Below, in pieces: positions 1 through 64,000 of a stretch of DNA of 64,000 nucleotides. A program made the position numbers and the translations under genes. Source of the DNA: Rhodospirillaceae bacterium (GTDB lineage: Bacteria; Pseudomonadota; Alphaproteobacteria; UBA6615); contig JABIVD010000029.1 in the NCBI GenBank assembly GCA_018667335.1, forward strand, positions 1 through 64,000. The letters are read 5' to 3'. The stretch's first letter is position 1. Each line of letters begins with the position of its first letter. Under the pieces are notes generated by a model, which saw only the letters and a program-made list of their open reading frames with translations, did not search any database and was not told where the DNA came from.

Positions 1-329
1 GCCATCGCCGCCGCGACATGGTCGGCATGAAACGCCGGTGGCGACGCAATTGTGACAATGTCTGCCGTGCCGATTTCGACCTCTTCCGGCGCGGCGCATA
101 GCTGCGGCGCATCGGCCCCGTCACCCGAACCGCCGGCATCGTGCCATGCGGTCAGCGCCGCCGACCGGGCGTCCGGGTCGGGGTCGACCAACCCCCGTAC
201 ACGCATCCCGGCCGCCAGAACCGCGCGCAGGTGATTGCGCTGGACATTCGCCCCATCAGCATCCCGCACGTCGGGATTGATCGCACCCGCGCGCCCAAGA
301 CCGACAATGACAACACAAGGCGCAACCAT
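1..329 (-). CDS. Gfo/Idh/MocA-family oxidoreductase, N-terminal part (truncated by window edge)
   Basis: Translation from the ATG at 327-329 gives MVAPCVVIVGLGRAGAINPD, a Rossmann N-terminus with a GLGRAG dinucleotide loop, and later the segment TADIVTIASPPAFHADHVAA, typical of the second half of a Gfo/Idh/MocA NAD(P)-binding domain. The C-terminus lies beyond base 1. It begins 6 bases after the stop of the GNAT gene, so it is the last visible gene of the long leftward glycan operon. Such enzymes oxidise or reduce sugar hydroxyls, and here it probably works on a nucleotide sugar or nonulosonate precursor. The substrate is inferred from context only. Confidence 0.8.
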   Translation of the reverse strand, partial: MVAPCVVIVGLGRAGAINPDVRDADGANVQRNHLRAVLAAGMRVRGLVDPDPDARSAALTAWHDAGGSGDGADAPQLCAAPEEVEIGTADIVTIASPPAFHADHVAAAM

Positions 330-335
330 CGTCGC

Positions 336-935
336 TCAGCCCGCCGCGAAATGTTCGAGATACTCGTCGCGCAGAATGCTCATGACGATGGCGTCATGAT
401 ATTCGCCGGCCGCAAACACAAAGCGTCGGCGCACACCTTCACGCACGAATCCCGCATTCTCATAGGCCTTCACCGCGGCCACATTGTCGGCGTTCACGCC
501 CAAATGAACGACCTCCATATTCGCCCGCTTGAACGCATACTCGACCACCATTCTGGTCGCCCGCGTGCCATGTCCCTCGCCGAACACGTCCGGCTCACCA
601 AGCATGATTCGAAACTCCGCGCGACGACCGGGCCAGAAAATTTCGTACAGGCCGCAGGACCCGATCAGTCGGCCTGCGCCCGCTTCCACTGCAAACACAA
701 TTGCCCGGTCATCGGCCTCGACCAGGTCCGTCATCGAACCTGCGATCGCTTCGGTGGACGGACGCCACCCCGATTCCATGTTCTGGGTCACCTCAAAATT
801 ATCCCACCAGCGTCGAAACGCCCCGATATCAGTCGGCCGGAAAGCCCGCAGGGAGGTATCTCCAGATTTCATATAAATCTGGGAATGATTGGCAGCTTTC
901 GGATGTGTCATCAAATCCCCTTCATGCCAGCCCAT
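336..935 (-). CDS. GNAT-family N-acetyltransferase
   Basis: This 199-residue protein has the RimJ/Acetyltransf_3 layout: an acceptor region (residues 25-75), a central strand LIGSCGLYEI, an acetyl-CoA loop GEGHGTRATRM and the C-terminal NVAAVKAYENAGFVREG segment common to GNAT enzymes. Its start codon shares one base with the stop of the upstream gene (TGATG), so translation is probably coupled. In a nonulosonate-type cluster a GNAT usually acetylates an amino sugar. That role is inferred, because the sequence does not reveal the acceptor. A start further in, at MTHPKAAN (codon 9), is also possible. Confidence 0.85.
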   Translation of the reverse strand: MGWHEGDLMTHPKAANHSQIYMKSGDTSLRAFRPTDIGAFRRWWDNFEVTQNMESGWRPSTEAIAGSMTDLVEADDRAIVFAVEAGAGRLIGSCGLYEIFWPGRRAEFRIMLGEPDVFGEGHGTRATRMVVEYAFKRANMEVVHLGVNADNVAAVKAYENAGFVREGVRRRFVFAAGEYHDAIVMSILRDEYLEHFAAG

Positions 936-2287
936 CAGGCACGCCCGGCAGGGCTCGTCACTGCAGACCCCTCCGAAACAAGATTGGCGATTGCCTGGGA
1001 GTATTTGTCCAACGCGCCGCCATCAGGGTCGGAGACATACTTGGCAAACATCTCTCGGCGTCCCGCCAAATCCTCTTCGGAAATCTCGCCGTCAAGAATG
1101 CGCCCCTTGATCAAGCGCACCATATCCGAAGAATTACCGGCCACGTCTAAATAGTCGAAGGCTTCCACGAACTTTATGGAATCCACGTAGGCCTTCTGCT
1201 GCAACTCGTCAAAAAAGGTCACAACCACAGGTTTTTTTGCGATGCCCGCCTCCAGAAGGGTCGTGGTGTTCAGACCAACGACCACGTCGGAGTTCAATAT
1301 GAGTTCCTGGGCGTCAAGGTTCGCGTCAATGATCAAATTTGGAATGGCATCGGGATCGATACCTGCTTCGGCGAACGCCATGTCCAAATGTATCCGCCAC
1401 CCCTTCAAGACCTTGGGCTTGGGTTTGAACACGACTTCTATGTCCGGATTGTCTGCAGCGAGCCTGGCGAGGGTGACATGAATGTCACAGAACATTGGAA
1501 AAAAGACATCTAGCGGAAAGCTTGCTCCGGGATAGTCCTTGAGAGAGAAGGGGAAATAGGCAACCCGGCGGGGGCCATCATGCCCGCGCTCCGGCACCGC
1601 CTTGATCGTCTGTAGAAATTCGTCCATCCGCAAGCAGCCAAGAGCGCTCACCTTGTCTGGGGCAGCCAGTCCGGTTTCGATTGTGAGGTCGCGACAACTT
1701 TCGTTGTGGACGATCAGGTGGGACCCCCAAAACCCGAACCGCTCGAACAATATCGGCATCTTTCCGCGCAGGCGGGGGCCGGAGGCGAACAGACCTTCGC
1801 GGTACATCACGATGTAGGGAAAACCCGCTTGGTCGGCAACCATCCCGAAATCAACGTCCATCGGCACCCGGATATGGTAACTCACGACACAATCAATGCC
1901 GCAGCTCGACAGAAGCCCCGGCAGCCATTTGAGATAAAATCTGTGCAACGCCTTCTTCTGGCTCATCGTTTTGCTATCGGACGCTGGGTTTAGATAATCC
2001 ATGGCCCGCAGGCCCCTCGGATAGAAAAGATACATAATCCGGTATGGCCATTTGCTCGGCAGGAGAAGGACACGGAAGCGGCCCGATTTCGCCAGAACTT
2101 CGAGATCGCGCCTGAACCCCTCAGGAGACAGGGCCAGTACCGTGATTGTATTTTCGTCGCAGCTGTCCACGTTATCCGGGTGCTCCGATATTGCACGACG
2201 CAGGACGAAAGAAAAAAACGGGTAAAATCGTACCCGTGCAATGGCGCCCACGACGATTTGAAAAATTGTTCTCAGTAGACTTTTCAT
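935..2287 (-). CDS. Putative GT-B-like glycosyltransferase or surface-glycan biosynthesis protein
   Basis: This 450-residue protein has no confidently recognised family signature. A C-terminal segment, SDVVVGLNTTTLLEAGIAKK, resembles the donor-side loop of GT-B enzymes and CDP-glycerol glycerophosphotransferase-like proteins, where a hydrophobic strand is followed by T-T-L-L-E-A. The N-terminus is hydrophobic and basic without a clear cleavage site, suggesting peripheral membrane attachment. A good Shine-Dalgarno AGAGAG precedes the ATG. It sits between the CMP-sugar synthetase and the GNAT gene, so a transferase using the activated acidic sugar is plausible. A capsule-type transferase without GT-B chemistry cannot be excluded. 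Confidence 0.6.
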   Translation of the reverse strand: MKSLLRTIFQIVVGAIARVRFYPFFSFVLRRAISEHPDNVDSCDENTITVLALSPEGFRRDLEVLAKSGRFRVLLLPSKWPYRIMYLFYPRGLRAMDYLNPASDSKTMSQKKALHRFYLKWLPGLLSSCGIDCVVSYHIRVPMDVDFGMVADQAGFPYIVMYREGLFASGPRLRGKMPILFERFGFWGSHLIVHNESCRDLTIETGLAAPDKVSALGCLRMDEFLQTIKAVPERGHDGPRRVAYFPFSLKDYPGASFPLDVFFPMFCDIHVTLARLAADNPDIEVVFKPKPKVLKGWRIHLDMAFAEAGIDPDAIPNLIIDANLDAQELILNSDVVVGLNTTTLLEAGIAKKPVVVTFFDELQQKAYVDSIKFVEAFDYLDVAGNSSDMVRLIKGRILDGEISEEDLAGRREMFAKYVSDPDGGALDKYSQAIANLVSEGSAVTSPAGRA

Positions 2288-2329
2288 TGTTCTCTCTATG
2301 CTTTTCTCCCGGTGACACGCCGGAATTTG

Positions 2330-3049
2330 TTAGCGCCCCAAATCCACGAGGCCCTTTTTCATCATCATTTCCGCAACGACCAGTTGCCATTCGAAATCAA
2401 TGTCCCAAGCGTAAACATCATCGATCAGGACCGATCCCTTGACGGCCCCGAACCGCCCTCTTTTGAGGAATGTGGAAGCTTTGGCCGCGAACAGATTGCA
2501 AAACATCTGCGCACCGGGTTTTGACTGCCGACTTCGTGCCGCCTCGCGCTCTTCCGGAAACATAAATTCCCACCTGCCATTCTCTCCGATAAAGGACAGA
2601 TTGTAGGGGTGCTTTCGATGATCCAGTTGCGACATCGTTGTAACCGAATCCAGCGCCGGATCCTGCGCGAACTGGTCGACCGCCGCGTCGATATGCTCAG
2701 GCTTCACAAAGGGTGATGTCGGTTGAATGAGAACGACAATCGCATCGCCCAACCCCTCATGATTCTGAAGATACTGAACCAGGTGCCGCACAACATCATC
2801 GGCCGTGACGTCATCGCCAGAAAGTTCCGCAGGCCGCAAAAAGGGCACCTTGGCGCCATACTGTTCCGCCACGGCCTCGATCTCCGGATCCTCGGTGGAG
2901 ACGTAAATATCGCCGACCTTTTGCGCAGCCTCTGACGCGCGGATCGCATAACTCAGCAGCGGTTCACCATCCAGCAGCGCAATGTTTTTTCGCGGGAATC
3001 TCTTCGATCCCCCCCGCGCCGGAATTACGACGATTGCTTTTTCATTCAT
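2330..3049 (-). CDS. neuA: CMP-sugar synthetase, acylneuraminate cytidylyltransferase family
   Basis: This 239-residue protein begins with the nucleotide-binding signature PARGGSKRFPRKN and continues with LLDGEPLLSYAIRAS, the hallmark of the NeuA/PseF/KdsB-type cytidylyltransferases. It is of usual length. These enzymes activate nonulosonic or other keto-acid sugars as CMP conjugates in the cytoplasm. It lies 27 bases after the aldolase-family gene and 42 bases before the transferase-like gene. Whether the product is CMP-Neu5Ac, CMP-pseudaminate, CMP-legionaminate or something else cannot be decided from this sequence, so the gene symbol is a family name only. Confidence 0.88.
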   Translation of the reverse strand: MNEKAIVVIPARGGSKRFPRKNIALLDGEPLLSYAIRASEAAQKVGDIYVSTEDPEIEAVAEQYGAKVPFLRPAELSGDDVTADDVVRHLVQYLQNHEGLGDAIVVLIQPTSPFVKPEHIDAAVDQFAQDPALDSVTTMSQLDHRKHPYNLSFIGENGRWEFMFPEEREAARSRQSKPGAQMFCNLFAAKASTFLKRGRFGAVKGSVLIDDVYAWDIDFEWQLVVAEMMMKKGLVDLGR

Positions 3050-3076
3050 TGGCGGAGATTCCTATGACCGGTCGAA

Positions 3077-3991
3077 CTAGTAGCGAAGCTCGCCGGATTC
3101 CAGATAATGCTCGTAATCTGCATAGACCAGATCCGCGGCAGCCCGTTCCTCTGCGTTGAGAGACCGGAAAGGTCGCGCACAGGTGTCCTGGCAAATGCCG
3201 CGTCGAGAAAGCAAATATTTCAACTCCGCAGTCGATTCGCCGTTATGCCTGTACGCCCCCTTGGGTATGCGCTTCAGAAATGCCATCACGGCACGATTTT
3301 TCTCCCTTGCTGCGCTCAATTTGTCCGCCTGTATCGCCTCATAAAGCTCGACCAGGAGTTCGGGAAAACAGGCGGCTGTGCTGGTCGAACTGCAGGCAGT
3401 CCCCAGGCACATGAAGGAAAAGAACTGACTGTCGGCCGCGCCGACCATCTGGAAATCCTCTCGGTCGAGCGCGAGGAAAGTCTGGTTAAGACGCAGATCA
3501 AAGCCGGCGACCTTGCACCCCGCAATGTTGGGATGGTCGCGCAGTCGCTGTACTGTCTCGATTGGAATCCCGCTGGTCCTCGTCGTGTTCTGATAAAGCC
3601 AGATCGGTAGAGGCGAGCGGTCCGCAATCGCGATATAGAGCTCTTCGACGGCTTCGCCGCTGACTTTGCCGTCATACGGAATGACATGAATACCGTCGAT
3701 CTTGGTATCGGCAACCTTGTCGATATAGTTCAGCGCCGCCTTGACCGAGAACGTCCCGCCGCCAACGAGCAATGGTGTCCGCCCGTCATTGACCTCCGCC
3801 ATGTGGCGCGCAGTGGCCACGCGCACATCTTCGGTGAGGTTCATCCCCTCCCCAGCCGAACCCAGAGCAAACATCGAAACATTATTGCCGGCGAGAAGAT
3901 CTGTAATCCGCTCTACCCCTTCGACGTCGGATTCCTCGTCTTCGGTCAACGGAGTAGGCACCACCGCCATCACACCCTTAATCAATCCCAT
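3077..3991 (-). CDS. DapA/NanA-family class I aldolase (dihydrodipicolinate synthase-like)
   Basis: Starting at the ATG of MGLIKGVMAVVPTPLT, the protein is about 304 residues, normal for the family; the longer GTG start at 4048 is rejected because family members begin at this point. Visible motifs are GSAGEG (the keto-acid carboxylate loop), the Tyr of LYQNTTRTSG and the Schiff-base Lys of IAGCKVAG. Members condense or cleave pyruvate with an aldehyde, as in dihydrodipicolinate synthase or N-acetylneuraminate lyase. It lies beside a CMP-sugar synthetase and across the divergent promoter from a NeuB homologue, so a role in making or editing a keto-acid sugar is likely, but the direction is unknown. 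Confidence 0.85.
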   Translation of the reverse strand: MGLIKGVMAVVPTPLTEDEESDVEGVERITDLLAGNNVSMFALGSAGEGMNLTEDVRVATARHMAEVNDGRTPLLVGGGTFSVKAALNYIDKVADTKIDGIHVIPYDGKVSGEAVEELYIAIADRSPLPIWLYQNTTRTSGIPIETVQRLRDHPNIAGCKVAGFDLRLNQTFLALDREDFQMVGAADSQFFSFMCLGTACSSTSTAACFPELLVELYEAIQADKLSAAREKNRAVMAFLKRIPKGAYRHNGESTAELKYLLSRRGICQDTCARPFRSLNAEERAAADLVYADYEHYLESGELRY

Positions 3992-4073
3992 TTGTCTTTC
4001 GCCCTTTGTTAAGCGGATTCCCTGGAAAGACGCTCCCCAGAGAACCACGCAGGTTCCATTTCGCCGGCTGCAC

Positions 4074-5435
4074 TCAGAACCGGAAGTAGATAAACGAATC
4101 CGATCGATCGAACATGATGATGCAGATGAACAACAAGGCGCCGTAGCATACGCCCACCAATTTCAGCCGCGCTATCACATGCGCTTTATCCGCCCAGTCC
4201 TCCACATGGAACCGGAAACAAACAAAAGCAGCGATGGCCAAGACCAGCCAACCAAGCCAGTTCAATTCGGATCCTGGGCCGGCGAAATCAACCAGTCGCG
4301 TCAGGAAGAGGCCCGCATCGGCGAAGTCGAACAGGAACAGGATCCAGCCGAACGAAACCAGCAGAAATGTCAGCGCCCTTTGCATCAACAGCGGCAGGCT
4401 GCCCCATTGCTTTTCGAACCGGTGTGCCAGCAGAACAAGCGCCGCATGAAACGCACCCCAGGCGACAAAATTCCAGCCGGCGCCATGCCACAGCCCGCAA
4501 GCCAGGAAGATGATGACGATGTTTCTGGCGTATTTCTCGTTCCCCCCGAGGGGTAGATAGAGATAATCCCTGATCCAGTAGGACAGGCTCACATGCCAGC
4601 GTCGCCAAAAGTCCTTCGGCGAAGCCGCCTCATATGGCCGGCGGAAATTGGCCGGCAGCCGAATACCGAACCAAACACCTAGACCAATGGCAATCAGCGA
4701 ATAGCCATAAAAATCGAAGTAGATCTGGAAGCTGTAGGAGAACAGAACAAAATACGCATCCAGCGCCGACAGTTCGGCAAGACGCGCAGTCATTGGGTCG
4801 ATCAAATTACCCAGGCTGTCGGCTATCAGCACCTTATAGGTCAGCCCCGCCACAAAATAAGTTAGACCAAATAGGATCGCATTGGCGTCCGGAGAAAATT
4901 CGGATATCCGCCTGATCTGCGGCCCCATCTGGTTGAACCGGACAATCGGTCCGGCCACAAGCTGGGGAAAGAAAGAAATGTAGAAAACAAAATCGAGAAA
5001 GGGTGGCGCCTGAACCTCTCCGCGATAGCGGTCGATCGCGTAGGAAATGGTCTGAAACGTGAAGAACGAAATGCCTGCAGGCAGCAGAACATCCTGAAAC
5101 AGGGAGAATGAACGCTCATCAACCGCCGGAATGATGCCGATGACATCTGAAAGCAGAAAACTGGAATATTTGAAATAGATCAGAAACGAGATGGGTAGGA
5201 GGATCGAAAAGGTCAGCGCGACCTTGCCAATTCTTTCATTCCTGTAAGTCAGAAAATAAATGACCAGTATATCCAGGACCAAGACCGATAAATGGACCAG
5301 CCCCGAGATACCGTAAAAAACAAACGATGCCAGGATCAGGATGGGAATCCGCAGGCGCCTTGATCCGTAAAAATAGAACAAGCACAAGACAACCGGCAGA
5401 AAAACAAAGACAAAGCTAAACTGGTTAAAAATCAT
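4074..5435 (-). CDS. MBOAT-family O-acyltransferase (AlgI/DltB-like)
   Basis: This 453-residue polytopic protein has the MBOAT core: FWRRWHVSLSYWIRDYLYLP followed by the catalytic-His segment CGLWHGAGWNF near residue 315. It begins with FNQFSFVFVFLPVVLCLFYF, a standard first membrane segment. AlgI-type MBOAT proteins carry acyl groups across the inner membrane to a periplasmic O-acetyltransferase. The gene directly upstream in the operon encodes a one-span protein with a periplasmic domain that could be that partner. An acylated surface glycan is the natural inference. Confidence 0.9.
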   Translation of the reverse strand: MIFNQFSFVFVFLPVVLCLFYFYGSRRLRIPILILASFVFYGISGLVHLSVLVLDILVIYFLTYRNERIGKVALTFSILLPISFLIYFKYSSFLLSDVIGIIPAVDERSFSLFQDVLLPAGISFFTFQTISYAIDRYRGEVQAPPFLDFVFYISFFPQLVAGPIVRFNQMGPQIRRISEFSPDANAILFGLTYFVAGLTYKVLIADSLGNLIDPMTARLAELSALDAYFVLFSYSFQIYFDFYGYSLIAIGLGVWFGIRLPANFRRPYEAASPKDFWRRWHVSLSYWIRDYLYLPLGGNEKYARNIVIIFLACGLWHGAGWNFVAWGAFHAALVLLAHRFEKQWGSLPLLMQRALTFLLVSFGWILFLFDFADAGLFLTRLVDFAGPGSELNWLGWLVLAIAAFVCFRFHVEDWADKAHVIARLKLVGVCYGALLFICIIMFDRSDSFIYFRF

Positions 5436-5467
5436 AGTTGTTTCAATTAGCTATCGGCACAACGCCG

Positions 5468-6556
5468 CTATTGCCCGTCGGCAATCATCTCATCAAGCTC
5501 GGCGGAAAGAAATTCCCCAAGATATGATGCGGGAGGATGATCTCCATCGGCCCACGGATGCTCTATGGAATGGGGGAAGGATGGTGCCCTCACGCAGCGA
5601 AACTTCATCTGCTCGCACAATTGGAACATCCGCGCCCTAACATCCCTGGCGTTCTTGCTCAGATTGGCCTCGATCTTCCCAGCCAAAGCGGGAAATATCG
5701 GTGTTTCATAGATCAGTATTTTGGCTCCCGTTAGCGTGGCCACGTCGCGCAGCGCGCGGAAATCGGTCTCCATCAGCGGATAATCAGAATTCCGGAGACC
5801 GCGGACATAGCGGTAGGAATCAGGGTCAGCTGTGTCGAGATGGAACAGCGGCTCTCGGCTCCCATCCTCACCGTATCGCGATATTCTGGCCTGCCCAAAG
5901 CGGGTGCCAAGAAGACCGTTCAGCCGCTTGTACGCCGGCACGAGATGCAGCCGGACACGGGAAGCCAGATAACGGGCGTTCAATCCGGACGCCTCCCGAT
6001 CCAATTCGTGATAGCCAATGTTGTAAAGGTGCAGAACGATAGATTTCAAAGACTGACGCTGACTCACCAGGATACGCGCCTCTTCAATCCGTTCCGTTAC
6101 GAAAGCGGCGCTCCGCGGATATAGGGGCGCCTCGTTGTCGAAGGTGATCTCTGAGTGATTGAACTGCAGGACGGCATATTTGGGTGTTTTCCCTATTTCT
6201 TCCAGGGCGGCCATCATCCGCACGCTGTTCCTAAAGGACTGCGATCCAATTGAAAAATTGAACAGACTATCCGGCCTTTTCACGTCTTTCGTACCAACAG
6301 GATATGTCCGGCTATTGCCAAACAATCCAATGTCATAGGCAGGATGGGACGCAGCGTGGGCAAGCTTGATCGGCAGGATGTCCTCAACCGGCAATACATC
6401 CAGTGCGGCACGGTAGGGTTTGTTCTCGAGCGCCAGTGGCTCCCAAACAGGAGGCATCCAAAGCAGGAAGGAAGCCAGCAGAAGCAAGGCAGCCGTCCCT
6501 AACGCCCAGACCGTCACCGTATTCGGATGTCGTGATTCCGTTTCGGAACGGGTCAA
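5468..6556 (-). CDS. Membrane-anchored SGNH/AlgJ-like protein, putative MBOAT partner
   Basis: A single hydrophobic segment (TVWALGTAALLLLASFLLW) near the N-terminus is followed by a large, presumably periplasmic domain with GLFGNSRTYPVG, resembling the G-x-S block of SGNH-type acyltransferase or esterase folds, and a late DGDHPPASY that could supply the Asp/His pair. The TTG at 6554-6556 is chosen because GGGGGA sits 7 bases upstream and gives a natural signal anchor; an in-frame ATG at 6619 would add 21 residues. The MBOAT gene starts 32 bases downstream. This pair resembles AlgI-AlgJ/X systems, but similarity is by pattern only. Confidence 0.6.
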   Translation of the reverse strand: MTRSETESRHPNTVTVWALGTAALLLLASFLLWMPPVWEPLALENKPYRAALDVLPVEDILPIKLAHAASHPAYDIGLFGNSRTYPVGTKDVKRPDSLFNFSIGSQSFRNSVRMMAALEEIGKTPKYAVLQFNHSEITFDNEAPLYPRSAAFVTERIEEARILVSQRQSLKSIVLHLYNIGYHELDREASGLNARYLASRVRLHLVPAYKRLNGLLGTRFGQARISRYGEDGSREPLFHLDTADPDSYRYVRGLRNSDYPLMETDFRALRDVATLTGAKILIYETPIFPALAGKIEANLSKNARDVRARMFQLCEQMKFRCVRAPSFPHSIEHPWADGDHPPASYLGEFLSAELDEMIADGQ

Positions 6557-6649
6557 TTGCCAATCCCCCGGTCTGCGCAAGACAATAGTTGCATGTTCCA
6601 GGAATCCGCCGCCCTGCACCGGGAGACCCCAGGCAGTTCACACAAAACA

Positions 6650-6765
6650 TCGCCGGCTCGCACCACCAGCGTTTTGCCGCCGATTCTCCAAAGAATCTTC
6701 TTCGCAAAGGCGCTGCTCCCGCCTCGTGCGGCAACAACTGCAAAACAGGTTCTGTCCGCAAACAT
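6650..6765 (-). pseudogene. Remnant of a second cytidylyltransferase N-terminus
   Basis: Leftward from the ATG at 6763-6765 the frame reads CFAVVAARGGSSAFAKKIL then WRIGGKTLVVRAG, which aligns by eye with the N-terminus of CMP-sugar synthetases (ARGGSK-x-x-x-RKN-x-x-x-x-GGKPL). The conserved KR-PRKN stretch is altered and similarity stops after about 35 codons; a normal protein has over 220. The reading frame ends at 6553 without further family motifs. It starts 6 bases after the ABC exporter stop, as a coupled operon gene would. I read it as a deletion remnant of an ancestral cytidylyltransferase gene. Confidence 0.55.
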
Positions 6766-6771
6766 CTTTCG

Positions 6772-8625
6772 TCAGCCCCGTTCCGTGCCCGTCAATTCGG
6801 CGACCTGCCCGTTCCCGGCAACTTCGACGTCAACAACACTCTTCACCGCGCCGTCTTCGATATGAATCACGACATCGGAGATATCCGCCAAGGCGGGCCT
6901 GTGCGTGATTGCCACCACCGTCACTTGCGGCGTCAGCGAACGTACAGTCAGAGCAATCTCCTGCTCTGTCCGGCTGTCGAGGGCGCTTGTGGATTCATCG
7001 AGGATCAGCAGCTGCGGCCGTCGCACCAAGGCCCGGGCAATGCATATCCGCTGACGCTGTCCACCCGAAAGAGTCACACCGCGCTCACCCACCTGGGAGT
7101 CCAGTCCACTGTCCAGCTTTGATATGAATTCCTCAGCCCCGGCGCGAAAAATAGCTTCGTAAATTTCGCTATCCGAGTAGATATCGTCTCCCATGGTTAT
7201 GTTGTCGCGGATGGATCCATTGAACAGAAAAACATCCTGCGGGACATATCCGATGGCACGGCGCCAGGCGTGCAAACTAAATTCCTCAAGAGGCGTATCG
7301 TCGACCAGGATTCGGCCTTCCTGCGGCAGGATCAACCCAATGAGCAGATCCGCGAGCGTCGTCTTGCCCGCGCCGGAACTCCCCAGCAGGCATACAAATT
7401 CGCCAGCACAAATCCGCAGGTTCATATCCTTAATTACAGGGACGACGGGCGCATCCCCCTCGGAAGACCGGAAGTACAAATCCGCGCCCCCGCCGTCGTC
7501 GGTCGAATAGGCAAAGCTGACATTCTCAAATCGGATATCGCGGCTGAGGCTGATGCCAGAGATATCGCCATTGTCCCGCTCCTCGTTGACACGGGCGTAA
7601 TCCAGCAAACCCCGAACATGCCGGTACGGAACCTCTGTTTGGACAACCCCCTGCCATTGTTTTTGGAAACGCCCAAAGGTCTCGAGCGTACGCATGAACA
7701 CAAACGCAATGACGAGCAGGGCCTCTATCGACGTGGGGCTGAAAGCGGAGAAAATATAAATCACACCAACGAGTGCGACCGTCCGGATGATCTCCTGTGA
7801 CGAAGTAAGGGCCTTCTTAAGCAGCAAGAGTCTGACTGAGATCTGCCGAAGCATCCGGATATCTTTGTGTAATATCGGCTGCAACTGCGCTGCCATGCCC
7901 ATAGCTTTCAGCGGCTTCATACCCATCAGGCTATCGATCAGGCGCGCCGAAAAACCCGACGTCAGCATCGTCATTCGGCGGCTGTTACGCTGTGTGGCGC
8001 CGATGAAGCGCGACAGCAGAAGCAGCATAACCGCGCCGACTACGATGGCACCGAGAGTAACTTGCGAGGAAATAGCCAGCGCCGTAATCAAGTAAGCGCA
8101 GGCCTGCAATATTGTTGAGACGATGTCGGCAAACTGTGAATAGAGTTGGCCGAAACTTCGTGATTCATTGGTAATCGCGTTGGAAAGTCGACCTGTTGGC
8201 TGCCGCGTGAAAAATTCCCACCGCGCCTGGAGCAGCCTCGATATCAAGTCGCGCCGCATCTGCTCGACCGACTGGGATTGCGCCACGGCAACTTGAATAT
8301 GCGCAAACAAGGTGAAGATCACCTTGAACAGGATCACTGCCAGGATGAAGCCCAGAAGTGTCTCGAGATTGAACGGGATTCCAACGCTTTCGAAGACCCG
8401 GATAAAACCCTGAATGACCGGATGAGGATCTGATTCGATGCCCGTACCGCCGAGGAACATCCCGATAGCCGGAAGCAGGGCGAGAACACCGATCCCATCC
8501 AAAATAGCGGATATCAATAGGAACACGACCGACAGCGACATCTGTACCGGCCGCGTCCGTGCAACACCGAACAACAAGACGATACGATCCACTGTCGAGA
8601 TGTTCGGGGAGCCCTTGTCTGTCAT
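6772..8625 (-). CDS. ABC exporter, fused membrane and ATPase domains (MsbA/PglK-like)
   Basis: This 617-residue half-transporter has a membrane domain over about residues 20-330 and a nucleotide-binding domain from about 370. Walker A (GSSGAGKTTL, near residue 415), the signature LSGGQRQR (near 519), Walker B LLILDEST and the H-loop VAITHRP are all intact, so it should be active as a homodimer. Within a glycan locus that also encodes a WecA-like initiating transferase, flipping a lipid-linked oligosaccharide, as PglK and MsbA do, is the likely job. It follows the NusG-like gene after 46 bases. Confidence 0.9.
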   Translation of the reverse strand: MTDKGSPNISTVDRIVLLFGVARTRPVQMSLSVVFLLISAILDGIGVLALLPAIGMFLGGTGIESDPHPVIQGFIRVFESVGIPFNLETLLGFILAVILFKVIFTLFAHIQVAVAQSQSVEQMRRDLISRLLQARWEFFTRQPTGRLSNAITNESRSFGQLYSQFADIVSTILQACAYLITALAISSQVTLGAIVVGAVMLLLLSRFIGATQRNSRRMTMLTSGFSARLIDSLMGMKPLKAMGMAAQLQPILHKDIRMLRQISVRLLLLKKALTSSQEIIRTVALVGVIYIFSAFSPTSIEALLVIAFVFMRTLETFGRFQKQWQGVVQTEVPYRHVRGLLDYARVNEERDNGDISGISLSRDIRFENVSFAYSTDDGGGADLYFRSSEGDAPVVPVIKDMNLRICAGEFVCLLGSSGAGKTTLADLLIGLILPQEGRILVDDTPLEEFSLHAWRRAIGYVPQDVFLFNGSIRDNITMGDDIYSDSEIYEAIFRAGAEEFISKLDSGLDSQVGERGVTLSGGQRQRICIARALVRRPQLLILDESTSALDSRTEQEIALTVRSLTPQVTVVAITHRPALADISDVVIHIEDGAVKSVVDVEVAGNGQVAELTGTERG

Positions 8626-8671
8626 GGCCGCCTTCTTTTCGAGGGCGGACGTGGCGCTGTATCGATGTGGC

Positions 8672-9160
8672 TCATGCGACCCTAACTCGGCTAAGAGGTA
8701 TCGTAACTTTGACCTGACGCCCCATCAGCTGAAGTAGAATTTCGGCCCGGCGCGGCCCAGTCAGCCGATGAATGATCCCCGGCTGACAATCGAGCGGGCC
8801 ATCGGAAAGCACAATCTCGTCACCGGCCTGAAGCATCGGATAGGGATGTGGCAGCACGATCAGGCCATCTTCATTCTCGCGACCGATGATGTCTTCGACA
8901 ATGCCGGCCGGCACCGCGCTCGGCCTGGGTCCGAACTGGACAAGACCGACGACGCCGAACGTGCCGTTGACCGAACGCCACAAGTCGGCGTCGAGATCCA
9001 GTTCAACAAACAGATAGCGCGGGAACAGCGGCACCCGGCGCACCTTCGAAGGGATCGCAGAAATCTGTGGGCAGAAGGCACGAAAGCCCTGTTGCGCGAG
9101 GTTGACCTCGGCAATGTGCTCGCCGTTTGGTTTGGTGCGCACCACATACCAGCGCTTCAT
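8672..9160 (-). CDS. NusG/RfaH-family transcription antiterminator
   Basis: The 162-residue protein opens with MKRWYVVRTKPNGE and carries VPLFPRYLFVELD, the NGN-domain signature of NusG paralogues, followed by a KOW-like C-terminal part with AGDEIVLSDGPL. Its length matches specialised paralogues such as RfaH. These bind RNA polymerase and reduce pausing or Rho termination over long surface-polysaccharide operons. The gene overlaps its upstream neighbour by 4 bases (ATGA at 9157-9160), so the two are translated together. It precedes roughly 8.7 kb of glycan genes on the same strand, which fits processive antitermination of its own operon. Confidence 0.9.
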   Translation of the reverse strand: MKRWYVVRTKPNGEHIAEVNLAQQGFRAFCPQISAIPSKVRRVPLFPRYLFVELDLDADLWRSVNGTFGVVGLVQFGPRPSAVPAGIVEDIIGRENEDGLIVLPHPYPMLQAGDEIVLSDGPLDCQPGIIHRLTGPRRAEILLQLMGRQVKVTIPLSRVRVA

Positions 9161-9828
9161 GTCGCGTCTCCGACATCCGGTGGTGCCGCCCGGGAAATCT
9201 TCAACATGTCGACCGCCAGCACTTGATCTGCCGACAGACGTTCAGCCCACTCCTCATAGGTGCGTTGAGGCGCGCGCATGTCCGTGATTATCACCGCCTC
9301 GACCGGATCCAGTTCACCAATATCCGCAACAACGCGCAGACCGGCGAGGCGGCTGCCGGCAGCGCTCGGGTCGACGACACCCACAATTTCGACGGGACTG
9401 TCGAGCGCGGTCAGCGCCGTGATCTCGGCAAGCTCGCCGGCTCCGATAAGCGCCAGCCGCGTAAGCCTGCGATTCGCCGCCATCACACAGATCGTCGAAG
9501 ACTGCTCGCGCGCATGACGAAAAAACTCGAGCGAGGTGGAGAGATACTCACCCGTCAGACGTGCCTTTTCCGAGAAGCCGTTCGGCGTGATGTAATAGGC
9601 ATAACGGTTCGCGGGAACCTGCTGCACCTTGATCCAACCCTTTTTCACACACCGCTTGAGGTAGGCGTTGGCCAGGCCCAGAGCAATTCCAAGCTCTTTT
9701 GCGAGCGAACGTTGCGACAACGCACTATTCTCTTCGATCGCTGACAGCATCCCGAGCGTGATTGCCACCTCGTTCGAAGATGTTTCTTCTGCGGTGTTCA
9801 AAACCGGTTTGTGTATGGTAACGTTCAC
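9157..9828 (-). CDS. Winged-helix regulator with C-terminal Rossmann-like domain
   Basis: Residues after NEVAITLGML form a MarR-like winged helix with the helix-turn-helix SQRSLAKELGIALGLANAYL and wing KGWIKVQQVPANRYAYYIT. The C-terminal half, RLALIGAGELAEITAL then VEIVGVVDPSAAG, looks like the nucleotide-sugar or NAD-binding fold seen at the N-terminus of PglD and FlaA1-type proteins. The open frame extends to a TTG at 9864, but a promoter-like element and palindrome cover that stretch, so translation must begin later. GTG 9828, GTG 9768 and ATG 9750 are candidates. It is probably the autoregulated first gene of the leftward operon. Confidence 0.75.
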   Translation of the reverse strand: MNVTIHKPVLNTAEETSSNEVAITLGMLSAIEENSALSQRSLAKELGIALGLANAYLKRCVKKGWIKVQQVPANRYAYYITPNGFSEKARLTGEYLSTSLEFFRHAREQSSTICVMAANRRLTRLALIGAGELAEITALTALDSPVEIVGVVDPSAAGSRLAGLRVVADIGELDPVEAVIITDMRAPQRTYEEWAERLSADQVLAVDMLKISRAAPPDVGDAT

Positions 9829-9861
9829 GAAATGAACATACGGTGTTCGAGTCGTGAACGT
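9821..9861. promoter_or_regulatory. Concentric double palindrome, candidate operator
   Basis: The 10-base arm acgttcacga (9821-9830) is perfectly mirrored by tcgtgaacgt (9852-9861), and an inner arm gaaca (9834-9838) is mirrored by tgttc (9844-9848). Both repeats share the same centre, base 9841. On the minus strand the element overlaps a TTGACG/TATGTT promoter-like pair (9864-9859 and 9840-9835, 18-base spacer). It therefore looks like an operator governing the regulator gene and perhaps both divergent operons. Confidence 0.6.
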
Positions 9862-9864
9862 CAA
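9835..9864 (-). promoter_or_regulatory. Candidate sigma-70-type promoter of the leftward glycan operon
   Basis: Reading leftward, TTGACG (9864-9859) and TATGTT (9840-9835) are separated by 18 bases, close to the -35/-10 consensus. Transcription would begin near 9828, before the regulator gene. The element lies inside the concentric palindrome. This is a pattern match without experimental support. Confidence 0.45.
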
Positions 9865-9914
9865 GCGCGCGAACCCGTCTCCTCACAAATCCTGGCCTGC
9901 GAGAACATCTGTGC

Positions 9915-9944
9915 TTGAGGAATTCCGAAACGACGCGCTAACAG
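9915..9944 (+). promoter_or_regulatory. Weak candidate promoter of the rightward glycan operon
   Basis: TTGAGG (9915-9920) and TAACAG (9939-9944) are separated by 18 bases, and the next gene starts at 9976. The -10 match is poor, so this is only a possibility for the rightward transcript. Confidence 0.25.
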
Positions 9945-9975
9945 GGTGTCTCCAGCAGACACGCATGAGACGTAC

Positions 9976-11061
9976 ATGACCAGTGTGAAGATAATTGGGG
10001 CCGGATCGATCGGTAATCATCTCGCCAACGCCGCCCGGAGCAAAGGCTGGGATGTCACCCTGTGCGACATCGACCCGGCTGCGCTCGAACGCACGCAAAC
10101 CTCGATTTATCCGTCACGCTACGGAGAATGGGACACAGCGATCCGTTTGAGCACGGTCGCAGATGCACCGCGCGGCGAGTTCGACTGGATCTTCATTGGC
10201 ACACCGCCGGACGTTCACATGATGCTGGCGCTCGACGCGCTGGAAGAGCGCCCAAAGGGAATCCTGATCGAAAAGCCACTGGCGACCCCCGATCTCGCCC
10301 ATTGCCAAAGCGTCTTCGAACGATGTGGTGAATTGGGCGTCCGCGCGTTCGTGGGCTACGACCATGTCGTGTCCCAAAGCGCCGAGCGGTTTTGCGCCCT
10401 TGCCCGTACCGTTGACGACGTGAAGACGCTGGACGTCTCGTTTCGCGAACATTGGCAGGGCATATTCAACGCTCACCCATGGCTGTCCGGCCCGGCTGAT
10501 ACCTATCTGGGTTACTGGGCCCGCGGTGGTGGCGCCTGCGGCGAACATTCGCACGCCCTCAACCTTTGGCAAAATTTCAGCCATGTCATCGGCGCCGGCC
10601 GGGTTAGTAAGGTCTCCGCCATGATGGACTATGTAGAAAATGGCGACGCGAAGTATGACCAGCTCGCCCTGTTGAATCTGGAAACGGAGTCCGGGCTTGT
10701 CGGCCGTGTTGTCCAGGATGTGGTGACCCAACCGGCCCTCAAATGGGCACGCCTGCAGGGCGGCGACACCGCGATCGAATGGCAATGCAACGCCGCGCCC
10801 TATCTCGACGTCGTCCGCGTCGAGGGGGCGGTGCCCTCTGAGGACGTATTCGACAAAACCCGACCGCTTGACTTCATCCAAGAGCTCGATCATCTCGAAG
10901 CGGCGGTCGCGAGCGGCGAGCCCTCGCCAATAGATTTGGCGCGCGGTCTCGATTCTATGCTGGTGATCGCAGCCGCCCACATGTCAGCGCAGCGTAGCTG
11001 CAATGTCGCAATCAATTATAACGCCGGCTATTGCAGCGACGCGCTGCACCCGGTCCAGTGA
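9976..11061 (+). CDS. Gfo/Idh/MocA-family oxidoreductase
   Basis: From the ATG at 9976 the protein starts MTSVKIIGAGSIGNHLANAA, a Rossmann fold with GAGSIG, and contains WIFIGTPPDVH and the family hallmark LIEKPLATPD. Length is 361 residues, usual for the family. The longer frame from 9946 is rejected because it adds ten residues before a normal N-terminus. As first gene of the rightward operon, directly before a NeuB homologue, it probably oxidises or reduces a sugar intermediate of the acidic sugar. Its partner enzyme may be the related dehydrogenase at the left edge of the window. Confidence 0.85.
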   Translation: MTSVKIIGAGSIGNHLANAARSKGWDVTLCDIDPAALERTQTSIYPSRYGEWDTAIRLSTVADAPRGEFDWIFIGTPPDVHMMLALDALEERPKGILIEKPLATPDLAHCQSVFERCGELGVRAFVGYDHVVSQSAERFCALARTVDDVKTLDVSFREHWQGIFNAHPWLSGPADTYLGYWARGGGACGEHSHALNLWQNFSHVIGAGRVSKVSAMMDYVENGDAKYDQLALLNLETESGLVGRVVQDVVTQPALKWARLQGGDTAIEWQCNAAPYLDVVRVEGAVPSEDVFDKTRPLDFIQELDHLEAAVASGEPSPIDLARGLDSMLVIAAAHMSAQRSCNVAINYNAGYCSDALHPVQ

Positions 11062-11080
11062 CGGTGATCGGAGACCTCAA

Positions 11081-12631
11081 ATGACAGAAGATGGTTCACG
11101 CTACAATTTCGACGGCCTGGTGGTGTTCGATCTCGCCAACAATCACCAAGGCGACATCGATCACGGCTGCCGGATTATCCGCGCAATGGGCGAGCAGGCA
11201 GCCAAACACGGCGTCAAGGCGGCGATGAAGTTCCAGTTCCGGCAACTGGATACCTTCATCCATAAGGCGCATCTCGATGGCAGCTCGAACAAACATGTCT
11301 CGCGGTTTCTATCGACACGGCTCGACCTTGACGGCGTTCAAAAGCTGTTCGACGAGGTGAAAGCGGCCGGACTGCTGAGCATGTGCACGCCGTTCGACGA
11401 GGAATCGGTCGACGTTATCCAGGACATGGGCTTCGACATCCTGAAAATCGCCAGCTGTTCGGCAGCGGACTGGCCGTTGCTCGAAAAGGCCACCGGAACG
11501 GGGTTGCCCATCGTTTGCTCCACCGGCGGCCTTGATCTGTCGCAGGTCGATGACCTCAACAGTTTCTTTAACCACCGTGGCGTCGATTTCGCGCTGATGC
11601 ACTGCGTGTCGGTCTATCCGACGCCGGCGAACATGCTTGAGTTGAACCAGATCGACCTGTTTCGCAACCGCTACCCCGAACCGCCGATCGGCTGGTCGAC
11701 CCACGAGGATCCGGACTCCCTGGGACCGGTCCAGGTTGCGGTGGCAAAGGGCGCTCAGCTGTTCGAGCGCCATGTCGGCATATCGACCGATACCATCCAG
11801 CTCAATGGTTACTCCTCGACTCCCGAACAAGTCGACGCATGGCTGGGCGCGCTGGTCGAGGCCCGCGCCATGTGCGGTGGCGTGGCACGACCGGAGGTCA
11901 GCGAGGAAGAGCGCGAAGCGCTGCTCACGCTGGAGCGGGGGGTCTACCTGCGCGAACCCGTGACGGCCGGTGAAGAAGTAACCGCGGACAATATCTATTT
12001 CGCGATGCCGATCGAGCCAGGCCAGTTGGCGAGCGGGCGCTTCAGGCCCGGCATCGTGGCAGAACGTGACTTCGCAACCGATGCCGCACTGGCCCTGGAT
12101 GGAATTGCACTGCCGGCGCCACCGGCGGACCATATCCTGAAAAAGGCCGTCCACGAGGTGAAGGCCATGCTGCACCAGGCCGAGGTGCATCTGAACACGG
12201 ACTTCAAAATCGAGTTCTCGCACCATTATGGCATCGAGAAATTTCGCGAGGTCGGCGCCATCCTGATCGACATCGTCAACCGGGAATACTGCAAGAAGAT
12301 CATCGTGCAACTCCCGGGACAGGTCCACCCGCAGCATTTCCACAAACGCAAGGAAGAGACGTTCCAGGTTCTCAACGGAACCCTCAACGTCACGGTCGAT
12401 GGTCGCAAACGGGTGCTAGAACCCGGCGACACCTGCCTTGTGCAACCGGGCATGTGGCATAATTTCTGGACCGAGACCGGCTGTATCTTCGAGGAAATCT
12501 CGACCCGCCATTACAACGACGATTCCTATTATAAGGACAAGAGCATCAACGCGATGGAACGCGCCGAGCGAAAGACCATTGTAAACCACTGGGGGCGTTA
12601 CGAACTGCTGGACCAAATCGATCCGGCGTAG
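11081..12631 (+). CDS. NeuB-family keto-acid sugar synthase with SAF domain and C-terminal cupin
   Basis: The ATG at 11081 follows a GGAG-type ribosome site and gives 516 residues. Residues from about 10 to 270 match the NeuB TIM barrel (VVFDLANNHQGDIDHG, MKFQFRQ, LKIASCSAADWPLL, IGWSTHEDP). A SAF-like antifreeze domain follows near 283 (LERGVYLREPVTAGEEVTAD). A cupin is then fused from about 400, with PQHFHKRKEETFQVLNG and GDTCLVQPGMWHNF giving metal-ligand-like His and Glu residues. Standard NeuB proteins end after the SAF domain near 350 residues. The barrel should condense phosphoenolpyruvate with a hexosamine or related aldose; the cupin's role is unknown. Confidence 0.85.
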   Translation: MTEDGSRYNFDGLVVFDLANNHQGDIDHGCRIIRAMGEQAAKHGVKAAMKFQFRQLDTFIHKAHLDGSSNKHVSRFLSTRLDLDGVQKLFDEVKAAGLLSMCTPFDEESVDVIQDMGFDILKIASCSAADWPLLEKATGTGLPIVCSTGGLDLSQVDDLNSFFNHRGVDFALMHCVSVYPTPANMLELNQIDLFRNRYPEPPIGWSTHEDPDSLGPVQVAVAKGAQLFERHVGISTDTIQLNGYSSTPEQVDAWLGALVEARAMCGGVARPEVSEEEREALLTLERGVYLREPVTAGEEVTADNIYFAMPIEPGQLASGRFRPGIVAERDFATDAALALDGIALPAPPADHILKKAVHEVKAMLHQAEVHLNTDFKIEFSHHYGIEKFREVGAILIDIVNREYCKKIIVQLPGQVHPQHFHKRKEETFQVLNGTLNVTVDGRKRVLEPGDTCLVQPGMWHNFWTETGCIFEEISTRHYNDDSYYKDKSINAMERAERKTIVNHWGRYELLDQIDPA

Positions 12632-12667
12632 TCGCACCACCCGCACGTTAGCCCAGGGACATCGCGT

Positions 12668-13303
12668 GTGAAGGCTTTGAAGCGCAAGACGGTCTTCCTG
12701 TTCGACTTCGACGGCACCCTCATGCAGTCGAACGCGATCAAGCGCGAAGCGTTCTTCACCGCCATTTCCGACCACCCCGAAGCAATCGACACGTTGCGCC
12801 ATATTCTCGATGGACCGAATCCCGGTGACCGATACGCGGTATTCCGCGAACTCGAGCGACGCCTTCCCGATATTGACGCCACAGAACGCACGCGTGCTTA
12901 CGGCGACATCTCCGAGCGCGCGATTCTGGAGGCCGAGGAAGTGACGGGTGCCAGTGCCCTTTTGGAAACACTGCATGATCGCGGGGCGGCGGCGGTGATA
13001 AATTCCGCAACACCGGAAGCGCCGCTACGCGAAGTCGTCGCCCAACTTCGGTTTGCCCGGTGGGTCAATAGCGTTCATGGCGGCCCCGCGGCAAAGGCGG
13101 AGAATGCCCGTCAGGCATTGTCCAAGCTCGGCCAGGATCCCCACGATGCGGTGGTCATCGGAGACGGAGAAAACGACCACGCTTGCGCGCGTGAGCTTAA
13201 CTGCGCGTTCATTGCGATCGACAGCGACGGCAATGATTTCGACACGCCACCGGCGGTTCGAGCGCCGGATCTGGCCACCGTGCTGCGCTGGTTGCAGTCC
13301 TGA
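12668..13303 (+). CDS. HAD-superfamily phosphatase
   Basis: This 211-residue protein starts at a GTG and contains the HAD motifs in order: FLFDFDGTLMQS (nucleophile Asp), VINSATP (motif II), PAAKAENARQAL (motif III Lys) and VVIGDGENDHACA (acidic motif IV). It lies 36 bases after the NeuB-cupin gene and one base before asnB. Nonulosonate and Kdo pathways often need a phosphatase after the synthase step, so dephosphorylation of a 9-phosphate-type product is a reasonable inference. The cap domain is the small helical type. Confidence 0.85.
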   Translation: MKALKRKTVFLFDFDGTLMQSNAIKREAFFTAISDHPEAIDTLRHILDGPNPGDRYAVFRELERRLPDIDATERTRAYGDISERAILEAEEVTGASALLETLHDRGAAAVINSATPEAPLREVVAQLRFARWVNSVHGGPAAKAENARQALSKLGQDPHDAVVIGDGENDHACARELNCAFIAIDSDGNDFDTPPAVRAPDLATVLRWLQS

Positions 13304-13304
13304 C

Positions 13305-15326
13305 ATGTGCGGCGTCACCGGAATATTTGCACCCGCACAATCGGTTTCGTCCGACGACCTGACACGCTGGACTGACTGCGCAGCAAATACACTGCGCCAT
13401 CGCGGGCCTGACGACGGTGCCGCATGGGTGGACCCGGAGGCCGGCGTGGCGCTCGGGCACCGCCGGCTGTCGATAATCGATCTTTCGGCGACCGGACGGC
13501 AGCCAATGACATCAGCCACCACGCGATACGTGGTGGCCTTCAACGGTGAGATCTACAACTACCCGGCAATGCGCGCGGAGTTGGCGGCCGGCGGCGCCAG
13601 TTTCAGGGGTCATTCCGACACCGAGGTTCTGCTCGCCGCGGTCGAACGATGGGGGTTCGAAGGCGCGTTGAAGCGGGCGAACGGTATGTTCGCGGTGGCG
13701 ATGTGGGACCGCGAGAACCGCTGCCTGTATCTGGCGCGCGACCGGTTCGGCCAAAAGCCCCTGTACGTCGCCTGGGCCAAACAGGCCTTGGTGTTCGGCT
13801 CGGAGTTAAGCGCCCTGCGGACGTATCCGGGTTTCGATACAACCATCAATCAGGATGCGTTGACCCTGCTGCTGCGGCACAGCGCGATCCTCGCGCCCCA
13901 CACGGTCTACCGTGATTGCTGGAAGCTGATGCCCGGCACTTTCTTGCGGATCGACACTGACGCCATCACACGGCGGACATTGCCCGATCCGGTTTCCTAC
14001 TGGTCCGCAGCCGACGCCGCGCAGACAGCTTTGGCGGACCCATGGCAGGGCTCGACCGACGAGGCCGTCGACGCACTCGAGGCCTGTCTGTCCGACGCGG
14101 TCGGCGCCTGCATGGTCTCGGACGTTCCGATCGGGGCGTTTCTTTCCGGCGGCATAGATTCCTCAACTGTCGTCGCCCTGATGCAGGCGCAAAGCACACA
14201 GCCGGTGCGCACTTTTTCGATCGGGTTTACCGAGGCCGCATACAACGAGGCCGGAGACGCCGCGGCAGTAGCCGAGCATCTCGGCACCAACCACACCGAG
14301 CTCTACATCACCCCCGACGATGCCAAGGCAGTGATCCCCGACCTGCCGCGAATTTACGATGAGCCCTTTGCAGATTCGTCTCAGATTCCGACCTTCCTGG
14401 TCTCGCAACTCGCCCGCGCGAACGTCACCGTCAGCCTGTCCGGGGACGGTGGCGACGAAATGTTCGGGGGCTACAACCGCTACACATGGTCACGACATCT
14501 CGACCGGGCGATCCGGGCGGTCCCCGGAGGATTGCGCCGCTGGGCCGCGCGTCGTGCCCTGGCGGCCACGCCGGAACGTTGGGACCGACGTTATGACCGC
14601 GCGGTGTCAATGCTGCCCTTCGATCCTCGCCAGGACCGGTTCGGCGAGAAACTCCACAAGCTGGCCGGCATCATCGACGCCCCGACACGCGAAGAGATGT
14701 ATCTGCGGCTCGTCTCCCAGTGGCAGGACCCGCGCAGCGCACTCATCAACGGCGAGGAGCCCCCAACACGACTGAACTGCCGGAATGAATGGCCGGATAT
14801 GCCCGGATTCGCAGAACAGATCATGCTCCTCGATTCACTCGTCTACCTGCCCGACGACATTTTGGTGAAGCTTGATCGTGCGAGTATGGCGGTCAGCCTG
14901 GAAAGCCGCGTTCCCCTGCTCGACCATCGCGTGTTCGAGTTTGCCTGGGGCCTGCCGGAGAATTTGAAAATACACAAGGGACAGGGGAAGTGGATTCTTC
15001 GCAAAGTGCTTGAGCGCCACGTTCCCCGGGCGATGTTCGACCGCCCGAAGATGGGCTTCGGCGTGCCGATTGGCACATGGCTGCGCGACGGCGACCTGCG
15101 CGACTGGGCCGAAGATCTCCTGTCTTCAGAATCGCTCGCGCGAAGCGGGCACTTCCGTATCGAAACTGTACGCAACGTCTGGCAGGAACATCTCGCCGGC
15201 ACCCGCAACCACCAGCACAGCTTGTGGCCGGTCCTGATGTTCGAGGCCTGGCACCGGCATCAAATGGCGGCCGGGACGAACCCGGGTCACGACGCCGCCG
15301 TGCCCGCCGGGAGTGCACAGTCATGA
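13305..15326 (+). CDS. asnB: Asparagine synthase (glutamine-hydrolysing), AsnB type
   Basis: The start is fixed by the N-terminal nucleophile: MCGVTGIFAPAQ, where Cys2 becomes the glutaminase residue. Class II amidotransferase motifs LRHRGPDDG and VAFNGEIYNY follow, then the synthetase ATP loop FLSGGIDSSTVVAL near residue 281. Length is 673 residues. The gene starts one base after the HAD stop, and its own stop overlaps the next start (ATGA). In surface-glycan clusters AsnB homologues are thought to amidate a uronic or other acidic sugar rather than aspartate, which is the likely job here, although free asparagine synthesis is not excluded. Confidence 0.9.
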   Translation: MCGVTGIFAPAQSVSSDDLTRWTDCAANTLRHRGPDDGAAWVDPEAGVALGHRRLSIIDLSATGRQPMTSATTRYVVAFNGEIYNYPAMRAELAAGGASFRGHSDTEVLLAAVERWGFEGALKRANGMFAVAMWDRENRCLYLARDRFGQKPLYVAWAKQALVFGSELSALRTYPGFDTTINQDALTLLLRHSAILAPHTVYRDCWKLMPGTFLRIDTDAITRRTLPDPVSYWSAADAAQTALADPWQGSTDEAVDALEACLSDAVGACMVSDVPIGAFLSGGIDSSTVVALMQAQSTQPVRTFSIGFTEAAYNEAGDAAAVAEHLGTNHTELYITPDDAKAVIPDLPRIYDEPFADSSQIPTFLVSQLARANVTVSLSGDGGDEMFGGYNRYTWSRHLDRAIRAVPGGLRRWAARRALAATPERWDRRYDRAVSMLPFDPRQDRFGEKLHKLAGIIDAPTREEMYLRLVSQWQDPRSALINGEEPPTRLNCRNEWPDMPGFAEQIMLLDSLVYLPDDILVKLDRASMAVSLESRVPLLDHRVFEFAWGLPENLKIHKGQGKWILRKVLERHVPRAMFDRPKMGFGVPIGTWLRDGDLRDWAEDLLSSESLARSGHFRIETVRNVWQEHLAGTRNHQHSLWPVLMFEAWHRHQMAAGTNPGHDAAVPAGSAQS

Positions 15327-16480
15327 AAATATGCCAGCTCTGCACGGTCGATTTCACCCTCTATCATTTCCTGCTGCCGCTCATGCATCGGTTGCGCGAC
15401 GAAGGCCATGATGTGGCCGGCGTCTGCGCCGCCGGCCCACTCGCCCAAGCCGTGGCCGACAACGGCTTCACCGTCCACGACATCCCGCTGCACCGGTCCG
15501 CCAACCCACTGCGGAACCGCCGGGCCTATACGGCGCTGTGCGATCTGTTCCGGGCGGAGGCCTACGACATGGTGCATGTCCACACGCCCGTCGCCGGGTT
15601 CGTCGGCCGTGCCGCAGCGGCCCGAACCGGGGTGCCGCGCGTGGTCTACACCGCCCACGGTTTCTTCTTCCACGAACACATGCCGCCCGTGCGCAGGGCC
15701 TCCCATATCAGCCTGGAATGGCTCGCCGGCCGGGTCACGCACACCTTGTTTACGCAAAGCGAAGAAGACGCGGCCACAGCACGGCGCCTCGGCCTGTGCC
15801 GCACGGGTGACATCATGGCGATCGGCAACGGAAGCGATCCCGGTGTCTTCCGGCCGGCCGCCGGCGGCGACGCCGGCAACGACGGCCAAGTACGCGCCAA
15901 GCTCCGTACGGCGCTGGGCACACCCGAGGCGCGCGTTGTCATCGTCATGATCGGACGGCTGGTCGCCGAAAAAGGATATGTCGAGCTTTGCGAGGCGATG
16001 CGTAGCGTCAACGCTGAACTCTGGGTGGTCGGCGAGCGCCTGGAAAGCGATCATGCCGACGGGGTCGAATCGCTGATCGATGCCGTGGCGATGGATCCCG
16101 ATTGGGCGGACCGGATTCGCTTTCTAGGCTATCGCGATGACGTCCCCGACCTTCTCCGCGCCGCAGATATATTCACCCTGCCGTCACATCGCGAAGGCAT
16201 GCCGCGCTCCGTGATCGAGGCCATGTTGACCGGGCTGCCGGTCGTGGCCACCAACATTCGCGGCGTGCGCGAGGAGCTCGTCCACGGAACGACGGGCCTG
16301 TTGGTGCCGGTGCGCGATTCCGCCGCGCTCGCGACAGCGCTGAACCAGCTGGTCGCAGACAGCGATGAACGCGCCCGGATGGGGGCCGAGGGGCTGGCCC
16401 GCGCACGCGCGCTATATGATGAGAGTCATGTGCTGGACCGGCAGATTGATCATCTCGCTCTACGGCGAACCGGCGGCTGA
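15323..16480 (+). CDS. Glycosyltransferase family 4
   Basis: From the ATG at 15323, overlapping the asnB stop by 4 bases, the protein has 385 residues. It shows the GT4 pattern: an N-terminal acceptor domain beginning MKICQLCTVDFTLYHFLLPL, the HVHTPVAGFVGR segment, and the donor-side motif FTLPSHREGMPRSVIEAMLT, which contains the E-x7-E arrangement. Such enzymes retain the anomeric configuration of an NDP-sugar donor. It probably adds one sugar to the lipid-linked intermediate started by the WecA-like enzyme encoded downstream. Confidence 0.9.
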   Translation: MKICQLCTVDFTLYHFLLPLMHRLRDEGHDVAGVCAAGPLAQAVADNGFTVHDIPLHRSANPLRNRRAYTALCDLFRAEAYDMVHVHTPVAGFVGRAAAARTGVPRVVYTAHGFFFHEHMPPVRRASHISLEWLAGRVTHTLFTQSEEDAATARRLGLCRTGDIMAIGNGSDPGVFRPAAGGDAGNDGQVRAKLRTALGTPEARVVIVMIGRLVAEKGYVELCEAMRSVNAELWVVGERLESDHADGVESLIDAVAMDPDWADRIRFLGYRDDVPDLLRAADIFTLPSHREGMPRSVIEAMLTGLPVVATNIRGVREELVHGTTGLLVPVRDSAALATALNQLVADSDERARMGAEGLARARALYDESHVLDRQIDHLALRRTGG

Positions 16481-16541
16481 ACCCAGGCTGCGGCGCAAAC
16501 TCTCCACCCGAATTCGCGACGGGCCTTGCCCGCGCGGTTGG

Positions 16542-16561
16542 ATTCCGGCAAAAGCCGGGAT
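16542..16561. repeat. WIPAKAG-type intergenic hairpin repeat
   Basis: The sequence attccggc-aaaa-gccgggat forms an 8-base-pair stem with one G-U pair and a four-A loop, ending one base before the start codon at 16562. In one frame it encodes WIPAKAG, a peptide string that recurs in spurious proteobacterial proteins because of a dispersed intergenic repeat. It replaces any normal ribosome site of the next gene. Confidence 0.55.
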
Positions 16562-17794
16562 ATGCACGCCCTCGCCTCACGGATCGGACCCGATTACGTT
16601 CTTCCAGCCTGCGCGCTGCTCGTGTTGCCCGTGGCGATCATCGCCCCGCTCATGACAACCTGGCTGGCCATCCTCGCCGCGCTCGCCTGTCTGCCGCATT
16701 TGCGCGTCGGCGAGTTCGCAAGTCGCCCGACATACCTGTTGTTCGCCGGCGCCGCGGGCTTCTTGATCGTTTGGGGGGCTGCAAGCGCGTTTTGGTCCGT
16801 CACGCCCGACCATAGTCTTCGAAAGGCCGGCGAACTCGCCGGGTTCACTATCGGCGGTATGGCTTTGCTTCTGGGCGCCCGGCGGGTTAGCGCTGCAGGA
16901 CGTGATCGCATCGCGATGGCTGTCCTGATCGGACTGTTGATTACCCTGATCACAATCGCCTTCGAGAAAATTTCCCAAGGCGCTTTGGGAAATTTCATCG
17001 CCGGCCCGAGTGAGGGTCGTCTCTCGACGCTGTCGCATCTGAACCGCGCAGCCAGTCTGTTGGCCATCTTTAGCTGGATCACCGTGGCATTGCTGTGGCG
17101 CCGCTTGCCGATCGCCGCCATCGCCGCCCTGATCGCGGTCACCTTCGGTGTGCTGATGCTGCTTGACCCGTCGACCCCGGTTCTCGCCTTTGCGATTGCC
17201 GGCATGATGTTCGTGTCGGCGCGGCTTTGGCCAGGCGCGAGCGGGATTGCACTCGCGGCCATCGTATTCGTCCTGTTTCTCGGTGCGCCTTTCGCCGAAA
17301 GCATAAGCAACGCCGTCAGCACGCTGCTGGACAGCGTTGGAATCACCGAATCGACGATTCGACACCGCCTTGATATCTGGGCGTTCGTCAGCGAGCGGAT
17401 CGCGGACCGTCCTCTGACCGGTTGGGGTCTCGATTCGTCACGCGCAATTCCCGGCGGAGACGCCGTAATTGCCAATGATGCAGGCGAAATACCCAATCTT
17501 CTCGCCACGAAACTGCCGTTGCACCCCCACAATGCGACTCTTCAATTCTGGGTCGAACTGGGATTACCCGGCGCCCTGATTGCCTCCTTGATCGTTTCAT
17601 TGGCAATCCTCGCCGCCGCGCGTGCCGCGAATGATGTTGCCGTGCGGGGCGCCCTGCTTGCGGCAATCGCGGCAGCCCTGGTGGTTGGTCAAATGAGTTA
17701 TGGAATCTGGCAGGGCTGGTGGCTTTCCACGTTGTGCCTTTTGGCGGCATTCGTGGTCGCCGCCGGGAGCCCCGAACGAAAATCCGGTGGCTGA
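16562..17794 (+). CDS. O-antigen polymerase/ligase-like membrane protein
   Basis: This protein of 410 residues is almost entirely hydrophobic, with roughly ten to twelve membrane segments. It carries HRLDIWAFVSERIADRPLTG followed by WGLDSSRAIPGG and the late LPLHPHNATLQFWVELGLPG, the Wzy_C pattern with the H-N-x-x-L-Q segment of WaaL/Wzy-type enzymes. It would polymerise repeat units or ligate lipid-linked glycan on the periplasmic face. The ATG at 16562 is chosen because the 12 residues before it in the open frame derive from the hairpin repeat region. Ligase and polymerase cannot be separated by sequence. Confidence 0.82.
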   Translation: MHALASRIGPDYVLPACALLVLPVAIIAPLMTTWLAILAALACLPHLRVGEFASRPTYLLFAGAAGFLIVWGAASAFWSVTPDHSLRKAGELAGFTIGGMALLLGARRVSAAGRDRIAMAVLIGLLITLITIAFEKISQGALGNFIAGPSEGRLSTLSHLNRAASLLAIFSWITVALLWRRLPIAAIAALIAVTFGVLMLLDPSTPVLAFAIAGMMFVSARLWPGASGIALAAIVFVLFLGAPFAESISNAVSTLLDSVGITESTIRHRLDIWAFVSERIADRPLTGWGLDSSRAIPGGDAVIANDAGEIPNLLATKLPLHPHNATLQFWVELGLPGALIASLIVSLAILAAARAANDVAVRGALLAAIAAALVVGQMSYGIWQGWWLSTLCLLAAFVVAAGSPERKSGG

Positions 17795-17804
17795 CGGAGC
17801 GCCC

Positions 17805-18839
17805 ATGCTGGAAGTCCGCACGGCCGTCATAATATTTGTTGCGATTGTCGTTGCCGCCGCCGTCCTCGTCGGATTAAGCCGCCGGCTCCTTCTCCGGCAC
17901 CAAATTCTCGATCGGCCCAACGCGCGCAGCTCACATGAAACACCGACCCCGCGGGGCGGTGGACTTGGCGTTCTCGCCATCTTGCTGCCCGCATGGGTCG
18001 TTGTGTCATTCACAATCCCGTCGACCATCGTCGGGGATTCGGAAGCGCGCTGGGTGATTCCACTCGCCGCTCTATTGCTCGCTGCTGTTTCCTGGATTGA
18101 CGATGTGCGCGGCCTCGCGCCCGGTCCGCGGTTCGCTGTCCAGTTGTCGGCCGGCTTCGTCGGCGCCCTCCTGATTCCGGGTCAGGTGTTCCAGGGATTG
18201 CTGCCCGGTCCCGTCGATACGGTCGTCGCTGCAATCGGCTGGGTCTGGTTCGTGAACCTGTTCAACTTCATGGACGGCATCGACGGCATTAGCGGTGTCG
18301 AAACCATAACAATTGGGCTTGGCATAACCCTCATTGGCATGCTGGCCGGCGGGAGCCTCGACGCCATCCATGTCCAGTCGCTGATCGTTGCCGCGGCGGC
18401 CGCCGGGTTTCTCGTCTGGAACTGGGCGCCCGCCAGAATTTTCCTCGGCGATAGCGGCAGCGTACCGCTCGGTTACCTGCTCGGCTGGCTACTTCTTTCT
18501 CTGGCGGCCAGCGGGGAGTGGCAGGCGGCGGCCATTCTGCCGCTTTACTATCTCGCGGATGCGACGATCACACTTTTCCGACGGATCGCACGGCGCGAGA
18601 AATTCTGGCATGCCCATCGCGATCATTACTATCAGGCGGCGATCAAGCACGGCATGTCCCATGCCCGCGTGAGCACCGCCATCGCAGTCGTGAACCTGTT
18701 GCTCGTCGGGCTGGCGCTGGTGAGTGTTTCGGCCGGGCCGGGCACGCCCTGGCCCTGGGTCGCGTTGCTCGCCGCGGGAATTCTGGTGGCATTGCTCCTG
18801 GCGTGGCTCGCGAGACCGCGCACCACTGCGAAAAATTGA
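17805..18839 (+). CDS. WecA/MraY-family phospho-sugar transferase
   Basis: The start at 17805 has GGAG six bases upstream. The 344-residue polytopic protein contains the family's acidic motifs AVSWIDDVRGL, NLFNFMDGIDGISGVE and IFLGDSGSVPLGYLLG, plus the cytoplasmic HAHRDHYYQAAI loop equivalent to the H-x-H region of WecA. It should transfer a sugar 1-phosphate from UDP-sugar to undecaprenyl phosphate, starting glycan assembly. It is placed 10 bases after the polymerase-like gene. The neighbouring dehydratase suggests the donor may be a modified N-acetyl amino sugar. Confidence 0.9.
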   Translation: MLEVRTAVIIFVAIVVAAAVLVGLSRRLLLRHQILDRPNARSSHETPTPRGGGLGVLAILLPAWVVVSFTIPSTIVGDSEARWVIPLAALLLAAVSWIDDVRGLAPGPRFAVQLSAGFVGALLIPGQVFQGLLPGPVDTVVAAIGWVWFVNLFNFMDGIDGISGVETITIGLGITLIGMLAGGSLDAIHVQSLIVAAAAAGFLVWNWAPARIFLGDSGSVPLGYLLGWLLLSLAASGEWQAAAILPLYYLADATITLFRRIARREKFWHAHRDHYYQAAIKHGMSHARVSTAIAVVNLLLVGLALVSVSAGPGTPWPWVALLAAGILVALLLAWLARPRTTAKN

Positions 18840-18926
18840 TGGAATTACCCCCCGCCAGGCTCATGAAGGGGGTCTTGGCCCCGGTCTCGGGAATGGTATA
18901 AGCGGGCTATCCAACGGGGCCCGTTC

Positions 18927-20843
<1,917 letters not shown>

Positions 20844-20903
20844 GTTCGCCCCTGGCCCGGACAGAACCCACCCACCAGCACTTGATGAAGGACAACCAAA
20901 CCG

Positions 20904-22490
20904 GTGCCAAGCAATCATGACACGCCGATCACGCGCGCAATTATTTCCGTTTCAGACAAGTCACGGCTGACCGAACTCGGCCAGGCCCTCGCCGGACATG
21001 GTGTTGAAATTCTGTCCACGGGCGGTTCCGCAAAGGCGCTCGCCGAGGCGGGCATTCCCGTCACCGAGGTCGCGGATCACACGGGCTTCCCCGAGATCAT
21101 GGACGGGCGGGTCAAAACCCTGCACCCCAAGATTCATGGCGGAATCCTCGCCCGGCGCGATCACCCCGAGGACCAGGCCGCGATGGCCGAGCATGGAATC
21201 GGGCCGATCGATCTGATCGTCATCAACCTCTACCCGTTCGAGGCCACGGTTGCCTCCGGAGCGGACTACGACGATTGCGTCGAGAATATCGACATCGGCG
21301 GTCCGGCGATGATCCGCGCGGCAGCAAAGAATCACGCCCATGTTGCCGTGGTCACCGATCCCGAGGACTACGACGATGTGATTGCAGCCCTCGGTGCAAA
21401 CAACGGCGCTCTCCCCGCCGACCTCCGCCGCGGCCTCGCCGCCAAGGCCTATGCCCGCACCGCGGCCTACGACGGTGCGATCACCGCCTGGCTGTCGGGT
21501 GAGTTGGGAGACTCCTTTCCAGAGACCCATGTCACCGCAGGCCGTCGCGCCAGTGTCTTGCGCTATGGCGAAAACCCCCATCAGGAAGCCGCGCTGTACA
21601 TCGGCGGCGCGGCCCGGCCAGGGGTCGCCCAGGCCGAACAGGTTCAGGGCAAGGAGCTCAGCTACAACAATCTTGGCGACGCGGACGCGGCGTTCGAGCT
21701 GGTCGCAGAGTTCGACGAGCCCTCGATCGCCATCATCAAGCATGCCAACCCCTGCGGCGTCGCCACGGGTGCCGACCTGGTCGCGACCTATCGCGCGGCC
21801 CGCAAATGCGATCCGGTCAGCGCCTTCGGCGGGATCGTCGCCGCAAACCGTCCGCTTGACGGCGCACTGGCCGAGGCGATCACCGAAATTTTCACGGAAG
21901 TCGTCATCGCACCCGATGCTGATGCCGACGCCCGCGCGATGTTCGCCGGGAAGGAAAACCTGCGCCTGCTTCTCACCGGCGAGATGCCCGACCCACGCGT
22001 GGCCGGGCGCCTACTGAAGCCGCTCGCCGGCGGCTTCCTGGTCCAGGACCGGGATGCCGGGCATATCACCCGTGACGATCTGAAGATCGTGACCCAACGC
22101 CAGCCGAGCGATCAGGAGATCGCCGATATGCTGTTCGCGTTCACGGTCGGCAAGCATGTGAAATCGAACACCATCGTCTATGCCAAGGGCGGGGCCACCG
22201 TCGGCATCGGCGCGGGCCAGATGAGCCGGGTCGATGCGGCCCGGATTGCGGCCCACAAGTCAGGCGAGGCTGCCGAGGCGGCGGGCGAAAGCGAACGGCT
22301 GACGACCGGATCGGTCGCCGCGTCGGACGCGTTCTTCCCGTTCCCCGACGGGCTCCTGACCACAGTCGAGGCAGGTGCGACCGCCGTCATTCAGCCCGGC
22401 GGCTCGGTGCGTGACGACGAGGTGATCGCCGCGGCCGATGAGGCCGGAATCGCGATGGTGTTCACCGGCATGCGACACTTCCGCCACTAG
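20904..22490 (+). CDS. purH: Bifunctional AICAR transformylase/IMP cyclohydrolase
   Basis: The 528-residue protein starts at a GTG and reads [20 protein letters not shown], the MGS-like IMP cyclohydrolase domain, with [20 protein letters not shown]. The AICAR transformylase half has [23 protein letters not shown] and [20 protein letters not shown] with [10 protein letters not shown]. It catalyses the last two steps of purine synthesis in the cytoplasm. Length is normal. It lies just after the glycan operon on the same strand and is probably independently expressed; it converges with the MFS gene 17 bases downstream. Confidence 0.97.
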
Positions 22491-22507
22491 GCGCCTGCGG
22501 GTTTTAA

Positions 22508-23818
22508 TCAGCGGCTCCCGGGCGCAATGGAGCGCTCGGGCGGGACATCGCGCACGGTCAGCCAGAGCAGCACCCCGCCGACCACAAGGAACGGCAGCAC
22601 GCTGGCCATGCCCCAGCGCTGACTGCCGGTCAGTGCCGTGATCAACGCCACCATCCACGGGCCAACAAATGCTGTTGCCTTGCCGGACAGCGCGTAGAGA
22701 CCGAACATCTCTCCCGCCATTCCCGCCGGCGTGATGCGCGCCATGAGGGATCGGCTGGCGGCCTGTACGGGACCGAAGAAGATGCCGAGGACGGCGCCGA
22801 GGACCATGAAGACAAGCTTCGACTCGACCAGCAATAGCGGCACGCCCACGATCACCAGGCCACACAGCCCCAGAAGGATCGTGCGCTTGGCGCCGATCCG
22901 GTCGTCGACCCAACCGAACACGAACGCCCCGGCCCCTGCCGTCACATTCAGGATCAGGCCGAACATTATGACCTCGGCCACGGGCATCCCGAAGGTGCCC
23001 GCCGCGAACACGCCACCAAACGCGAACAGCGTGTTCAGCCCGTCCGTGAAGATCATGCGCGCCAGCAGATAACGCCAGAGCTGCGGATGCTGGCGCAGCC
23101 GCGCGAGCGTCGTGCGCAGCTCCGCAAGGCCGGAACGGACAGCGGCCCCCGCGGCCAACCCGTGCCCGCGCGGATCGCGGGTCCATACAAACAACGGGAT
23201 GCAGAACAGCAGCAGCCAGAGGGCCACGATGGGCCCCGAAATCCGGATATGCTCCAGCGCCCTTTCGGAGGCATCGAGGCCAAAGAGCGGCGGGTCCGCC
23301 AGCACGAACCCGAACAGCACGAGCAACAATCCGCCAACGCCACCGAAATATCCAAGGCCCCACGCCCAGCCCGAAATGCGCCCGAGCCATTTTCGCGGCA
23401 CCAGCGTGGGCAGCAAGGCATTGTAGAAGACCATCGATAGCTCAAAGGCCACGACGCCAACCCCGACAAGCACGAGGAGAAGGATCGCCTGGTCTGCCTC
23501 CGGCCGCACGAACCACAGCAGAGCCGAGGCAATCGCCATGATAATCGTGAACACGGCAAGCCAGGGTTTACGGCGGCGGCCCTGATCCGCAATGGCGCCG
23601 AGGATCGGGCTCAGCACCGCGATCGCCAGCGCCGCCGTCCCCGTCATGATCGCCCACCAGGTGGTCGCGGTTGCCGGGTCGTTCATCACCGCCTGGGTGA
23701 AGTAGGCCGGAATCACGAACGTCAGGACGATCGCCGGGAACGGTGAGTTGGCCCAGTCATAAAAGCACCATGCGCCGACGGATTTGCGGTCAATATATTT
23801 CCCGGGATCAGGGGCCAT
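22508..23818 (-). CDS. MFS transporter, UMF1/Atg22-like
   Basis: Starting from MAPDPGKYIDRKSVGAWCFY, the protein is 436 residues with about twelve membrane segments. The early AWCFYDWANSPFPAIVLTFV and the loop ADQGRRRKPWLAVF are typical of the UMF1 (Atg22-like) branch of the major facilitator superfamily, whose bacterial substrates are mostly unknown. The longer frame up to 23920 is rejected since it only overlaps the upstream gene's coding region. Its start overlaps the end of the EamA gene by 11 bases, so these three permease genes probably form one operon. Confidence 0.88.
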   Translation of the reverse strand: MAPDPGKYIDRKSVGAWCFYDWANSPFPAIVLTFVIPAYFTQAVMNDPATATTWWAIMTGTAALAIAVLSPILGAIADQGRRRKPWLAVFTIIMAIASALLWFVRPEADQAILLLVLVGVGVVAFELSMVFYNALLPTLVPRKWLGRISGWAWGLGYFGGVGGLLLVLFGFVLADPPLFGLDASERALEHIRISGPIVALWLLLFCIPLFVWTRDPRGHGLAAGAAVRSGLAELRTTLARLRQHPQLWRYLLARMIFTDGLNTLFAFGGVFAAGTFGMPVAEVIMFGLILNVTAGAGAFVFGWVDDRIGAKRTILLGLCGLVIVGVPLLLVESKLVFMVLGAVLGIFFGPVQAASRSLMARITPAGMAGEMFGLYALSGKATAFVGPWMVALITALTGSQRWGMASVLPFLVVGGVLLWLTVRDVPPERSIAPGSR

Positions 23819-24746
23819 CGGGCTTGTCCTGACTGCGGTCCTGCAGTTGCCAGTTGGTCGCCAGAATTCCGCCGGCGATACAAGCCAGACCAATCCACAC
23901 ACCCAACGTGATGGTTTCATCCAGGATGATCGCCGCGGCGACCAGCGCGCCTACCGGGTTCATGGTCAGACCGATCGCGACTCGGGTCGGGCTCGTGTGG
24001 CGCAGCGCCCAGAGCCACAGGAAATATGTGAACGCGCTGCCGACAATGCCAATATAGAGAACCGCCAAAATCCCGTTTTCCGATGCCGCGACACTGGCGA
24101 AGGACGCCGCGCCGACCCTGCCCGTGAGAGTCCCGACGATGCCGAGGAACAGCGCACCCGGAAGCAGGTTGCAAACCACAAAAATCAGCGGTGGATAGCG
24201 GCGTATGACCTTCCGCGTCGCGACATTGTAGATCGAGAGTACGAGCGACGCGGCAAACATCAGCAGATCCCCGCGCCAGCCACCCGGGATCGCGCTCGCG
24301 TCCTGCCACAGCGCGAAGGCCACCCCCAGGGTCGCGACGCCGACCCCGACCGCCTTCAGACATGTCAGCCGCTCGGCCCGCAGACCCACGGCGAAGGCCA
24401 GGGTCATGAACGGCACCGTCGAGGCGAGAATACCGCCCCGCGCGGCCGTGGTATAGGCGAGCGAGGCCGAGACCAGCCATTGGCTGATCCCGAACATCAG
24501 GACCCCGAAACCGATCACGATCCAGAAATCACGGCCCCGCGGCCAACCGCGCGCAAAGACCAGTGCGAGCGGCAGCAGAACCGCCGCCCCGATACCCAGG
24601 CGCAGGATGGTGATCGTCAGCGGATCAATATCGTCCGCGACAAACCTGATCGCCCCGAGGGTGGTGCCAGCCGCAAAAGGTGCAACCACGGCGGCGATTG
24701 CCGCCAGCATGGCCAGCCGCTTGGTTGCAGGCGCTGTGCCCGTCAC
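23808..24746 (-). CDS. EamA-family (DMT) transporter, second of a tandem pair
   Basis: The gene starts at a GTG (24744-24746) overlapping the stop of the first EamA gene in a GTGA arrangement. The 312-residue product has two EamA repeats with about ten membrane segments; the halves contain GISQWLVSASLAYTTAARGG and the C-terminal LWLWALRHTSPTRVAIGLTM, the same pattern as its partner. DMT proteins export metabolites or amino acids. The tandem layout suggests a heterodimer or duplicated exporters with distinct specificities. Confidence 0.88.
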   Translation of the reverse strand: MTGTAPATKRLAMLAAIAAVVAPFAAGTTLGAIRFVADDIDPLTITILRLGIGAAVLLPLALVFARGWPRGRDFWIVIGFGVLMFGISQWLVSASLAYTTAARGGILASTVPFMTLAFAVGLRAERLTCLKAVGVGVATLGVAFALWQDASAIPGGWRGDLLMFAASLVLSIYNVATRKVIRRYPPLIFVVCNLLPGALFLGIVGTLTGRVGAASFASVAASENGILAVLYIGIVGSAFTYFLWLWALRHTSPTRVAIGLTMNPVGALVAAAIILDETITLGVWIGLACIAGGILATNWQLQDRSQDKPDGP

Positions 24747-25654
24747 GCCGGAGCGGCCTTGCGCGGCCAGTTCGCAATGGCAATGCCGGCAATAACCAGC
24801 GCGAACCCAACCAGGATCGCGACCGTGATCTGCTCGCCGAGCAGCAACGCACCCCAGATCAGAGCCATCAGCGGGTTCACCGGCAGTGCGACGGCGACGA
24901 GCGTCGGCGTCGTATGACGCAACGCCCAGACCCAGAGCGTGTAGGAAATGGCGGCCGCGCCGATGCCAAGAAAGGCGACTGCCATCCAGCCTGTATGCGA
25001 GAGCTCTGGTGTGAACGCCGGCGCATCCGTGGCCAGCGCGACCACATAGAGAAACGCCGAGCCCGGTATGACCCCCGAAACCACGGCTACCAGGGGCGGG
25101 TGGCGCCGAAGCCAACGATTCGACCAGACGCCATACACCGCTGTGATCAACGCGCCAACCAGGATCAGCCCGTCGCCGATCCAGGCATCCGGTGGTGCCC
25201 CGGCGCCCTGCCCCAACGCAACGGCCACACCCAGCGTCGCGAGCACGATTCCGATGATCTTGTGCCGCGTCGGTCGCTCGATCCGGAACGCCGCCGCGAT
25301 CAGCAGGGTCAGGAACGGTGACGTCATGTAAGCCAGGGCGCCACGCGATGACGTCGTATAGGTCAGGGCGTTGGCGAAGATGAACTGCAGGCCACCGAAG
25401 AAGATTGCCCCCATGAATCCCATGATCAGAAGTTCCCGCGGCGACGGCCAGCGCCGGACAATAACCAGGGCGATCGTCGTTAGGACGATCGCGGCGATCA
25501 CGTTGCGCAGGAAGGCAACCGTCACCGGGTCGGTCTCGGTCACAAGGAACCGCATGGCGACAAACGCCGAGCCGCCCAGGGCCGTCGACAGGCACGCGGA
25601 CAGCGCCGCGAGGATCGCCAGATTTCCGGCGGTGGGATTGAAAAATCGGCTCAC
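24743..25654 (-). CDS. EamA-family (DMT) transporter, first of a tandem pair
   Basis: This 303-residue protein shares layout and motifs with the next gene: FGGLQFIFANALTYTTSSRG in the first repeat and LWVWALRHTTPTLVAVALPV in the second, ending in a positively charged cytoplasmic tail. It overlaps the second EamA gene by 4 bases. About ten membrane segments are expected. The similarity in motifs and gene order suggests an ancient tandem duplication. The transported compound cannot be told from the sequence. Confidence 0.9.
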   Translation of the reverse strand: MSRFFNPTAGNLAILAALSACLSTALGGSAFVAMRFLVTETDPVTVAFLRNVIAAIVLTTIALVIVRRWPSPRELLIMGFMGAIFFGGLQFIFANALTYTTSSRGALAYMTSPFLTLLIAAAFRIERPTRHKIIGIVLATLGVAVALGQGAGAPPDAWIGDGLILVGALITAVYGVWSNRWLRRHPPLVAVVSGVIPGSAFLYVVALATDAPAFTPELSHTGWMAVAFLGIGAAAISYTLWVWALRHTTPTLVAVALPVNPLMALIWGALLLGEQITVAILVGFALVIAGIAIANWPRKAAPA

Positions 25655-25734
25655 ATGAGGTCCGGTCAGGGCAGAACTACAGGGCGCGCCAGACCTTTAT
25701 CCGACACGCGCTGCGACCATGGACCCGCAGCCGT

Positions 25735-28700
25735 TTACCCGGCAAGCAGATTTCGCAATTGCCCGCTGGCGACCGACAGCTTCGCCAGATCAACAGATTC
25801 ACCGGCCCGCAGATCATCCAAAAGCTGGCAGGTGCGTTCCACAGCACCATTGCGCGAGCCGATCCAGGTTTCGACCACCCCGGCGGCCACCTTGGGCCCG
25901 AGCTTGCCGCCACCCGCGACGTCGAGAACCCGATTTGTCAACGCCGACTGATGGCGATAGCTGTCGTCCACGATGGTGTCGATCGCGATCTTCTCCCACT
26001 CGCTCTCGGGTGTGATTTCCTTGGATGCATGACGCACCCAATCGATACCAAGCCGGGCGCCGAGCTCGAAATAGACCCGGCCTGTATCCAGCACAGGCAC
26101 GCCTGAATCACGTGCAATCCGCACGACGTCTCCGCCGGCCGCCAGGACATCGAGACTCGCAATATGTTGGGCCAAAGCCTTGGGCACACCTTCGTCGGTC
26201 AGCCGCCCGATGTGCCGATCAATGCCCTGCCGATCCTCCGCCGCGACAATGTCGGGCAGTTTCTTCACCAGCTCGCGAATGCCGGGCGCGTAGCGCTCGA
26301 TGGTGGCCGCGATATCCAGCGGTCGCCGGGCATTGGACAGGAACCAGATCGTCAGGCGCTCGACCAACTCCTCCAACTCATGCGCCATCCTATTCTGGGT
26401 CTCGGTGGAAACCTGGAGGTCGAGCGCTTCAATGTCGCGCCACAACGGGCGCAGATCGAAAACGTCTCGCGCAATAACATAGGCCCGCGCGACATCATCG
26501 GCGGACGCACCCGACCGTTCTGTCAGATCATGGACAAAAGCGGCCCCCACGCGATTGACGAGAGAGTTGGTCACATAAGTGGCGACGATCTCGCGACGCA
26601 GGCGATGACGCGCAACCTGTTCCTCGAAGCGCTTGCGCAACGGTCCGGGAAAATAACGGGCCAGGTCTTTGATCAGATACGAATCATCCGGAACGTCGGT
26701 CGGCAGTAGATCACCGTAGAGCGCAATCTTGGCGTGTGAGAACAACACGGCATATTCCGGCCGGGTCAGGCCCATCCCGTTTGACTGGAGATCGGCCATC
26801 CGTTCGTCGTCGGGCAGATGTTCGATAGGGCGGTCAAGCAGGCCGCGCCGCTCCAGCGAACGCATCACCCGCCATTGCGATTCGAGCAGTTCGGGTGCCC
26901 GACGCTCCGCCTGTGAAATCGCCTGGGTCTGCAAATAATTATCGTTCAGGACAAGGTCCGAGACCTCGTCGGTCATCTCGACCAGAAGTGCGTCGCGCTG
27001 CTTCAGGTTCATATCGCCGCCCGACACAACATCGTCCAGCGCAATCTTGATGTTCACCTCATGATCCGAGCAATCGACGCCGGCCGAATTGTCGATGAAA
27101 TCCGTGTTGAGACGACCACCTGCGCGGGCATACTCGATGCGGCCCAGCTGGGTGACACCCAGATTGGCGCCCTCGCCGATCACCTTGCACCGCAGAGTTT
27201 TCGCGTCGACGCGCACCGCGTCATTCGAGCGGTCATCGGCATCGGCCTGGCTCTCGCCGGTCGACTTGATGTAGGTGCCGATCCCGCCAAACCAGAGCAG
27301 GTCGATCTCGGCCACGAGAACCGTTCGGATCAACTCGTTCGGCGTCATCTGATCGCGGGTGACGCCGAGCATCTGCTTGATCTCCGCGCTGAGCTTGATC
27401 GACTTGGCCGAACGCTCGAAGATTCCGCCACCCTTCGAGATCAGCTTGGTCTCGTAGTCGGTCCAGCTCGATCGTGGCAACGCGAACAGGCGCTTGCGCT
27501 CGGCGAAGCTCTTCGCCGGATCCGGATCCGGATCGATGAAAATGTGCATGTGGTTGAACGCGGCAACCAGCTTGATGTGCTTCGACAGCAACATCCCGTT
27601 GCCAAACACATCGCCCGACATATCGCCGACGCCGACCGTTGTGAAATCTTGCGTCTGGCTGTCGTGTCCGAACTCCCGGAAATGGCGTTTCACCGATTCC
27701 CAGGCGCCCTTGGCGGTGATGCCCATCTTCTTGTGGTCATAGCCGGCCGAACCGCCCGACGCGAACGCGTCGCCCAGCCAGAATCCATAGTCCTGGCTGA
27801 TACCGTTGGCGATATCCGAGAACGTTGCCGTGCCCTTGTCTGCCGCAACCACGAGATACGGGTCGTCCGCGTCATACCGCACCACGGTCTCGGGCGGCAC
27901 AAGCTTTCCGCCAACCAGGTTGTCGGTCACATCCAGCAAGCCGCGGATCAGTGTGCTGTAGCAGGCGATGACCTCTTCCTGCGTGGCCTGCCGGTCCGCC
28001 TGAGGGTCACCCGTGGGTGCCGGCAGATTCTTGCACACGAAGCCACCCTTGGCGCCGACAGGTACGATCACCGAGTTTTTGACCATCTGGGCCTTCTGCA
28101 ACCCAAGGATTTCCGTGCGGAAATCCTCGCGCCGGTCGGACCAGCGAATGCCCCCGCGCGCGACGTCGCCGCCCCGCAGGTGGCAGCCCTCCATGCGCGG
28201 GCTGTAGACGAAAATCTCCTTCTTCGGTCTCGGCTCGGGGAGGTCATCAACATTGGTGCTGTCGATCTTGAAGGAGGCATAGGGTTTGAAGCCCCCATCC
28301 TCGGCCGTGGTGAAAAAGTTCGTGCGCAGCGTTACGTCAACAGCGTTGGCAAACCGCCGGATGATCCGGTCTTCATCCAGATTGGAGACGGCATCGAGGC
28401 CATTGGCGAGGTCCTTGCGCAGTTTCTGGACTCGGCGCTCGCTCGCCGGCGTGCCGGCCTGCGCCGGGTCGAACCGCGCGATAAACAGCTCGACGACGAT
28501 GCGCGCCAGCTGCGGATTGTTCGCCAGTGTCTCTTCCATATAGGACTGGGAATAGGCGACGCGGCTCTGTAGCAAGAACTTGCAGTAAGCGCGCAGTATC
28601 AGAATTTCACGCCATTCGAGACCGGCCCCCAGGATCAGATTGTTGAAGCCGTCATCCGCGACCGACTGGTCGCAGACCCGGGCAAAGCCTTCATGGAAGG

Positions 28701-30609
28701 AGTCGCGCACCGTCGCGAGATCGATCTCCGCGCCGGCGCGAGACTGCATCTGAAAATCATGGACCCAGACCGTCCCCGACCCGTCACCATACTGATACTC
28801 GACCGCGAACGGCTCCTCACCGATCACCTTCAGACCCATATTCTCGAGCATCGGAATCACATCCGACAGGGGCAGCGCGCGCTCGGCATGATAGAGCTTC
28901 AGATGCACTGTCTGCGTGGCATCACCCTCCGGGCGATACAGGTTCAACTGCAGGTTATCCGAAATTCGCGCGGCGTCGATCGAGGCAATATCGCTCACTG
29001 CCGCGGCCGGGTCGTAACGGTCGCGATAGGCCGCAGTGAAGGCGTGCCCATAACGCTGGAACATGACCAGGCCGACCTCTTCACCACGCGTCTCGACCAG
29101 CTCATCTTGCAGCCGGTCCTCCCACGATCGGGTTGCCTCGCGCAGCGCCTCCTCAATCACCTCGATCCGGTAAGCCGGAATTCGACCGGGTCCGGTTTTG
29201 ATAACGAACAAGATTCTGGCCAGGACGGAATCCGTTCCGAATTCGGGGAAGAACGCGACGCAACTTCCGTCGAACGCCTCTTCAAGAATTTCCGCAAGCT
29301 TTTCGCGAAGTTCCGTACCGAAACGGTCGCGCGGCACAAATGTGAGCGCCGTGATGTAACGCTGAAACGGATCCTCACGGACGAACAGCGCCGTCCGTTG
29401 GCGTTCCTGTAAATGCAGGATGCCCAGTGCGTTTTCGAGCAACAGCTCCTCGTCGATCTGCAGCAACTCGTCGCGTGGGTAGGTCTCCAGGATGTGCGCC
29501 AGCGCCTTGGCATCATGGCTCGACACCGGGAATCCGGCGCCGTCCATCGTCTCCGCGATTTTTCGGCGCAGCATCGGAATTCGTGACGGAGAGACGCTGT
29601 AGGCGGTCGAGGTGAACAGGCCAACGATCATGCGTTCGCCCGTCACCTTGCCGGACGCATCGAATTTCTTCACGCCAACCACGTCCATATGTACGCGCCG
29701 GTGGACGGTCGCGCGCTGGTTCGCCTTCGTAATCATCACAAGATGAGGCTGGCGGATGAAGGACCGAACCTCCTCGGGAAGGGGCGCGTCATCGGCCCAG
29801 TTTTCAAAGATCGCCCGATCGACATCGCGCAGAAGGCCGAGCCCGCCAGGTTGCGCCTTCAACTTTTGCTTCGCACCCGAGCCCACATGGTCATATTCGC
29901 GATAGCCCAGAAACGTGAAATGATCGTCGAGCATCCATTCTACAAACGCGCGGGTTTCCTCGATCTCTGCCTTGGCAATTTTTTTCGGCTGTGTGTCCAG
30001 ATCTTCCAGGATGCCGGCGACCTTGCCCTGCATCGACTGCCAGTCCTGAACTGACGCGCCAACATCCTGCAGCACCTGCTCCAGCCGGCCCGTCAGATTG
30101 GCCAGCGTCTTGGGATCAGTCAGCTCGTTCACTTCGAAATGCATGAAGCTTTCGGCGCGCGCGCCATCAGCGGGGGTGCCCGCGCAATTCTTCATCGTGC
30201 CCGCCGCCGTGCGAGTCACCTGGAAGATCGGGTGAATTACCAGATGCACGGTCAGGCCCTGATAATTCAGCTCCGCCGTGACCGAATCGACAAGAAACGG
30301 CATGTCCTCCGTCGCGATCTCGACCACCGTGTGCGAACCGTTCCAGCCATGATCATCCTGGCGTGGATTGAAGACCCGGATCAGCGGTTCACCCGGCAAA
30401 CGCTTCTGCGCAAAACGAAGAAAGGACTCCGCGGAAGCAAAGAGCGTTTCCGCGTCCATCTCGGCGATGTCGACCGGCGGCACATTGGCATAGTAGGCGC
30501 TCACGAAGTCCGCACAGGCGGCTCCGGCATCGCCACCAAGACGCTTCCTGGCGAGCTGCGTCGCCTTGCTGACCAGATTTTTCTTCCGCGTAACGGTGCG
30601 CGTCGCCAT
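25735..30609 (-). CDS. gdhB: NAD-specific glutamate dehydrogenase, large (about 180 kDa) class
   Basis: This 1,624-residue protein has the size of the class found in alphaproteobacteria, Pseudomonas and Streptomyces. The N-terminal half carries ACT-like regulatory regions, the GDH core begins near residue 720, and the catalytic-Lys segment VIVPVGAKGGFVCKNLP lies near 850, with GGVARGGIRW-like sequence (DVARGGIRWSDRRED) before it. It interconverts glutamate and 2-oxoglutarate with NAD, usually in the catabolic direction. It is monocistronic with a 200-base divergent region upstream. A long open frame on the opposite strand inside it is a codon-bias shadow. Confidence 0.96.
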   Translation of the reverse strand: MATRTVTRKKNLVSKATQLARKRLGGDAGAACADFVSAYYANVPPVDIAEMDAETLFASAESFLRFAQKRLPGEPLIRVFNPRQDDHGWNGSHTVVEIATEDMPFLVDSVTAELNYQGLTVHLVIHPIFQVTRTAAGTMKNCAGTPADGARAESFMHFEVNELTDPKTLANLTGRLEQVLQDVGASVQDWQSMQGKVAGILEDLDTQPKKIAKAEIEETRAFVEWMLDDHFTFLGYREYDHVGSGAKQKLKAQPGGLGLLRDVDRAIFENWADDAPLPEEVRSFIRQPHLVMITKANQRATVHRRVHMDVVGVKKFDASGKVTGERMIVGLFTSTAYSVSPSRIPMLRRKIAETMDGAGFPVSSHDAKALAHILETYPRDELLQIDEELLLENALGILHLQERQRTALFVREDPFQRYITALTFVPRDRFGTELREKLAEILEEAFDGSCVAFFPEFGTDSVLARILFVIKTGPGRIPAYRIEVIEEALREATRSWEDRLQDELVETRGEEVGLVMFQRYGHAFTAAYRDRYDPAAAVSDIASIDAARISDNLQLNLYRPEGDATQTVHLKLYHAERALPLSDVIPMLENMGLKVIGEEPFAVEYQYGDGSGTVWVHDFQMQSRAGAEIDLATVRDSFHEGFARVCDQSVADDGFNNLILGAGLEWREILILRAYCKFLLQSRVAYSQSYMEETLANNPQLARIVVELFIARFDPAQAGTPASERRVQKLRKDLANGLDAVSNLDEDRIIRRFANAVDVTLRTNFFTTAEDGGFKPYASFKIDSTNVDDLPEPRPKKEIFVYSPRMEGCHLRGGDVARGGIRWSDRREDFRTEILGLQKAQMVKNSVIVPVGAKGGFVCKNLPAPTGDPQADRQATQEEVIACYSTLIRGLLDVTDNLVGGKLVPPETVVRYDADDPYLVVAADKGTATFSDIANGISQDYGFWLGDAFASGGSAGYDHKKMGITAKGAWESVKRHFREFGHDSQTQDFTTVGVGDMSGDVFGNGMLLSKHIKLVAAFNHMHIFIDPDPDPAKSFAERKRLFALPRSSWTDYETKLISKGGGIFERSAKSIKLSAEIKQMLGVTRDQMTPNELIRTVLVAEIDLLWFGGIGTYIKSTGESQADADDRSNDAVRVDAKTLRCKVIGEGANLGVTQLGRIEYARAGGRLNTDFIDNSAGVDCSDHEVNIKIALDDVVSGGDMNLKQRDALLVEMTDEVSDLVLNDNYLQTQAISQAERRAPELLESQWRVMRSLERRGLLDRPIEHLPDDERMADLQSNGMGLTRPEYAVLFSHAKIALYGDLLPTDVPDDSYLIKDLARYFPGPLRKRFEEQVARHRLRREIVATYVTNSLVNRVGAAFVHDLTERSGASADDVARAYVIARDVFDLRPLWRDIEALDLQVSTETQNRMAHELEELVERLTIWFLSNARRPLDIAATIERYAPGIRELVKKLPDIVAAEDRQGIDRHIGRLTDEGVPKALAQHIASLDVLAAGGDVVRIARDSGVPVLDTGRVYFELGARLGIDWVRHASKEITPESEWEKIAIDTIVDDSYRHQSALTNRVLDVAGGGKLGPKVAAGVVETWIGSRNGAVERTCQLLDDLRAGESVDLAKLSVASGQLRNLLAG

Positions 30610-30710
30610 CGAATATTTCCCTTTAGTCCCATGCGTCTCGCCGTCCGAATCGATCGGGCAGCCAGCTGACGCATCTCGGTTGCGTCAAAGATACGAACCG
30701 AATGGTAAAA

Positions 30711-30744
30711 CATGGTTAACACCGGCAAGCATTCGTTAACCATG
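30711..30744. promoter_or_regulatory. Inverted repeat with CtrA-like TTAACCAT half-sites
   Basis: catggttaac (30711-30720) is exactly mirrored by gttaaccatg (30735-30744) with a 14-base spacer. Each arm contains TTAACCAT, which resembles the CtrA half-site known from alphaproteobacteria; the TTAA cores are 16 bases apart, not the 7 of a full CtrA site. It lies between divergent gdhB and the small membrane protein gene. Confidence 0.5.
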
Positions 30745-30811
30745 TCTTTTCATACTGGTGGGCGATGACAACTGCGCCATCGCGCTGAACTTCCGGAACG
30801 TGAAACACGCC

Positions 30812-31192
30812 ATGACCGCGCAAGATATCAACTCAACGAACATCAACACCGGCCCCGAGCGCCCTATTCCCCTGCTCGACCGATTGCCTCAGGCGATCCG
30901 CGCCAGCCTGACGCCCGAACAGCAGCAAGCGCTTTCGGCTTTCATCGAACCGGCGCCGGCAAACGCACATCCGGTCGACCTCCGCCTGACCGTACCGGTT
31001 CCCGGCCGCCCTGTGTTCTTGTCAGTCTTGGCCGGTCCCGAACGGCGATCTAAAAGTCGCCGCCACCTCGAACGCCGGCGTCATCCGCTGCATACCATCG
31101 GCAACATCATCTTCCTCGGCTCAAGCCTGGTAGGCCTTTACGTGCTGGGACTGATTGCCTTCCTGGCCGCGGGCTCCATCCTCCAGTTCTGA
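30812..31192 (+). CDS. Small hypothetical protein with a C-terminal membrane segment
   Basis: I do not recognise this protein. From the ATG at 30812 it has 126 residues: a polar N-terminal half rich in Pro and Gln, a very basic segment (RRSKSRRHLERRRHPLH) and a C-terminal hydrophobic stretch IIFLGSSLVGLYVLGLIAFL that could be a tail anchor. The basic segment just before the hydrophobic one predicts that the N-terminus stays in the cytoplasm. The longer start at 30758 is possible but has no better ribosome site. It is divergent from gdhB, with which it may share the palindromic control region. Confidence 0.65.
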   Translation: MTAQDINSTNINTGPERPIPLLDRLPQAIRASLTPEQQQALSAFIEPAPANAHPVDLRLTVPVPGRPVFLSVLAGPERRSKSRRHLERRRHPLHTIGNIIFLGSSLVGLYVLGLIAFLAAGSILQF

Positions 31193-31270
31193 CGCCGACG
31201 TTTCGTCCCACATGCTGAGCCCGGCCCCGCCATGGCGCTTGTACCGGGTCGGGAATTACGAGACCCTTTG

Positions 31271-31286
31271 ACGAACATAAGTTCGT
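31271..31286. promoter_or_regulatory. Short palindrome before the FAH-family gene
   Basis: acgaac (31271-31276) and gttcgt (31281-31286) form a perfect 6-base inverted repeat with a 4-base spacer, 17 bases before the TTG start of the hydrolase gene. It could be a small operator or a weak hairpin at the ribosome site. Evidence is the repeat alone. Confidence 0.35.
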
Positions 31287-31302
31287 TTTGGGGGAAATCG
31301 CT

Positions 31303-32346
31303 TTGCGTCTCGTTACATTTTCCATTCCGGGGCAGGCAGCAATGCGCGTCGGCGCTTTCGTCGACAACGACACGAACATCGTCGATCTCGCTGCCGCCGC
31401 CAAAGAGATCTTCCCCGATGACGACCGCACCGCCCTCACATCGATGCTCGCGCTGATCGATGGCGGCGAGGCGGCGCTCACCCGAACCTACGAACTCTGC
31501 GATCGGACGGTCACCTGGGGTGTCGACAGCGCGATCCTGGCGCGCGACGCCGTCCGGCTCGAGGCGCCGTTGCCGAACCCGCGACGCCTGCGCGACTGTG
31601 CGTGCTTCCTGCAGCATCTGCGAAACGCCCGCGAAGTCCGGCACACCCGATTGGCCGCCCGTGAGGCAGACCCCGAAGCGGCGCTCGAGCGCTACCGCGC
31701 AGCCGGCGCCCTCGACGTGCCGCCCGAATGGGTCGCCGCGCCCGTGTATCTCAACAGCAACCATCTCAGCGTCATCGGTCCCGAGGACGAGGCGATCTGG
31801 CCCCATGGGGCACGACGCATGGACTACGAGCTCGAATGGGCGATGGTCACCGGCCGCAGCGGCGCCAACATCACCACCGCTAGCGCCGCCGACCACATCT
31901 TCGGCTACACGATCTTCAACGACATCAGCGCCCGGGATGTCCAGGCGATCGAGATCCGCAGCGGCGCCGGCATGGGCGGCCCCGGCAAGGATTTCGATGC
32001 CGGCAACATCTTCGGGCCCTGCATTGTCACCGCCGACGAAATCTCAGATCCCTACAATCTGGACATGTGCGCCCGTATCAACGGCGAAGAATGGAGCCGC
32101 GGTAACTCGTCGATGATGGACCATCGCTTCGAAGATGTGCTGTCCCATCTCAGCCGCAATCAGACCATCCATGCCGGCGAGGTCTTCGGGTCAGGCACCG
32201 TGCCAACCGGCTGCGGGCTCGAACATAATCGATACCTCGAAGACGGTGATGTGATCGAACTCGAAGTCGAAACCCTCGGCATCCTGACCACCCGGCTCGT
32301 CAAGCCGGCAGACTGGCGCGACCGCGAAAACCCCGACAAGAACTGA
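31303..32346 (+). CDS. Fumarylacetoacetate-hydrolase-family protein
   Basis: The TTG at 31303 is preferred because GGGGGA lies about 7 bases upstream and gives the family-typical N-terminus MRLVTFSIPG. The product has 347 residues. The FAH core shows PVYLNSNHLSVIGPEDEAIW, the metal-ligand segment RRMDYELEWAMV, FGYTIFNDISARDVQ and FGSGTVPTGCG. The family hydrolyses or decarboxylates beta-diketo or acylpyruvate intermediates, for example fumarylpyruvate in the gentisate pathway. It heads a rightward cluster with a cupin gene 10 bases downstream and the TTT transporter genes after that. Confidence 0.88.
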   Translation: MRLVTFSIPGQAAMRVGAFVDNDTNIVDLAAAAKEIFPDDDRTALTSMLALIDGGEAALTRTYELCDRTVTWGVDSAILARDAVRLEAPLPNPRRLRDCACFLQHLRNAREVRHTRLAAREADPEAALERYRAAGALDVPPEWVAAPVYLNSNHLSVIGPEDEAIWPHGARRMDYELEWAMVTGRSGANITTASAADHIFGYTIFNDISARDVQAIEIRSGAGMGGPGKDFDAGNIFGPCIVTADEISDPYNLDMCARINGEEWSRGNSSMMDHRFEDVLSHLSRNQTIHAGEVFGSGTVPTGCGLEHNRYLEDGDVIELEVETLGILTTRLVKPADWRDRENPDKN

Positions 32347-32356
32347 GGAAACCGAC

Positions 32357-32896
32357 ATGCCACGCAACATCCGCCGGGTCATCACCGGCCATGACGAGAA
32401 CGGCAACTCGATCGTCACAATCGACGAGACCATGACCCCCGACATGGGCCATGTGCTGTCCCCGGAAGGGCAAGCCAATGTTCGGCTCTCGGACGTCTGG
32501 GTTTCCAGCAACATCCCGGCCGACAACACAGGCAACGCCGACACGGTCGGCGACAAGGTCACGCTGGAGCCGCCGGCCGGGGGTGCAGTGTTTCGCGCGT
32601 TCGAAGTGCCGCCGGATTCCCAGCGCAACTTCGACGGCATGAAAAAGTATTTCGAGCAGATGGGCGCCAGTGACCGGCTCGACGGGCAGAAGCATCCCGG
32701 GATGCACAAGACTCAGTCGGTCGACTACCTGATGGTTGTTTCGGGCGAGGTCTGGCTGATCCTCGACGAGGAAGAAGTCTGCCTCAAGGCCGGCGACACC
32801 TGCGTCCAGCGCGGCACCCTGCACGCCTGGTCGAACCGCACGGAAGAACCCTGCCTGCTGGCGGGGATCCTGCTCGACGCAGTATCTCTCGACTAG
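32357..32896 (+). CDS. Cupin-domain protein
   Basis: This 179-residue protein has a single C-terminal cupin: QSVDYLMVVSGEVWLILDEE, then GDTCVQRGTLHAWSNRTEEP. The first cupin motif has Asp in place of the usual Glu ligand and HKTQSVD instead of H-x-H, so metal binding may be weak or altered. An N-terminal arm of about 80 residues precedes it. Homologues of this layout occur beside FAH-family hydrolases and TTT transporters. An isomerase or regulatory role cannot be distinguished from a dioxygenase. Confidence 0.8.
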   Translation: MPRNIRRVITGHDENGNSIVTIDETMTPDMGHVLSPEGQANVRLSDVWVSSNIPADNTGNADTVGDKVTLEPPAGGAVFRAFEVPPDSQRNFDGMKKYFEQMGASDRLDGQKHPGMHKTQSVDYLMVVSGEVWLILDEEEVCLKAGDTCVQRGTLHAWSNRTEEPCLLAGILLDAVSLD

Positions 32897-33068
32897 CCCC
32901 TCGACCAGAACGACCAATTCCCGGCCACAAATCGCGCAATTTGGAATTCTGGCCAGAGAGTCAAGGCGGAGAAAATTTTCCTTTTGGAAAAAATATTTGC
33001 TGTCCGGTACCCGATAGAGATACGTTTTCCGGACAATAAATCAAAAACCATCAGGGGTGGTCCCAATC

Positions 33069-34058
33069 ATGAAACGTTTTACATCATTCGCATTCGCGGC
33101 AATGGCCGTGGCCGGATTCACATTCGTGGCGCCGGGCACTGCATCTGCCGCAGATTTCCCAAGCAAAGCCGTTCAGCTCCAGGTGCCGTTCGCACCAGGT
33201 GGCGGCGCTGACCGGACGTTCCGTCTGTTTGCGCCTTATCTGGCCGAAGAACTCGGTCAGCCCGTGAAAGTCACCAACGTCGCCGGCGGCGGCGGCTGGG
33301 TCTCTTGGGGCCAGGTCGTCAACGACTGGAACGCAAGGCGCGACGACCACAAGCTGGCCGTCGTCAACATTCCGCACATCTTCTCGTTCCTGAACCCGGC
33401 CATGAAGCGCAGCGAAAAGCTGGAATCCTTCAACTTCCTGGCCTGGCATTCCTATGACCCCGGCCTCTGGCTGGTGCGTTGGGATGACGAGCGGTTCAGT
33501 AACCTCGACGATGTCCTCTCCTACGCACAAGAGCAGCCGATCATTGTTGCCCCGGGCAGCTTCGGCAGCGATGACCATATCGGCGTCGCGTTCGCACAGC
33601 AGGCGGTTCCGGGCTTCAAGGCGAAGTTCGTAACCAGCCGTGGCGACAACTCGAAGATCCAGCTGTTGCTGGGCAACCATGTCGACATGGTTGCGGCCAA
33701 TGTCGGCTTCTTCGTCAACTCCATCATGGAGCGCAAGCTGCGGCCGATCGCCGTGTTGCATTCGTCACCCTGGGAGGTTCTGCCGAGCGTCCCGACGTTC
33801 GAGGAGATCACCGGCAAGGTGAACATCACCTATGCCGGTCGCACACTCGCAACGGCAAACGGTCTCGAAGAAGAGAAGCGTACGATCTATCTCGACGCGA
33901 TCAAGCGGGCCATGGCCAATCCTGAGTACATCGCCAAGGAAGCCGCCAACAAGAACCACCTGATGTTCGCCGAGGGCGACGACATGTGGACTCTTCTGCG
34001 CGAAGGCCAGAAGGTCGCCGAGCAGGCCGCCTACTGGGAGCAGGAAGGCGTCCAGTAA
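33069..34058 (+). CDS. tctC: TTT-family (Bug/TctC) substrate-binding protein, system 1
   Basis: A clear Sec signal peptide (MKRFTSFAFAAMAVAGF, cleavage expected after ASA) leads into DFPSKAVQLQVPFAPGGGAD, the Bug-family N-terminus whose PFAPGGGAD loop contacts a carboxylate ligand. The mature protein has about 300 residues. A strong Shine-Dalgarno AGGGGTGG lies upstream. It binds an organic acid in the periplasm and delivers it to the TctAB permease encoded downstream. The ligand is unknown; Bug proteins bind dicarboxylates, aromatic acids and related molecules. Confidence 0.92.
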   Translation: MKRFTSFAFAAMAVAGFTFVAPGTASAADFPSKAVQLQVPFAPGGGADRTFRLFAPYLAEELGQPVKVTNVAGGGGWVSWGQVVNDWNARRDDHKLAVVNIPHIFSFLNPAMKRSEKLESFNFLAWHSYDPGLWLVRWDDERFSNLDDVLSYAQEQPIIVAPGSFGSDDHIGVAFAQQAVPGFKAKFVTSRGDNSKIQLLLGNHVDMVAANVGFFVNSIMERKLRPIAVLHSSPWEVLPSVPTFEEITGKVNITYAGRTLATANGLEEEKRTIYLDAIKRAMANPEYIAKEAANKNHLMFAEGDDMWTLLREGQKVAEQAAYWEQEGVQ

Positions 34059-34092
34059 GAATACGGGTACCGGAAACTCTGTTTCCAACACG

Positions 34093-34124
34093 CACGCCCC
34101 GTCGGTTTGATCCGGCGGGGCGTG
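34093..34124. terminator. Strong intercistronic hairpin between tctC and tctB (system 1)
   Basis: cacgccccg (34093-34101) pairs with cggggcgtg (34116-34124), extended inward by cgg/ccg and a G-U pair, giving about 13 pairs around a 6-base loop. No T run follows. Such hairpins usually stabilise the upstream binding-protein message or partly stop transcription, so that the periplasmic protein exceeds the permease. Confidence 0.65.
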
Positions 34125-34185
34125 TTGTCCCGTTCGTGACCTGCATAGAACGTTCCGGTCGCGAGACATCCTGGGGGGGAATTTC

Positions 34186-34635
34186 ATGACACGATTGATG
34201 GCCGAACGGCTCGTCGCCATAGGTATGATTTTGGCTGCTGGGTTCATGTACACCCAGACGATTGACTGGCCGCAACGCGCCGGTGCATTCCCGCAGTTCG
34301 CGGAAGTCGGCATCATGGTGCTCGCATTCGGCATGCTCCTGCGATCCCTCACGAAGCGGGACAAAGAGCGCCTCAAGGGCATGGTGAAGTTGGACTTCTC
34401 CTACACCGCCTGGAAGCCCGTCTACATCATGCTGCTCGGCGTGATTTATTCGGCGGCCGTGTTCAAGGTCGGCTTCTACGTCACTTCCTTCTTCTTCTAT
34501 TTCATTGCGGCATATATGACCGGCCTGAGAGATCACAAGCTGATCCTGATCACCGCCGCCATTCTGTTCCCGCTGCTGTATGCATTCTTCACCCTGACCC
34601 TCGGCGCATTTCTGCCCGAAGGCATCCTCTTTTAG
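34186..34635 (+). CDS. tctB: TTT-family small membrane subunit (TctB), system 1
   Basis: This 149-residue protein has four predicted membrane segments and the TctB-typical layout, including AERLVAIGMILAAGFMY at the N-terminus and FYVTSFFFYFIAAYMTGLRD. It precedes the TctA gene by 21 bases, and a GGGGGG ribosome site lies upstream of its ATG. TctB is the small permease subunit of the tripartite tricarboxylate transporter, acting in the inner membrane driven by the proton or sodium gradient. Confidence 0.88.
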   Translation: MTRLMAERLVAIGMILAAGFMYTQTIDWPQRAGAFPQFAEVGIMVLAFGMLLRSLTKRDKERLKGMVKLDFSYTAWKPVYIMLLGVIYSAAVFKVGFYVTSFFFYFIAAYMTGLRDHKLILITAAILFPLLYAFFTLTLGAFLPEGILF

Positions 34636-34656
34636 CGCCGCGCGGAGATACGGATC

Positions 34657-36186
34657 ATGGAAAGCATCGAATTTCTCCTGAACGTTCTGACGCTCGCCAA
34701 TATGGGCGCAATGTTCGTCGGCATCGTCGTCGGCCTCATCATCGGCGCCATCCCGGGCCTCGGACCGCCCATGGCCATCGCCCTGATGATCCCGATTTCG
34801 TTCGAATGGCCGGCCGAGACCGCACTCATCCTGATGGTCTCGACCTATGCCGCGGGCATCTATGGCGGCTCGTTCACCGCGATCCTGCTGCGCGCACCCG
34901 GCACCTCAGCTTCGGCGGCATCGGCCATCGAAGGCTATGAGATGACCAAGCGCGGCCGCGCGACCGAGGCCATCCGCATGTCCACCTTCGCCTCGGTGAT
35001 GGGCGGCCTGATCAGTGGCTTTGCGCTCCTCTATCTCGCGCCGCCGCTCGCCAAGATCTCACTCCTGTTCGGCCCGGCGGAATTCTTCGTGGTCGCCCTG
35101 CTGGGCCTAACGGCAATTGCGGCCGTGTCCTTCGGCGCCGTGCTCAAGGGCCTCATCGCGGGTTTGATCGGGTTGCTGATCAGCACGATCGGTGTGGATG
35201 CCGCATCGGCCTATCCGCGATTCAACTACGGCATGACCGGCCTCTTGTCGGGCGTTGGTATCCTGCCCGCCGTGATCGGCCTGTTCGCATTTGCCCAGGC
35301 GCTGACCCTGTGTGAGGGCAGCCCGAAAACCAACATCTCGGGCAAGGCCAAGCTCAGCTGGAACATCTGGCCCCGCTGGTCGGAGATCATGCATTGCCGC
35401 TGGTCTCTGGTGCGCGGCTGGGTGACCGGCTTGGTCATGGGCATCGTGCCCGCAGCCGGCGCCAGTGTGGCCCAGTGGATCGCCTATGCCTGGGAAATCC
35501 AGCGCGGCAAGCCCGGTGACAAGTTCGGTGAGGGCGAGGTCAAGGGTCTCGCCGCCACGGAAGGCTCCAACAATGGCGTGACGGGAACTTCCCTGATTCC
35601 GATGTTCGTGCTCGGCATCCCCGGCGGCATCTCGGCGGCCGTTATTCTCGGTGCCCTGATGATCCACGGGCTGCAACCCGGCGACCGTCTGTTCACGGAT
35701 TCACCCGAAGTCATCTTCACGGTGATCTGGGGCTTCATCCTTGCCAACTTCTTCATGGGCGGGATCGCCGCCGTGATGGCGCGCTTGCTGGCCTATGTCA
35801 CCCTGTTCCCACGCGGCCTGCTGGCGCCGATCATCATGATCTTCTGCGTCGTCGGCACCTTCGCCGCGAGCGGCAATCCGTGGGATGTCTGGATCATGGT
35901 TGCCATGGGGGTCATCGGCTACCTGGCGCAGAAGTATAACTTCTCACCCGCCGGTATCCTGCTGGGCATCATCCTCGGTCCGATTGCCGAACAAGGTCTG
36001 CGAAACGTCCTGATCGTCTCCAGCGACAGCCCGTTCAGCTTCATCTTCAGCCGATGGATCTCGGACGTCATCATCTTCATGATCGTGGTCGCGCTGTACT
36101 ACTCGTTCAAGCCGAAGGCCTGGGATCAGGCCGTCGAGCAGGGTGAAGCGACACTCGCGGCTGGCGGAGAGAAGAAGGATGACTAG
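34657..36186 (+). CDS. tctA: TTT-family large membrane subunit (TctA), system 1
   Basis: This 509-residue protein matches TctA: the early GLIIGAIPGLGPPMAIALMI, the ISGFALLYLAPPLAKISLLF segment, and the second GIVPAAGASVAQWIAYAWE loop, the two conserved glycine-rich motifs thought to line the transport pathway. About twelve membrane spans are expected. It forms the channel with TctB and receives substrate from the binding protein. The order tctC-tctB-tctA is canonical. The molybdenum hydroxylase gene follows 62 bases later on the same strand. Confidence 0.94.
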   Translation: MESIEFLLNVLTLANMGAMFVGIVVGLIIGAIPGLGPPMAIALMIPISFEWPAETALILMVSTYAAGIYGGSFTAILLRAPGTSASAASAIEGYEMTKRGRATEAIRMSTFASVMGGLISGFALLYLAPPLAKISLLFGPAEFFVVALLGLTAIAAVSFGAVLKGLIAGLIGLLISTIGVDAASAYPRFNYGMTGLLSGVGILPAVIGLFAFAQALTLCEGSPKTNISGKAKLSWNIWPRWSEIMHCRWSLVRGWVTGLVMGIVPAAGASVAQWIAYAWEIQRGKPGDKFGEGEVKGLAATEGSNNGVTGTSLIPMFVLGIPGGISAAVILGALMIHGLQPGDRLFTDSPEVIFTVIWGFILANFFMGGIAAVMARLLAYVTLFPRGLLAPIIMIFCVVGTFAASGNPWDVWIMVAMGVIGYLAQKYNFSPAGILLGIILGPIAEQGLRNVLIVSSDSPFSFIFSRWISDVIIFMIVVALYYSFKPKAWDQAVEQGEATLAAGGEKKDD

Positions 36187-36248
36187 GTCCTGATGTCCGC
36201 TTCGCTGGTCCGAGAGCCGCGAACCCCTGCGTTTTTCGGGGGCTGTTG

Positions 36249-38594
36249 ATGCGCGAATATGGCATCGGACAGTCCGTGCCGCGGGTGGAAGACCGGCGCC
36301 TTCTCACGGGCAAGGGCAACTACACCGACGACCGCAAGGTGCCGGGCGCGGCCTACATGGCCATCCTGCGCTCGCCCCACGCGGCGGCGACTATCCGCAC
36401 CATCGACACATCTGCCGCCGCGGCCATGCCCGGTGTTATCGAAATACTGACGGCGGACGACCTCAAGGCCGACTCCATCGGCGGCTTGGCCTGCGGCGTG
36501 AAACGCAAGCAGCGCGACGGCTCACCCATGGTCGAGCCCCCCTATCCCCTCCTGGCCGACGGTGATGTGCATCTCGTCGGCATGGCCGTCGCGGCCGTGG
36601 TCGCAGAGACCTACGCCGAGGCGGTGGATGCCACGGAGGCGATCGAGGTCGACTACGACCCGCGCACCCCCCTCATCGAGACCGGTCTCGCCCGGTCCGA
36701 AGGCGCCCCCGAGGTCTGGGATTCGGTGCCCGGCAACGAGAGTTTCGTGTTCGCGCTGGGTGACAAGGACGCCACCGATGCGGCCTTCGCGGCGGCGGCC
36801 CACGTGGTCGAGCTCGACTATGAAATCAGCCGTGTCTCCACCAACACGATGGAGGTCCGCGCGGCGATCGGCTTCTTCGACCCGCTGGAGGAACGCTACA
36901 CCCTGTATGCCGGGGTCCAGTCGCCCCATCGTCTGCGCTCGGACCTGGCCAGGAATGTGTTCGCGATCCCCGAAGGAAAACTGCGCGTGATCTCGCCCGA
37001 CATGGGCGGCGGCTTCGGCATGCGCGGCAGCCCCTTTGTCGAACACGCGCTGGTCCTGTGGGCGGCACGGCGCACCGGGCGACCCGTGCGGTTCACGGCG
37101 ACCCGCAGCGAGGCGCTGGCCAGCGATTACCACGCCCGCGACAACGTTTCCCGTGCCGCGCTGGCGCTCGATGCCGATGGCAAGTTCCTGGGCCTCAAGG
37201 TCTCCACCGACGCGGCGCTGGGCGGTTATCTCAGCAACTCCGGGCCCCATTCACCGACCAACAATCTCGGCGGCCTGTCGGGCGTCTACACGACACCCCA
37301 TGTGCATGTCGAAGCGCGCGGCGTGTTCACCCACACCAGCCCCACCGCGACCTATCGCGGGGCCGGGCGCCCCGAGGCGTCCTATGGCCTGGAGCGCCTG
37401 ATCGACGCCTCCGCCTATGATCTGGGCATCGATCCGGTGGAGCTGCGCCGACGAAACCTCATTCCCAACGACGCGCTGCCCTACGACACCGGCTTCATCT
37501 TCACCTATGACAGCGGCGATTTCACCGGATGCCTTGAGCGGGTTGTGAAGGCAGCCGACCGCGATGGCTTCGAGGCGCGGCGCGCCGAGGCCGCAGCCCG
37601 CGGCAAGCTCCGCGGCATGGGCATCGCCACCGTAATCGAGATCGCCGGCGGCCCCCTGCCGCTCCCCAACGAGGAAAGCGCAGCGGTGCGCTTCGACACC
37701 GATGGCGGCGTGTCAGTGCTCATGGGCACCCATTCTCACGGCCAGGGGCACGAAACAGCCTTCGCCCAGATTGCGTCCGAGGTCCTGGGCGTGCCGTTTG
37801 ACTCGATCCGCGTTCAGTATGGCGACACAGACCTGGTGCATCACGGCAAGGGCACGTTCGGGTCGCGTTCGATCAGCGTCGGCGGTGCGGCGCTGCTGCG
37901 TGCGTCGGAAAAGATCATCGCGCGCGCGACCCTGATCGCCGCCCATCTTCTCGAAGCTGCGGCCGCCGACATCCAGTTCGACGACGGCGTCTTCACCGTG
38001 TCCGGCACCGACCGCACCATCACGTTGACCGATGTGGCCACGGCGTCCTACCAGCCGGCCAAGATGCCGCGCGAGATGGATATGGGACTTTCCGAAAGCG
38101 CGATCATCGTGCCCCCGGGGCCGACCTATCCCAACGGCGCGCATGCCTGCGAGGTCGAAATCGATCCCGACACCGGCGTGGTCGAGATCATCGCCTACAC
38201 GGTCTTCGACGATGTCGGGGTCGCCCTGAACCCGATGATGGTCGAGGGCCAGGTGCATGGCGGGGTGGTCCAGGGTGCCGGCCAGGCGCTGCTCGAGCGC
38301 GTGGTCTATGACCCGGACAGCGGCCAGTTGCTCACCGGCTCCTTCATGGATTACGCCATGCCGCGCGCCGACGATTTCCCGAGCTTCGACGTGCACGAAC
38401 ACAACATCCCGTCGAAGAACAATCCCATGGGCCTCAAGGGCGCGGGCGAGGCCGGCACCGTGGGGGCGCTCCCGTCGGTCATGAATGCTGTGTGCGACGC
38501 GCTCCGCCCGCTCGGCATCCGCCATATCGACATGCCTGCCTCGCCGGAAAGAGTATGGCTGGCTATACAAAACGCGAAACAAAACGCCGTATAA
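36249..38594 (+). CDS. Molybdopterin-dependent hydroxylase large subunit (CoxL/XdhB-like), orphan
   Basis: From the ATG at 36249 the protein has 781 residues. It shows the a/b hammerhead start RVEDRRLLTGKGNYTDD, the glycine-rich DMGGGFGMRGSPF near residue 251, TATYRGAGRPEA near 368 and the catalytic-Glu segment LKGAGEAGTVGALPS near 730. The Y-R-G-A-G pattern places it with form II CoxL and related aldehyde or aromatic hydroxylases rather than true CO dehydrogenase. It should hydroxylate its substrate with water. No [2Fe-2S] or FAD subunit is nearby. Confidence 0.9.
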   Translation: MREYGIGQSVPRVEDRRLLTGKGNYTDDRKVPGAAYMAILRSPHAAATIRTIDTSAAAAMPGVIEILTADDLKADSIGGLACGVKRKQRDGSPMVEPPYPLLADGDVHLVGMAVAAVVAETYAEAVDATEAIEVDYDPRTPLIETGLARSEGAPEVWDSVPGNESFVFALGDKDATDAAFAAAAHVVELDYEISRVSTNTMEVRAAIGFFDPLEERYTLYAGVQSPHRLRSDLARNVFAIPEGKLRVISPDMGGGFGMRGSPFVEHALVLWAARRTGRPVRFTATRSEALASDYHARDNVSRAALALDADGKFLGLKVSTDAALGGYLSNSGPHSPTNNLGGLSGVYTTPHVHVEARGVFTHTSPTATYRGAGRPEASYGLERLIDASAYDLGIDPVELRRRNLIPNDALPYDTGFIFTYDSGDFTGCLERVVKAADRDGFEARRAEAAARGKLRGMGIATVIEIAGGPLPLPNEESAAVRFDTDGGVSVLMGTHSHGQGHETAFAQIASEVLGVPFDSIRVQYGDTDLVHHGKGTFGSRSISVGGAALLRASEKIIARATLIAAHLLEAAAADIQFDDGVFTVSGTDRTITLTDVATASYQPAKMPREMDMGLSESAIIVPPGPTYPNGAHACEVEIDPDTGVVEIIAYTVFDDVGVALNPMMVEGQVHGGVVQGAGQALLERVVYDPDSGQLLTGSFMDYAMPRADDFPSFDVHEHNIPSKNNPMGLKGAGEAGTVGALPSVMNAVCDALRPLGIRHIDMPASPERVWLAIQNAKQNAV

Positions 38595-38641
38595 TAGGCA
38601 CCAACAAACCAACAAGAATTCCAATCCAAGGAGAAAACACG

Positions 38642-39853
38642 ATGGCTGGTCCTGAAATCAAGAATATGACGCTGCTGTCTCAGGACACGCTCGTCGGTCA
38701 TGGCGGCATGGGCGAAGGCATGTCCATGCAGGTCGCACCCGACGGCCGCCGCATCATGTGGCTGGCCCATGAATCCGGGCCCAAGAATTTCACAGGTGTG
38801 GACGTCACCGACCCGCGCAAGCCCAAGGTCGTCGTGCAGACCGATCTGCCCATCGTCAACATGCGCTCGAACTCCCTCGAAGTGACCGGCGACATCATGG
38901 CCGTCGCCTACCAGACGCCCGGCGTGAACGAGCAGAAGGTCGGCGTCGAGCTGTTCGACCTGTCGACCCCGGAAGACCCCAAGTCGATCTCCTTCTTCGA
39001 TTGCTCGGGACCTCATTCGCGCGGCGTCCATCAGCTCTGGTTCGCCGACGGCGAGTATGTCCATTTCGCCGGCGGCTCTGACGACTTCGTGCCGACCAAC
39101 CCCAAGGACGACCAGTTCTACCGCTGCATCGACGTGCGTGACCCGTCGAAGCCGAGCGAAGTCGGCCGCTGGTGGTACCCTGGCACCCGCGAGGGCGACA
39201 ACGTACCGCCGCCGCCGCGCCACCCGGACATCGATTCCGGTTTCCGTGCACATAACACCAACGTCTATCCGCAGCGTCCCGACCGCATGTATCTGGGCTA
39301 TCTCGACGGCGGCACCTTCATCATGGATATCTCCGACAAGTCGGACCCCAAGGTGCTCGGCGAGTGGAACCCCCATCCGCCCTATCCGGGTTTCGCCCAC
39401 ACTGTGTTGCCCCTGTTCAGCAAGGACATCCTGATCGTCACCGATGAAAGCGTCCGCGACGACGCCATGGACTGGCCGAAGCTGGCTTGGGTCGTCGATG
39501 CGCGCAAGGAAGACAACATGGTGCCGATCGCCACCCTGCCGATGCCGCCGCTCGATGATTTCCGCAATCGCGGCGGTCGTTTCGGCGCGCATAACCTGCA
39601 TGAGAACCGGCCAGGTCCGTCCTTCCAGTCGGACGATTTGATCTTCGGCACCTTCTTCAACGGCGGCATGCGCGTGTTCAACGTCGAGGATCCGCTCCAG
39701 CCGAAGGAAGTGGCGTATTTCATCCCGCCCAAGCCGGACAACTCACCGGTTGCGACGGCGCAGATCAACGACGTCTATGTCGATGAAAACCGCATCGTCT
39801 ATTGCGTGGACCGCCATGCCGGTGGCCTCTACTGCCTGTCGCTCGATATCTAG
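38642..39853 (+). CDS. LVIVD-repeat beta-propeller-like protein
   Basis: A canonical AAGGAG seven bases upstream fixes the ATG at 38642, giving 403 residues. Internal repeats resemble LVIVD blades: FTGVDVTDPRKPKVVVQ, VELFDLSTPEDPKSISF, RCIDVRDPSKPSEVGRW, FIMDISDKSDPKVLGEW and MRVFNVEDPLQPKEVAYF each end in a D-x-x-x-P turn. No signal peptide is evident. The family is often found beside enzymes of carbon metabolism and is thought to be a scaffold or enzyme of unknown reaction. It lies 47 bases after the CoxL-like gene. Confidence 0.8.
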   Translation: MAGPEIKNMTLLSQDTLVGHGGMGEGMSMQVAPDGRRIMWLAHESGPKNFTGVDVTDPRKPKVVVQTDLPIVNMRSNSLEVTGDIMAVAYQTPGVNEQKVGVELFDLSTPEDPKSISFFDCSGPHSRGVHQLWFADGEYVHFAGGSDDFVPTNPKDDQFYRCIDVRDPSKPSEVGRWWYPGTREGDNVPPPPRHPDIDSGFRAHNTNVYPQRPDRMYLGYLDGGTFIMDISDKSDPKVLGEWNPHPPYPGFAHTVLPLFSKDILIVTDESVRDDAMDWPKLAWVVDARKEDNMVPIATLPMPPLDDFRNRGGRFGAHNLHENRPGPSFQSDDLIFGTFFNGGMRVFNVEDPLQPKEVAYFIPPKPDNSPVATAQINDVYVDENRIVYCVDRHAGGLYCLSLDI

Positions 39854-39939
39854 TGGATCGACCGGGGCGTTTGAATCTGCCCGCTTGTGCCTGATGGCCT
39901 CGCGGGCGGCCATTCAAACGGCGCGATAAGTTGATCCAC
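39853..39939. terminator. Large nested palindrome between convergent genes
   Basis: Three nested arms are visible: gtggatc (39853-39859) with gatccac (39933-39939), cgtttgaat (39868-39876) with attcaaacg (39912-39920), and gcccgc (39879-39884) with gcgggc (39902-39907). The whole could fold into a long interrupted stem. It begins at the stop of the LVIVD gene and ends 8 bases before the stop of the gene coming the other way, so a bidirectional terminator is likely. Confidence 0.55.
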
Positions 39940-39946
39940 CCGGAGC

Positions 39947-40468
39947 CTAACCGAGCAAACCGGCCAGCGGCCGCCGCACAAACGGATGGTGCGGGGCCGC
40001 GACGCCGGTCAAATAGTCCAGCAGGCGCGGATCGATATCCGCGTCGAGCTGGGCGACCAGCGGCCCGTCGGCCAACCAGAACAGAATCCCGGCCTCGAAC
40101 ACATGCCCGTCATGTTTGAGTTTAGCGCGGATCAACGGCCGGTAGGCGCCATAGCACCAGGCGCGATGGCCGTTCGCCACCGCCCCCAAACCACCCGGAA
40201 CAGGCAATTCGACACGCGCCGCGTCGGCCCGGGCGATCACCGCATCGAAATATCTCATCAGCCAGCGCCGTGCCGCGATGTCGAAGACATCGATCAGGCT
40301 TAAATGCAAATCGCGCAGAAACGCCAGGCAATCATCCGGGGAAGCCACGGATTCCGGGGCCGGCGGCTTGAACAGCGGATAGTTACCGTCCGCCAGTCGC
40401 AGCCCGCGCGCGGGCACAACATCAACGCTATGGCGCCCAGCGTGGGTGATGGTGATCGTTTCGTTCAT
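39947..40468 (-). CDS. Hypothetical protein, about 173 residues
   Basis: I do not recognise this family. The start at MNETITITH (40466-40468) avoids overlap with the divergent gene's leader; a longer frame reaches 40525. The sequence has an alternating pattern near the N-terminus and many Asp, Arg and His residues, with HRAWCYGAYRPLIRAKLKHD in the centre. No signal peptide or membrane segment is seen, so it is likely cytoplasmic. It is divergent from the NMT1-like binding protein by 88 bases and may be co-regulated with it. Confidence 0.6.
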   Translation of the reverse strand: MNETITITHAGRHSVDVVPARGLRLADGNYPLFKPPAPESVASPDDCLAFLRDLHLSLIDVFDIAARRWLMRYFDAVIARADAARVELPVPGGLGAVANGHRAWCYGAYRPLIRAKLKHDGHVFEAGILFWLADGPLVAQLDADIDPRLLDYLTGVAAPHHPFVRRPLAGLLG

Positions 40469-40556
40469 CGCAGCCCGAACAAAGCGCTTTTCTCGCGCGC
40501 ACACAAACCCGAATATGCACAGCAACGACGCCCGGCGTCATGATGGGGGACTAAAA

Positions 40557-41483
40557 ATGCGAACGCTGACAATCAACGTGTTTCCGGGGGCCATCAATGT
40601 GCCCCTGTGGGCCGGACTCAAGCAGGGGTTTTTCGGCCGGCGCGAGCTCGACCTCGACATCATCTTCACGCCGAACTCGATCGAACAGCTGACCGGCATC
40701 GCCGCGGGCAAGTTCGACATCATGCTCACCTCGGTCGACAACATCATCGCCTACAAGGAGAAACAGGGCGAAGTGCCGGCCGAGGGCGACACCGACATGT
40801 TCGCCTTCATGGGATCCGACGACGCGTTCCTGCGCTTCGTCGTTCAGGAAGACATCAAGTCATTCGCCGACCTTCCCGGTAAGATCCTGACAGCCGACGC
40901 GCTCACCACCGGCTTCGCCTTCGTGCTGCGGCGCATGCTCGCCCTGAACGGCATCGATGAAAATGACATCGAGTGGCTGTCCACGGGCGGCGTCCTCCAG
41001 CGCTGGCAGGCGATGATGGAGCACCCTGAGCAGAAGGGAACATTGCAGGTCACGCCGTTCGAGATCATGGGTGCGTCCAAAGGCCACCATGTGCTGGCCC
41101 GCGCGGCGGATGTCCTGGACTCCTATCAGGGGATCGTCGGCGGCACCCGGGTCGCCTGGGCACAGGAGAACGCCGAAGATCTGTCGGGCTTCATCGCCGG
41201 CTGGCTCGAGGCCGTGAACTGGCTCTACGACCCGGCCAACCGGCAGGCCGCGCTCGATATCATCGCCGAGAACATGCCGCAGATGCCCGAGGCCGTGGCC
41301 GCCGGCGCGCTCGATATTTTCTTCGACCCCCAGACCGGCATGCGCCGCGACGGATCGTTCGACATGCCCGGCATCGCCACCGTGCTCGACCTGCGGCGCG
41401 AGTTCGGCCCCGCCCCCGACGATCTGCACGGACCGGAGCATTACATCGACACGTCGTATCTGGAGGCCTCAAAAGGCCGCTAG
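40557..41483 (+). CDS. NMT1/THI5-like substrate-binding protein without signal peptide
   Basis: A GGGGGA ribosome site precedes the ATG at 40557. The 308-residue protein starts directly with MRTLTINVFPGAINVPLWAG and continues with IEQLTGIAAGKFDIMLTSVD, the fold of ABC-type periplasmic binding proteins of the NMT1/SsuA class. Normally a signal peptide precedes this start; none is visible, and no ABC permease or ATPase gene lies nearby. It may act in the cytoplasm as a ligand carrier, a sensor or an enzyme. Ligand identity is not evident. Confidence 0.75.
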   Translation: MRTLTINVFPGAINVPLWAGLKQGFFGRRELDLDIIFTPNSIEQLTGIAAGKFDIMLTSVDNIIAYKEKQGEVPAEGDTDMFAFMGSDDAFLRFVVQEDIKSFADLPGKILTADALTTGFAFVLRRMLALNGIDENDIEWLSTGGVLQRWQAMMEHPEQKGTLQVTPFEIMGASKGHHVLARAADVLDSYQGIVGGTRVAWAQENAEDLSGFIAGWLEAVNWLYDPANRQAALDIIAENMPQMPEAVAAGALDIFFDPQTGMRRDGSFDMPGIATVLDLRREFGPAPDDLHGPEHYIDTSYLEASKGR

Positions 41484-41503
41484 GCCCGACCGATGGCGTG
41501 CCG

Positions 41504-41875
41504 CTAGATCAGGAGCAGCAACGCACCGATCACGGCGATGTTGGAGAACACGAACGACAGGTGCAGGTGACGGCGCAGCGGGTCTTCCATGGTCCAGAAG
41601 CGGTGGAAGATGGCGCTCGCCAGCACCGTAAACACGATCAGAAGGATCGCGCCCAGGCCCGCGTTCCAGTCGATCGCGACCATCGTGCCGCCGACCGCCT
41701 GCAACGCGAACCCCGCCCACAGGGTGGCCCGGGGCAGCGGGATGCGCATCGCCGCCATCCGGTCCACATGCTGTTGTTCCTTGGTCCCGGCGTTGATCAC
41801 CAGGGTCCCCAGGAACAGGGTCGCGATCATCAGTTGCCCGGCGATCTCGAGCGGCGTGTTGTCGGCGTAAAACAT
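41504..41875 (-). CDS. DoxX-like small membrane protein
   Basis: From the ATG at 41873-41875 the protein has 123 residues and four predicted membrane segments, beginning near the first one with EIAGQLMIATLFLGTLVINA and containing HRFWTMEDPLRRHLHLSF, matching the DoxX/DUF4870-like small family only loosely. It starts 5 bases after the stop of the flavin monooxygenase-like gene, so the two are translationally linked. DoxX proteins are often paired with oxidoreductases, but their function is unclear. The longer open frame is a shadow. Confidence 0.7.
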   Translation of the reverse strand: MFYADNTPLEIAGQLMIATLFLGTLVINAGTKEQQHVDRMAAMRIPLPRATLWAGFALQAVGGTMVAIDWNAGLGAILLIVFTVLASAIFHRFWTMEDPLRRHLHLSFVFSNIAVIGALLLLI

Positions 41876-41880
41876 GGCGC

Positions 41881-43062
41881 TCACTTCAGATGGGTCAGCG
41901 GATCGAGGCCCAGCGCCACCCGACCATAGGTCGTGGCAGCCACGTCCCAGTTCAGCGCGAAATGCCCGCTCATCGCGTGGATGTCCCTGAACTTTCGTTG
42001 CATGGCGTTGTCGAGGAAAATGCCCTGGCCACCCAGGGTCGTGAACAGCCGGTCCACCGCCGCCCGGCATTCCCGCACCAGATAGGCCTGATCACGGCGG
42101 TTGCGCACCCGCTCCAGGTCATCCAGCTCACGCCCTTCATGCATCGCCACCATCGCCTCGCCCGTGTCTCGCTGCATCAGCAGGCGCGCCGCATCGATCT
42201 GCGCCGCCGCCTCGGCGATATGCACCTGAATTGTCTGATGCTCGGCCACGCGCACGCCGCGGGAACTCCGCCCGGCCATCTGTTCGGTCACCGCATCGAG
42301 CAGGCTCTCCGCGACCCCCAGCGCCGGCACGGCGAGCATGAACGGGACACAGGGCGGGTGCGGCAGCCGGTACAACGCCGGGGCGTCCGCCTGGCCACGC
42401 GCCGCGCCGCCGGCGCCAGCCATGCGAAATGGCAGCGCGCGATAGTCAGGCACGAACGCACGCTCGACATGCAAATTCTTGCTGCCGGTCCCGGCCAGCC
42501 CCATCACATGCCAGTTGTCCTCGATGACCACGTCGTCGCGCCGCGCGATGCAGTAGTTGGGCTCAATCGCGCCGTCTTTTCCCGTCGGCAGCAGACAGCC
42601 GAGGATCAGCCAGTCGGCATGGTCGCAGCCGCTGGACCATTCCCAGCTGCCGGAAATCTGCCAGCCGCCATCGACCCGCTCGTTGTTCCCCCCGGGAGTG
42701 AATCCGGCGGAGACCAGCGCGTCGGGATTGTCGCCCCAGACATCGTCGGCCGCGCGGGGATCGAACATGCCGATCAGGATCTGGTGGTCGGTGTAGACCC
42801 CGGCCACCCAGCCGGTGGAACTGCAACCCCGCGCCAGGGTGGCGACGATATCGCAGGCCGTGTCGAGGGGGGCCTCCGTGCCCCCGAATCGTGCCGGCTG
42901 ACAGAGACGATGCAGCCCCGCGGCCGTGAGATCTGCGATCGTCTCGTCGGGAATACGGCGCAACTGTTCGGTCGCCTCGGCGCGGCCCGCAAGGGTCGGC
43001 TCCAGCGCCGCGGCGCGCGTCTTCAATTCAGATGAGGTCGTCCCGGCGGCTGTGTCTGGCAT
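41881..43062 (-). CDS. Acyl-CoA-dehydrogenase-fold flavin monooxygenase (HpaH/HsaA-like)
   Basis: From MPDTAAGTTSSELK the protein has 393 residues. The segment GGWQISGSWEWSSGCDHADW is characteristic of class D flavin-dependent monooxygenases, such as HsaA, HpaH and IacA, which use an acyl-CoA-dehydrogenase fold. An AGGA ribosome site lies upstream. These enzymes need reduced FMN or FAD from a separate reductase, and none is encoded nearby, so it may use one encoded elsewhere. It probably hydroxylates an aromatic or heterocyclic ring. A true acyl-CoA dehydrogenase is less likely because the ACAD active-site Glu region is not apparent. Confidence 0.75.
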   Translation of the reverse strand: MPDTAAGTTSSELKTRAAALEPTLAGRAEATEQLRRIPDETIADLTAAGLHRLCQPARFGGTEAPLDTACDIVATLARGCSSTGWVAGVYTDHQILIGMFDPRAADDVWGDNPDALVSAGFTPGGNNERVDGGWQISGSWEWSSGCDHADWLILGCLLPTGKDGAIEPNYCIARRDDVVIEDNWHVMGLAGTGSKNLHVERAFVPDYRALPFRMAGAGGAARGQADAPALYRLPHPPCVPFMLAVPALGVAESLLDAVTEQMAGRSSRGVRVAEHQTIQVHIAEAAAQIDAARLLMQRDTGEAMVAMHEGRELDDLERVRNRRDQAYLVRECRAAVDRLFTTLGGQGIFLDNAMQRKFRDIHAMSGHFALNWDVAATTYGRVALGLDPLTHLK

Positions 43063-43191
43063 GCTGTATCCTGTCCCCAATTGCTCCCAGTGAAGGCGGC
43101 GCGAGCTGCCCGGTCAAGTGGGTAGAGTCATGCGGATTGGTGCGCCCGCCCCGTTGGACTAGACTTACCGGCGAAACAGGGGAGGTCGATC

Positions 43192-44112
43192 ATGGACGGA
43201 ACGGTCAACAACACGGATCAGGTGCCAGAGGAAGACGTCGTCGCGCGTGCGCGCTACTACAGCCCGGCGAACATCTTCAAGGTCGAACGCCCGCCGATCC
43301 CGCAGATGGCATTCGTCGACGCGCGCGACCAGGCGATGGCGCCAGACGCACCCACGGGCTGGATTTCCCTCGATATCGGCGCAGAAATCGGCCTCGACGA
43401 ACCTGCGACCACACCCCTGATGCTGGCCCGCTATGCCCGGATCGCACCCGGTGAGACCCTGAAAGGGTCCTTCCGTGCCAGCGGCGAGTTCTACTTCGTG
43501 ATCACCGGAGACGGCCGGGCCAGCAAGGACGGCGAAGCGTTCGACTGGCAGGCTGGTGACGTGTTCTCCCTGCCCGGTGGCGGCGAGACCCGCCTCGATG
43601 GCGGCGGCGCTGACGCGGTCCTGCTTTTGGTGACGAACGAGCCAGAGCTTGCCTTTCACAGCCTCGAGGCACCCGCGCCGAACGCGGCGCCGACCCAGGC
43701 CGTACGCTATCCCATGGCGGAAATTCTCGCCGAGATGGACCGGGTCCGGTCCGATCAGTCGGCCGACCCCAACGCGTCGGGCCGTGCGTTGCATCTGACC
43801 AGCGAGCGCAAGGGAAATGCCGACGCAGCCCATCCATCGATCAAGCTCGCCATGAACACGCTCGATCCACACAGCGTTCAGCGCCCGCACCGGCACAATT
43901 CTGTCGCGCTCACCCTGCCGATCGAAGCCGACAATGTGTATTCGGTGATCGAGGGGAACCGGCTCGACTGGCATCAGTTTGCGCTGATGATCACGCCCCC
44001 CGCCGAACTGCACGAGCATCACAATGAGGGCGACACGCCCATGCTCAGCCTCGTCATCCAGGATGGCGGCCTCTACTTCCGCTGCCGCACCATCGGCTTC
44101 AGTTTCGATTAA
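43192..44112 (+). CDS. Bicupin protein, distant relative of ring-cleaving dioxygenases
   Basis: The AGGGGAGG site upstream fixes the ATG at 43192; the protein has 306 residues and two cupin domains. The first (near residues 95-150) reads GSFRASGEFYFVITGDG and lacks the usual H-x-H, so it likely binds no metal. The second (near 225-295) has RPHRHNSVALTLPIEAD and AELHEHHNEG, which provide His ligands. This asymmetry resembles gentisate-dioxygenase-like bicupins. It is divergent from the flavin monooxygenase gene, so a hydroxylation-then-ring-cleavage pair is attractive but unproven. Confidence 0.75.
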   Translation: MDGTVNNTDQVPEEDVVARARYYSPANIFKVERPPIPQMAFVDARDQAMAPDAPTGWISLDIGAEIGLDEPATTPLMLARYARIAPGETLKGSFRASGEFYFVITGDGRASKDGEAFDWQAGDVFSLPGGGETRLDGGGADAVLLLVTNEPELAFHSLEAPAPNAAPTQAVRYPMAEILAEMDRVRSDQSADPNASGRALHLTSERKGNADAAHPSIKLAMNTLDPHSVQRPHRHNSVALTLPIEADNVYSVIEGNRLDWHQFALMITPPAELHEHHNEGDTPMLSLVIQDGGLYFRCRTIGFSFD

Positions 44113-44136
44113 ACCCGCTTATCAGGAACAAAGAAC

Positions 44137-44670
44137 ATGTCCATTTCCATGCACGCGATCACCGTCCCGGTCTTCCAGACGATGCTGACCAACCTCGACT
44201 TCGTCCTCGGCCGGGGTGCCGAATTCGTCGCCGAGACCGGCTTCAATGAAGGCGAACTGATGGCGCGGAATTTCGCACCCGACATGCTGAAATTGGGCGA
44301 GCAGACTCGCCAGGCCTGCGTCCACGCCACCGGGGCGATGGCGCGGCTCGCCGGTGTCGATGCGCCTGAAGTTTCGATGGAACCGGACGCCGACATCGCG
44401 ACCGCCCGCGCACGCATCGCCGCCGCACTCGCCTTCGTTGGCAGTTTCTCGGCCGCGCAGCTCGACGGAGATCCCAACCGCGAGGTGATCGTCAAGACGC
44501 GCCTCGGCGAGCTCAAATTTGGGGCGCTCGATCATGTCCTGCACATCGCCTACCCGCAGGTCTTCTTCCACGTCACCACGGCCTATGATCTGCTGCGCGC
44601 CGAAGGTGTCCAGATCGGCAAGGTCGACTATCTCGGCGCGCCGATGAAGAACCTGCTCAAGGACAAATAG
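44137..44670 (+). CDS. DUF1993-family protein
   Basis: This 177-residue protein begins MSISMHAITVPVFQTMLTNL, the standard start of the DUF1993 family, and carries FGALDHVLHIAYPQVFFHVT, a His-rich helix that resembles the DinB-like four-helix bundle. AGGA precedes the start by about 10 bases. It lies 24 bases after the bicupin gene and is probably co-transcribed. DinB-like relatives bind a metal with three His residues; function here is unknown. Confidence 0.85.
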   Translation: MSISMHAITVPVFQTMLTNLDFVLGRGAEFVAETGFNEGELMARNFAPDMLKLGEQTRQACVHATGAMARLAGVDAPEVSMEPDADIATARARIAAALAFVGSFSAAQLDGDPNREVIVKTRLGELKFGALDHVLHIAYPQVFFHVTTAYDLLRAEGVQIGKVDYLGAPMKNLLKDK

Positions 44671-44686
44671 GCCCGGCCCTGAAGCC

Positions 44687-45454
44687 TTACCGCCCCCGCA
44701 GCATCCGGTCATACATCGCATAGATGTACTCCCAGTCCCGGTAGGTCGCCTGCTTGTCGTAGGCGTCACGGTCGGGAATCGCATAGCCGTGCGGCGCACC
44801 CGGGTGGATGATCTGCGTGTAGTCGCAGTCCTGGCCGGCAAACGCCGCCTCGACCGCGGCCGCCGTCTCGCGCGGCGCGTAATGATCATTTTCGCCGATG
44901 CCGTTGTAGAACATGCCGCGCACGCGCGGCGCCTCGGTGTGGGGCGAATCCGCGCCGTCCGTGAACAGTCGCGTGCCGTGCAGGCTGGCGTTGGCGACGA
45001 ACGTCTCGGGAAACGCCCCGGCGACCCGCAGCACGTGACGGCCCCCCATGCAGTAGCCAACCGAGCCCGCGGGGCCCGGGAGCACGGCAGCGTCCTGGGC
45101 CAAAACTTCCATCAGAGAGCCCGTGTCCGCGACCGCCATCGGGTCGCTCACATGGGTGCGGTAGGCCTGGATCTTCTCCTGGTCCGCTTCGGGCAGATCC
45201 TTCAGCGAAGAGGTCGTCCCGTCCGGGTTGCGGTAGTCGAAATGCTCCCCACCCATCCGGTAATAGATGTTCGGCAACGCCACGGTGTAGCCGACGCAGG
45301 CGATCTGCCGAGCAATATCGCGCAGCTGCTCGCGAATGCCCCAGACATCCATGAACAGGACAACCGGCGCGAACGGACCACCTTCTTCAGGATGGGTGAT
45401 GAAGGTTTCCATCACGCCGTCGGCGGTCGGCACATCCACGGTTTTCTCAAGCAT
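44687..45454 (-). CDS. Dienelactone hydrolase-family protein
   Basis: The start at MLEKTVDVPTADG follows a GGGAG site. The 255-residue alpha/beta hydrolase shows VVLFMDVWGIREQLRDIARQ, the nucleophile elbow GYCMGGRH with Cys in the Ser position (near residue 134), and the late PGAPHGYAIPDRDAYD carrying the catalytic His. The Cys nucleophile is diagnostic of dienelactone hydrolases of aromatic degradation. It is the last gene of a six-gene leftward run that includes a TTT transporter. It could hydrolyse a lactone product of ring cleavage; other ester substrates are possible. Confidence 0.86.
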   Translation of the reverse strand: MLEKTVDVPTADGVMETFITHPEEGGPFAPVVLFMDVWGIREQLRDIARQIACVGYTVALPNIYYRMGGEHFDYRNPDGTTSSLKDLPEADQEKIQAYRTHVSDPMAVADTGSLMEVLAQDAAVLPGPAGSVGYCMGGRHVLRVAGAFPETFVANASLHGTRLFTDGADSPHTEAPRVRGMFYNGIGENDHYAPRETAAAVEAAFAGQDCDYTQIIHPGAPHGYAIPDRDAYDKQATYRDWEYIYAMYDRMLRGR

Positions 45455-45527
45455 CCAATCACTCCCATAGCGCCACCGATCATGGCCGGAATCTTCAGGC
45501 CATGTAAGTCCCAACAGCCAGCAACGA

Positions 45528-46541
45528 TCAGTCGTCCGAGGCGAGAATCTCCGCCACCGTCACGTGACGGCCCTCGGCGACCGACGTGATGCCCGCCTTG
45601 ACCACCGCCAGCGAGGTCATGGCGCTCTCGCCGCCCACCTCGGGTTCCGCGTCGCCGGCAATGGCATCCGCCCACTCGATCAGCTGTTCGGCGATCGCGT
45701 CGTTCTTCTCGACCGCCACCGGCTGCTGGTTCGTGTCCCCCTGGTGGAGGCAGCGCAGCCCGTCGAACAGATTGTAGTAGGCGCTCATCTTCTTGCCGTA
45801 GATGTTCATCAGGTAATACTCGGACGCCGACGCGTAACTGGTCGAGAGCGACGATACCGCGCCATTCTCGTGCTGCATCATGAGCGTGCCCACATCCGGG
45901 TTGTCCCCCGGCAGCACCAGCTGGGCCGCCATACCGGAGACGGATTCGATCGGCCCGAGCAGCATGGTCAGCACATCCACATAGTGCAGCCCGATCTGCA
46001 GCATCACGCCGCCCGGCATGCCCTCGGCGGTGTAGCGCCAGTGGCCCAGCTCGAATTGCCCGGCGCGGTCGCGGCTGATATTCGCCTCGGCCTGCACCAG
46101 CGTGCCGAACTCGCCGGCCGCGATACGATCCTGAATCCAGCGAAAGTGGCTCTCGCGCCGGCGCTGATAGCCGACGGAAAGAACGACGCCCGCATCGGCG
46201 CAGGCCTTGGTGATCGCGCGGGCCTCGCCGATCGTGTTGGCCACCGGTTTGTCCAGGAACACATGCTTGCCGGCCGCCGCCACCGCCGCGGTCGTCTCGA
46301 GATGGACATGGTTCGGCGTGGTGTTGATGACCGCGTCGATCGAATCGTCGGCGAGGATCTCATCCAGGCTCGACGCGGCGGCGCAATTGTACTTCGCAGC
46401 GAAGGCCTGGCGCTTGTCCTCGGAGCGGGTAAAACAGGACGCGATCTCAACCCGGCCATCGGTGCGGCCGGCCGCATCGGCCAGAACATCGGACCACCAG
46501 CCCAGGCCAACAGATGCGACGCGAAGGGGTTTGGTGCTCAT
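45528..46541 (-). CDS. Gfo/Idh/MocA-family oxidoreductase (catabolic island)
   Basis: This 337-residue protein has an N-terminal Rossmann fold (RVASVGLGWWSDVLADAAGR), VINTTPNHVH and the hallmark AGKHVFLDKPVANTIGEA, with Asp-Lys-Pro replacing the usual Glu-Lys-Pro. The C-terminal substrate domain is of normal size. It overlaps the TctA gene by 4 bases (46538-46541), so the two are translated together, and a dienelactone hydrolase gene follows. It probably oxidises a hydroxylated compound imported by the TTT system. It is only distantly related to the two glycan-locus members at the left end. Confidence 0.88.
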   Translation of the reverse strand: MSTKPLRVASVGLGWWSDVLADAAGRTDGRVEIASCFTRSEDKRQAFAAKYNCAAASSLDEILADDSIDAVINTTPNHVHLETTAAVAAAGKHVFLDKPVANTIGEARAITKACADAGVVLSVGYQRRRESHFRWIQDRIAAGEFGTLVQAEANISRDRAGQFELGHWRYTAEGMPGGVMLQIGLHYVDVLTMLLGPIESVSGMAAQLVLPGDNPDVGTLMMQHENGAVSSLSTSYASASEYYLMNIYGKKMSAYYNLFDGLRCLHQGDTNQQPVAVEKNDAIAEQLIEWADAIAGDAEPEVGGESAMTSLAVVKAGITSVAEGRHVTVAEILASDD

Positions 46542-48049
46542 GAGGAACTCTCCTTGTTGGATGATTGCTCCGACTTCCGCCGGAGCCGGGCCGAACGCAG
46601 CGACCAGATGATAGAAAGCGCCGACAGGCTGAGAAACGCCACACTGATCGGCGACGAGAAGAAGATCGAGATGTCGCCCTGGGATGACGTCAGCGCGACA
46701 CGCAAATTCTCCTCCAGAGGCACGCCGAGCACGAGGGCCAGCAGCAGCGGCACCACCGGCATATCCAGCCAGCGCATAGCCAGCCCGACGAGGCCGAAGA
46801 ACAGCATCACATAGACATCAAAGAAATTGTTGCGCAGCGCGAAGCTGCCGATCACGCACAGGACGGCAACCGTCGGCATCAGCAGCGCACGCGGCGTCGC
46901 CAGCAGCTTGACCAGAAACCGCAGGGCGGTCAGCGCGATGATGAAGTTGAAGATGTTGGCCCAGAAGAACGAGAAGATCAGGCCAAACGCGAAGTCGCCG
47001 CGCTCGATGAACATCAAGGGGCCCGGTGCCAGACCATGGATGATCAGGGCGCCGATCAGGATCGCCGTCACCGGGTCGCCGGGGATGCCCAGGGTCATCA
47101 TGGGAATCAACGCGCCGCCGGTGACCGCGTTGTTCGCCGATTCCGGCGCCGCAACACCCTCGATCGCGCCCTTGCCGAAATCATCCCGACGTTTGGAAAT
47201 GCGCCGCGTGTAGTCGTAACTGATGAAGGCCGCGATCGGCCCCCCCGCGCCCGGCAGAATGCCGAGGAAGGCCCCGGTCAGCGAGCCGATGGTGACCGGC
47301 AGCCGAATGGCCTTCAAATCCGCCATGCGCGGCAGCACCGATTTGAGCTTCGTCTGGATGCGTGCCGCCCCGTCCTTCACATCCGCCAGATTGCTCACCA
47401 ACTGCGGAATCGCGAACAGGCCGATCATGGCCGTCAGGAAGTGGATTCCACCCAGCAGGTTGACCTGGCCGAAGGTGAACCGCTGGGACCCCATCACCGG
47501 GTCCTGGCCGATGGTGACGATCGCCAGGCCGATCGCCCCCGACAGCAATCCCTTGACCAGAGACTGGGCCGCGAAGCTACAGATGATCGTGATGCCGAAG
47601 AACACGAGCGCGAACATGTCTTCGGTGCGGAAGCTCAGCGCGACCTCGGCCAGCAACGGCGCGATGAACAGAAGGCCGAGGAAACTGACCATGCCGCCGA
47701 TAAAACTCGACGTGATCGCAATACCCAGCGCCCGGCCGGCCTCGCCGCGCACCGACATCGGGTAACCGTCGATCGCCGTGGCCGACGCCGACGGCGTCCC
47801 GGGAATATTCAGCAGGACCGCCGAGAAACTCCCGCCGGTCATCCCGCCCACATACAGGCCCAGCAGCAGGGCGATGGAGATATCCGCCGGCAAGGCGAAC
47901 GTCACCGGCAGCAGGATGATGATGCCCGTGCTGATCGTCATGCCGGGAATCATCCCGACGGTCAGGCCGATGAAGACGCCGACCGCCGTCGTCAGCAGAA
48001 CGAGGAGGCCCGACGCCTGGGCAATGCCGGCAAGGACATCCGGGCTCAT
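46538..48049 (-). CDS. tctA: TTT-family large membrane subunit (TctA), system 2
   Basis: This 503-residue protein has the TctA glycine-rich motifs GLTVGMIPGMTISTGIIILL and GILPGAGGPIAAFISYDYTR, and TGGSFSAVLLNIPGTPSASA, with about twelve membrane segments. It starts within the end of the TctB gene (overlap of 4 bases) and ends within the start of the Gfo/Idh gene. It is clearly a TctA but differs substantially from the copy at 34657, so the two TTT systems are not a recent duplication. Substrate is unknown. Confidence 0.94.
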   Translation of the reverse strand: MSPDVLAGIAQASGLLVLLTTAVGVFIGLTVGMIPGMTISTGIIILLPVTFALPADISIALLLGLYVGGMTGGSFSAVLLNIPGTPSASATAIDGYPMSVRGEAGRALGIAITSSFIGGMVSFLGLLFIAPLLAEVALSFRTEDMFALVFFGITIICSFAAQSLVKGLLSGAIGLAIVTIGQDPVMGSQRFTFGQVNLLGGIHFLTAMIGLFAIPQLVSNLADVKDGAARIQTKLKSVLPRMADLKAIRLPVTIGSLTGAFLGILPGAGGPIAAFISYDYTRRISKRRDDFGKGAIEGVAAPESANNAVTGGALIPMMTLGIPGDPVTAILIGALIIHGLAPGPLMFIERGDFAFGLIFSFFWANIFNFIIALTALRFLVKLLATPRALLMPTVAVLCVIGSFALRNNFFDVYVMLFFGLVGLAMRWLDMPVVPLLLALVLGVPLEENLRVALTSSQGDISIFFSSPISVAFLSLSALSIIWSLRSARLRRKSEQSSNKESSS

Positions 48050-48504
48050 GGGACGATCCCCTTCAGCAGCCCTGTCGGCAGGAACACGTTGAACCCGTGG
48101 CGGAATAACAAATAGAGCAGGCCCGTCGCGACGATCGCCCCAACCGCGACACGCAGCGGTCGCGCCTCGCCGAACAGCACCATCAGCGCCGCGAAGAAAG
48201 GTGCGGTCGCGAGGATGAACCCGAGACCCGGAAGGGTCGCCAGATAGACGACAAACACCCCCAACGCCCAGATGGCGCGCTGCCGCCCGGCGGCGCGCGG
48301 CGGCACCGGCCCATCGGCACCCACCAGGCCCTGAACGAGCAAGGTGGCCGACAGGGCGAGAATCACGATCGTGTTGATCCAGGGGAAAAACGGCGGTCCC
48401 GGCGTGTCGGGAAGGCTGCGCACCGGCAGTTGCGTCGTCAGTATGCCGTAGCCCGCGCCCAGCGCGAGCAGGAACAGTGCGGCAATTAGATTACGGCGGC
48501 GCAT
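48046..48504 (-). CDS. tctB: TTT-family small membrane subunit (TctB), system 2
   Basis: From MRRRNLIAALFLLALGAGY (start 48504) the protein has 152 residues with four predicted membrane segments, a layout typical of TctB, and PFFPWINTIVILALSATLL in the middle. The longer frame to 48609 runs through the intercistronic hairpin and is rejected. It overlaps TctA by 4 bases. The two together form the inner-membrane permease of the second TTT system. Confidence 0.85.
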   Translation of the reverse strand: MRRRNLIAALFLLALGAGYGILTTQLPVRSLPDTPGPPFFPWINTIVILALSATLLVQGLVGADGPVPPRAAGRQRAIWALGVFVVYLATLPGLGFILATAPFFAALMVLFGEARPLRVAVGAIVATGLLYLLFRHGFNVFLPTGLLKGIVP

Positions 48505-48563
48505 GGTACCCGCAGGAAAATGGATGGACCCGCCCGGCCAAAGCCCGACGCTATAAAAGGGCG

Positions 48564-48604
48564 ATGGGCCCGCCCGGGGGAATATCCCCAAAGGACGGGC
48601 CCAT
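48564..48604. terminator. Strong intercistronic hairpin between tctC and tctB (system 2)
   Basis: atgggcccg (48564-48572) is mirrored by cgggcccat (48596-48604), with an inner gggg/cccc pairing around aatat. On the minus-strand transcript it lies between the tctC stop and the tctB start, and CCCTTTTATAG follows, giving a short T run. It parallels the hairpin in system 1 and probably sets binding-protein excess by stabilisation or partial termination. Confidence 0.65.
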
Positions 48605-48614
48605 ACCAATTCAC

Positions 48615-49574
48615 TTATTTGGTCTTCAGAAGCCCGGCGCTCGCGAAGATAGCCTTCACCTTCGCATTCTCGTCAACGAGCAGAGCCTCGAACGCCGCGT
48701 GGCCCAGCGGGGCAACGGTGAAGCCCTTGGCCTTGGCGAGCTTCTGGAATTCCGGCGAGTTGGCCGCCTTGGCCATCGCGTCGGCCAGCTGCGCCTTCAC
48801 GTCGTCCGGCGTGTTCGGTGCCACCGACAGTCCGCGGAACAGGTCGAGCGACACATCGAAGCCCGCCTCCTTGGCGGTCGGCACGTCCGGGAAGACGGGA
48901 CTGCGCGCGGCCGTCGGCATCACCAGGATCTTCAGCTTGCCGGCGTTGGTCAGGTTCACGGCGCCGGTCAACGGCGCGATCATCGCGTCGGCTTCACCAT
49001 TCAGGACCGACTTGTTGCGACCCTTGATGCCCTTGGGCAGATGCACGACCTTGCAACCGGCCGCATCCATCAACTGGATGGCCGCGGCGTGGGTGGCGCT
49101 GCCGGTGCCCGAGTTGGCGACCTTCAGCGTGCTCGGCGCGGCCTTACAATCGGCGACAAACTCCGCAAAGTTGTTCCACTTGGCGTCGGCCTTGACGACG
49201 AACGGCTGGGGCTGGAACTCAACCCGGCCCACATGGTCCATCGCGTCATAGGCGAAGTCGGTGTTGCCGAGATTGGTCGTCGTCAGAACCGAAGTCGAGT
49301 TCCACGCGACCGTGTGGCCGTCGGGCTTGGAGTTTTTGATGTAGGTGTAGGTCACGGCACCGCCGCCGCCCGGGCGGTTCACCGGCGTAACGGGCACCCC
49401 AAGGATCGCGCTCATTTCCTTGGCGAGCAGACGGCCTTCGATATCGGCCCCGCCACCGGCGCCGAAGGGAATGACGAACTCGATCGGGCCGTCGGGAAAT
49501 GCCTGTGCGGGCGTCGCCGCAGCTGCAAGGCCGAGCGCAGCCGCGCCGACCATCATCGTACGGAACATGTTCAT
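48615..49574 (-). CDS. tctC: TTT-family (Bug/TctC) substrate-binding protein, system 2
   Basis: GGAGGATT stands a few bases before the ATG. The signal peptide MNMFRTMMVGAAALGLAAAA ends in PAQA, and the mature protein starts FPDGPIEFVIPFGAGGGADI, matching Bug proteins. It has 319 residues. It resembles other Bug proteins more in fold than in sequence to the system 1 copy, in keeping with a different ligand. It lies 39 bases after the HbpS-like gene. Confidence 0.92.
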   Translation of the reverse strand: MNMFRTMMVGAAALGLAAAATPAQAFPDGPIEFVIPFGAGGGADIEGRLLAKEMSAILGVPVTPVNRPGGGGAVTYTYIKNSKPDGHTVAWNSTSVLTTTNLGNTDFAYDAMDHVGRVEFQPQPFVVKADAKWNNFAEFVADCKAAPSTLKVANSGTGSATHAAAIQLMDAAGCKVVHLPKGIKGRNKSVLNGEADAMIAPLTGAVNLTNAGKLKILVMPTAARSPVFPDVPTAKEAGFDVSLDLFRGLSVAPNTPDDVKAQLADAMAKAANSPEFQKLAKAKGFTVAPLGHAAFEALLVDENAKVKAIFASAGLLKTK

Positions 49575-49613
49575 ATTGGAATCCTCCCAGATTCTTTGCG
49601 TGTTGCTTGTTGC

Positions 49614-50051
49614 TTAACTTGAGATGCCAACCGCTTCGAGTGCGGCCTGTGCGATATCCGCGTCCTGCTGCCAATCACCACCGCTGACGCCGATGCCGCC
49701 AAGGCATTCGCCATCCAGGATGATGGGGTAGCCGCCTTCCATGGCAGTCCAGCGTTCGGGACCCGCGGCCAGGGTCAGACCGATGGCGTGCAGCGTGTCG
49801 AGGTCCTGCCCCTGTGCGCCCTGGGTCGTCGTGATCCGCTTGTTCGAGGACGCGGTGACCGCCTTGACCGTGGACGAGTGCACGGTGTGGAACCGTCCGC
49901 CGTCCATGCGCTCCAGTATCATCGGATGTCCGCCGGCATCGACAACGACGACCGTCGCCGCGATTCCGAATTCCTCGGCCTTGGCGATGGCCGCAGCCAC
50001 CATCAGTTTCGCGCCCGCACTCGTCAGACGTTTGGTTTCTACAAATGACAT
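49614..50051 (-). CDS. HbpS/GlcG-family protein
   Basis: From MSFVETKRLTSAGAKLMVAA the protein has 145 residues and the GlcG/HbpS pattern, including ATVVVVDAGGHPMILERMDG and GGYPIILDGECLGGIGVSGG. The family includes haem-binding HbpS and GlcG of unknown role in the glycolate locus. No signal peptide is seen. It is the first gene of the leftward run that continues with the second TTT system, a Gfo/Idh enzyme and a dienelactone hydrolase. It may bind a small organic acid or a cofactor. Confidence 0.85.
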   Translation of the reverse strand: MSFVETKRLTSAGAKLMVAAAIAKAEEFGIAATVVVVDAGGHPMILERMDGGRFHTVHSSTVKAVTASSNKRITTTQGAQGQDLDTLHAIGLTLAAGPERWTAMEGGYPIILDGECLGGIGVSGGDWQQDADIAQAALEAVGISS

Positions 50052-50110
50052 TCCTGATTGTCCTCCCAGACGGCACGCCGTCGAAACGGGGCGCAAAACC
50101 TGGCCGATAT

Positions 50111-51958
50111 TTATACGTGATTGCTTTTGTCTCTCGGCCAGAGACCCGGCACCGTAGGGCGTCGGGTCACCTCCCGGCAAGGCCCGCGGACCGCACTAAA
50201 TTTGTGCCGGTTGAGCGCAAGCGCGATCGACAGGGAGAAGAAATAGCGCGGGTGGGTGTTGGCCCCCGACGTCTCGACCGGACGGGTCAGGGGCTGCGTC
50301 GCCTCAAGGCTGACGAAAATCGACCGCGGCAGGGTGGCCCGCAGACCGACCCCCGCCGACGACAGCGAGTGGCGCCGGAACGGTCCACTCGCGTTGCGGT
50401 TCCACACCGCACCCATGTCGTAAAAGCCGTAGAACTGCAGCGATTCCAGCACGTCGCCGGCATCCTCAAAGCTGTAACGCAGCTCCAGCGAGCCGGCGAC
50501 ACCGTCCTCACCGGTTACCTCTGCGAAATCATAGGCCCGGCCGAAGCGGCTGCCACCGACGGCAAACTCTTCGGACGCCAGCAACGAGTTGGCTGATTTC
50601 TGGCCGATCGCGGAGACCTGAGCAGACACGCCGCCATAGATGGACTGCGCATGAGAAAGCTCGGCGCTGACCTTGGTGAATTTTGGCTGACCATCGAAGC
50701 GCGACAACGGTTCCGCCCGCTCCCGCGACGCGCCCAGCACATCAATCCCCTGGCTTAGCCGCACCAACGCCGAGGAATAGAAGGTCTCGCCGGACCGATC
50801 GTAATTCAGCCGCAGCCGCACGACCCGCAGGCGGTCATCGAAATTCTCCGCACCAGACTGGTCTTCCGCGGCGTTGCGATACTCGGCGAACCCGTTGATC
50901 CAGAGATTCTCGGTGCGGCTCCGGATGATCGGATGACTGAGCCGCAGCGCGAACCGGTAGGATTCGCTCGACGTGTTCAGCTCCCCGGAACTGCTGCCGG
51001 AATCGATGACACTGTGGGAGGCCGAGAGCAGCGCCTCGGTGCCCGCGTTGCCCAGCGGCTGGAGGTAGCTGATCTCCTTGTAGAGAAGTTCTTCGGGCTG
51101 GTGGGGCACCGTGAAGATGCCCGCCTGAAGACGCTCCCCAAGCCCCAAAACGGAATTCGTGCCACCGCTGAGCCACGCCTGGAGCCGCCCGACGGATGGC
51201 GTGCCGCGGTTGTCGGTATAGGCAGTGCCGTCTACCACGTCATATTCAATGTCCAGTGTCAGTCGAAAGGCACCGGAGCCCTCTTCATCTTCGTCGAGGC
51301 TCGATTTCGCCACCGTGATCCCCGGCAGATCGCCGATCAGCAGGAGATTGCGTTCGAGCGTGTCGAGGGTCAGCGGCTGCTCACCACGGATCGCGCGCGC
51401 ATAGGCCGAGAGATCGACCGGCGCGCCATCGAGGCCCTCAATCACCACCTCCGTCACCGAGCCCTCGGCGACCTGCACCGTCAGCACCCCGGTGTCGATG
51501 GTCTGGGGTGGCACGAAGGCGCGGGACAAAACGTAGCCCGCGTCGCGATAGATTTGGGTGATCTCGTTGGCGATCTCCGCGGCCGTCGCGGTGGTCACGG
51601 TCGTCGCGAGGAGGTCCTCATAAGTCGGCGCCAACGCCTCGGCGTTGAGGGTCTCCACCCCAAGGAGAGACACGGCGGCGAGGATAAACTCCACAGCGTC
51701 GTCGCCTGCCTCCTCCGGGAGGTCCGGGAGATCCGTGCCCCGCTCGGGCTGGCGCGGCTGTTGCGGTGTCGCGTCGTCGATACGCCGCTCGATCTGCCCG
51801 GCATCCGTGGTCCCGCCGGTGGTCTGGGCGGCGGCGGGCGCGACCCAAAGCAGCATGACGAAGCCAAGCGCGAGCAGCGCGACAGGCGTCGCAACGGGGG
51901 TTCGCCGTCCGGCCGAGATCGATCGGAACGAGGAATATGTCTTCTTGGGCTCGTTCAT
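50111..51958 (-). CDS. TpsB/ShlB-type outer-membrane transporter (two-partner secretion), possible C-terminal frameshift
   Basis: The start at MNEPKKTYSSFRS leads into a signal peptide ending APAAAQ. POTRA regions follow, with AGYVLSRAFVPPQTIDTGVL and VTEVVIEGLDGAPVDL, then a beta-barrel with FYGFYDMGAVWNR. The last strand reads RYFFSLSIALALNRHKF, which should end in Phe as barrel proteins do, yet 28 further residues follow. One extra T in the run at 50198-50203 would give TTT TAG, so a recent single-base loss or a sequencing error is likely. No TpsA exoprotein gene is in the window; FecR and CHASE2 genes lie divergently. Confidence 0.82.
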   Translation of the reverse strand: MNEPKKTYSSFRSISAGRRTPVATPVALLALGFVMLLWVAPAAAQTTGGTTDAGQIERRIDDATPQQPRQPERGTDLPDLPEEAGDDAVEFILAAVSLLGVETLNAEALAPTYEDLLATTVTTATAAEIANEITQIYRDAGYVLSRAFVPPQTIDTGVLTVQVAEGSVTEVVIEGLDGAPVDLSAYARAIRGEQPLTLDTLERNLLLIGDLPGITVAKSSLDEDEEGSGAFRLTLDIEYDVVDGTAYTDNRGTPSVGRLQAWLSGGTNSVLGLGERLQAGIFTVPHQPEELLYKEISYLQPLGNAGTEALLSASHSVIDSGSSSGELNTSSESYRFALRLSHPIIRSRTENLWINGFAEYRNAAEDQSGAENFDDRLRVVRLRLNYDRSGETFYSSALVRLSQGIDVLGASRERAEPLSRFDGQPKFTKVSAELSHAQSIYGGVSAQVSAIGQKSANSLLASEEFAVGGSRFGRAYDFAEVTGEDGVAGSLELRYSFEDAGDVLESLQFYGFYDMGAVWNRNASGPFRRHSLSSAGVGLRATLPRSIFVSLEATQPLTRPVETSGANTHPRYFFSLSIALALNRHKFSAVRGPCREVTRRPTVPGLWPRDKSNHV

Positions 51959-52060
51959 CGGTTTTGAATGGATTCGCCGGGCAAGTGGTTGAAATACTCT
52001 GATACCCCGTAAATCCTTAATAAACCAATGCATTCCCAGATATCTAAAATTCATGGAAAG

Positions 52061-52087
52061 TTTCAAGTTATTTGTAACTAATTGAAA
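52061..52087. promoter_or_regulatory. AT-rich imperfect palindrome in the divergent TpsB/FecR region
   Basis: tttcaagtta (52061-52070) faces taac...ttgaaa (52075-52087) with three unpaired bases, in a stretch much richer in A and T than its surroundings. It lies between divergent genes starting at 51958 and 52196, a 237-base intergenic region, so it may hold both promoters and an operator. Confidence 0.35.
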
Positions 52088-52195
52088 TTGCTTACATTTT
52101 TTCTACGAACTACAATCTTCTCAACATCAACCAAGGCGTCACCGCACCCCGTAATAAGAAAGCATGCAGGGTCGGCGATTGAAAGGCAGGAAGCC

Positions 52196-53344
52196 ATGTT
52201 CGCCAGAACGACGATGAAACAGTATTTCGCAGGAGCCGCAGCGGCCGTCATGATGACAGCCACATTCGGCAGCCAGGCCATGGCCGCATCGAGCGATGCA
52301 CCGTGGAAAATCCAGGAAGTCACGGGCGAAGCCCGCTTCGTAGATCAGGAGAAGGGTGCCGAGGCCGCTTCGGCCGGCACCATCATGGACGCAGGCGACC
52401 GCGTCAAAACCGGTGCGGATGGCCGCGTGGTGATCGTGCGCGGCGAGGAGCGGATCACCGTTTCCCCGTCCAGCGAGATGGGTCTGCCGGTCAAAAATGA
52501 CGGGCCCTACAGCACGCGCATTCTCCAGAACCTTGGCACCATTCTCTTGAAGGTGCAGAAGCAGCCCAACCAGCATTTCGAGGTGCAGACTCCCTACATG
52601 GCCGCCGTGGTGAAGGGCACGACCTTCACGGTGAGTGTCGGCAACAAGGGTGCAGCCGTACACGTGGTCGAGGGTGCGGTGCAGGTCGCCGACCTGGCGG
52701 GCCAGCAGGTTCAGCTGATCCGTCCCGGACAGACCGCGACGCGCAGCAGCGATTCCAGTGCGCCCGTAAAAGTCACCGGTGTCGGCGCGGCACCGGCCGG
52801 CAAGCCCGACAAGGCCGAGGTCGACAGTCCGGCCGCAAAGCCGGATGCCAAATCCGACGACGCCAAGGCCGCGCCGGGTTCGCGTGGCAATGCCGCAGCA
52901 GCGGCGGCCAAGGGAGGCCCCAGCGGAGATGGCACCAAAGGCGACGCCAACAAAGGCAATGGCAACGCAAACCAGAACACGCCAAGCAAGGGCGGACCGA
53001 AGATCGCCAAAGCGCTGGGTAACCTGAACCTGAATGTCGCGGCGGTGACGAACGGCCTTGCGACCGGACCGGGCAAGTCGGCCGGCGCGGGACAGAGTAA
53101 CGGTCAGGGCAACGGCAAGGCGAAGGCCGCGTCGAGCGCCGGCGGTAACGGGTTCGCTCCAGACGTAGCGAAAGTGCCCGTGAACGTTATTGTCGCTCAG
53201 GCCACAGGTAACAGTGGCAACGGCAACAGCAGCGCCTCGTCCGATGGCAGCGGAAACGCAAACGGAAACTCAAACGGCGGCGGAAACGGCAATGGCAACG
53301 GCAATGGGAATGCGAACGGAAAGGGCAAAGGAAAGGGAAAGTAA
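52196..53344 (+). CDS. FecR-domain protein with a Gly/Asn-rich tail
   Basis: The ATG at 52196 follows AGGCAGGAAG and gives 382 residues. A signal peptide (AGAAAAVMMTATFGSQAMA) precedes a FecR domain over about residues 30-180, with AGDRVKTGADGRVVIVRGEE, ILQNLGTILLKVQKQPNQHF and MAAVVKGTTFTVSVG. The rest is a low-complexity region rich in Gly, Asn, Ala and Lys that ends with repeated Gly-Asn and Gly-Lys steps, likely disordered. FecR domains often sense a ligand or stiffen signalling complexes at the envelope. It sits immediately upstream of the CHASE2 kinase gene, with which it probably interacts. Confidence 0.85.
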   Translation: MFARTTMKQYFAGAAAAVMMTATFGSQAMAASSDAPWKIQEVTGEARFVDQEKGAEAASAGTIMDAGDRVKTGADGRVVIVRGEERITVSPSSEMGLPVKNDGPYSTRILQNLGTILLKVQKQPNQHFEVQTPYMAAVVKGTTFTVSVGNKGAAVHVVEGAVQVADLAGQQVQLIRPGQTATRSSDSSAPVKVTGVGAAPAGKPDKAEVDSPAAKPDAKSDDAKAAPGSRGNAAAAAAKGGPSGDGTKGDANKGNGNANQNTPSKGGPKIAKALGNLNLNVAAVTNGLATGPGKSAGAGQSNGQGNGKAKAASSAGGNGFAPDVAKVPVNVIVAQATGNSGNGNSSASSDGSGNANGNSNGGGNGNGNGNGNANGKGKGKGK

Positions 53345-53365
53345 AGAAATAGGGGCTTAACTGAG

Positions 53366-53396
53366 TGTCCGCCGCGCCCCCAGGGTGCGGCGGACA
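53366..53396. terminator. Hairpin between fecR-like and kinase genes
   Basis: tgtccgccgc (53366-53375) is mirrored by gcggcggaca (53387-53396), a perfect 10-pair stem with an 11-base loop. No T run follows, so it is more likely an attenuator or message-stabilising structure than a full terminator. It lies 22 bases after the FecR stop. Confidence 0.5.
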
Positions 53397-53410
53397 TGCG
53401 TTTCCAAATG

Positions 53411-53443
53411 TCGTCAAATATCGCCAAATATCGCCAAATATCG
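53411..53443. repeat. Three 10-base tandem repeats before the kinase gene
   Basis: The unit tcgccaaata occurs as tcgtcaaata, tcgccaaata, tcgccaaata, followed by a partial tcgaa, a phased 10-base array ending ten bases before the kinase start codon. Spacing by one helical turn suggests cooperative protein binding or slipped-strand variation. The repeat is visible directly in sequence; its role is unknown. Confidence 0.6.
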
Positions 53444-53452
53444 AAGGTATCG

Positions 53453-55723
53453 ATGAAACGACACGCGCCATATTTGCTGATCGGGCTCGTCTTCTGCGCC
53501 ATGCAGGCGCTCGGATGGATGACCTCGATCGACAACGCGCTGCAGGACCTGCGGCACAAGATCGATGGCCGCCCGGCAACGGGAGAGGTCATCCTTGTAG
53601 ATATCGACACCCGCAGCCTGCGGGCCATCGATGTCTGGCCCTGGCCCCGCTCTCTTCACGGCGCGCTTGTGGACCGACTGGTCGCCGACGGGGCCGAACG
53701 GATTGCCTTCGATATCGACTTCAGCTCCAGGTCCACCGACATCGAGGACCGGACCTTCGCCGACGCGCTTGCCCGATCCGACGGGCGCGTTGTCCTCGCG
53801 GCACTTCAGCAGGTCACCCACAACCAGGACGGCGCCGAGAGCCTGGTCTTCAATGCGCCGATCGGAATGCTTCGCGACCACGTGACGCTGGGGCTGGTCA
53901 ATGTCTTCCCCGGCACGGATTCCTTCATCCGTCAGTATCGTTCCGGTACGGAAGTCGCCGGTCGCTTCGTATCCTCTCTGCCCTTCGCCCTGGCGGAGCA
54001 GAGCGGCGACGGCCTATCTGAAATCACGATCGATTACGGCATTCGACCGACAACGATTCCACGTGTGTCCTTTGTGGATGTCCTCGCCGGGAACATCCCG
54101 CCGGGAACGTTCGACGGCAAGGCCGTGGTGGTCGGCGCGACCGCGCTCGAGCTCGGCGATCAGTTCGCCGCGCCCGTCTATGGCGTGATCGATGGGCCGA
54201 TGCTCCAGGCGATGGCCTACGAAACAATCGTCCAGGATCGCGACATTATCCCCGTTGGCAATCTGCCCGCCATGCTCGGCATCATGACGCTGGCGGTGCT
54301 GTGGGCGTTCATGACCCGGCACCACTGGGCCGTTCGCGCCACCGCCGTTCTGGCCGCTATCGCAATCGGTCAGATCGCGGGCCTGCTCGCACTCCATGAA
54401 GGCGCCTGGGCTCTGGAGACCGCCGGCGGCACGGGTGCGGTTTTCTGTTGTTTCGCGTTCGAGCTGGTGAAGGATATCGAGCGTCAGGCGGTGACGATCT
54501 TCCAGCAACGGCTGACCCTGGGCCGGAATGCCAAGATGCTGGACCGGGTCGTCTCCGACAGCTTCGATGGCATCGTGGTCACCGACGAAGACGGCCAGAT
54601 CGAAGTCTTCAATGCGGCAGCAGAGACAATATCTGGCATCCGGCGGCGAGACGCGAAGACCCGACATATCGATGAGATCATCATCGGGGCGAGCCAGCCG
54701 GTTCGTGAATCGATCGAGGCCGGCGATGAAAGCCTCGGCCCTCTTTTGATCGCGCCCATTGAACTTGAGCTCATCTCGGCGGACGACGACCGGGCGCGGG
54801 TGCCCGTTGAAACCAGTGTCAGCCGGTCATCGGTTCCCGAAGCGGTAAGCCGGCGCAAGCGCACCACGCGCGAACGCCCGATCTATACTTACACGTTCCG
54901 GGACATCACAAATCGCAAGCGCGCCGAGTCCGATCTGATCGCGGCGAAGGAAAGTGCAGAATCGGCCAACCGTGCGAAAACCGAATTTCTCGCCAACATG
55001 AGCCACGAACTCCGCACGCCGCTCAACGCCGTGATCGGCTTCTCCGAGCTCATGAAGGACGAATCCTTCGGACCCATGGAAAACGAAGATTATCTCGAAT
55101 ATTCCGGTGTGATCCACGACAGCGGCAATCATCTGCTGTCGGTCATCAACGATATACTCGATATCTCGCGCATCGAAACAGGGTCGTTCGAACTCGATGA
55201 CACGCCGTTCGATTTCGCCGACGCACTGGGGGCCTGTGTCCGGATCGCCCAGGGGTGGCAGCTCAAGCAGCCGCGCCGCCTGGCAGTCGAGATGGCGGAA
55301 GATCTCCCCTGGCTCGTGGGCGATGAGAGGTTGGTCCGTCAGGTCACCCTCAACCTGTTGTCGAACGCGTTCAAATTCACCGAAGACGATACCGGCATGG
55401 TGACCCTGCGCGGATTCGCGCGCGAGGACGGCGCGCTGGTGATCGAGGTCGCCGACAACGGTATCGGCATTCCGGAAGATGCGATCCCGCGCCTGACCGA
55501 GGCCTTCTATCAGGTCGACGGTACACTCGCCCGCTCCCACGACGGGACCGGCCTGGGCCTGTCCCTCGTCAAGACGTTCGTCGAGGCGCATCAGGGCGAC
55601 CTGGCCATCAGCAGCAATATTGGCGTCGGCACCCGTGTCCAGGTCGTGTTTCCCAAGACGCGGGTTTGCGCGCCGTCGGAGGCCGAAGGCAGTGGCCACG
55701 AGGCCGTCATCTTCGCCTCCTGA
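53453..55723 (+). CDS. CHASE2-PAS sensor histidine kinase
   Basis: The start at MKRHAPYLLIGLVFCAMQAL has GAAGG upstream and gives 756 residues. A first membrane segment and a periplasmic CHASE2 domain (about 30-290, with WPWPRSLHGALVDRL and VVVGATALELGDQFAAPVYG) are followed by several membrane spans, a PAS domain (about 375-490, DSFDGIVVTDEDGQIEVFNA), the phospho-acceptor His518 in NMSHELRTPLNAVIGFSEL and an ATPase domain with NLLSNAFKFTED and DNGIGIPEDAIP. It is an active-looking kinase. No response regulator is adjacent, so its partner is elsewhere. Pairing of CHASE2 with FecR is common in envelope signalling. Confidence 0.92.
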   Translation: MKRHAPYLLIGLVFCAMQALGWMTSIDNALQDLRHKIDGRPATGEVILVDIDTRSLRAIDVWPWPRSLHGALVDRLVADGAERIAFDIDFSSRSTDIEDRTFADALARSDGRVVLAALQQVTHNQDGAESLVFNAPIGMLRDHVTLGLVNVFPGTDSFIRQYRSGTEVAGRFVSSLPFALAEQSGDGLSEITIDYGIRPTTIPRVSFVDVLAGNIPPGTFDGKAVVVGATALELGDQFAAPVYGVIDGPMLQAMAYETIVQDRDIIPVGNLPAMLGIMTLAVLWAFMTRHHWAVRATAVLAAIAIGQIAGLLALHEGAWALETAGGTGAVFCCFAFELVKDIERQAVTIFQQRLTLGRNAKMLDRVVSDSFDGIVVTDEDGQIEVFNAAAETISGIRRRDAKTRHIDEIIIGASQPVRESIEAGDESLGPLLIAPIELELISADDDRARVPVETSVSRSSVPEAVSRRKRTTRERPIYTYTFRDITNRKRAESDLIAAKESAESANRAKTEFLANMSHELRTPLNAVIGFSELMKDESFGPMENEDYLEYSGVIHDSGNHLLSVINDILDISRIETGSFELDDTPFDFADALGACVRIAQGWQLKQPRRLAVEMAEDLPWLVGDERLVRQVTLNLLSNAFKFTEDDTGMVTLRGFAREDGALVIEVADNGIGIPEDAIPRLTEAFYQVDGTLARSHDGTGLGLSLVKTFVEAHQGDLAISSNIGVGTRVQVVFPKTRVCAPSEAEGSGHEAVIFAS

Positions 55724-55780
55724 CCACCACGCGGCAGCTTGCTGTTAACAAAATTGCGCTAACATCCTAGCCCCGGTTGG

Positions 55781-55799
55781 CGGTTCATGAAGAACCGCG
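55781..55799. repeat. Small hairpin between the kinase and HTTM genes
   Basis: gcggttc (55781-55787) pairs with gaaccgc (55793-55799) around the 5-base loop atgaa, just before the HTTM-DCC gene. Without a T run it may be a weak terminator or a leader structure. Confidence 0.35.
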
Positions 55800-55814
55800 A
55801 CAATGAGAGCAGCG

Positions 55815-57626
55815 ATGACGTCAGTGCGCGACCAAACCTCACCCGGCCTCTGGCGTTGGGCGGGCCTTCGCGAAATCTTCGCGATCGACCTGCGCACCCT
55901 GGCCCTGTTCCGGATCGGGCTGGCCGTGATGATCGTCGCCGACCTGATTCTCAGGGCCCGCGACCTGCGCGCCCATTACACCGATTTCGGAATCATGCCC
56001 CGCGCCGTCATCGACGGCTTCATGCATCCGGCGTCGTTCTCATTGCATCTGATGAGCGGCGCAGCCTGGTTCCAGGCCCTGTTATTCCTGCTCGCCGGTC
56101 TGCTCGCACTGTTGCTTATGGCTGGCTACCGTACGCGGCTCGTGACGGTGTTGAGCTGGGTGATGTTGGTCTCCCTACAGATGCGCAACCCGATGATCCT
56201 GTCGGGTGAGGATAATCTTCTGGTCCTCCTTCTGTTCTGGGCGATGTTTCTGCCCATCGGCGCCCGTTACTCGGTGGACGCCGCCCTCGACGACAGGTCC
56301 GCAGATACACCCAACCGGTTCGTGTCGATCGCCAGCGCCGCGCTGTTGATACAGGGCATGTCCATGTACTTGTTCAGCGCGTTCCTGAAATCTGATGCGC
56401 GCTGGGTACCTGACGGGACCGCCGTCTACTTTGCACTCCAGCTCGACTATCTCGTCACCCCCCTGGCGCTCTGGTTCCGGCAGTTCGAGGCGTTGCTCCA
56501 GGGGCTGACCTACTATGTCTGGGGGCTGGAGCTGATCGGCCCGATCCTGATCTTCTCGCCAATCCTTCATCGACCCCTGCGCGCGCTGTTTCAGCTCGCC
56601 TTCATGTCGATGCATTTTGGCTTTTTTCTGTTCCTGCAGATCGGGCTGTTTCCCTTTGTCAGCATTCTGATGAACCTGACCTTCACGCAAGGATGGGTCT
56701 GGGACTGGCTCGCCACCCGCCTGCGGCGCCCGTCCGGCGCGGGCATGGTGATCTACTATGACCGGGACTGTGACTTCTGTTTCAAGATATGCCGCCTGCT
56801 CAAGACCTTCCTGATTTTGTCCGACGCGCCCATCAGGCCGGCCCAGTCGAAGCCGGACGTGTATGCGCTCATGCAGGAGCATGACAGCTGGGTCGTCCGC
56901 GATGGCCTTGGCCGGGATCATGTGCGCTGGCAGGCGATGCATGCCGTCTTCGTCGCGTCGCCCGTCTTTTTCTGGCTCGCGGGCCTGATCGCGCTGCGGC
57001 GAGGCGGTGACCGAATCTATGGATTTGTAGCGCGCAACCGCGGCCGGTTAAGCCGGTTCACGGCTCGCGCGCTGCCCTTCCGTTCCGTGCAGATCAAGCC
57101 ATCCCTCCCGGGGCAGCTTCTCGCGCTCGGGTTTACGGGCTTTGTTCTGACCCAGAATTTGTCGACCCTGCCCGCGCTGTCGTTCCGGCTGGGCGATTCC
57201 TTTATCGCCGTGCGTCAGGCCCTGAACCTCTACCAAAACTGGACCATGTTCGCGCCGCACCCGGAAATCACCAGCCCCTGGCCCGTGATTCCCGGCACAC
57301 TGCGCGACGGCACGGCGGTCGATGTCTACAACCACGCGCATGGTGCTCCGTCGCTTGAGAAGCCGGCGATCGTGTCCCACGTCTATGAGAATTATCGCTG
57401 GCGCAAATATCTCTCAAACATCGAGGACCGCAGCTACGAACCCGACGCCGGTGACTCAGCGCTACAATACGGGCGCTATCTTTGCCGCCGCTGGAACGAG
57501 GATACACCCGTCGGACAAGAGCTCGCGCGATTCGAAATCCTGTTTCCCGTGGAGTGGACCAACCCGCCCGGCCAGCCGAAGCGGTTCAAAACCCGCCGCG
57601 TCTGGGTGCATGAGTGCTTCGGTTGA
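55815..57626 (+). CDS. HTTM-domain membrane protein fused to a DCC thiol-disulfide domain
   Basis: The ATG at 55815 is preferred because GAGAG lies 5 bases upstream; one at 55803 is in frame. The 603-residue product has an N-terminal HTTM part (residues 10-280) with LRTLALFRIGLAVMIVADLI and EDNLLVLLLFWAMFLPIGAR, resembling the membrane domain of vitamin-K-dependent carboxylase relatives. A DCC domain follows near residue 313 with YYDRDCDFCFKICRLLKTF, the D-x-x-C-x-x-C redox motif. The C-terminal part has further membrane and soluble segments. It is likely an inner-membrane redox protein of unknown substrate. Confidence 0.8.
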   Translation: MTSVRDQTSPGLWRWAGLREIFAIDLRTLALFRIGLAVMIVADLILRARDLRAHYTDFGIMPRAVIDGFMHPASFSLHLMSGAAWFQALLFLLAGLLALLLMAGYRTRLVTVLSWVMLVSLQMRNPMILSGEDNLLVLLLFWAMFLPIGARYSVDAALDDRSADTPNRFVSIASAALLIQGMSMYLFSAFLKSDARWVPDGTAVYFALQLDYLVTPLALWFRQFEALLQGLTYYVWGLELIGPILIFSPILHRPLRALFQLAFMSMHFGFFLFLQIGLFPFVSILMNLTFTQGWVWDWLATRLRRPSGAGMVIYYDRDCDFCFKICRLLKTFLILSDAPIRPAQSKPDVYALMQEHDSWVVRDGLGRDHVRWQAMHAVFVASPVFFWLAGLIALRRGGDRIYGFVARNRGRLSRFTARALPFRSVQIKPSLPGQLLALGFTGFVLTQNLSTLPALSFRLGDSFIAVRQALNLYQNWTMFAPHPEITSPWPVIPGTLRDGTAVDVYNHAHGAPSLEKPAIVSHVYENYRWRKYLSNIEDRSYEPDAGDSALQYGRYLCRRWNEDTPVGQELARFEILFPVEWTNPPGQPKRFKTRRVWVHECFG

Positions 57627-57657
57627 GAGCCCCCCGAAACGGTGTGATGGGAACGAC

Positions 57658-57689
57658 AAAGGGCCCGACGGAGGTCCGTCGGGCCCTTT
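57658..57689. terminator. Strong bidirectional terminator-like hairpin
   Basis: aaagggcccgacgga (57658-57672) is exactly mirrored by tccgtcgggcccttt (57675-57689), a 15-base perfect inverted repeat with a 2-base spacer. It lies between the HTTM gene stop and the 3' end of the leftward tRNA, so it could end both transcripts: T-rich ends occur on both arms. Confidence 0.8.
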
Positions 57690-57695
57690 GAGAAT

Positions 57696-57770
57696 TGGAG
57701 CGGGAAACGAGATTCGAACTCGCGACCCTCACGTTGGCAACGTGATGCTCTACCACTGAGCTATTCCCGC
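57696..57770 (-). tRNA. tRNA-Gly (GCC anticodon)
   Basis: Reading leftward, GCGGGAATAGCTCAGTGGTA opens the gene; the anticodon arm TCACG-TTGCCAA-CGTGA has a 7-base loop with GCC (complement of 57736-57738), the T arm contains GTTCGAATC, and the acceptor stem closes as TTCCCGC with T as discriminator and an encoded CCA at 57698-57696. All four arms pair well. GCC reads glycine GGC and GGU codons. Confidence 0.97.
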
Positions 57771-57782
57771 ATCGAGAAGCCG

Positions 57783-57812
57783 GACATAACCGCAACCGGC
57801 GATCGATTTCAA
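57783..57812 (-). promoter_or_regulatory. Candidate promoter of tRNA-Gly
   Basis: Reading leftward, TTGAAA (57812-57807) and TATGTC (57788-57783) are separated by 18 bases, and the tRNA begins 12 bases after the -10 element. This fits a sigma-70-type tRNA promoter by pattern. Confidence 0.5.
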
Positions 57813-57895
57813 GTGCCGATCGATGGGTTTCGTTCAATTCCCTCACATTCGCACCGGCTACCCACGTCGCGACAAAGCCGGTATATCCCCCAATT

Positions 57896-58399
57896 ATGAC
57901 TGGTCCCCATGATACGGAAGCACCGCTGCTCGCCCGGTTGAGCGCACTGGACATCCCGGTGGAGATCCACCGGCATCCGCCGCTACACACCGTGGCGGAG
58001 TCCCGGGAACTGCGCGGGACCCTGCCCGGCGGCCATATCAAGAATCTCTTTTTGCGCGACAAGAAACGCAACCAGTGGCTGGTCACCGTCCTCGAGGACG
58101 CCACGGTCGACCTCAAGGCCCTGCGCCACACGCTCGGCGCCAGCGGCAACCTGAGCTTCGGCAGTGCTGATTTGCTCGCCGCCTCGCTCGGCGTCGCGCC
58201 GGGCTCCGTGACACCATTCGCGGTCATACATGACGCCGACGAGGTCGTGACCATGGTGCTCGATCGGGCAATTCTCGATCACGACCCGATCAACGCCCAC
58301 CCGCTGCACAACGAAGCCACAGCCGCGATCGCGCGGGACGATCTGCTGCGTTTTCTGGCAGCGTGCGGCCACCCGCCGGAACTGATCGATCTCGATTAG
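57896..58399 (+). CDS. YbaK/ProX-family aminoacyl-tRNA deacylase
   Basis: This 167-residue protein matches the free-standing ProX/PrdX editing family: HTVAESRELRGTLPGGHIKN, NLFLRDKKRNQWLVTV, and GSVTPFAVIHDADEVVTMV. The conserved Lys in the GGHIKN segment is needed for editing of Ala-tRNA(Pro) in characterised members. Length and order agree with the family. It acts in the cytoplasm as a proofreading enzyme. It lies divergent from the tRNA-Gly gene and 139 bases before cnoX. Confidence 0.9.
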   Translation: MTGPHDTEAPLLARLSALDIPVEIHRHPPLHTVAESRELRGTLPGGHIKNLFLRDKKRNQWLVTVLEDATVDLKALRHTLGASGNLSFGSADLLAASLGVAPGSVTPFAVIHDADEVVTMVLDRAILDHDPINAHPLHNEATAAIARDDLLRFLAACGHPPELIDLD

Positions 58400-58434
58400 T
58401 CGCGTCGAATTGCCCGCCCGGGCGCGCCCCAGCG

Positions 58435-58452
58435 CCAATTGAGGTCAATTGG
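58435..58452. promoter_or_regulatory. 18-base palindrome before cnoX
   Basis: ccaattga (58435-58442) and tcaattgg (58445-58452) form a perfect 8-base inverted repeat with a gg spacer, inside the 139-base gap between the deacylase gene and cnoX. It could be an operator for cnoX or a short hairpin; the former is favoured because the spacer is too short for a good loop. Confidence 0.4.
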
Positions 58453-58538
58453 GCCCACTCGGGACTTGATAGCCGGGCAGCGAGGCTCCATCTTCTGCCT
58501 CGTACATATAGAAATACGAACCAGGCAGAGTTTTCACG

Positions 58539-59501
58539 ATGGATCCGATCCAGACCGACCCCACAGCCGTCCCCCAGGCCGCCGCCCAAACTGCTACTGG
58601 CGGTGCGTCCGCCGCGGTGATCATGGACGCCGACCAGAACAGCTTCACCCGGGACGTGATCCAGGCATCGCGCGAATACCCGGTCATCGTCGATTTCTGG
58701 GCCACCTGGTGCGGCCCCTGCAAACAGCTGACACCGCTCCTCGAGAAGGTCGTCATGGAAGCCGGCGGCGCTGTGCGCCTGGTCAAGGTGGACGTGGACA
58801 AGGCCCCCGACATCTCCGCGCAGCTGCAGATCAAGTCGATCCCGACTGTCTATGCGTTCCGCGACGGCCAACCGGTGGACGGTTTCCAGGGCGCGCTGCC
58901 GGAAAGCCAGATCAAGGCCTGGGTAGACCAACTGATCAAAGTGCATGGCGGGGCAGGTGCTGCCGGACCGTCGCCCCTCGACGAGGCACTCGACGCGGCC
59001 GACACAGCCATGAACGAGGGCGACATCAGCAGCGCCGGCGCGCTCTATGCGCAGGTCCTGAATCAGGAACCCGAGAACCTCCGTGCGCTGTCGGGCATGG
59101 CCCGGGCCTATGTCAAAGGTGGCGCCATCGACAAGGCGCGCGAACTCATCGACGCCGCGAGCGACGAGGCACGCGCGAGCGAGGACCTCAAGAGCGTGAT
59201 CTCGGCGGTCGAACTGGCCGAGGCCGGTGCCGTCAATGCGGGCGAGATCGACGCGCTGCGCGCAACCGTCGAGGCCGACCCGGCCGATCATCAGGCGCGG
59301 TTCGACTATGCGGTCGCGGCGTATGCCGCGGGCGACCCCGTCGCCGCCATCGACGCGCTGCTGGAGATTATTCTCCGGGAGCGCGCCTGGAACGATGAGG
59401 GCGCGCGGACCGAGCTGCTCAAGATCTTCGAGGCGCTGGGCCCGACCGATGAGTTCACGGTCGCCGGCCGCCGCAAGCTTTCCTCGATCCTGTTTTCGTG
59501 A
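58539..59501 (+). CDS. cnoX: Thioredoxin-TPR co-chaperone CnoX (YbbN family)
   Basis: This 320-residue protein joins a thioredoxin domain to a TPR-like helical domain. The active site is VDFWATWCGPCKQLTPLL with Cys58 and Cys61 both present, unlike Escherichia coli CnoX, which lacks the redox pair; the Caulobacter protein is reported to keep it. C-terminal repeats read ALYAQVLNQEPENLRALSGM and DPVAAIDALLEIILRERAWN. It protects proteins from oxidation and hands them to chaperones. It begins the run cnoX, Lon-domain gene, Trm112-like gene, DUF971 gene. Confidence 0.92.
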   Translation: MDPIQTDPTAVPQAAAQTATGGASAAVIMDADQNSFTRDVIQASREYPVIVDFWATWCGPCKQLTPLLEKVVMEAGGAVRLVKVDVDKAPDISAQLQIKSIPTVYAFRDGQPVDGFQGALPESQIKAWVDQLIKVHGGAGAAGPSPLDEALDAADTAMNEGDISSAGALYAQVLNQEPENLRALSGMARAYVKGGAIDKARELIDAASDEARASEDLKSVISAVELAEAGAVNAGEIDALRATVEADPADHQARFDYAVAAYAAGDPVAAIDALLEIILRERAWNDEGARTELLKIFEALGPTDEFTVAGRRKLSSILFS

Positions 59502-59525
59502 GCTCCGTCTCATGAACTCCCCCTC

Positions 59526-60215
59526 ATGAACACCGGCGCGCCGGACTCGCCTCTCAATGCACTTCCGGGTGAGCTGCCCCTGTTTCCCCTGAACGGCGTC
59601 TTGTTGCTGCCGCGCGGCACCATGCCCCTGAACGTCTTCGAGCCGCGTTATCTGGCGATGGTCGATGCCGCGCTCGCGAGCGGGCGCATGATCGGCATCA
59701 TCCAGCCCGCCGCCGACGGCACCGTCGGGCTGTCCGCGCCGGACGGCACCAATCTCTACCGGACCGGATGTGCCGGGCGAATCACCGGATTTCAGGAGAC
59801 CGAGGACGGGCGCTACCTGATCGAGCTGCGTGGCATCTGCCGCTTCGACCTTGCCGAGGAGCTTGAGCTCCGCGACGGCTATCGGCGCGTGCGGCCGGAT
59901 TTTGCGCCCTATCACCGCGACCTCACGCCGGACGCCGACACCGCAGATGACACACCCATCGAGCGGGACCGGCTGCTCAGCGGCCTCAAGGGCTACTTCG
60001 AACACCAGAGTATCGCCGCCGACTGGGACGCCCTGGTCAAGACGCCAGACGAACGTCTGGTGACGACCCTGTCGATGGTCTGCCCGTTCGATCCGGCCGA
60101 AAAGCAGGTCCTTTTGGAGGCCGAAACTCTGGCCCAGCGCTGCAAGCTGCTGATCGGCTTCGTCGAATCCGCCTTGCGCGCCGACAATGACAACGGCAAC
60201 ACTGCGCTGAACTAA
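59526..60215 (+). CDS. Lon substrate-binding-domain protein
   Basis: This 229-residue protein resembles the N-terminal domain of Lon protease without the ATPase or protease: LPLFPLNGVLLLPRGTMPLN, VFEPRYLAMVDAAL, and YRTGCAGRITGFQETEDGRY. The start at 59526 is chosen because an ATG at 59511 runs into a stop after five codons. Stand-alone proteins of this type are common in alphaproteobacteria between cnoX and a Trm112 gene, but their function is unknown. Confidence 0.88.
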   Translation: MNTGAPDSPLNALPGELPLFPLNGVLLLPRGTMPLNVFEPRYLAMVDAALASGRMIGIIQPAADGTVGLSAPDGTNLYRTGCAGRITGFQETEDGRYLIELRGICRFDLAEELELRDGYRRVRPDFAPYHRDLTPDADTADDTPIERDRLLSGLKGYFEHQSIAADWDALVKTPDERLVTTLSMVCPFDPAEKQVLLEAETLAQRCKLLIGFVESALRADNDNGNTALN

Positions 60216-60224
60216 GGAGCGTTC

Positions 60225-60437
60225 ATGACCACCCCCGACACAAAAGCGGGCACGACGAAAGTCGATCCGAAATTGCTGGAGATACTCGTCTGCCCGGTCA
60301 CCAAGGGGCCGTTGGACTATGACGCTGCGGCCCAGGAGCTGATCAGCAAGCAGGCCGGCCTCGCCTATCCGATCCGCAACGGCATCCCGATCATGCTGGC
60401 CGACGAAGCACGGGCGCTCGACGCCGACGGCAAGTAG
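60225..60437 (+). CDS. Trm112-family protein
   Basis: This 70-residue protein has [20 protein letters not shown] and [18 protein letters not shown], the small Trm112-like zinc-ribbon-derived fold; only one Cys remains, as in many bacterial members. Bacterial Trm112 proteins may partner methyltransferases or act in tetraacyldisaccharide-1-P kinase loci. The gene starts 10 bases after its upstream neighbour, so they are co-transcribed. Confidence 0.9.
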
Positions 60438-60490
60438 CCGTTGCGCGTATCGATGCCCCCGACGGCACAAAACACGGCGGCCATAAACAC

Positions 60491-60850
60491 GTGAGCGATC
60501 CCTGGCCCACCGACCTTCGCTACAGCAAGGAAACGAAGCAACTGACCGTCACCTTTGATGACGGTGTCGAGCACGCGCTGCCGGCGGAGTATATGCGGGT
60601 CTACAGCCCGTCAGCCGAGGTCCGCGGTCACGGCGCCGACGAGCGCAAGATCGTGCCGGGACGGCGACACATCGGAATCATGAAAATCGAACAGGTGGGC
60701 AACTACGCCGTGCGACTGCATTTCGATGATTTGCACGATACGGGCCTGTTCACCTGGGCCTATCTGCGTGAGCTCGGCGAGAAACACACCGAATGGTGGG
60801 CGCAGTATTTGGCGGACCTGGAAACGCGCAACCTATCCCGCGATCCCTGA
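60491..60850 (+). CDS. DUF971-domain protein
   Basis: This 119-residue protein starts at a GTG and consists of a DUF971 (GBBH-like N-terminal) domain: WPTDLRYSKETKQLTVTFDD, LPAEYMRVYSPSAEVRGHG and FDDLHDTGLFTWAYLRELGE. The family is linked to iron-sulphur cluster proteins and to the N-terminus of gamma-butyrobetaine hydroxylase. Function in isolation is not established. It converges with the UbiH-family gene, whose stop lies 2 bases after this one. Confidence 0.9.
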   Translation: MSDPWPTDLRYSKETKQLTVTFDDGVEHALPAEYMRVYSPSAEVRGHGADERKIVPGRRHIGIMKIEQVGNYAVRLHFDDLHDTGLFTWAYLRELGEKHTEWWAQYLADLETRNLSRDP

Positions 60851-60852
60851 GC

Positions 60853-62109
60853 CTAAAGCGCCTCGCCGCGCACCAGCCGCGGCAGGTCGCCCACGACACC
60901 CATCGCATGGCGCATCGAAAAACGTCGGGCGGCCGGTATGGCATTGACGATGCCCAGACCCAGATCCCGTGTCGCGCGCAGCGGCGCGATATCGTTTGAG
61001 AACAGCCGCAGCAGATTGTCGGTCACGACCGCCAGCAGCATGTTGTCGAAGCGCCGCCAGCGTTCGTAATCCGCGAGGATATCCGGATCGCCGATGTCGC
61101 GACCGAGCCGGCGCGCATCCACGACCACTTCGGCCAGCGCCGCCACATCGCGAATGCCCATGTTTAGGCCCTGGCCAGCAATGGGGTGAATCCCGTGGGC
61201 GGCATCCCCGACGAGCGCCAGGCGCTGGTCCGTATAGCGCGCCGCATGGCTGAGCCCCAGCGGATGCACCCAGCGCGGACTGGCCAGCGCGATCTCCCCC
61301 AGAAACCCGCCGACCCGCTGCGCGAGTTCCGCGGTGAACGCGTCGTCGTCAAAGGTGCGGATCGCGGGCACCAGATCGTTGGCCTCGCTCCACACGATGG
61401 ACGCGGCATGGCGCAGTTCCCCGGACGCCGATCGGATGGGTGTCTCGAGGTCACGCAGCGGCAGGATCGCGAAGGGTCCGCCCGGCAGGAAACGCTCATG
61501 GGCTATGTTCTGGTGCGGGCGTTCATGGGCAATCGTGCACACGAAGCTGGACTGGTTGTAGCGCCATTCGGTCACCGGGATCCGGGCCTCCCGGCGCATG
61601 GATGAGCCCCGCCCGTCGCAGGCAAAGATCACCCGTGCACGAACTTCCCGATCATCGTCGAGGCGGATCGAAACGCCGCCCGACCCTCGTTTGACGGACT
61701 CTATGGTCGCCGGCGCGAACAGCGCGATGTGCGGCGATGCCGCGGCGGCGGCCAGAAGCGGCCCGCGGATGTCGCGGTTCTCGAGGATATAACCGAGCGG
61801 ATCGTCCCCGACTTCGTGATGGTCGAAATGCAGGAACATCAACGCATCGCCGTCGCTGACCCGGATCGTGTCGATCGGACAGGATTTCGGCGCCAGATCC
61901 GGCCACAAGCCGATCCCGTCGAGCACATTCGCGCTGCCCGTCGCGATCGCCGTCGTGCGCCCGTCGAACGCGGGATCAATGAAACTCGACGGATCGGTCC
62001 GGTCCACCACCGCGACCTCGATCCCGGCACTCGCCAGCGCATGGGCGAGGGTCAGCCCGGCCATGCCGGCGCCGACGATGATGGCTTCAACGGTCTGGGT
62101 GGCGCTCAT
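60853..62109 (-). CDS. UbiH/UbiF/COQ6-family FAD-dependent hydroxylase
   Basis: The start MSATQTVEAIIVGAGMAGLT is chosen because it places the FAD-binding GAGMAG at the correct distance. The 418-residue protein also has the DG motif VIFACDGRGSSMRREA and the second FAD motif LVGDAAHGIHPIAGQGLNMG near residue 300. Members hydroxylate the ubiquinone ring at different positions; which one cannot be decided from the sequence. It is convergent with the DUF971 gene and divergent from glnK. Confidence 0.9.
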   Translation of the reverse strand: MSATQTVEAIIVGAGMAGLTLAHALASAGIEVAVVDRTDPSSFIDPAFDGRTTAIATGSANVLDGIGLWPDLAPKSCPIDTIRVSDGDALMFLHFDHHEVGDDPLGYILENRDIRGPLLAAAAASPHIALFAPATIESVKRGSGGVSIRLDDDREVRARVIFACDGRGSSMRREARIPVTEWRYNQSSFVCTIAHERPHQNIAHERFLPGGPFAILPLRDLETPIRSASGELRHAASIVWSEANDLVPAIRTFDDDAFTAELAQRVGGFLGEIALASPRWVHPLGLSHAARYTDQRLALVGDAAHGIHPIAGQGLNMGIRDVAALAEVVVDARRLGRDIGDPDILADYERWRRFDNMLLAVVTDNLLRLFSNDIAPLRATRDLGLGIVNAIPAARRFSMRHAMGVVGDLPRLVRGEAL

Positions 62110-62307
62110 GCGGGAAACTTGGCCCGCCATTGCCGCAAAGTCTAGGCGCGGCACGAGGATCACGATGCGGCGATTCCGCACAAAGACAATGCCCAAAAAT
62201 TAGGCGCGCCAGAACGACTGGACAAAATTTGTGCACTTATGCTCGGGGGCTTTGGAAGTGAATCTTATAACCTATTGTTTATATGATGTTTTCCTTATCC
62301 ACGTGTT

Positions 62308-62323
62308 TGGCACGCCTCTTGTA
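62308..62323 (+). promoter_or_regulatory. Sigma-54-type promoter for glnK-amtB
   Basis: TGGCAC (62308-62313), gcctc, TTGTA (62319-62323) matches the sigma-54 -24/-12 pattern TGGCAC-N5-TTGC closely; only the C of -12 differs (TTGT). It lies 70 bases before the start of the PII gene, within the 283-base region between the divergent UbiH-family gene and glnK. NtrC control of glnK-amtB is usual, although no NtrC site was identified. Confirmation needs a mapped transcript. Confidence 0.65.
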
Positions 62324-62392
62324 ATGCTCAGTGGAGAGATCTGCGGCCGAATCGTCGTCCGTGGCCATTGGCTCGCGCAGAAGGGGGCTTTC

Positions 62393-62731
62393 ATGAAGCT
62401 GGTAATGGCGGTGATCAAACCGTTCAAACTCGATGAGGTACGCGAGGCGCTGACCGAATTGGGGGTTCAGGGCCTGACCGCATCCGAGGTTAAGGGGTAC
62501 GGGCGCCAAAAGGGACAGACGGAGATTTATCGCGGCGCGGAATATGCCGTGAGCTTCCTCCCCAAGGTGAAGGTCGAAATCGTCGCCGAAGACGATCAGA
62601 TCGATTCCGTTGTCGAGGCAATCACCAGGGCGGCCAACACCGGCCGGATCGGTGATGGCAAGATTTTCGTCCTGGACGTGCTCAGCGCTGTGCGGATTCG
62701 CACCGGCGAAACCGGCGCCGAAGCGCTCTAG
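62393..62731 (+). CDS. glnK: Nitrogen regulatory protein PII
   Basis: The start at 62393 has AAGGGGG upstream and gives the normal 112 residues. MKLVMAVIKPFKLDEVREAL, the T-loop with the uridylylation Tyr51 in TEIYRGAEYAVSF, and the C-loop segment GKIFVLDVLSAVRIRTGE are all intact. It binds ATP/ADP and 2-oxoglutarate and controls AmtB and nitrogen enzymes. The amtB gene starts 20 bases after the stop, so this is the GlnK-type copy rather than a glnA-linked GlnB. An upstream in-frame extension to 62231 is rejected. Confidence 0.95.
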   Translation: MKLVMAVIKPFKLDEVREALTELGVQGLTASEVKGYGRQKGQTEIYRGAEYAVSFLPKVKVEIVAEDDQIDSVVEAITRAANTGRIGDGKIFVLDVLSAVRIRTGETGAEAL

Positions 62732-62750
62732 GCAGAGGAGTTATCAAGAA

Positions 62751-64000
62751 ATGTTCCGTTTAACGACCAAAACAGCCATCGGCATCGGCGCGGCAGGCGC
62801 AGCACTCCTGGTCGCCCCGCCGGCCATGGCCGCGGTCGAGGCCGAGACCGGCTATGTGTTCAACACCTTCTCGTTCCTGTTCTCCGGGGCGCTGGTCATG
62901 TGGATGGCCGCGGGCTTCGCGATGCTCGAATCGGGCCTTGTGCGGTCCAAGAACACGGCCACGATCTGCCTCAAGAACATCGCTCTCTATTCGATCGCCG
63001 GCATCCTCTACTACCTGGTCGGCTACAATATTATGTATGTCGACGTCGGCAGCTTCATGGGCTCGATCTTGTTCCTCTACAACCCGAGCGAGGCGGAATT
63101 GACCCTGCTCGGCGCCGAAGAGGCGACTGAAGCCATGGTCGCCGCCGTGGTCGACAACAGCTACTCCGTGGGCTCCGACTGGTTCTTCCAGATGGTGTTT
63201 GTCGCCACCGCGGCCTCGATCGTCTCGGGCACCGTCGCCGAACGTATCAAGCTCTGGCCATTCCTGATCTTCGTCGTCGTGCTGACCGCGATCATCTACC
63301 CGATCCAGGGTTCCTGGACCTGGGGCGGCGGCTGGCTGTCGGAAATGGGTTTCTCGGACTTCGCCGGTTCCACCATCGTCCACTCCGTGGGTGGCTGGGC
63401 CGCGCTGACCGGGGCTTTCATCCTCGGCGCACGAAAAGGAAAATACGGCCCGAACGGCCAGGTGAACCCGATTCCGGGCGCAAATCTGCCGCTCGCGACC
63501 CTCGGCACGTTCATCCTCTGGCTCGGCTGGTTCGGCTTCAACGGCGGCTCTCAGCTGGCGCTGGGCTCGGCCGCGGACGCCACCTGGATGGCCATTGTCT
63601 TCACCAACACCAACCTCGCCGCCGCGGGGGGTGTGGTGGCCGCGATGCTCATGACCCAGATCATGTACAAGAAGGTCGACCTCACGATGGCGCTGAACGG
63701 CGCTATCGCGGGCCTCGTGTCCATCACGGCCGGGCCGGATCTGACCAACCACCTGATGTCGATCATCGTTGGGGGGATCGGCGGTGTCCTTGTGGTCATC
63801 GCCATACCCCTGCTCGACCGGCTGAGGATCGATGACGTCGTCGGCGCGATCTCGGCCCATCTGGTGGCCGGCATCTGGGGCACCCTCGCCGTCGGCATCT
63901 TCGGCAGCGGCGATCTGGGTGTCCAGATCATCGGCATCGTCGCCATCGGGGCCTTCGTCGTGGTGACGAGCTCGATCGTCTGGCTGGCCCTCAAATACAC
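62751..64000 (+). CDS. amtB: Ammonium transporter AmtB (truncated at the window edge)
   Basis: A GAGGAG site precedes the ATG at 62751. About 416 residues are visible, running off the right edge without a stop. A signal-like N-terminus ends in PPAMAA; family motifs follow: WMAAGFAMLESGLVRSKN, DFAGSTIVHSVGGWAALTG with the first pore His, LGTFILWLGWFGFNGGSQ, and VGAISAHLVAGIWGTLAVG with the second pore His. An open frame on the other strand here is a shadow. It carries ammonium or ammonia into the cell, gated by the GlnK protein encoded upstream. Confidence 0.95.
   Translation, partial: MFRLTTKTAIGIGAAGAALLVAPPAMAAVEAETGYVFNTFSFLFSGALVMWMAAGFAMLESGLVRSKNTATICLKNIALYSIAGILYYLVGYNIMYVDVGSFMGSILFLYNPSEAELTLLGAEEATEAMVAAVVDNSYSVGSDWFFQMVFVATAASIVSGTVAERIKLWPFLIFVVVLTAIIYPIQGSWTWGGGWLSEMGFSDFAGSTIVHSVGGWAALTGAFILGARKGKYGPNGQVNPIPGANLPLATLGTFILWLGWFGFNGGSQLALGSAADATWMAIVFTNTNLAAAGGVVAAMLMTQIMYKKVDLTMALNGAIAGLVSITAGPDLTNHLMSIIVGGIGGVLVVIAIPLLDRLRIDDVVGAISAHLVAGIWGTLAVGIFGSGDLGVQIIGIVAIGAFVVVTSSIVWLALKY

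Follow-up and report, generated by a model that had tools for sequence, protein, structure and literature searches.

A NeuB-SAF-cupin fusion protein as a candidate isomerase-synthase for a 3-deoxy-ulosonic acid

The window analysed here, a stretch of 64,000 nucleotides from a Rhodospirillaceae bacterium, encodes a protein in which a NeuB-type synthase and its SAF domain continue into a further C-terminal domain. A preliminary description of this DNA had read the extension as a cupin that may couple condensation with a further modification of the keto-acid sugar. What would such a domain contribute to a PEP-condensing synthase, and would it act before or after the condensation? The fusion protein and its domains are as follows.

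11081..12631, + strand: NeuB-SAF-cupin fusion protein, 516 aa (open reading frame, Pfam, lengths and conservation of relatives)
11117..11875, + strand: NeuB-type PEP-condensing TIM barrel, residues 13-265 (Pfam NeuB, structure match to 3g8r, conservation)
11903..12115, + strand: SAF-like domain, residues 275-345 (profile alignment to 4ipi, superposition on 3g8r)
12116..12589, + strand: D-lyxose-isomerase-like cupin domain, residues 346-503 (profile search, Pfam, structure comparison)

A GGAG motif stands 5' of the ATG at 11081; a start at 11003 would give a longer reading frame, overlapping the upstream gene by 58 nt. In Pfam searches, the fusion protein matched NeuB (PF03102) over residues 38-238 (E 3e-37, 128.7 bits against a cut-off of 22.1) and Cupin_2 over residues 412-465 (E 2.5e-13, above the cut-off). 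The cupin was also covered by Lyx_isomer (PF07385; E 2e-9, 37.4 bits against a cut-off of 20.8), and AraC_binding was matched as well. Pfam gave no SAF match here but did so in 6 of 37 relatives. An AlphaFold model built from these 37 relatives reached a mean pLDDT of 92.8. Together with the 59 loci that match through both domains, these data bear out the proposed architecture, including the roughly 160 added residues (about 346-505). Two other explanations were rejected: a frameshift or misassembly artefact is ruled out by 59 loci of the same domain order from independent genomes, and an extended SAF or unrelated region by the model and profiles, which describe a complete D-lyxose-isomerase-like cupin. 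Confidence in the fusion, its residue conservation and its gene cassette is high.

The first ~335 residues of the model, SAF region included, superpose on 3g8r (335 columns, rmsd 1.5, TM 0.95, 45% identity), an SpsE-like protein of Chromobacterium violaceum. The two belong to the same NeuB-SAF subfamily, but 3g8r, whose function is not established, lacks the cupin. The active-site residues of N. meningitidis NANAS served as the comparison set (PMC6795526). The corresponding positions of the NeuB part are mostly kept (K50, Q52, K122, S125, S147, Y179, S206, H208, E229 and H231), and its Lys, Gln, Ser and His residues are invariant among the 37 aligned fusions. To the NANAS set we added Lys53, Ser132, Ser154 and His236, which we take to belong to it. 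By these alignments, the NeuB part retains the residues for PEP and metal. Its scores lie below the cut-offs of two equivalog models, N-acetylneuraminate synthase (TIGR03569; 115.6 bits, cut-off 399.65) and the pseudaminic acid synthase PseI (TIGR03586; 110.2 bits, cut-off 340.25).

The SAF-like domain bears on the substrate. In Neu5Ac synthase, SAF Arg314 positions the N-acetyl group (PMC6795526). The residue of the fusion protein aligned with Arg314 of NmeNANAS is M309, in an alignment anchored by 4ipi, itself the R314A mutant. Across the fusions this position holds Met in 32, Ile in 3 and Phe in 2, and Arg in 0 of 37. Because the arginine is replaced throughout, an N-acetylated substrate would be disfavoured, and the HexNAc-derived substrate suggested earlier is doubtful. 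The loss argues against N-acetylation without proving KDN, since human NANS retains the SAF arginine yet also accepts Man-6-P.

We then turn to the cupin half, whose motifs lie at the following positions.

12317..12379, + strand: cupin motif 1, residues 413-433, with ligands H419, H421 and E426, plus K424
12425..12469, + strand: cupin motif 2, residues 449-463, with ligand H460
12494..12523, + strand: segment E472...D481, resembling E156...D163 of Thermofilum D-lyxose isomerase (register of the Asp uncertain)

The H-x-H and late His/Trp signatures noticed previously form a complete cupin motif, H419-x-H421-x4-E426 followed by P-G-M-W-H460. H421, E426 and H460 are invariant in all 37 aligned fusions and H419 is present in 34, with Gln in the other 3, so that none of these homologues has lost both proposed metal ligands. 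In a profile search against the PDB, the D-lyxose isomerase 2y0o ranked top (2.7e-14), and 7nzo scored 4e-12; both alignments span the N-terminal helix, the core and the tail. Quercetinase was about equally strong, with an alignment limited to the core. Foldseek ranked D-lyxose isomerases first and archaeal phosphomannose isomerases next. The cupin model matches 2y0o with an rmsd of 1.8 over 164 columns and 26% identity, alongside 3kmh, 3mpb and 7nzp; identities to D-lyxose isomerases range from 19 to 26%. Lyx_isomer was matched by every one of the 37 fusions (E<=0.01), while the D-lyxose/D-mannose isomerase equivalog NF051472 gave 29.6 bits, far under its cut-off of 350.

The active-site residues follow the same pattern. 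In the Thermofilum enzyme (TsLI), K62, H75, H77, K86, E88, H143, E156 and D163 hold sugar and metal; the E. coli enzyme is inactive when its residues equivalent to K86, E156 and D163 are mutated (PMC8378251). The first seven align with K406, H419, H421, K424, E426, H460 and E472 of the fusion, and all of these except H419 are kept in 37 of 37 sequences. TsLI D163 aligns with the variable N479; D481, two residues on, is invariant. The fusion cupin thus has in common with YdaE (2y0o), TsLI (7nzo) and the E. coli enzyme (3kmh) a fold with an N-terminal helix, four metal ligands and an active-site Lys/Lys/Glu set. It differs from D-lyxose/D-mannose isomerases in a shorter loop from HxH to Glu, in its fusion to a PEP-condensing enzyme and in two further invariant motifs outside the isomerase set, S380-H381-H382 and R497-K498-T499, for which phosphate binding is a guess. 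That the cupin is of the metal type and sugar isomerase- or epimerase-like is well supported.

An enzyme of this kind could work on either side of the condensation. Its place C-terminal to the synthase, the existence of cupin epimerases in sugar pathways and the two additional invariant motifs, which could bind a charged product, would suit an epimerase or isomerase of the finished ulosonic acid. Such a role is unlikely given the conserved metal-binding residue set of D-lyxose isomerases; the epimerase-type cupins known to us (e.g. RmlC) are metal-free and absent from the best profile and structure matches. Alternatively, the cupin may be catalytically inactive, a sugar sensor or oligomerisation domain controlling the synthase, as cupins also act as binding domains (compare the AraC_binding match) and unfused members of the clade (3g8r, L064 and L066) do without it. 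We consider this improbable, as an invariant full metal site with catalytic Lys and Glu across about ten phyla is unexpected for a mere scaffold.

Since the closest relatives are aldose-ketose isomerases whose catalytic set is conserved, the cupin is more likely a supplier of aldose. We therefore favour, with a probability of roughly 0.55, a bifunctional isomerase-synthase in which an aldose-ketose isomerase would act upstream of the NeuB part. Of the coupling proposed in the preliminary description, the isomerase- or epimerase-like cupin stands, and modification of the product is less well supported than upstream aldose supply.

The genes around the fusion were compared over 57 distinct loci, counted by hand from a table, with many contigs cut. 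Three partners recur.

9979..11061, + strand: Gfo/Idh/MocA-type oxidoreductase, directly upstream of the fusion in 40/57 loci
12668..13303, + strand: HAD-family phosphatase, directly downstream in 36/57 loci
2330..3049, - strand: NeuA/PseF-like CMP-nonulosonate cytidylyltransferase, at most 10 kb from the fusion in 39/57 loci

The neighbourhood comparison thus yields a recurring cassette, and the window itself keeps the order Gfo/Idh, fusion, HAD, with the CMP-transferase ~8 kb off on the opposite strand. Synthase, phosphatase and CMP-transferase are encoded together, as the Kdn-9-phosphate pathway set requires. A dehydratase-aminotransferase-acetyltransferase set does not recur as a unit in the fusion cassette; within flanks of ~10 kb, epimerase- or dehydratase-type genes occur at 15 loci and a DegT aminotransferase at 5. 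The HAD gene also adjoins the cupin-less synthase at L066, and therefore the cupin is no stand-in for the phosphatase. At that locus (L066:9977-12461, Candidatus Kaiserbacteria), the synthase, a cytidylyltransferase that is KdsB-like by eye and the HAD phosphatase stand in a row. A few distant fusions (L059, L060, L062 and L067) lack adjoining HAD and Gfo/Idh genes. In the most distant ones (L060:11497-13341, L059, L062, L067 and L029), a ThDP-enzyme-like reading frame, acetolactate-synthase-like by eye, follows the fusion in their place, and the route to the sugar may differ there.

Other genes of the window were noted in passing. A DHDPS/NanA-like aldolase gene (3077-3991, - strand) adjoins the CMP-transferase; its product could cleave a ulosonic acid or make one from pyruvate. 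It was rejected as a cassette member, having no relative in other fusion loci. A 383-aa reading frame (5468-6619, - strand) next to an MBOAT O-acyltransferase gene gave no match in Pfam and NCBIfam, and the border of the polysaccharide cluster holds a NusG/RfaH-like gene (8672-9864, - strand) beside a winged-helix (MarR-like) regulator.

In the isomerase-synthase that we propose, the C-terminal cupin, of the metal-dependent D-lyxose/D-mannose isomerase type, would convert a ketose into an aldose, most simply fructose-6-phosphate into mannose-6-phosphate or a close analogue. The N-terminal NeuB-SAF part would condense PEP with this aldose, giving the phosphate of a 3-deoxy-ulosonic acid, and the HAD enzyme encoded next door would take off the phosphate. 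The resulting acid, KDN or one resembling it, would then be activated by the CMP-transferase for use in a surface polysaccharide. Beyond the observed domains, conserved residues and conserved cassette, we infer here the isomerase activity, its direction, the phosphorylation of the substrate, the identity of the product and the role of the Gfo/Idh enzyme. KDN itself is a possible product, and we suggest it only tentatively.

The step from fructose-6-phosphate to mannose-6-phosphate has a difficulty: KDN synthesis does not call for the Gfo/Idh enzyme, which is left without a task. Mannose-6-phosphate may also arise without the fusion, because a PMI-type protein of the ordinary kind (C36, a 483-aa frame) is encoded in the host genome, and the real substrate of the fusion may differ from this precursor. 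We can therefore conceive of a variant of the isomerase-synthase, itself tentative, in which the isomerase feeds a pentose or unusual hexose, the product is not KDN but a C8 or a rare C9 ulosonic acid, and the Gfo/Idh enzyme shapes the ketose by redox chemistry. D-lyxose isomerases do act on xylulose and lyxose (PMC8378251), an oxidoreductase absent from known KDN routes adjoins most of the fusions, a normal PMI is present in the host, and the cupin-less synthase of L066 is paired with a KdsB-like enzyme and HAD. The CMP-transferases in the window and related loci, however, are NeuA/PseF-like, not KdsB-like. A further-reaching and rather doubtful reading is that a widely distributed pathway leads to a 3-deoxy-ulosonic acid not described so far (not KDN, Neu, Leg, Pse or Kdo); the fused enzyme would hand a rare or unstable aldose from one of its sites to the other, and a dedicated Gfo/Idh enzyme would set the stereochemistry. 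The host genome contains three further ordinary NeuB genes (G000 C61, C18 and C60), and for this reason the organism probably makes several nonulosonic acids.

To assess how widespread the architecture is, we consider a scan with one genome per species, in which the 59 loci share 44-60% identity. Tree labels, which are approximate as many of the genomes are MAGs, place them in Pseudomonadota, Nitrospirota, Myxococcota, Thermodesulfobacteriota, Bacteroidota, Actinomycetota, Acidobacteriota, Verrucomicrobiota, Melainabacteria and Fidelibacterota. NeuB-SAF-cupin is an old and stable architecture found in about ten phyla. The fusion occurs in 12 of 398 Pseudomonadota genomes. Its presence is patchy, since none of 59 other relatives searched, of which 6 belong to the same genus and 17 to the same family, gave a full-length match; horizontal spread is likely. 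No plasmid-borne fusion covering 80% of the query was found. In Magnetovibrio blakemorei the gene is present twice, as identical copies on two contigs (L007 and L008). A stand-alone cupin of the fusion type was not detected in the 398 Pseudomonadota genomes (E<=1e-15), where all 12 cupin matches lie in open frames of at least 500 aa, nor at E<=1e-3 in the genomes of the cupin-less synthases L064 and L066. In the tree, the fusions cluster and these two fall inside on long branches, a topology compatible with one origin followed by losses and with other histories.

Fused synthases of related kinds have been described. In Serratia marcescens KL1/KL2, whose capsule contains KDN, NeuB carries a COG1082 sugar-isomerase domain (PMC9000132); a sugar-isomerase-type domain is thus added there too, but with a xylose-isomerase-like TIM barrel fold. 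The NeuB of Leptospira interrogans has a C-terminal domain described as a phosphatase, with a phosphorylated route proposed (PMC3438082); here too an 'adapter' enzyme is fused to a NulO synthase, though the added domain and the proposed step differ. The Kdn-9-P pathway of Bacteroides thetaiotaomicron and Prymnesium parvum proceeds through a sugar phosphate with a synthase, a phosphatase and a CMP-transferase (PMC6200933). The fusion loci encode the same three-enzyme set, to which they add the isomerase domain and a Gfo/Idh partner; the phosphatases are likened by role only. Kdo synthesis runs from the isomerase KdsD through the PEP synthase KdsA and the phosphatase KdsC to the CMP-transferase KdsB, and by analogy the fusion would correspond to KdsD and KdsA in one chain. 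No published NeuB-cupin fusion was found in the literature searched. The joining of an adapter enzyme to NeuB is already known; judged by the papers searched, the cupin variant is new.

If the proposed function is correct, a single enzyme would lead from a ketose to a sialic-type surface sugar, bypassing the UDP-GlcNAc route on which predictions of nonulosonic acids from genomes are usually based. Clusters of this kind would then be misread as N-acetylneuraminate synthase clusters, and the cupin would be one more type of fusion partner on NeuB.
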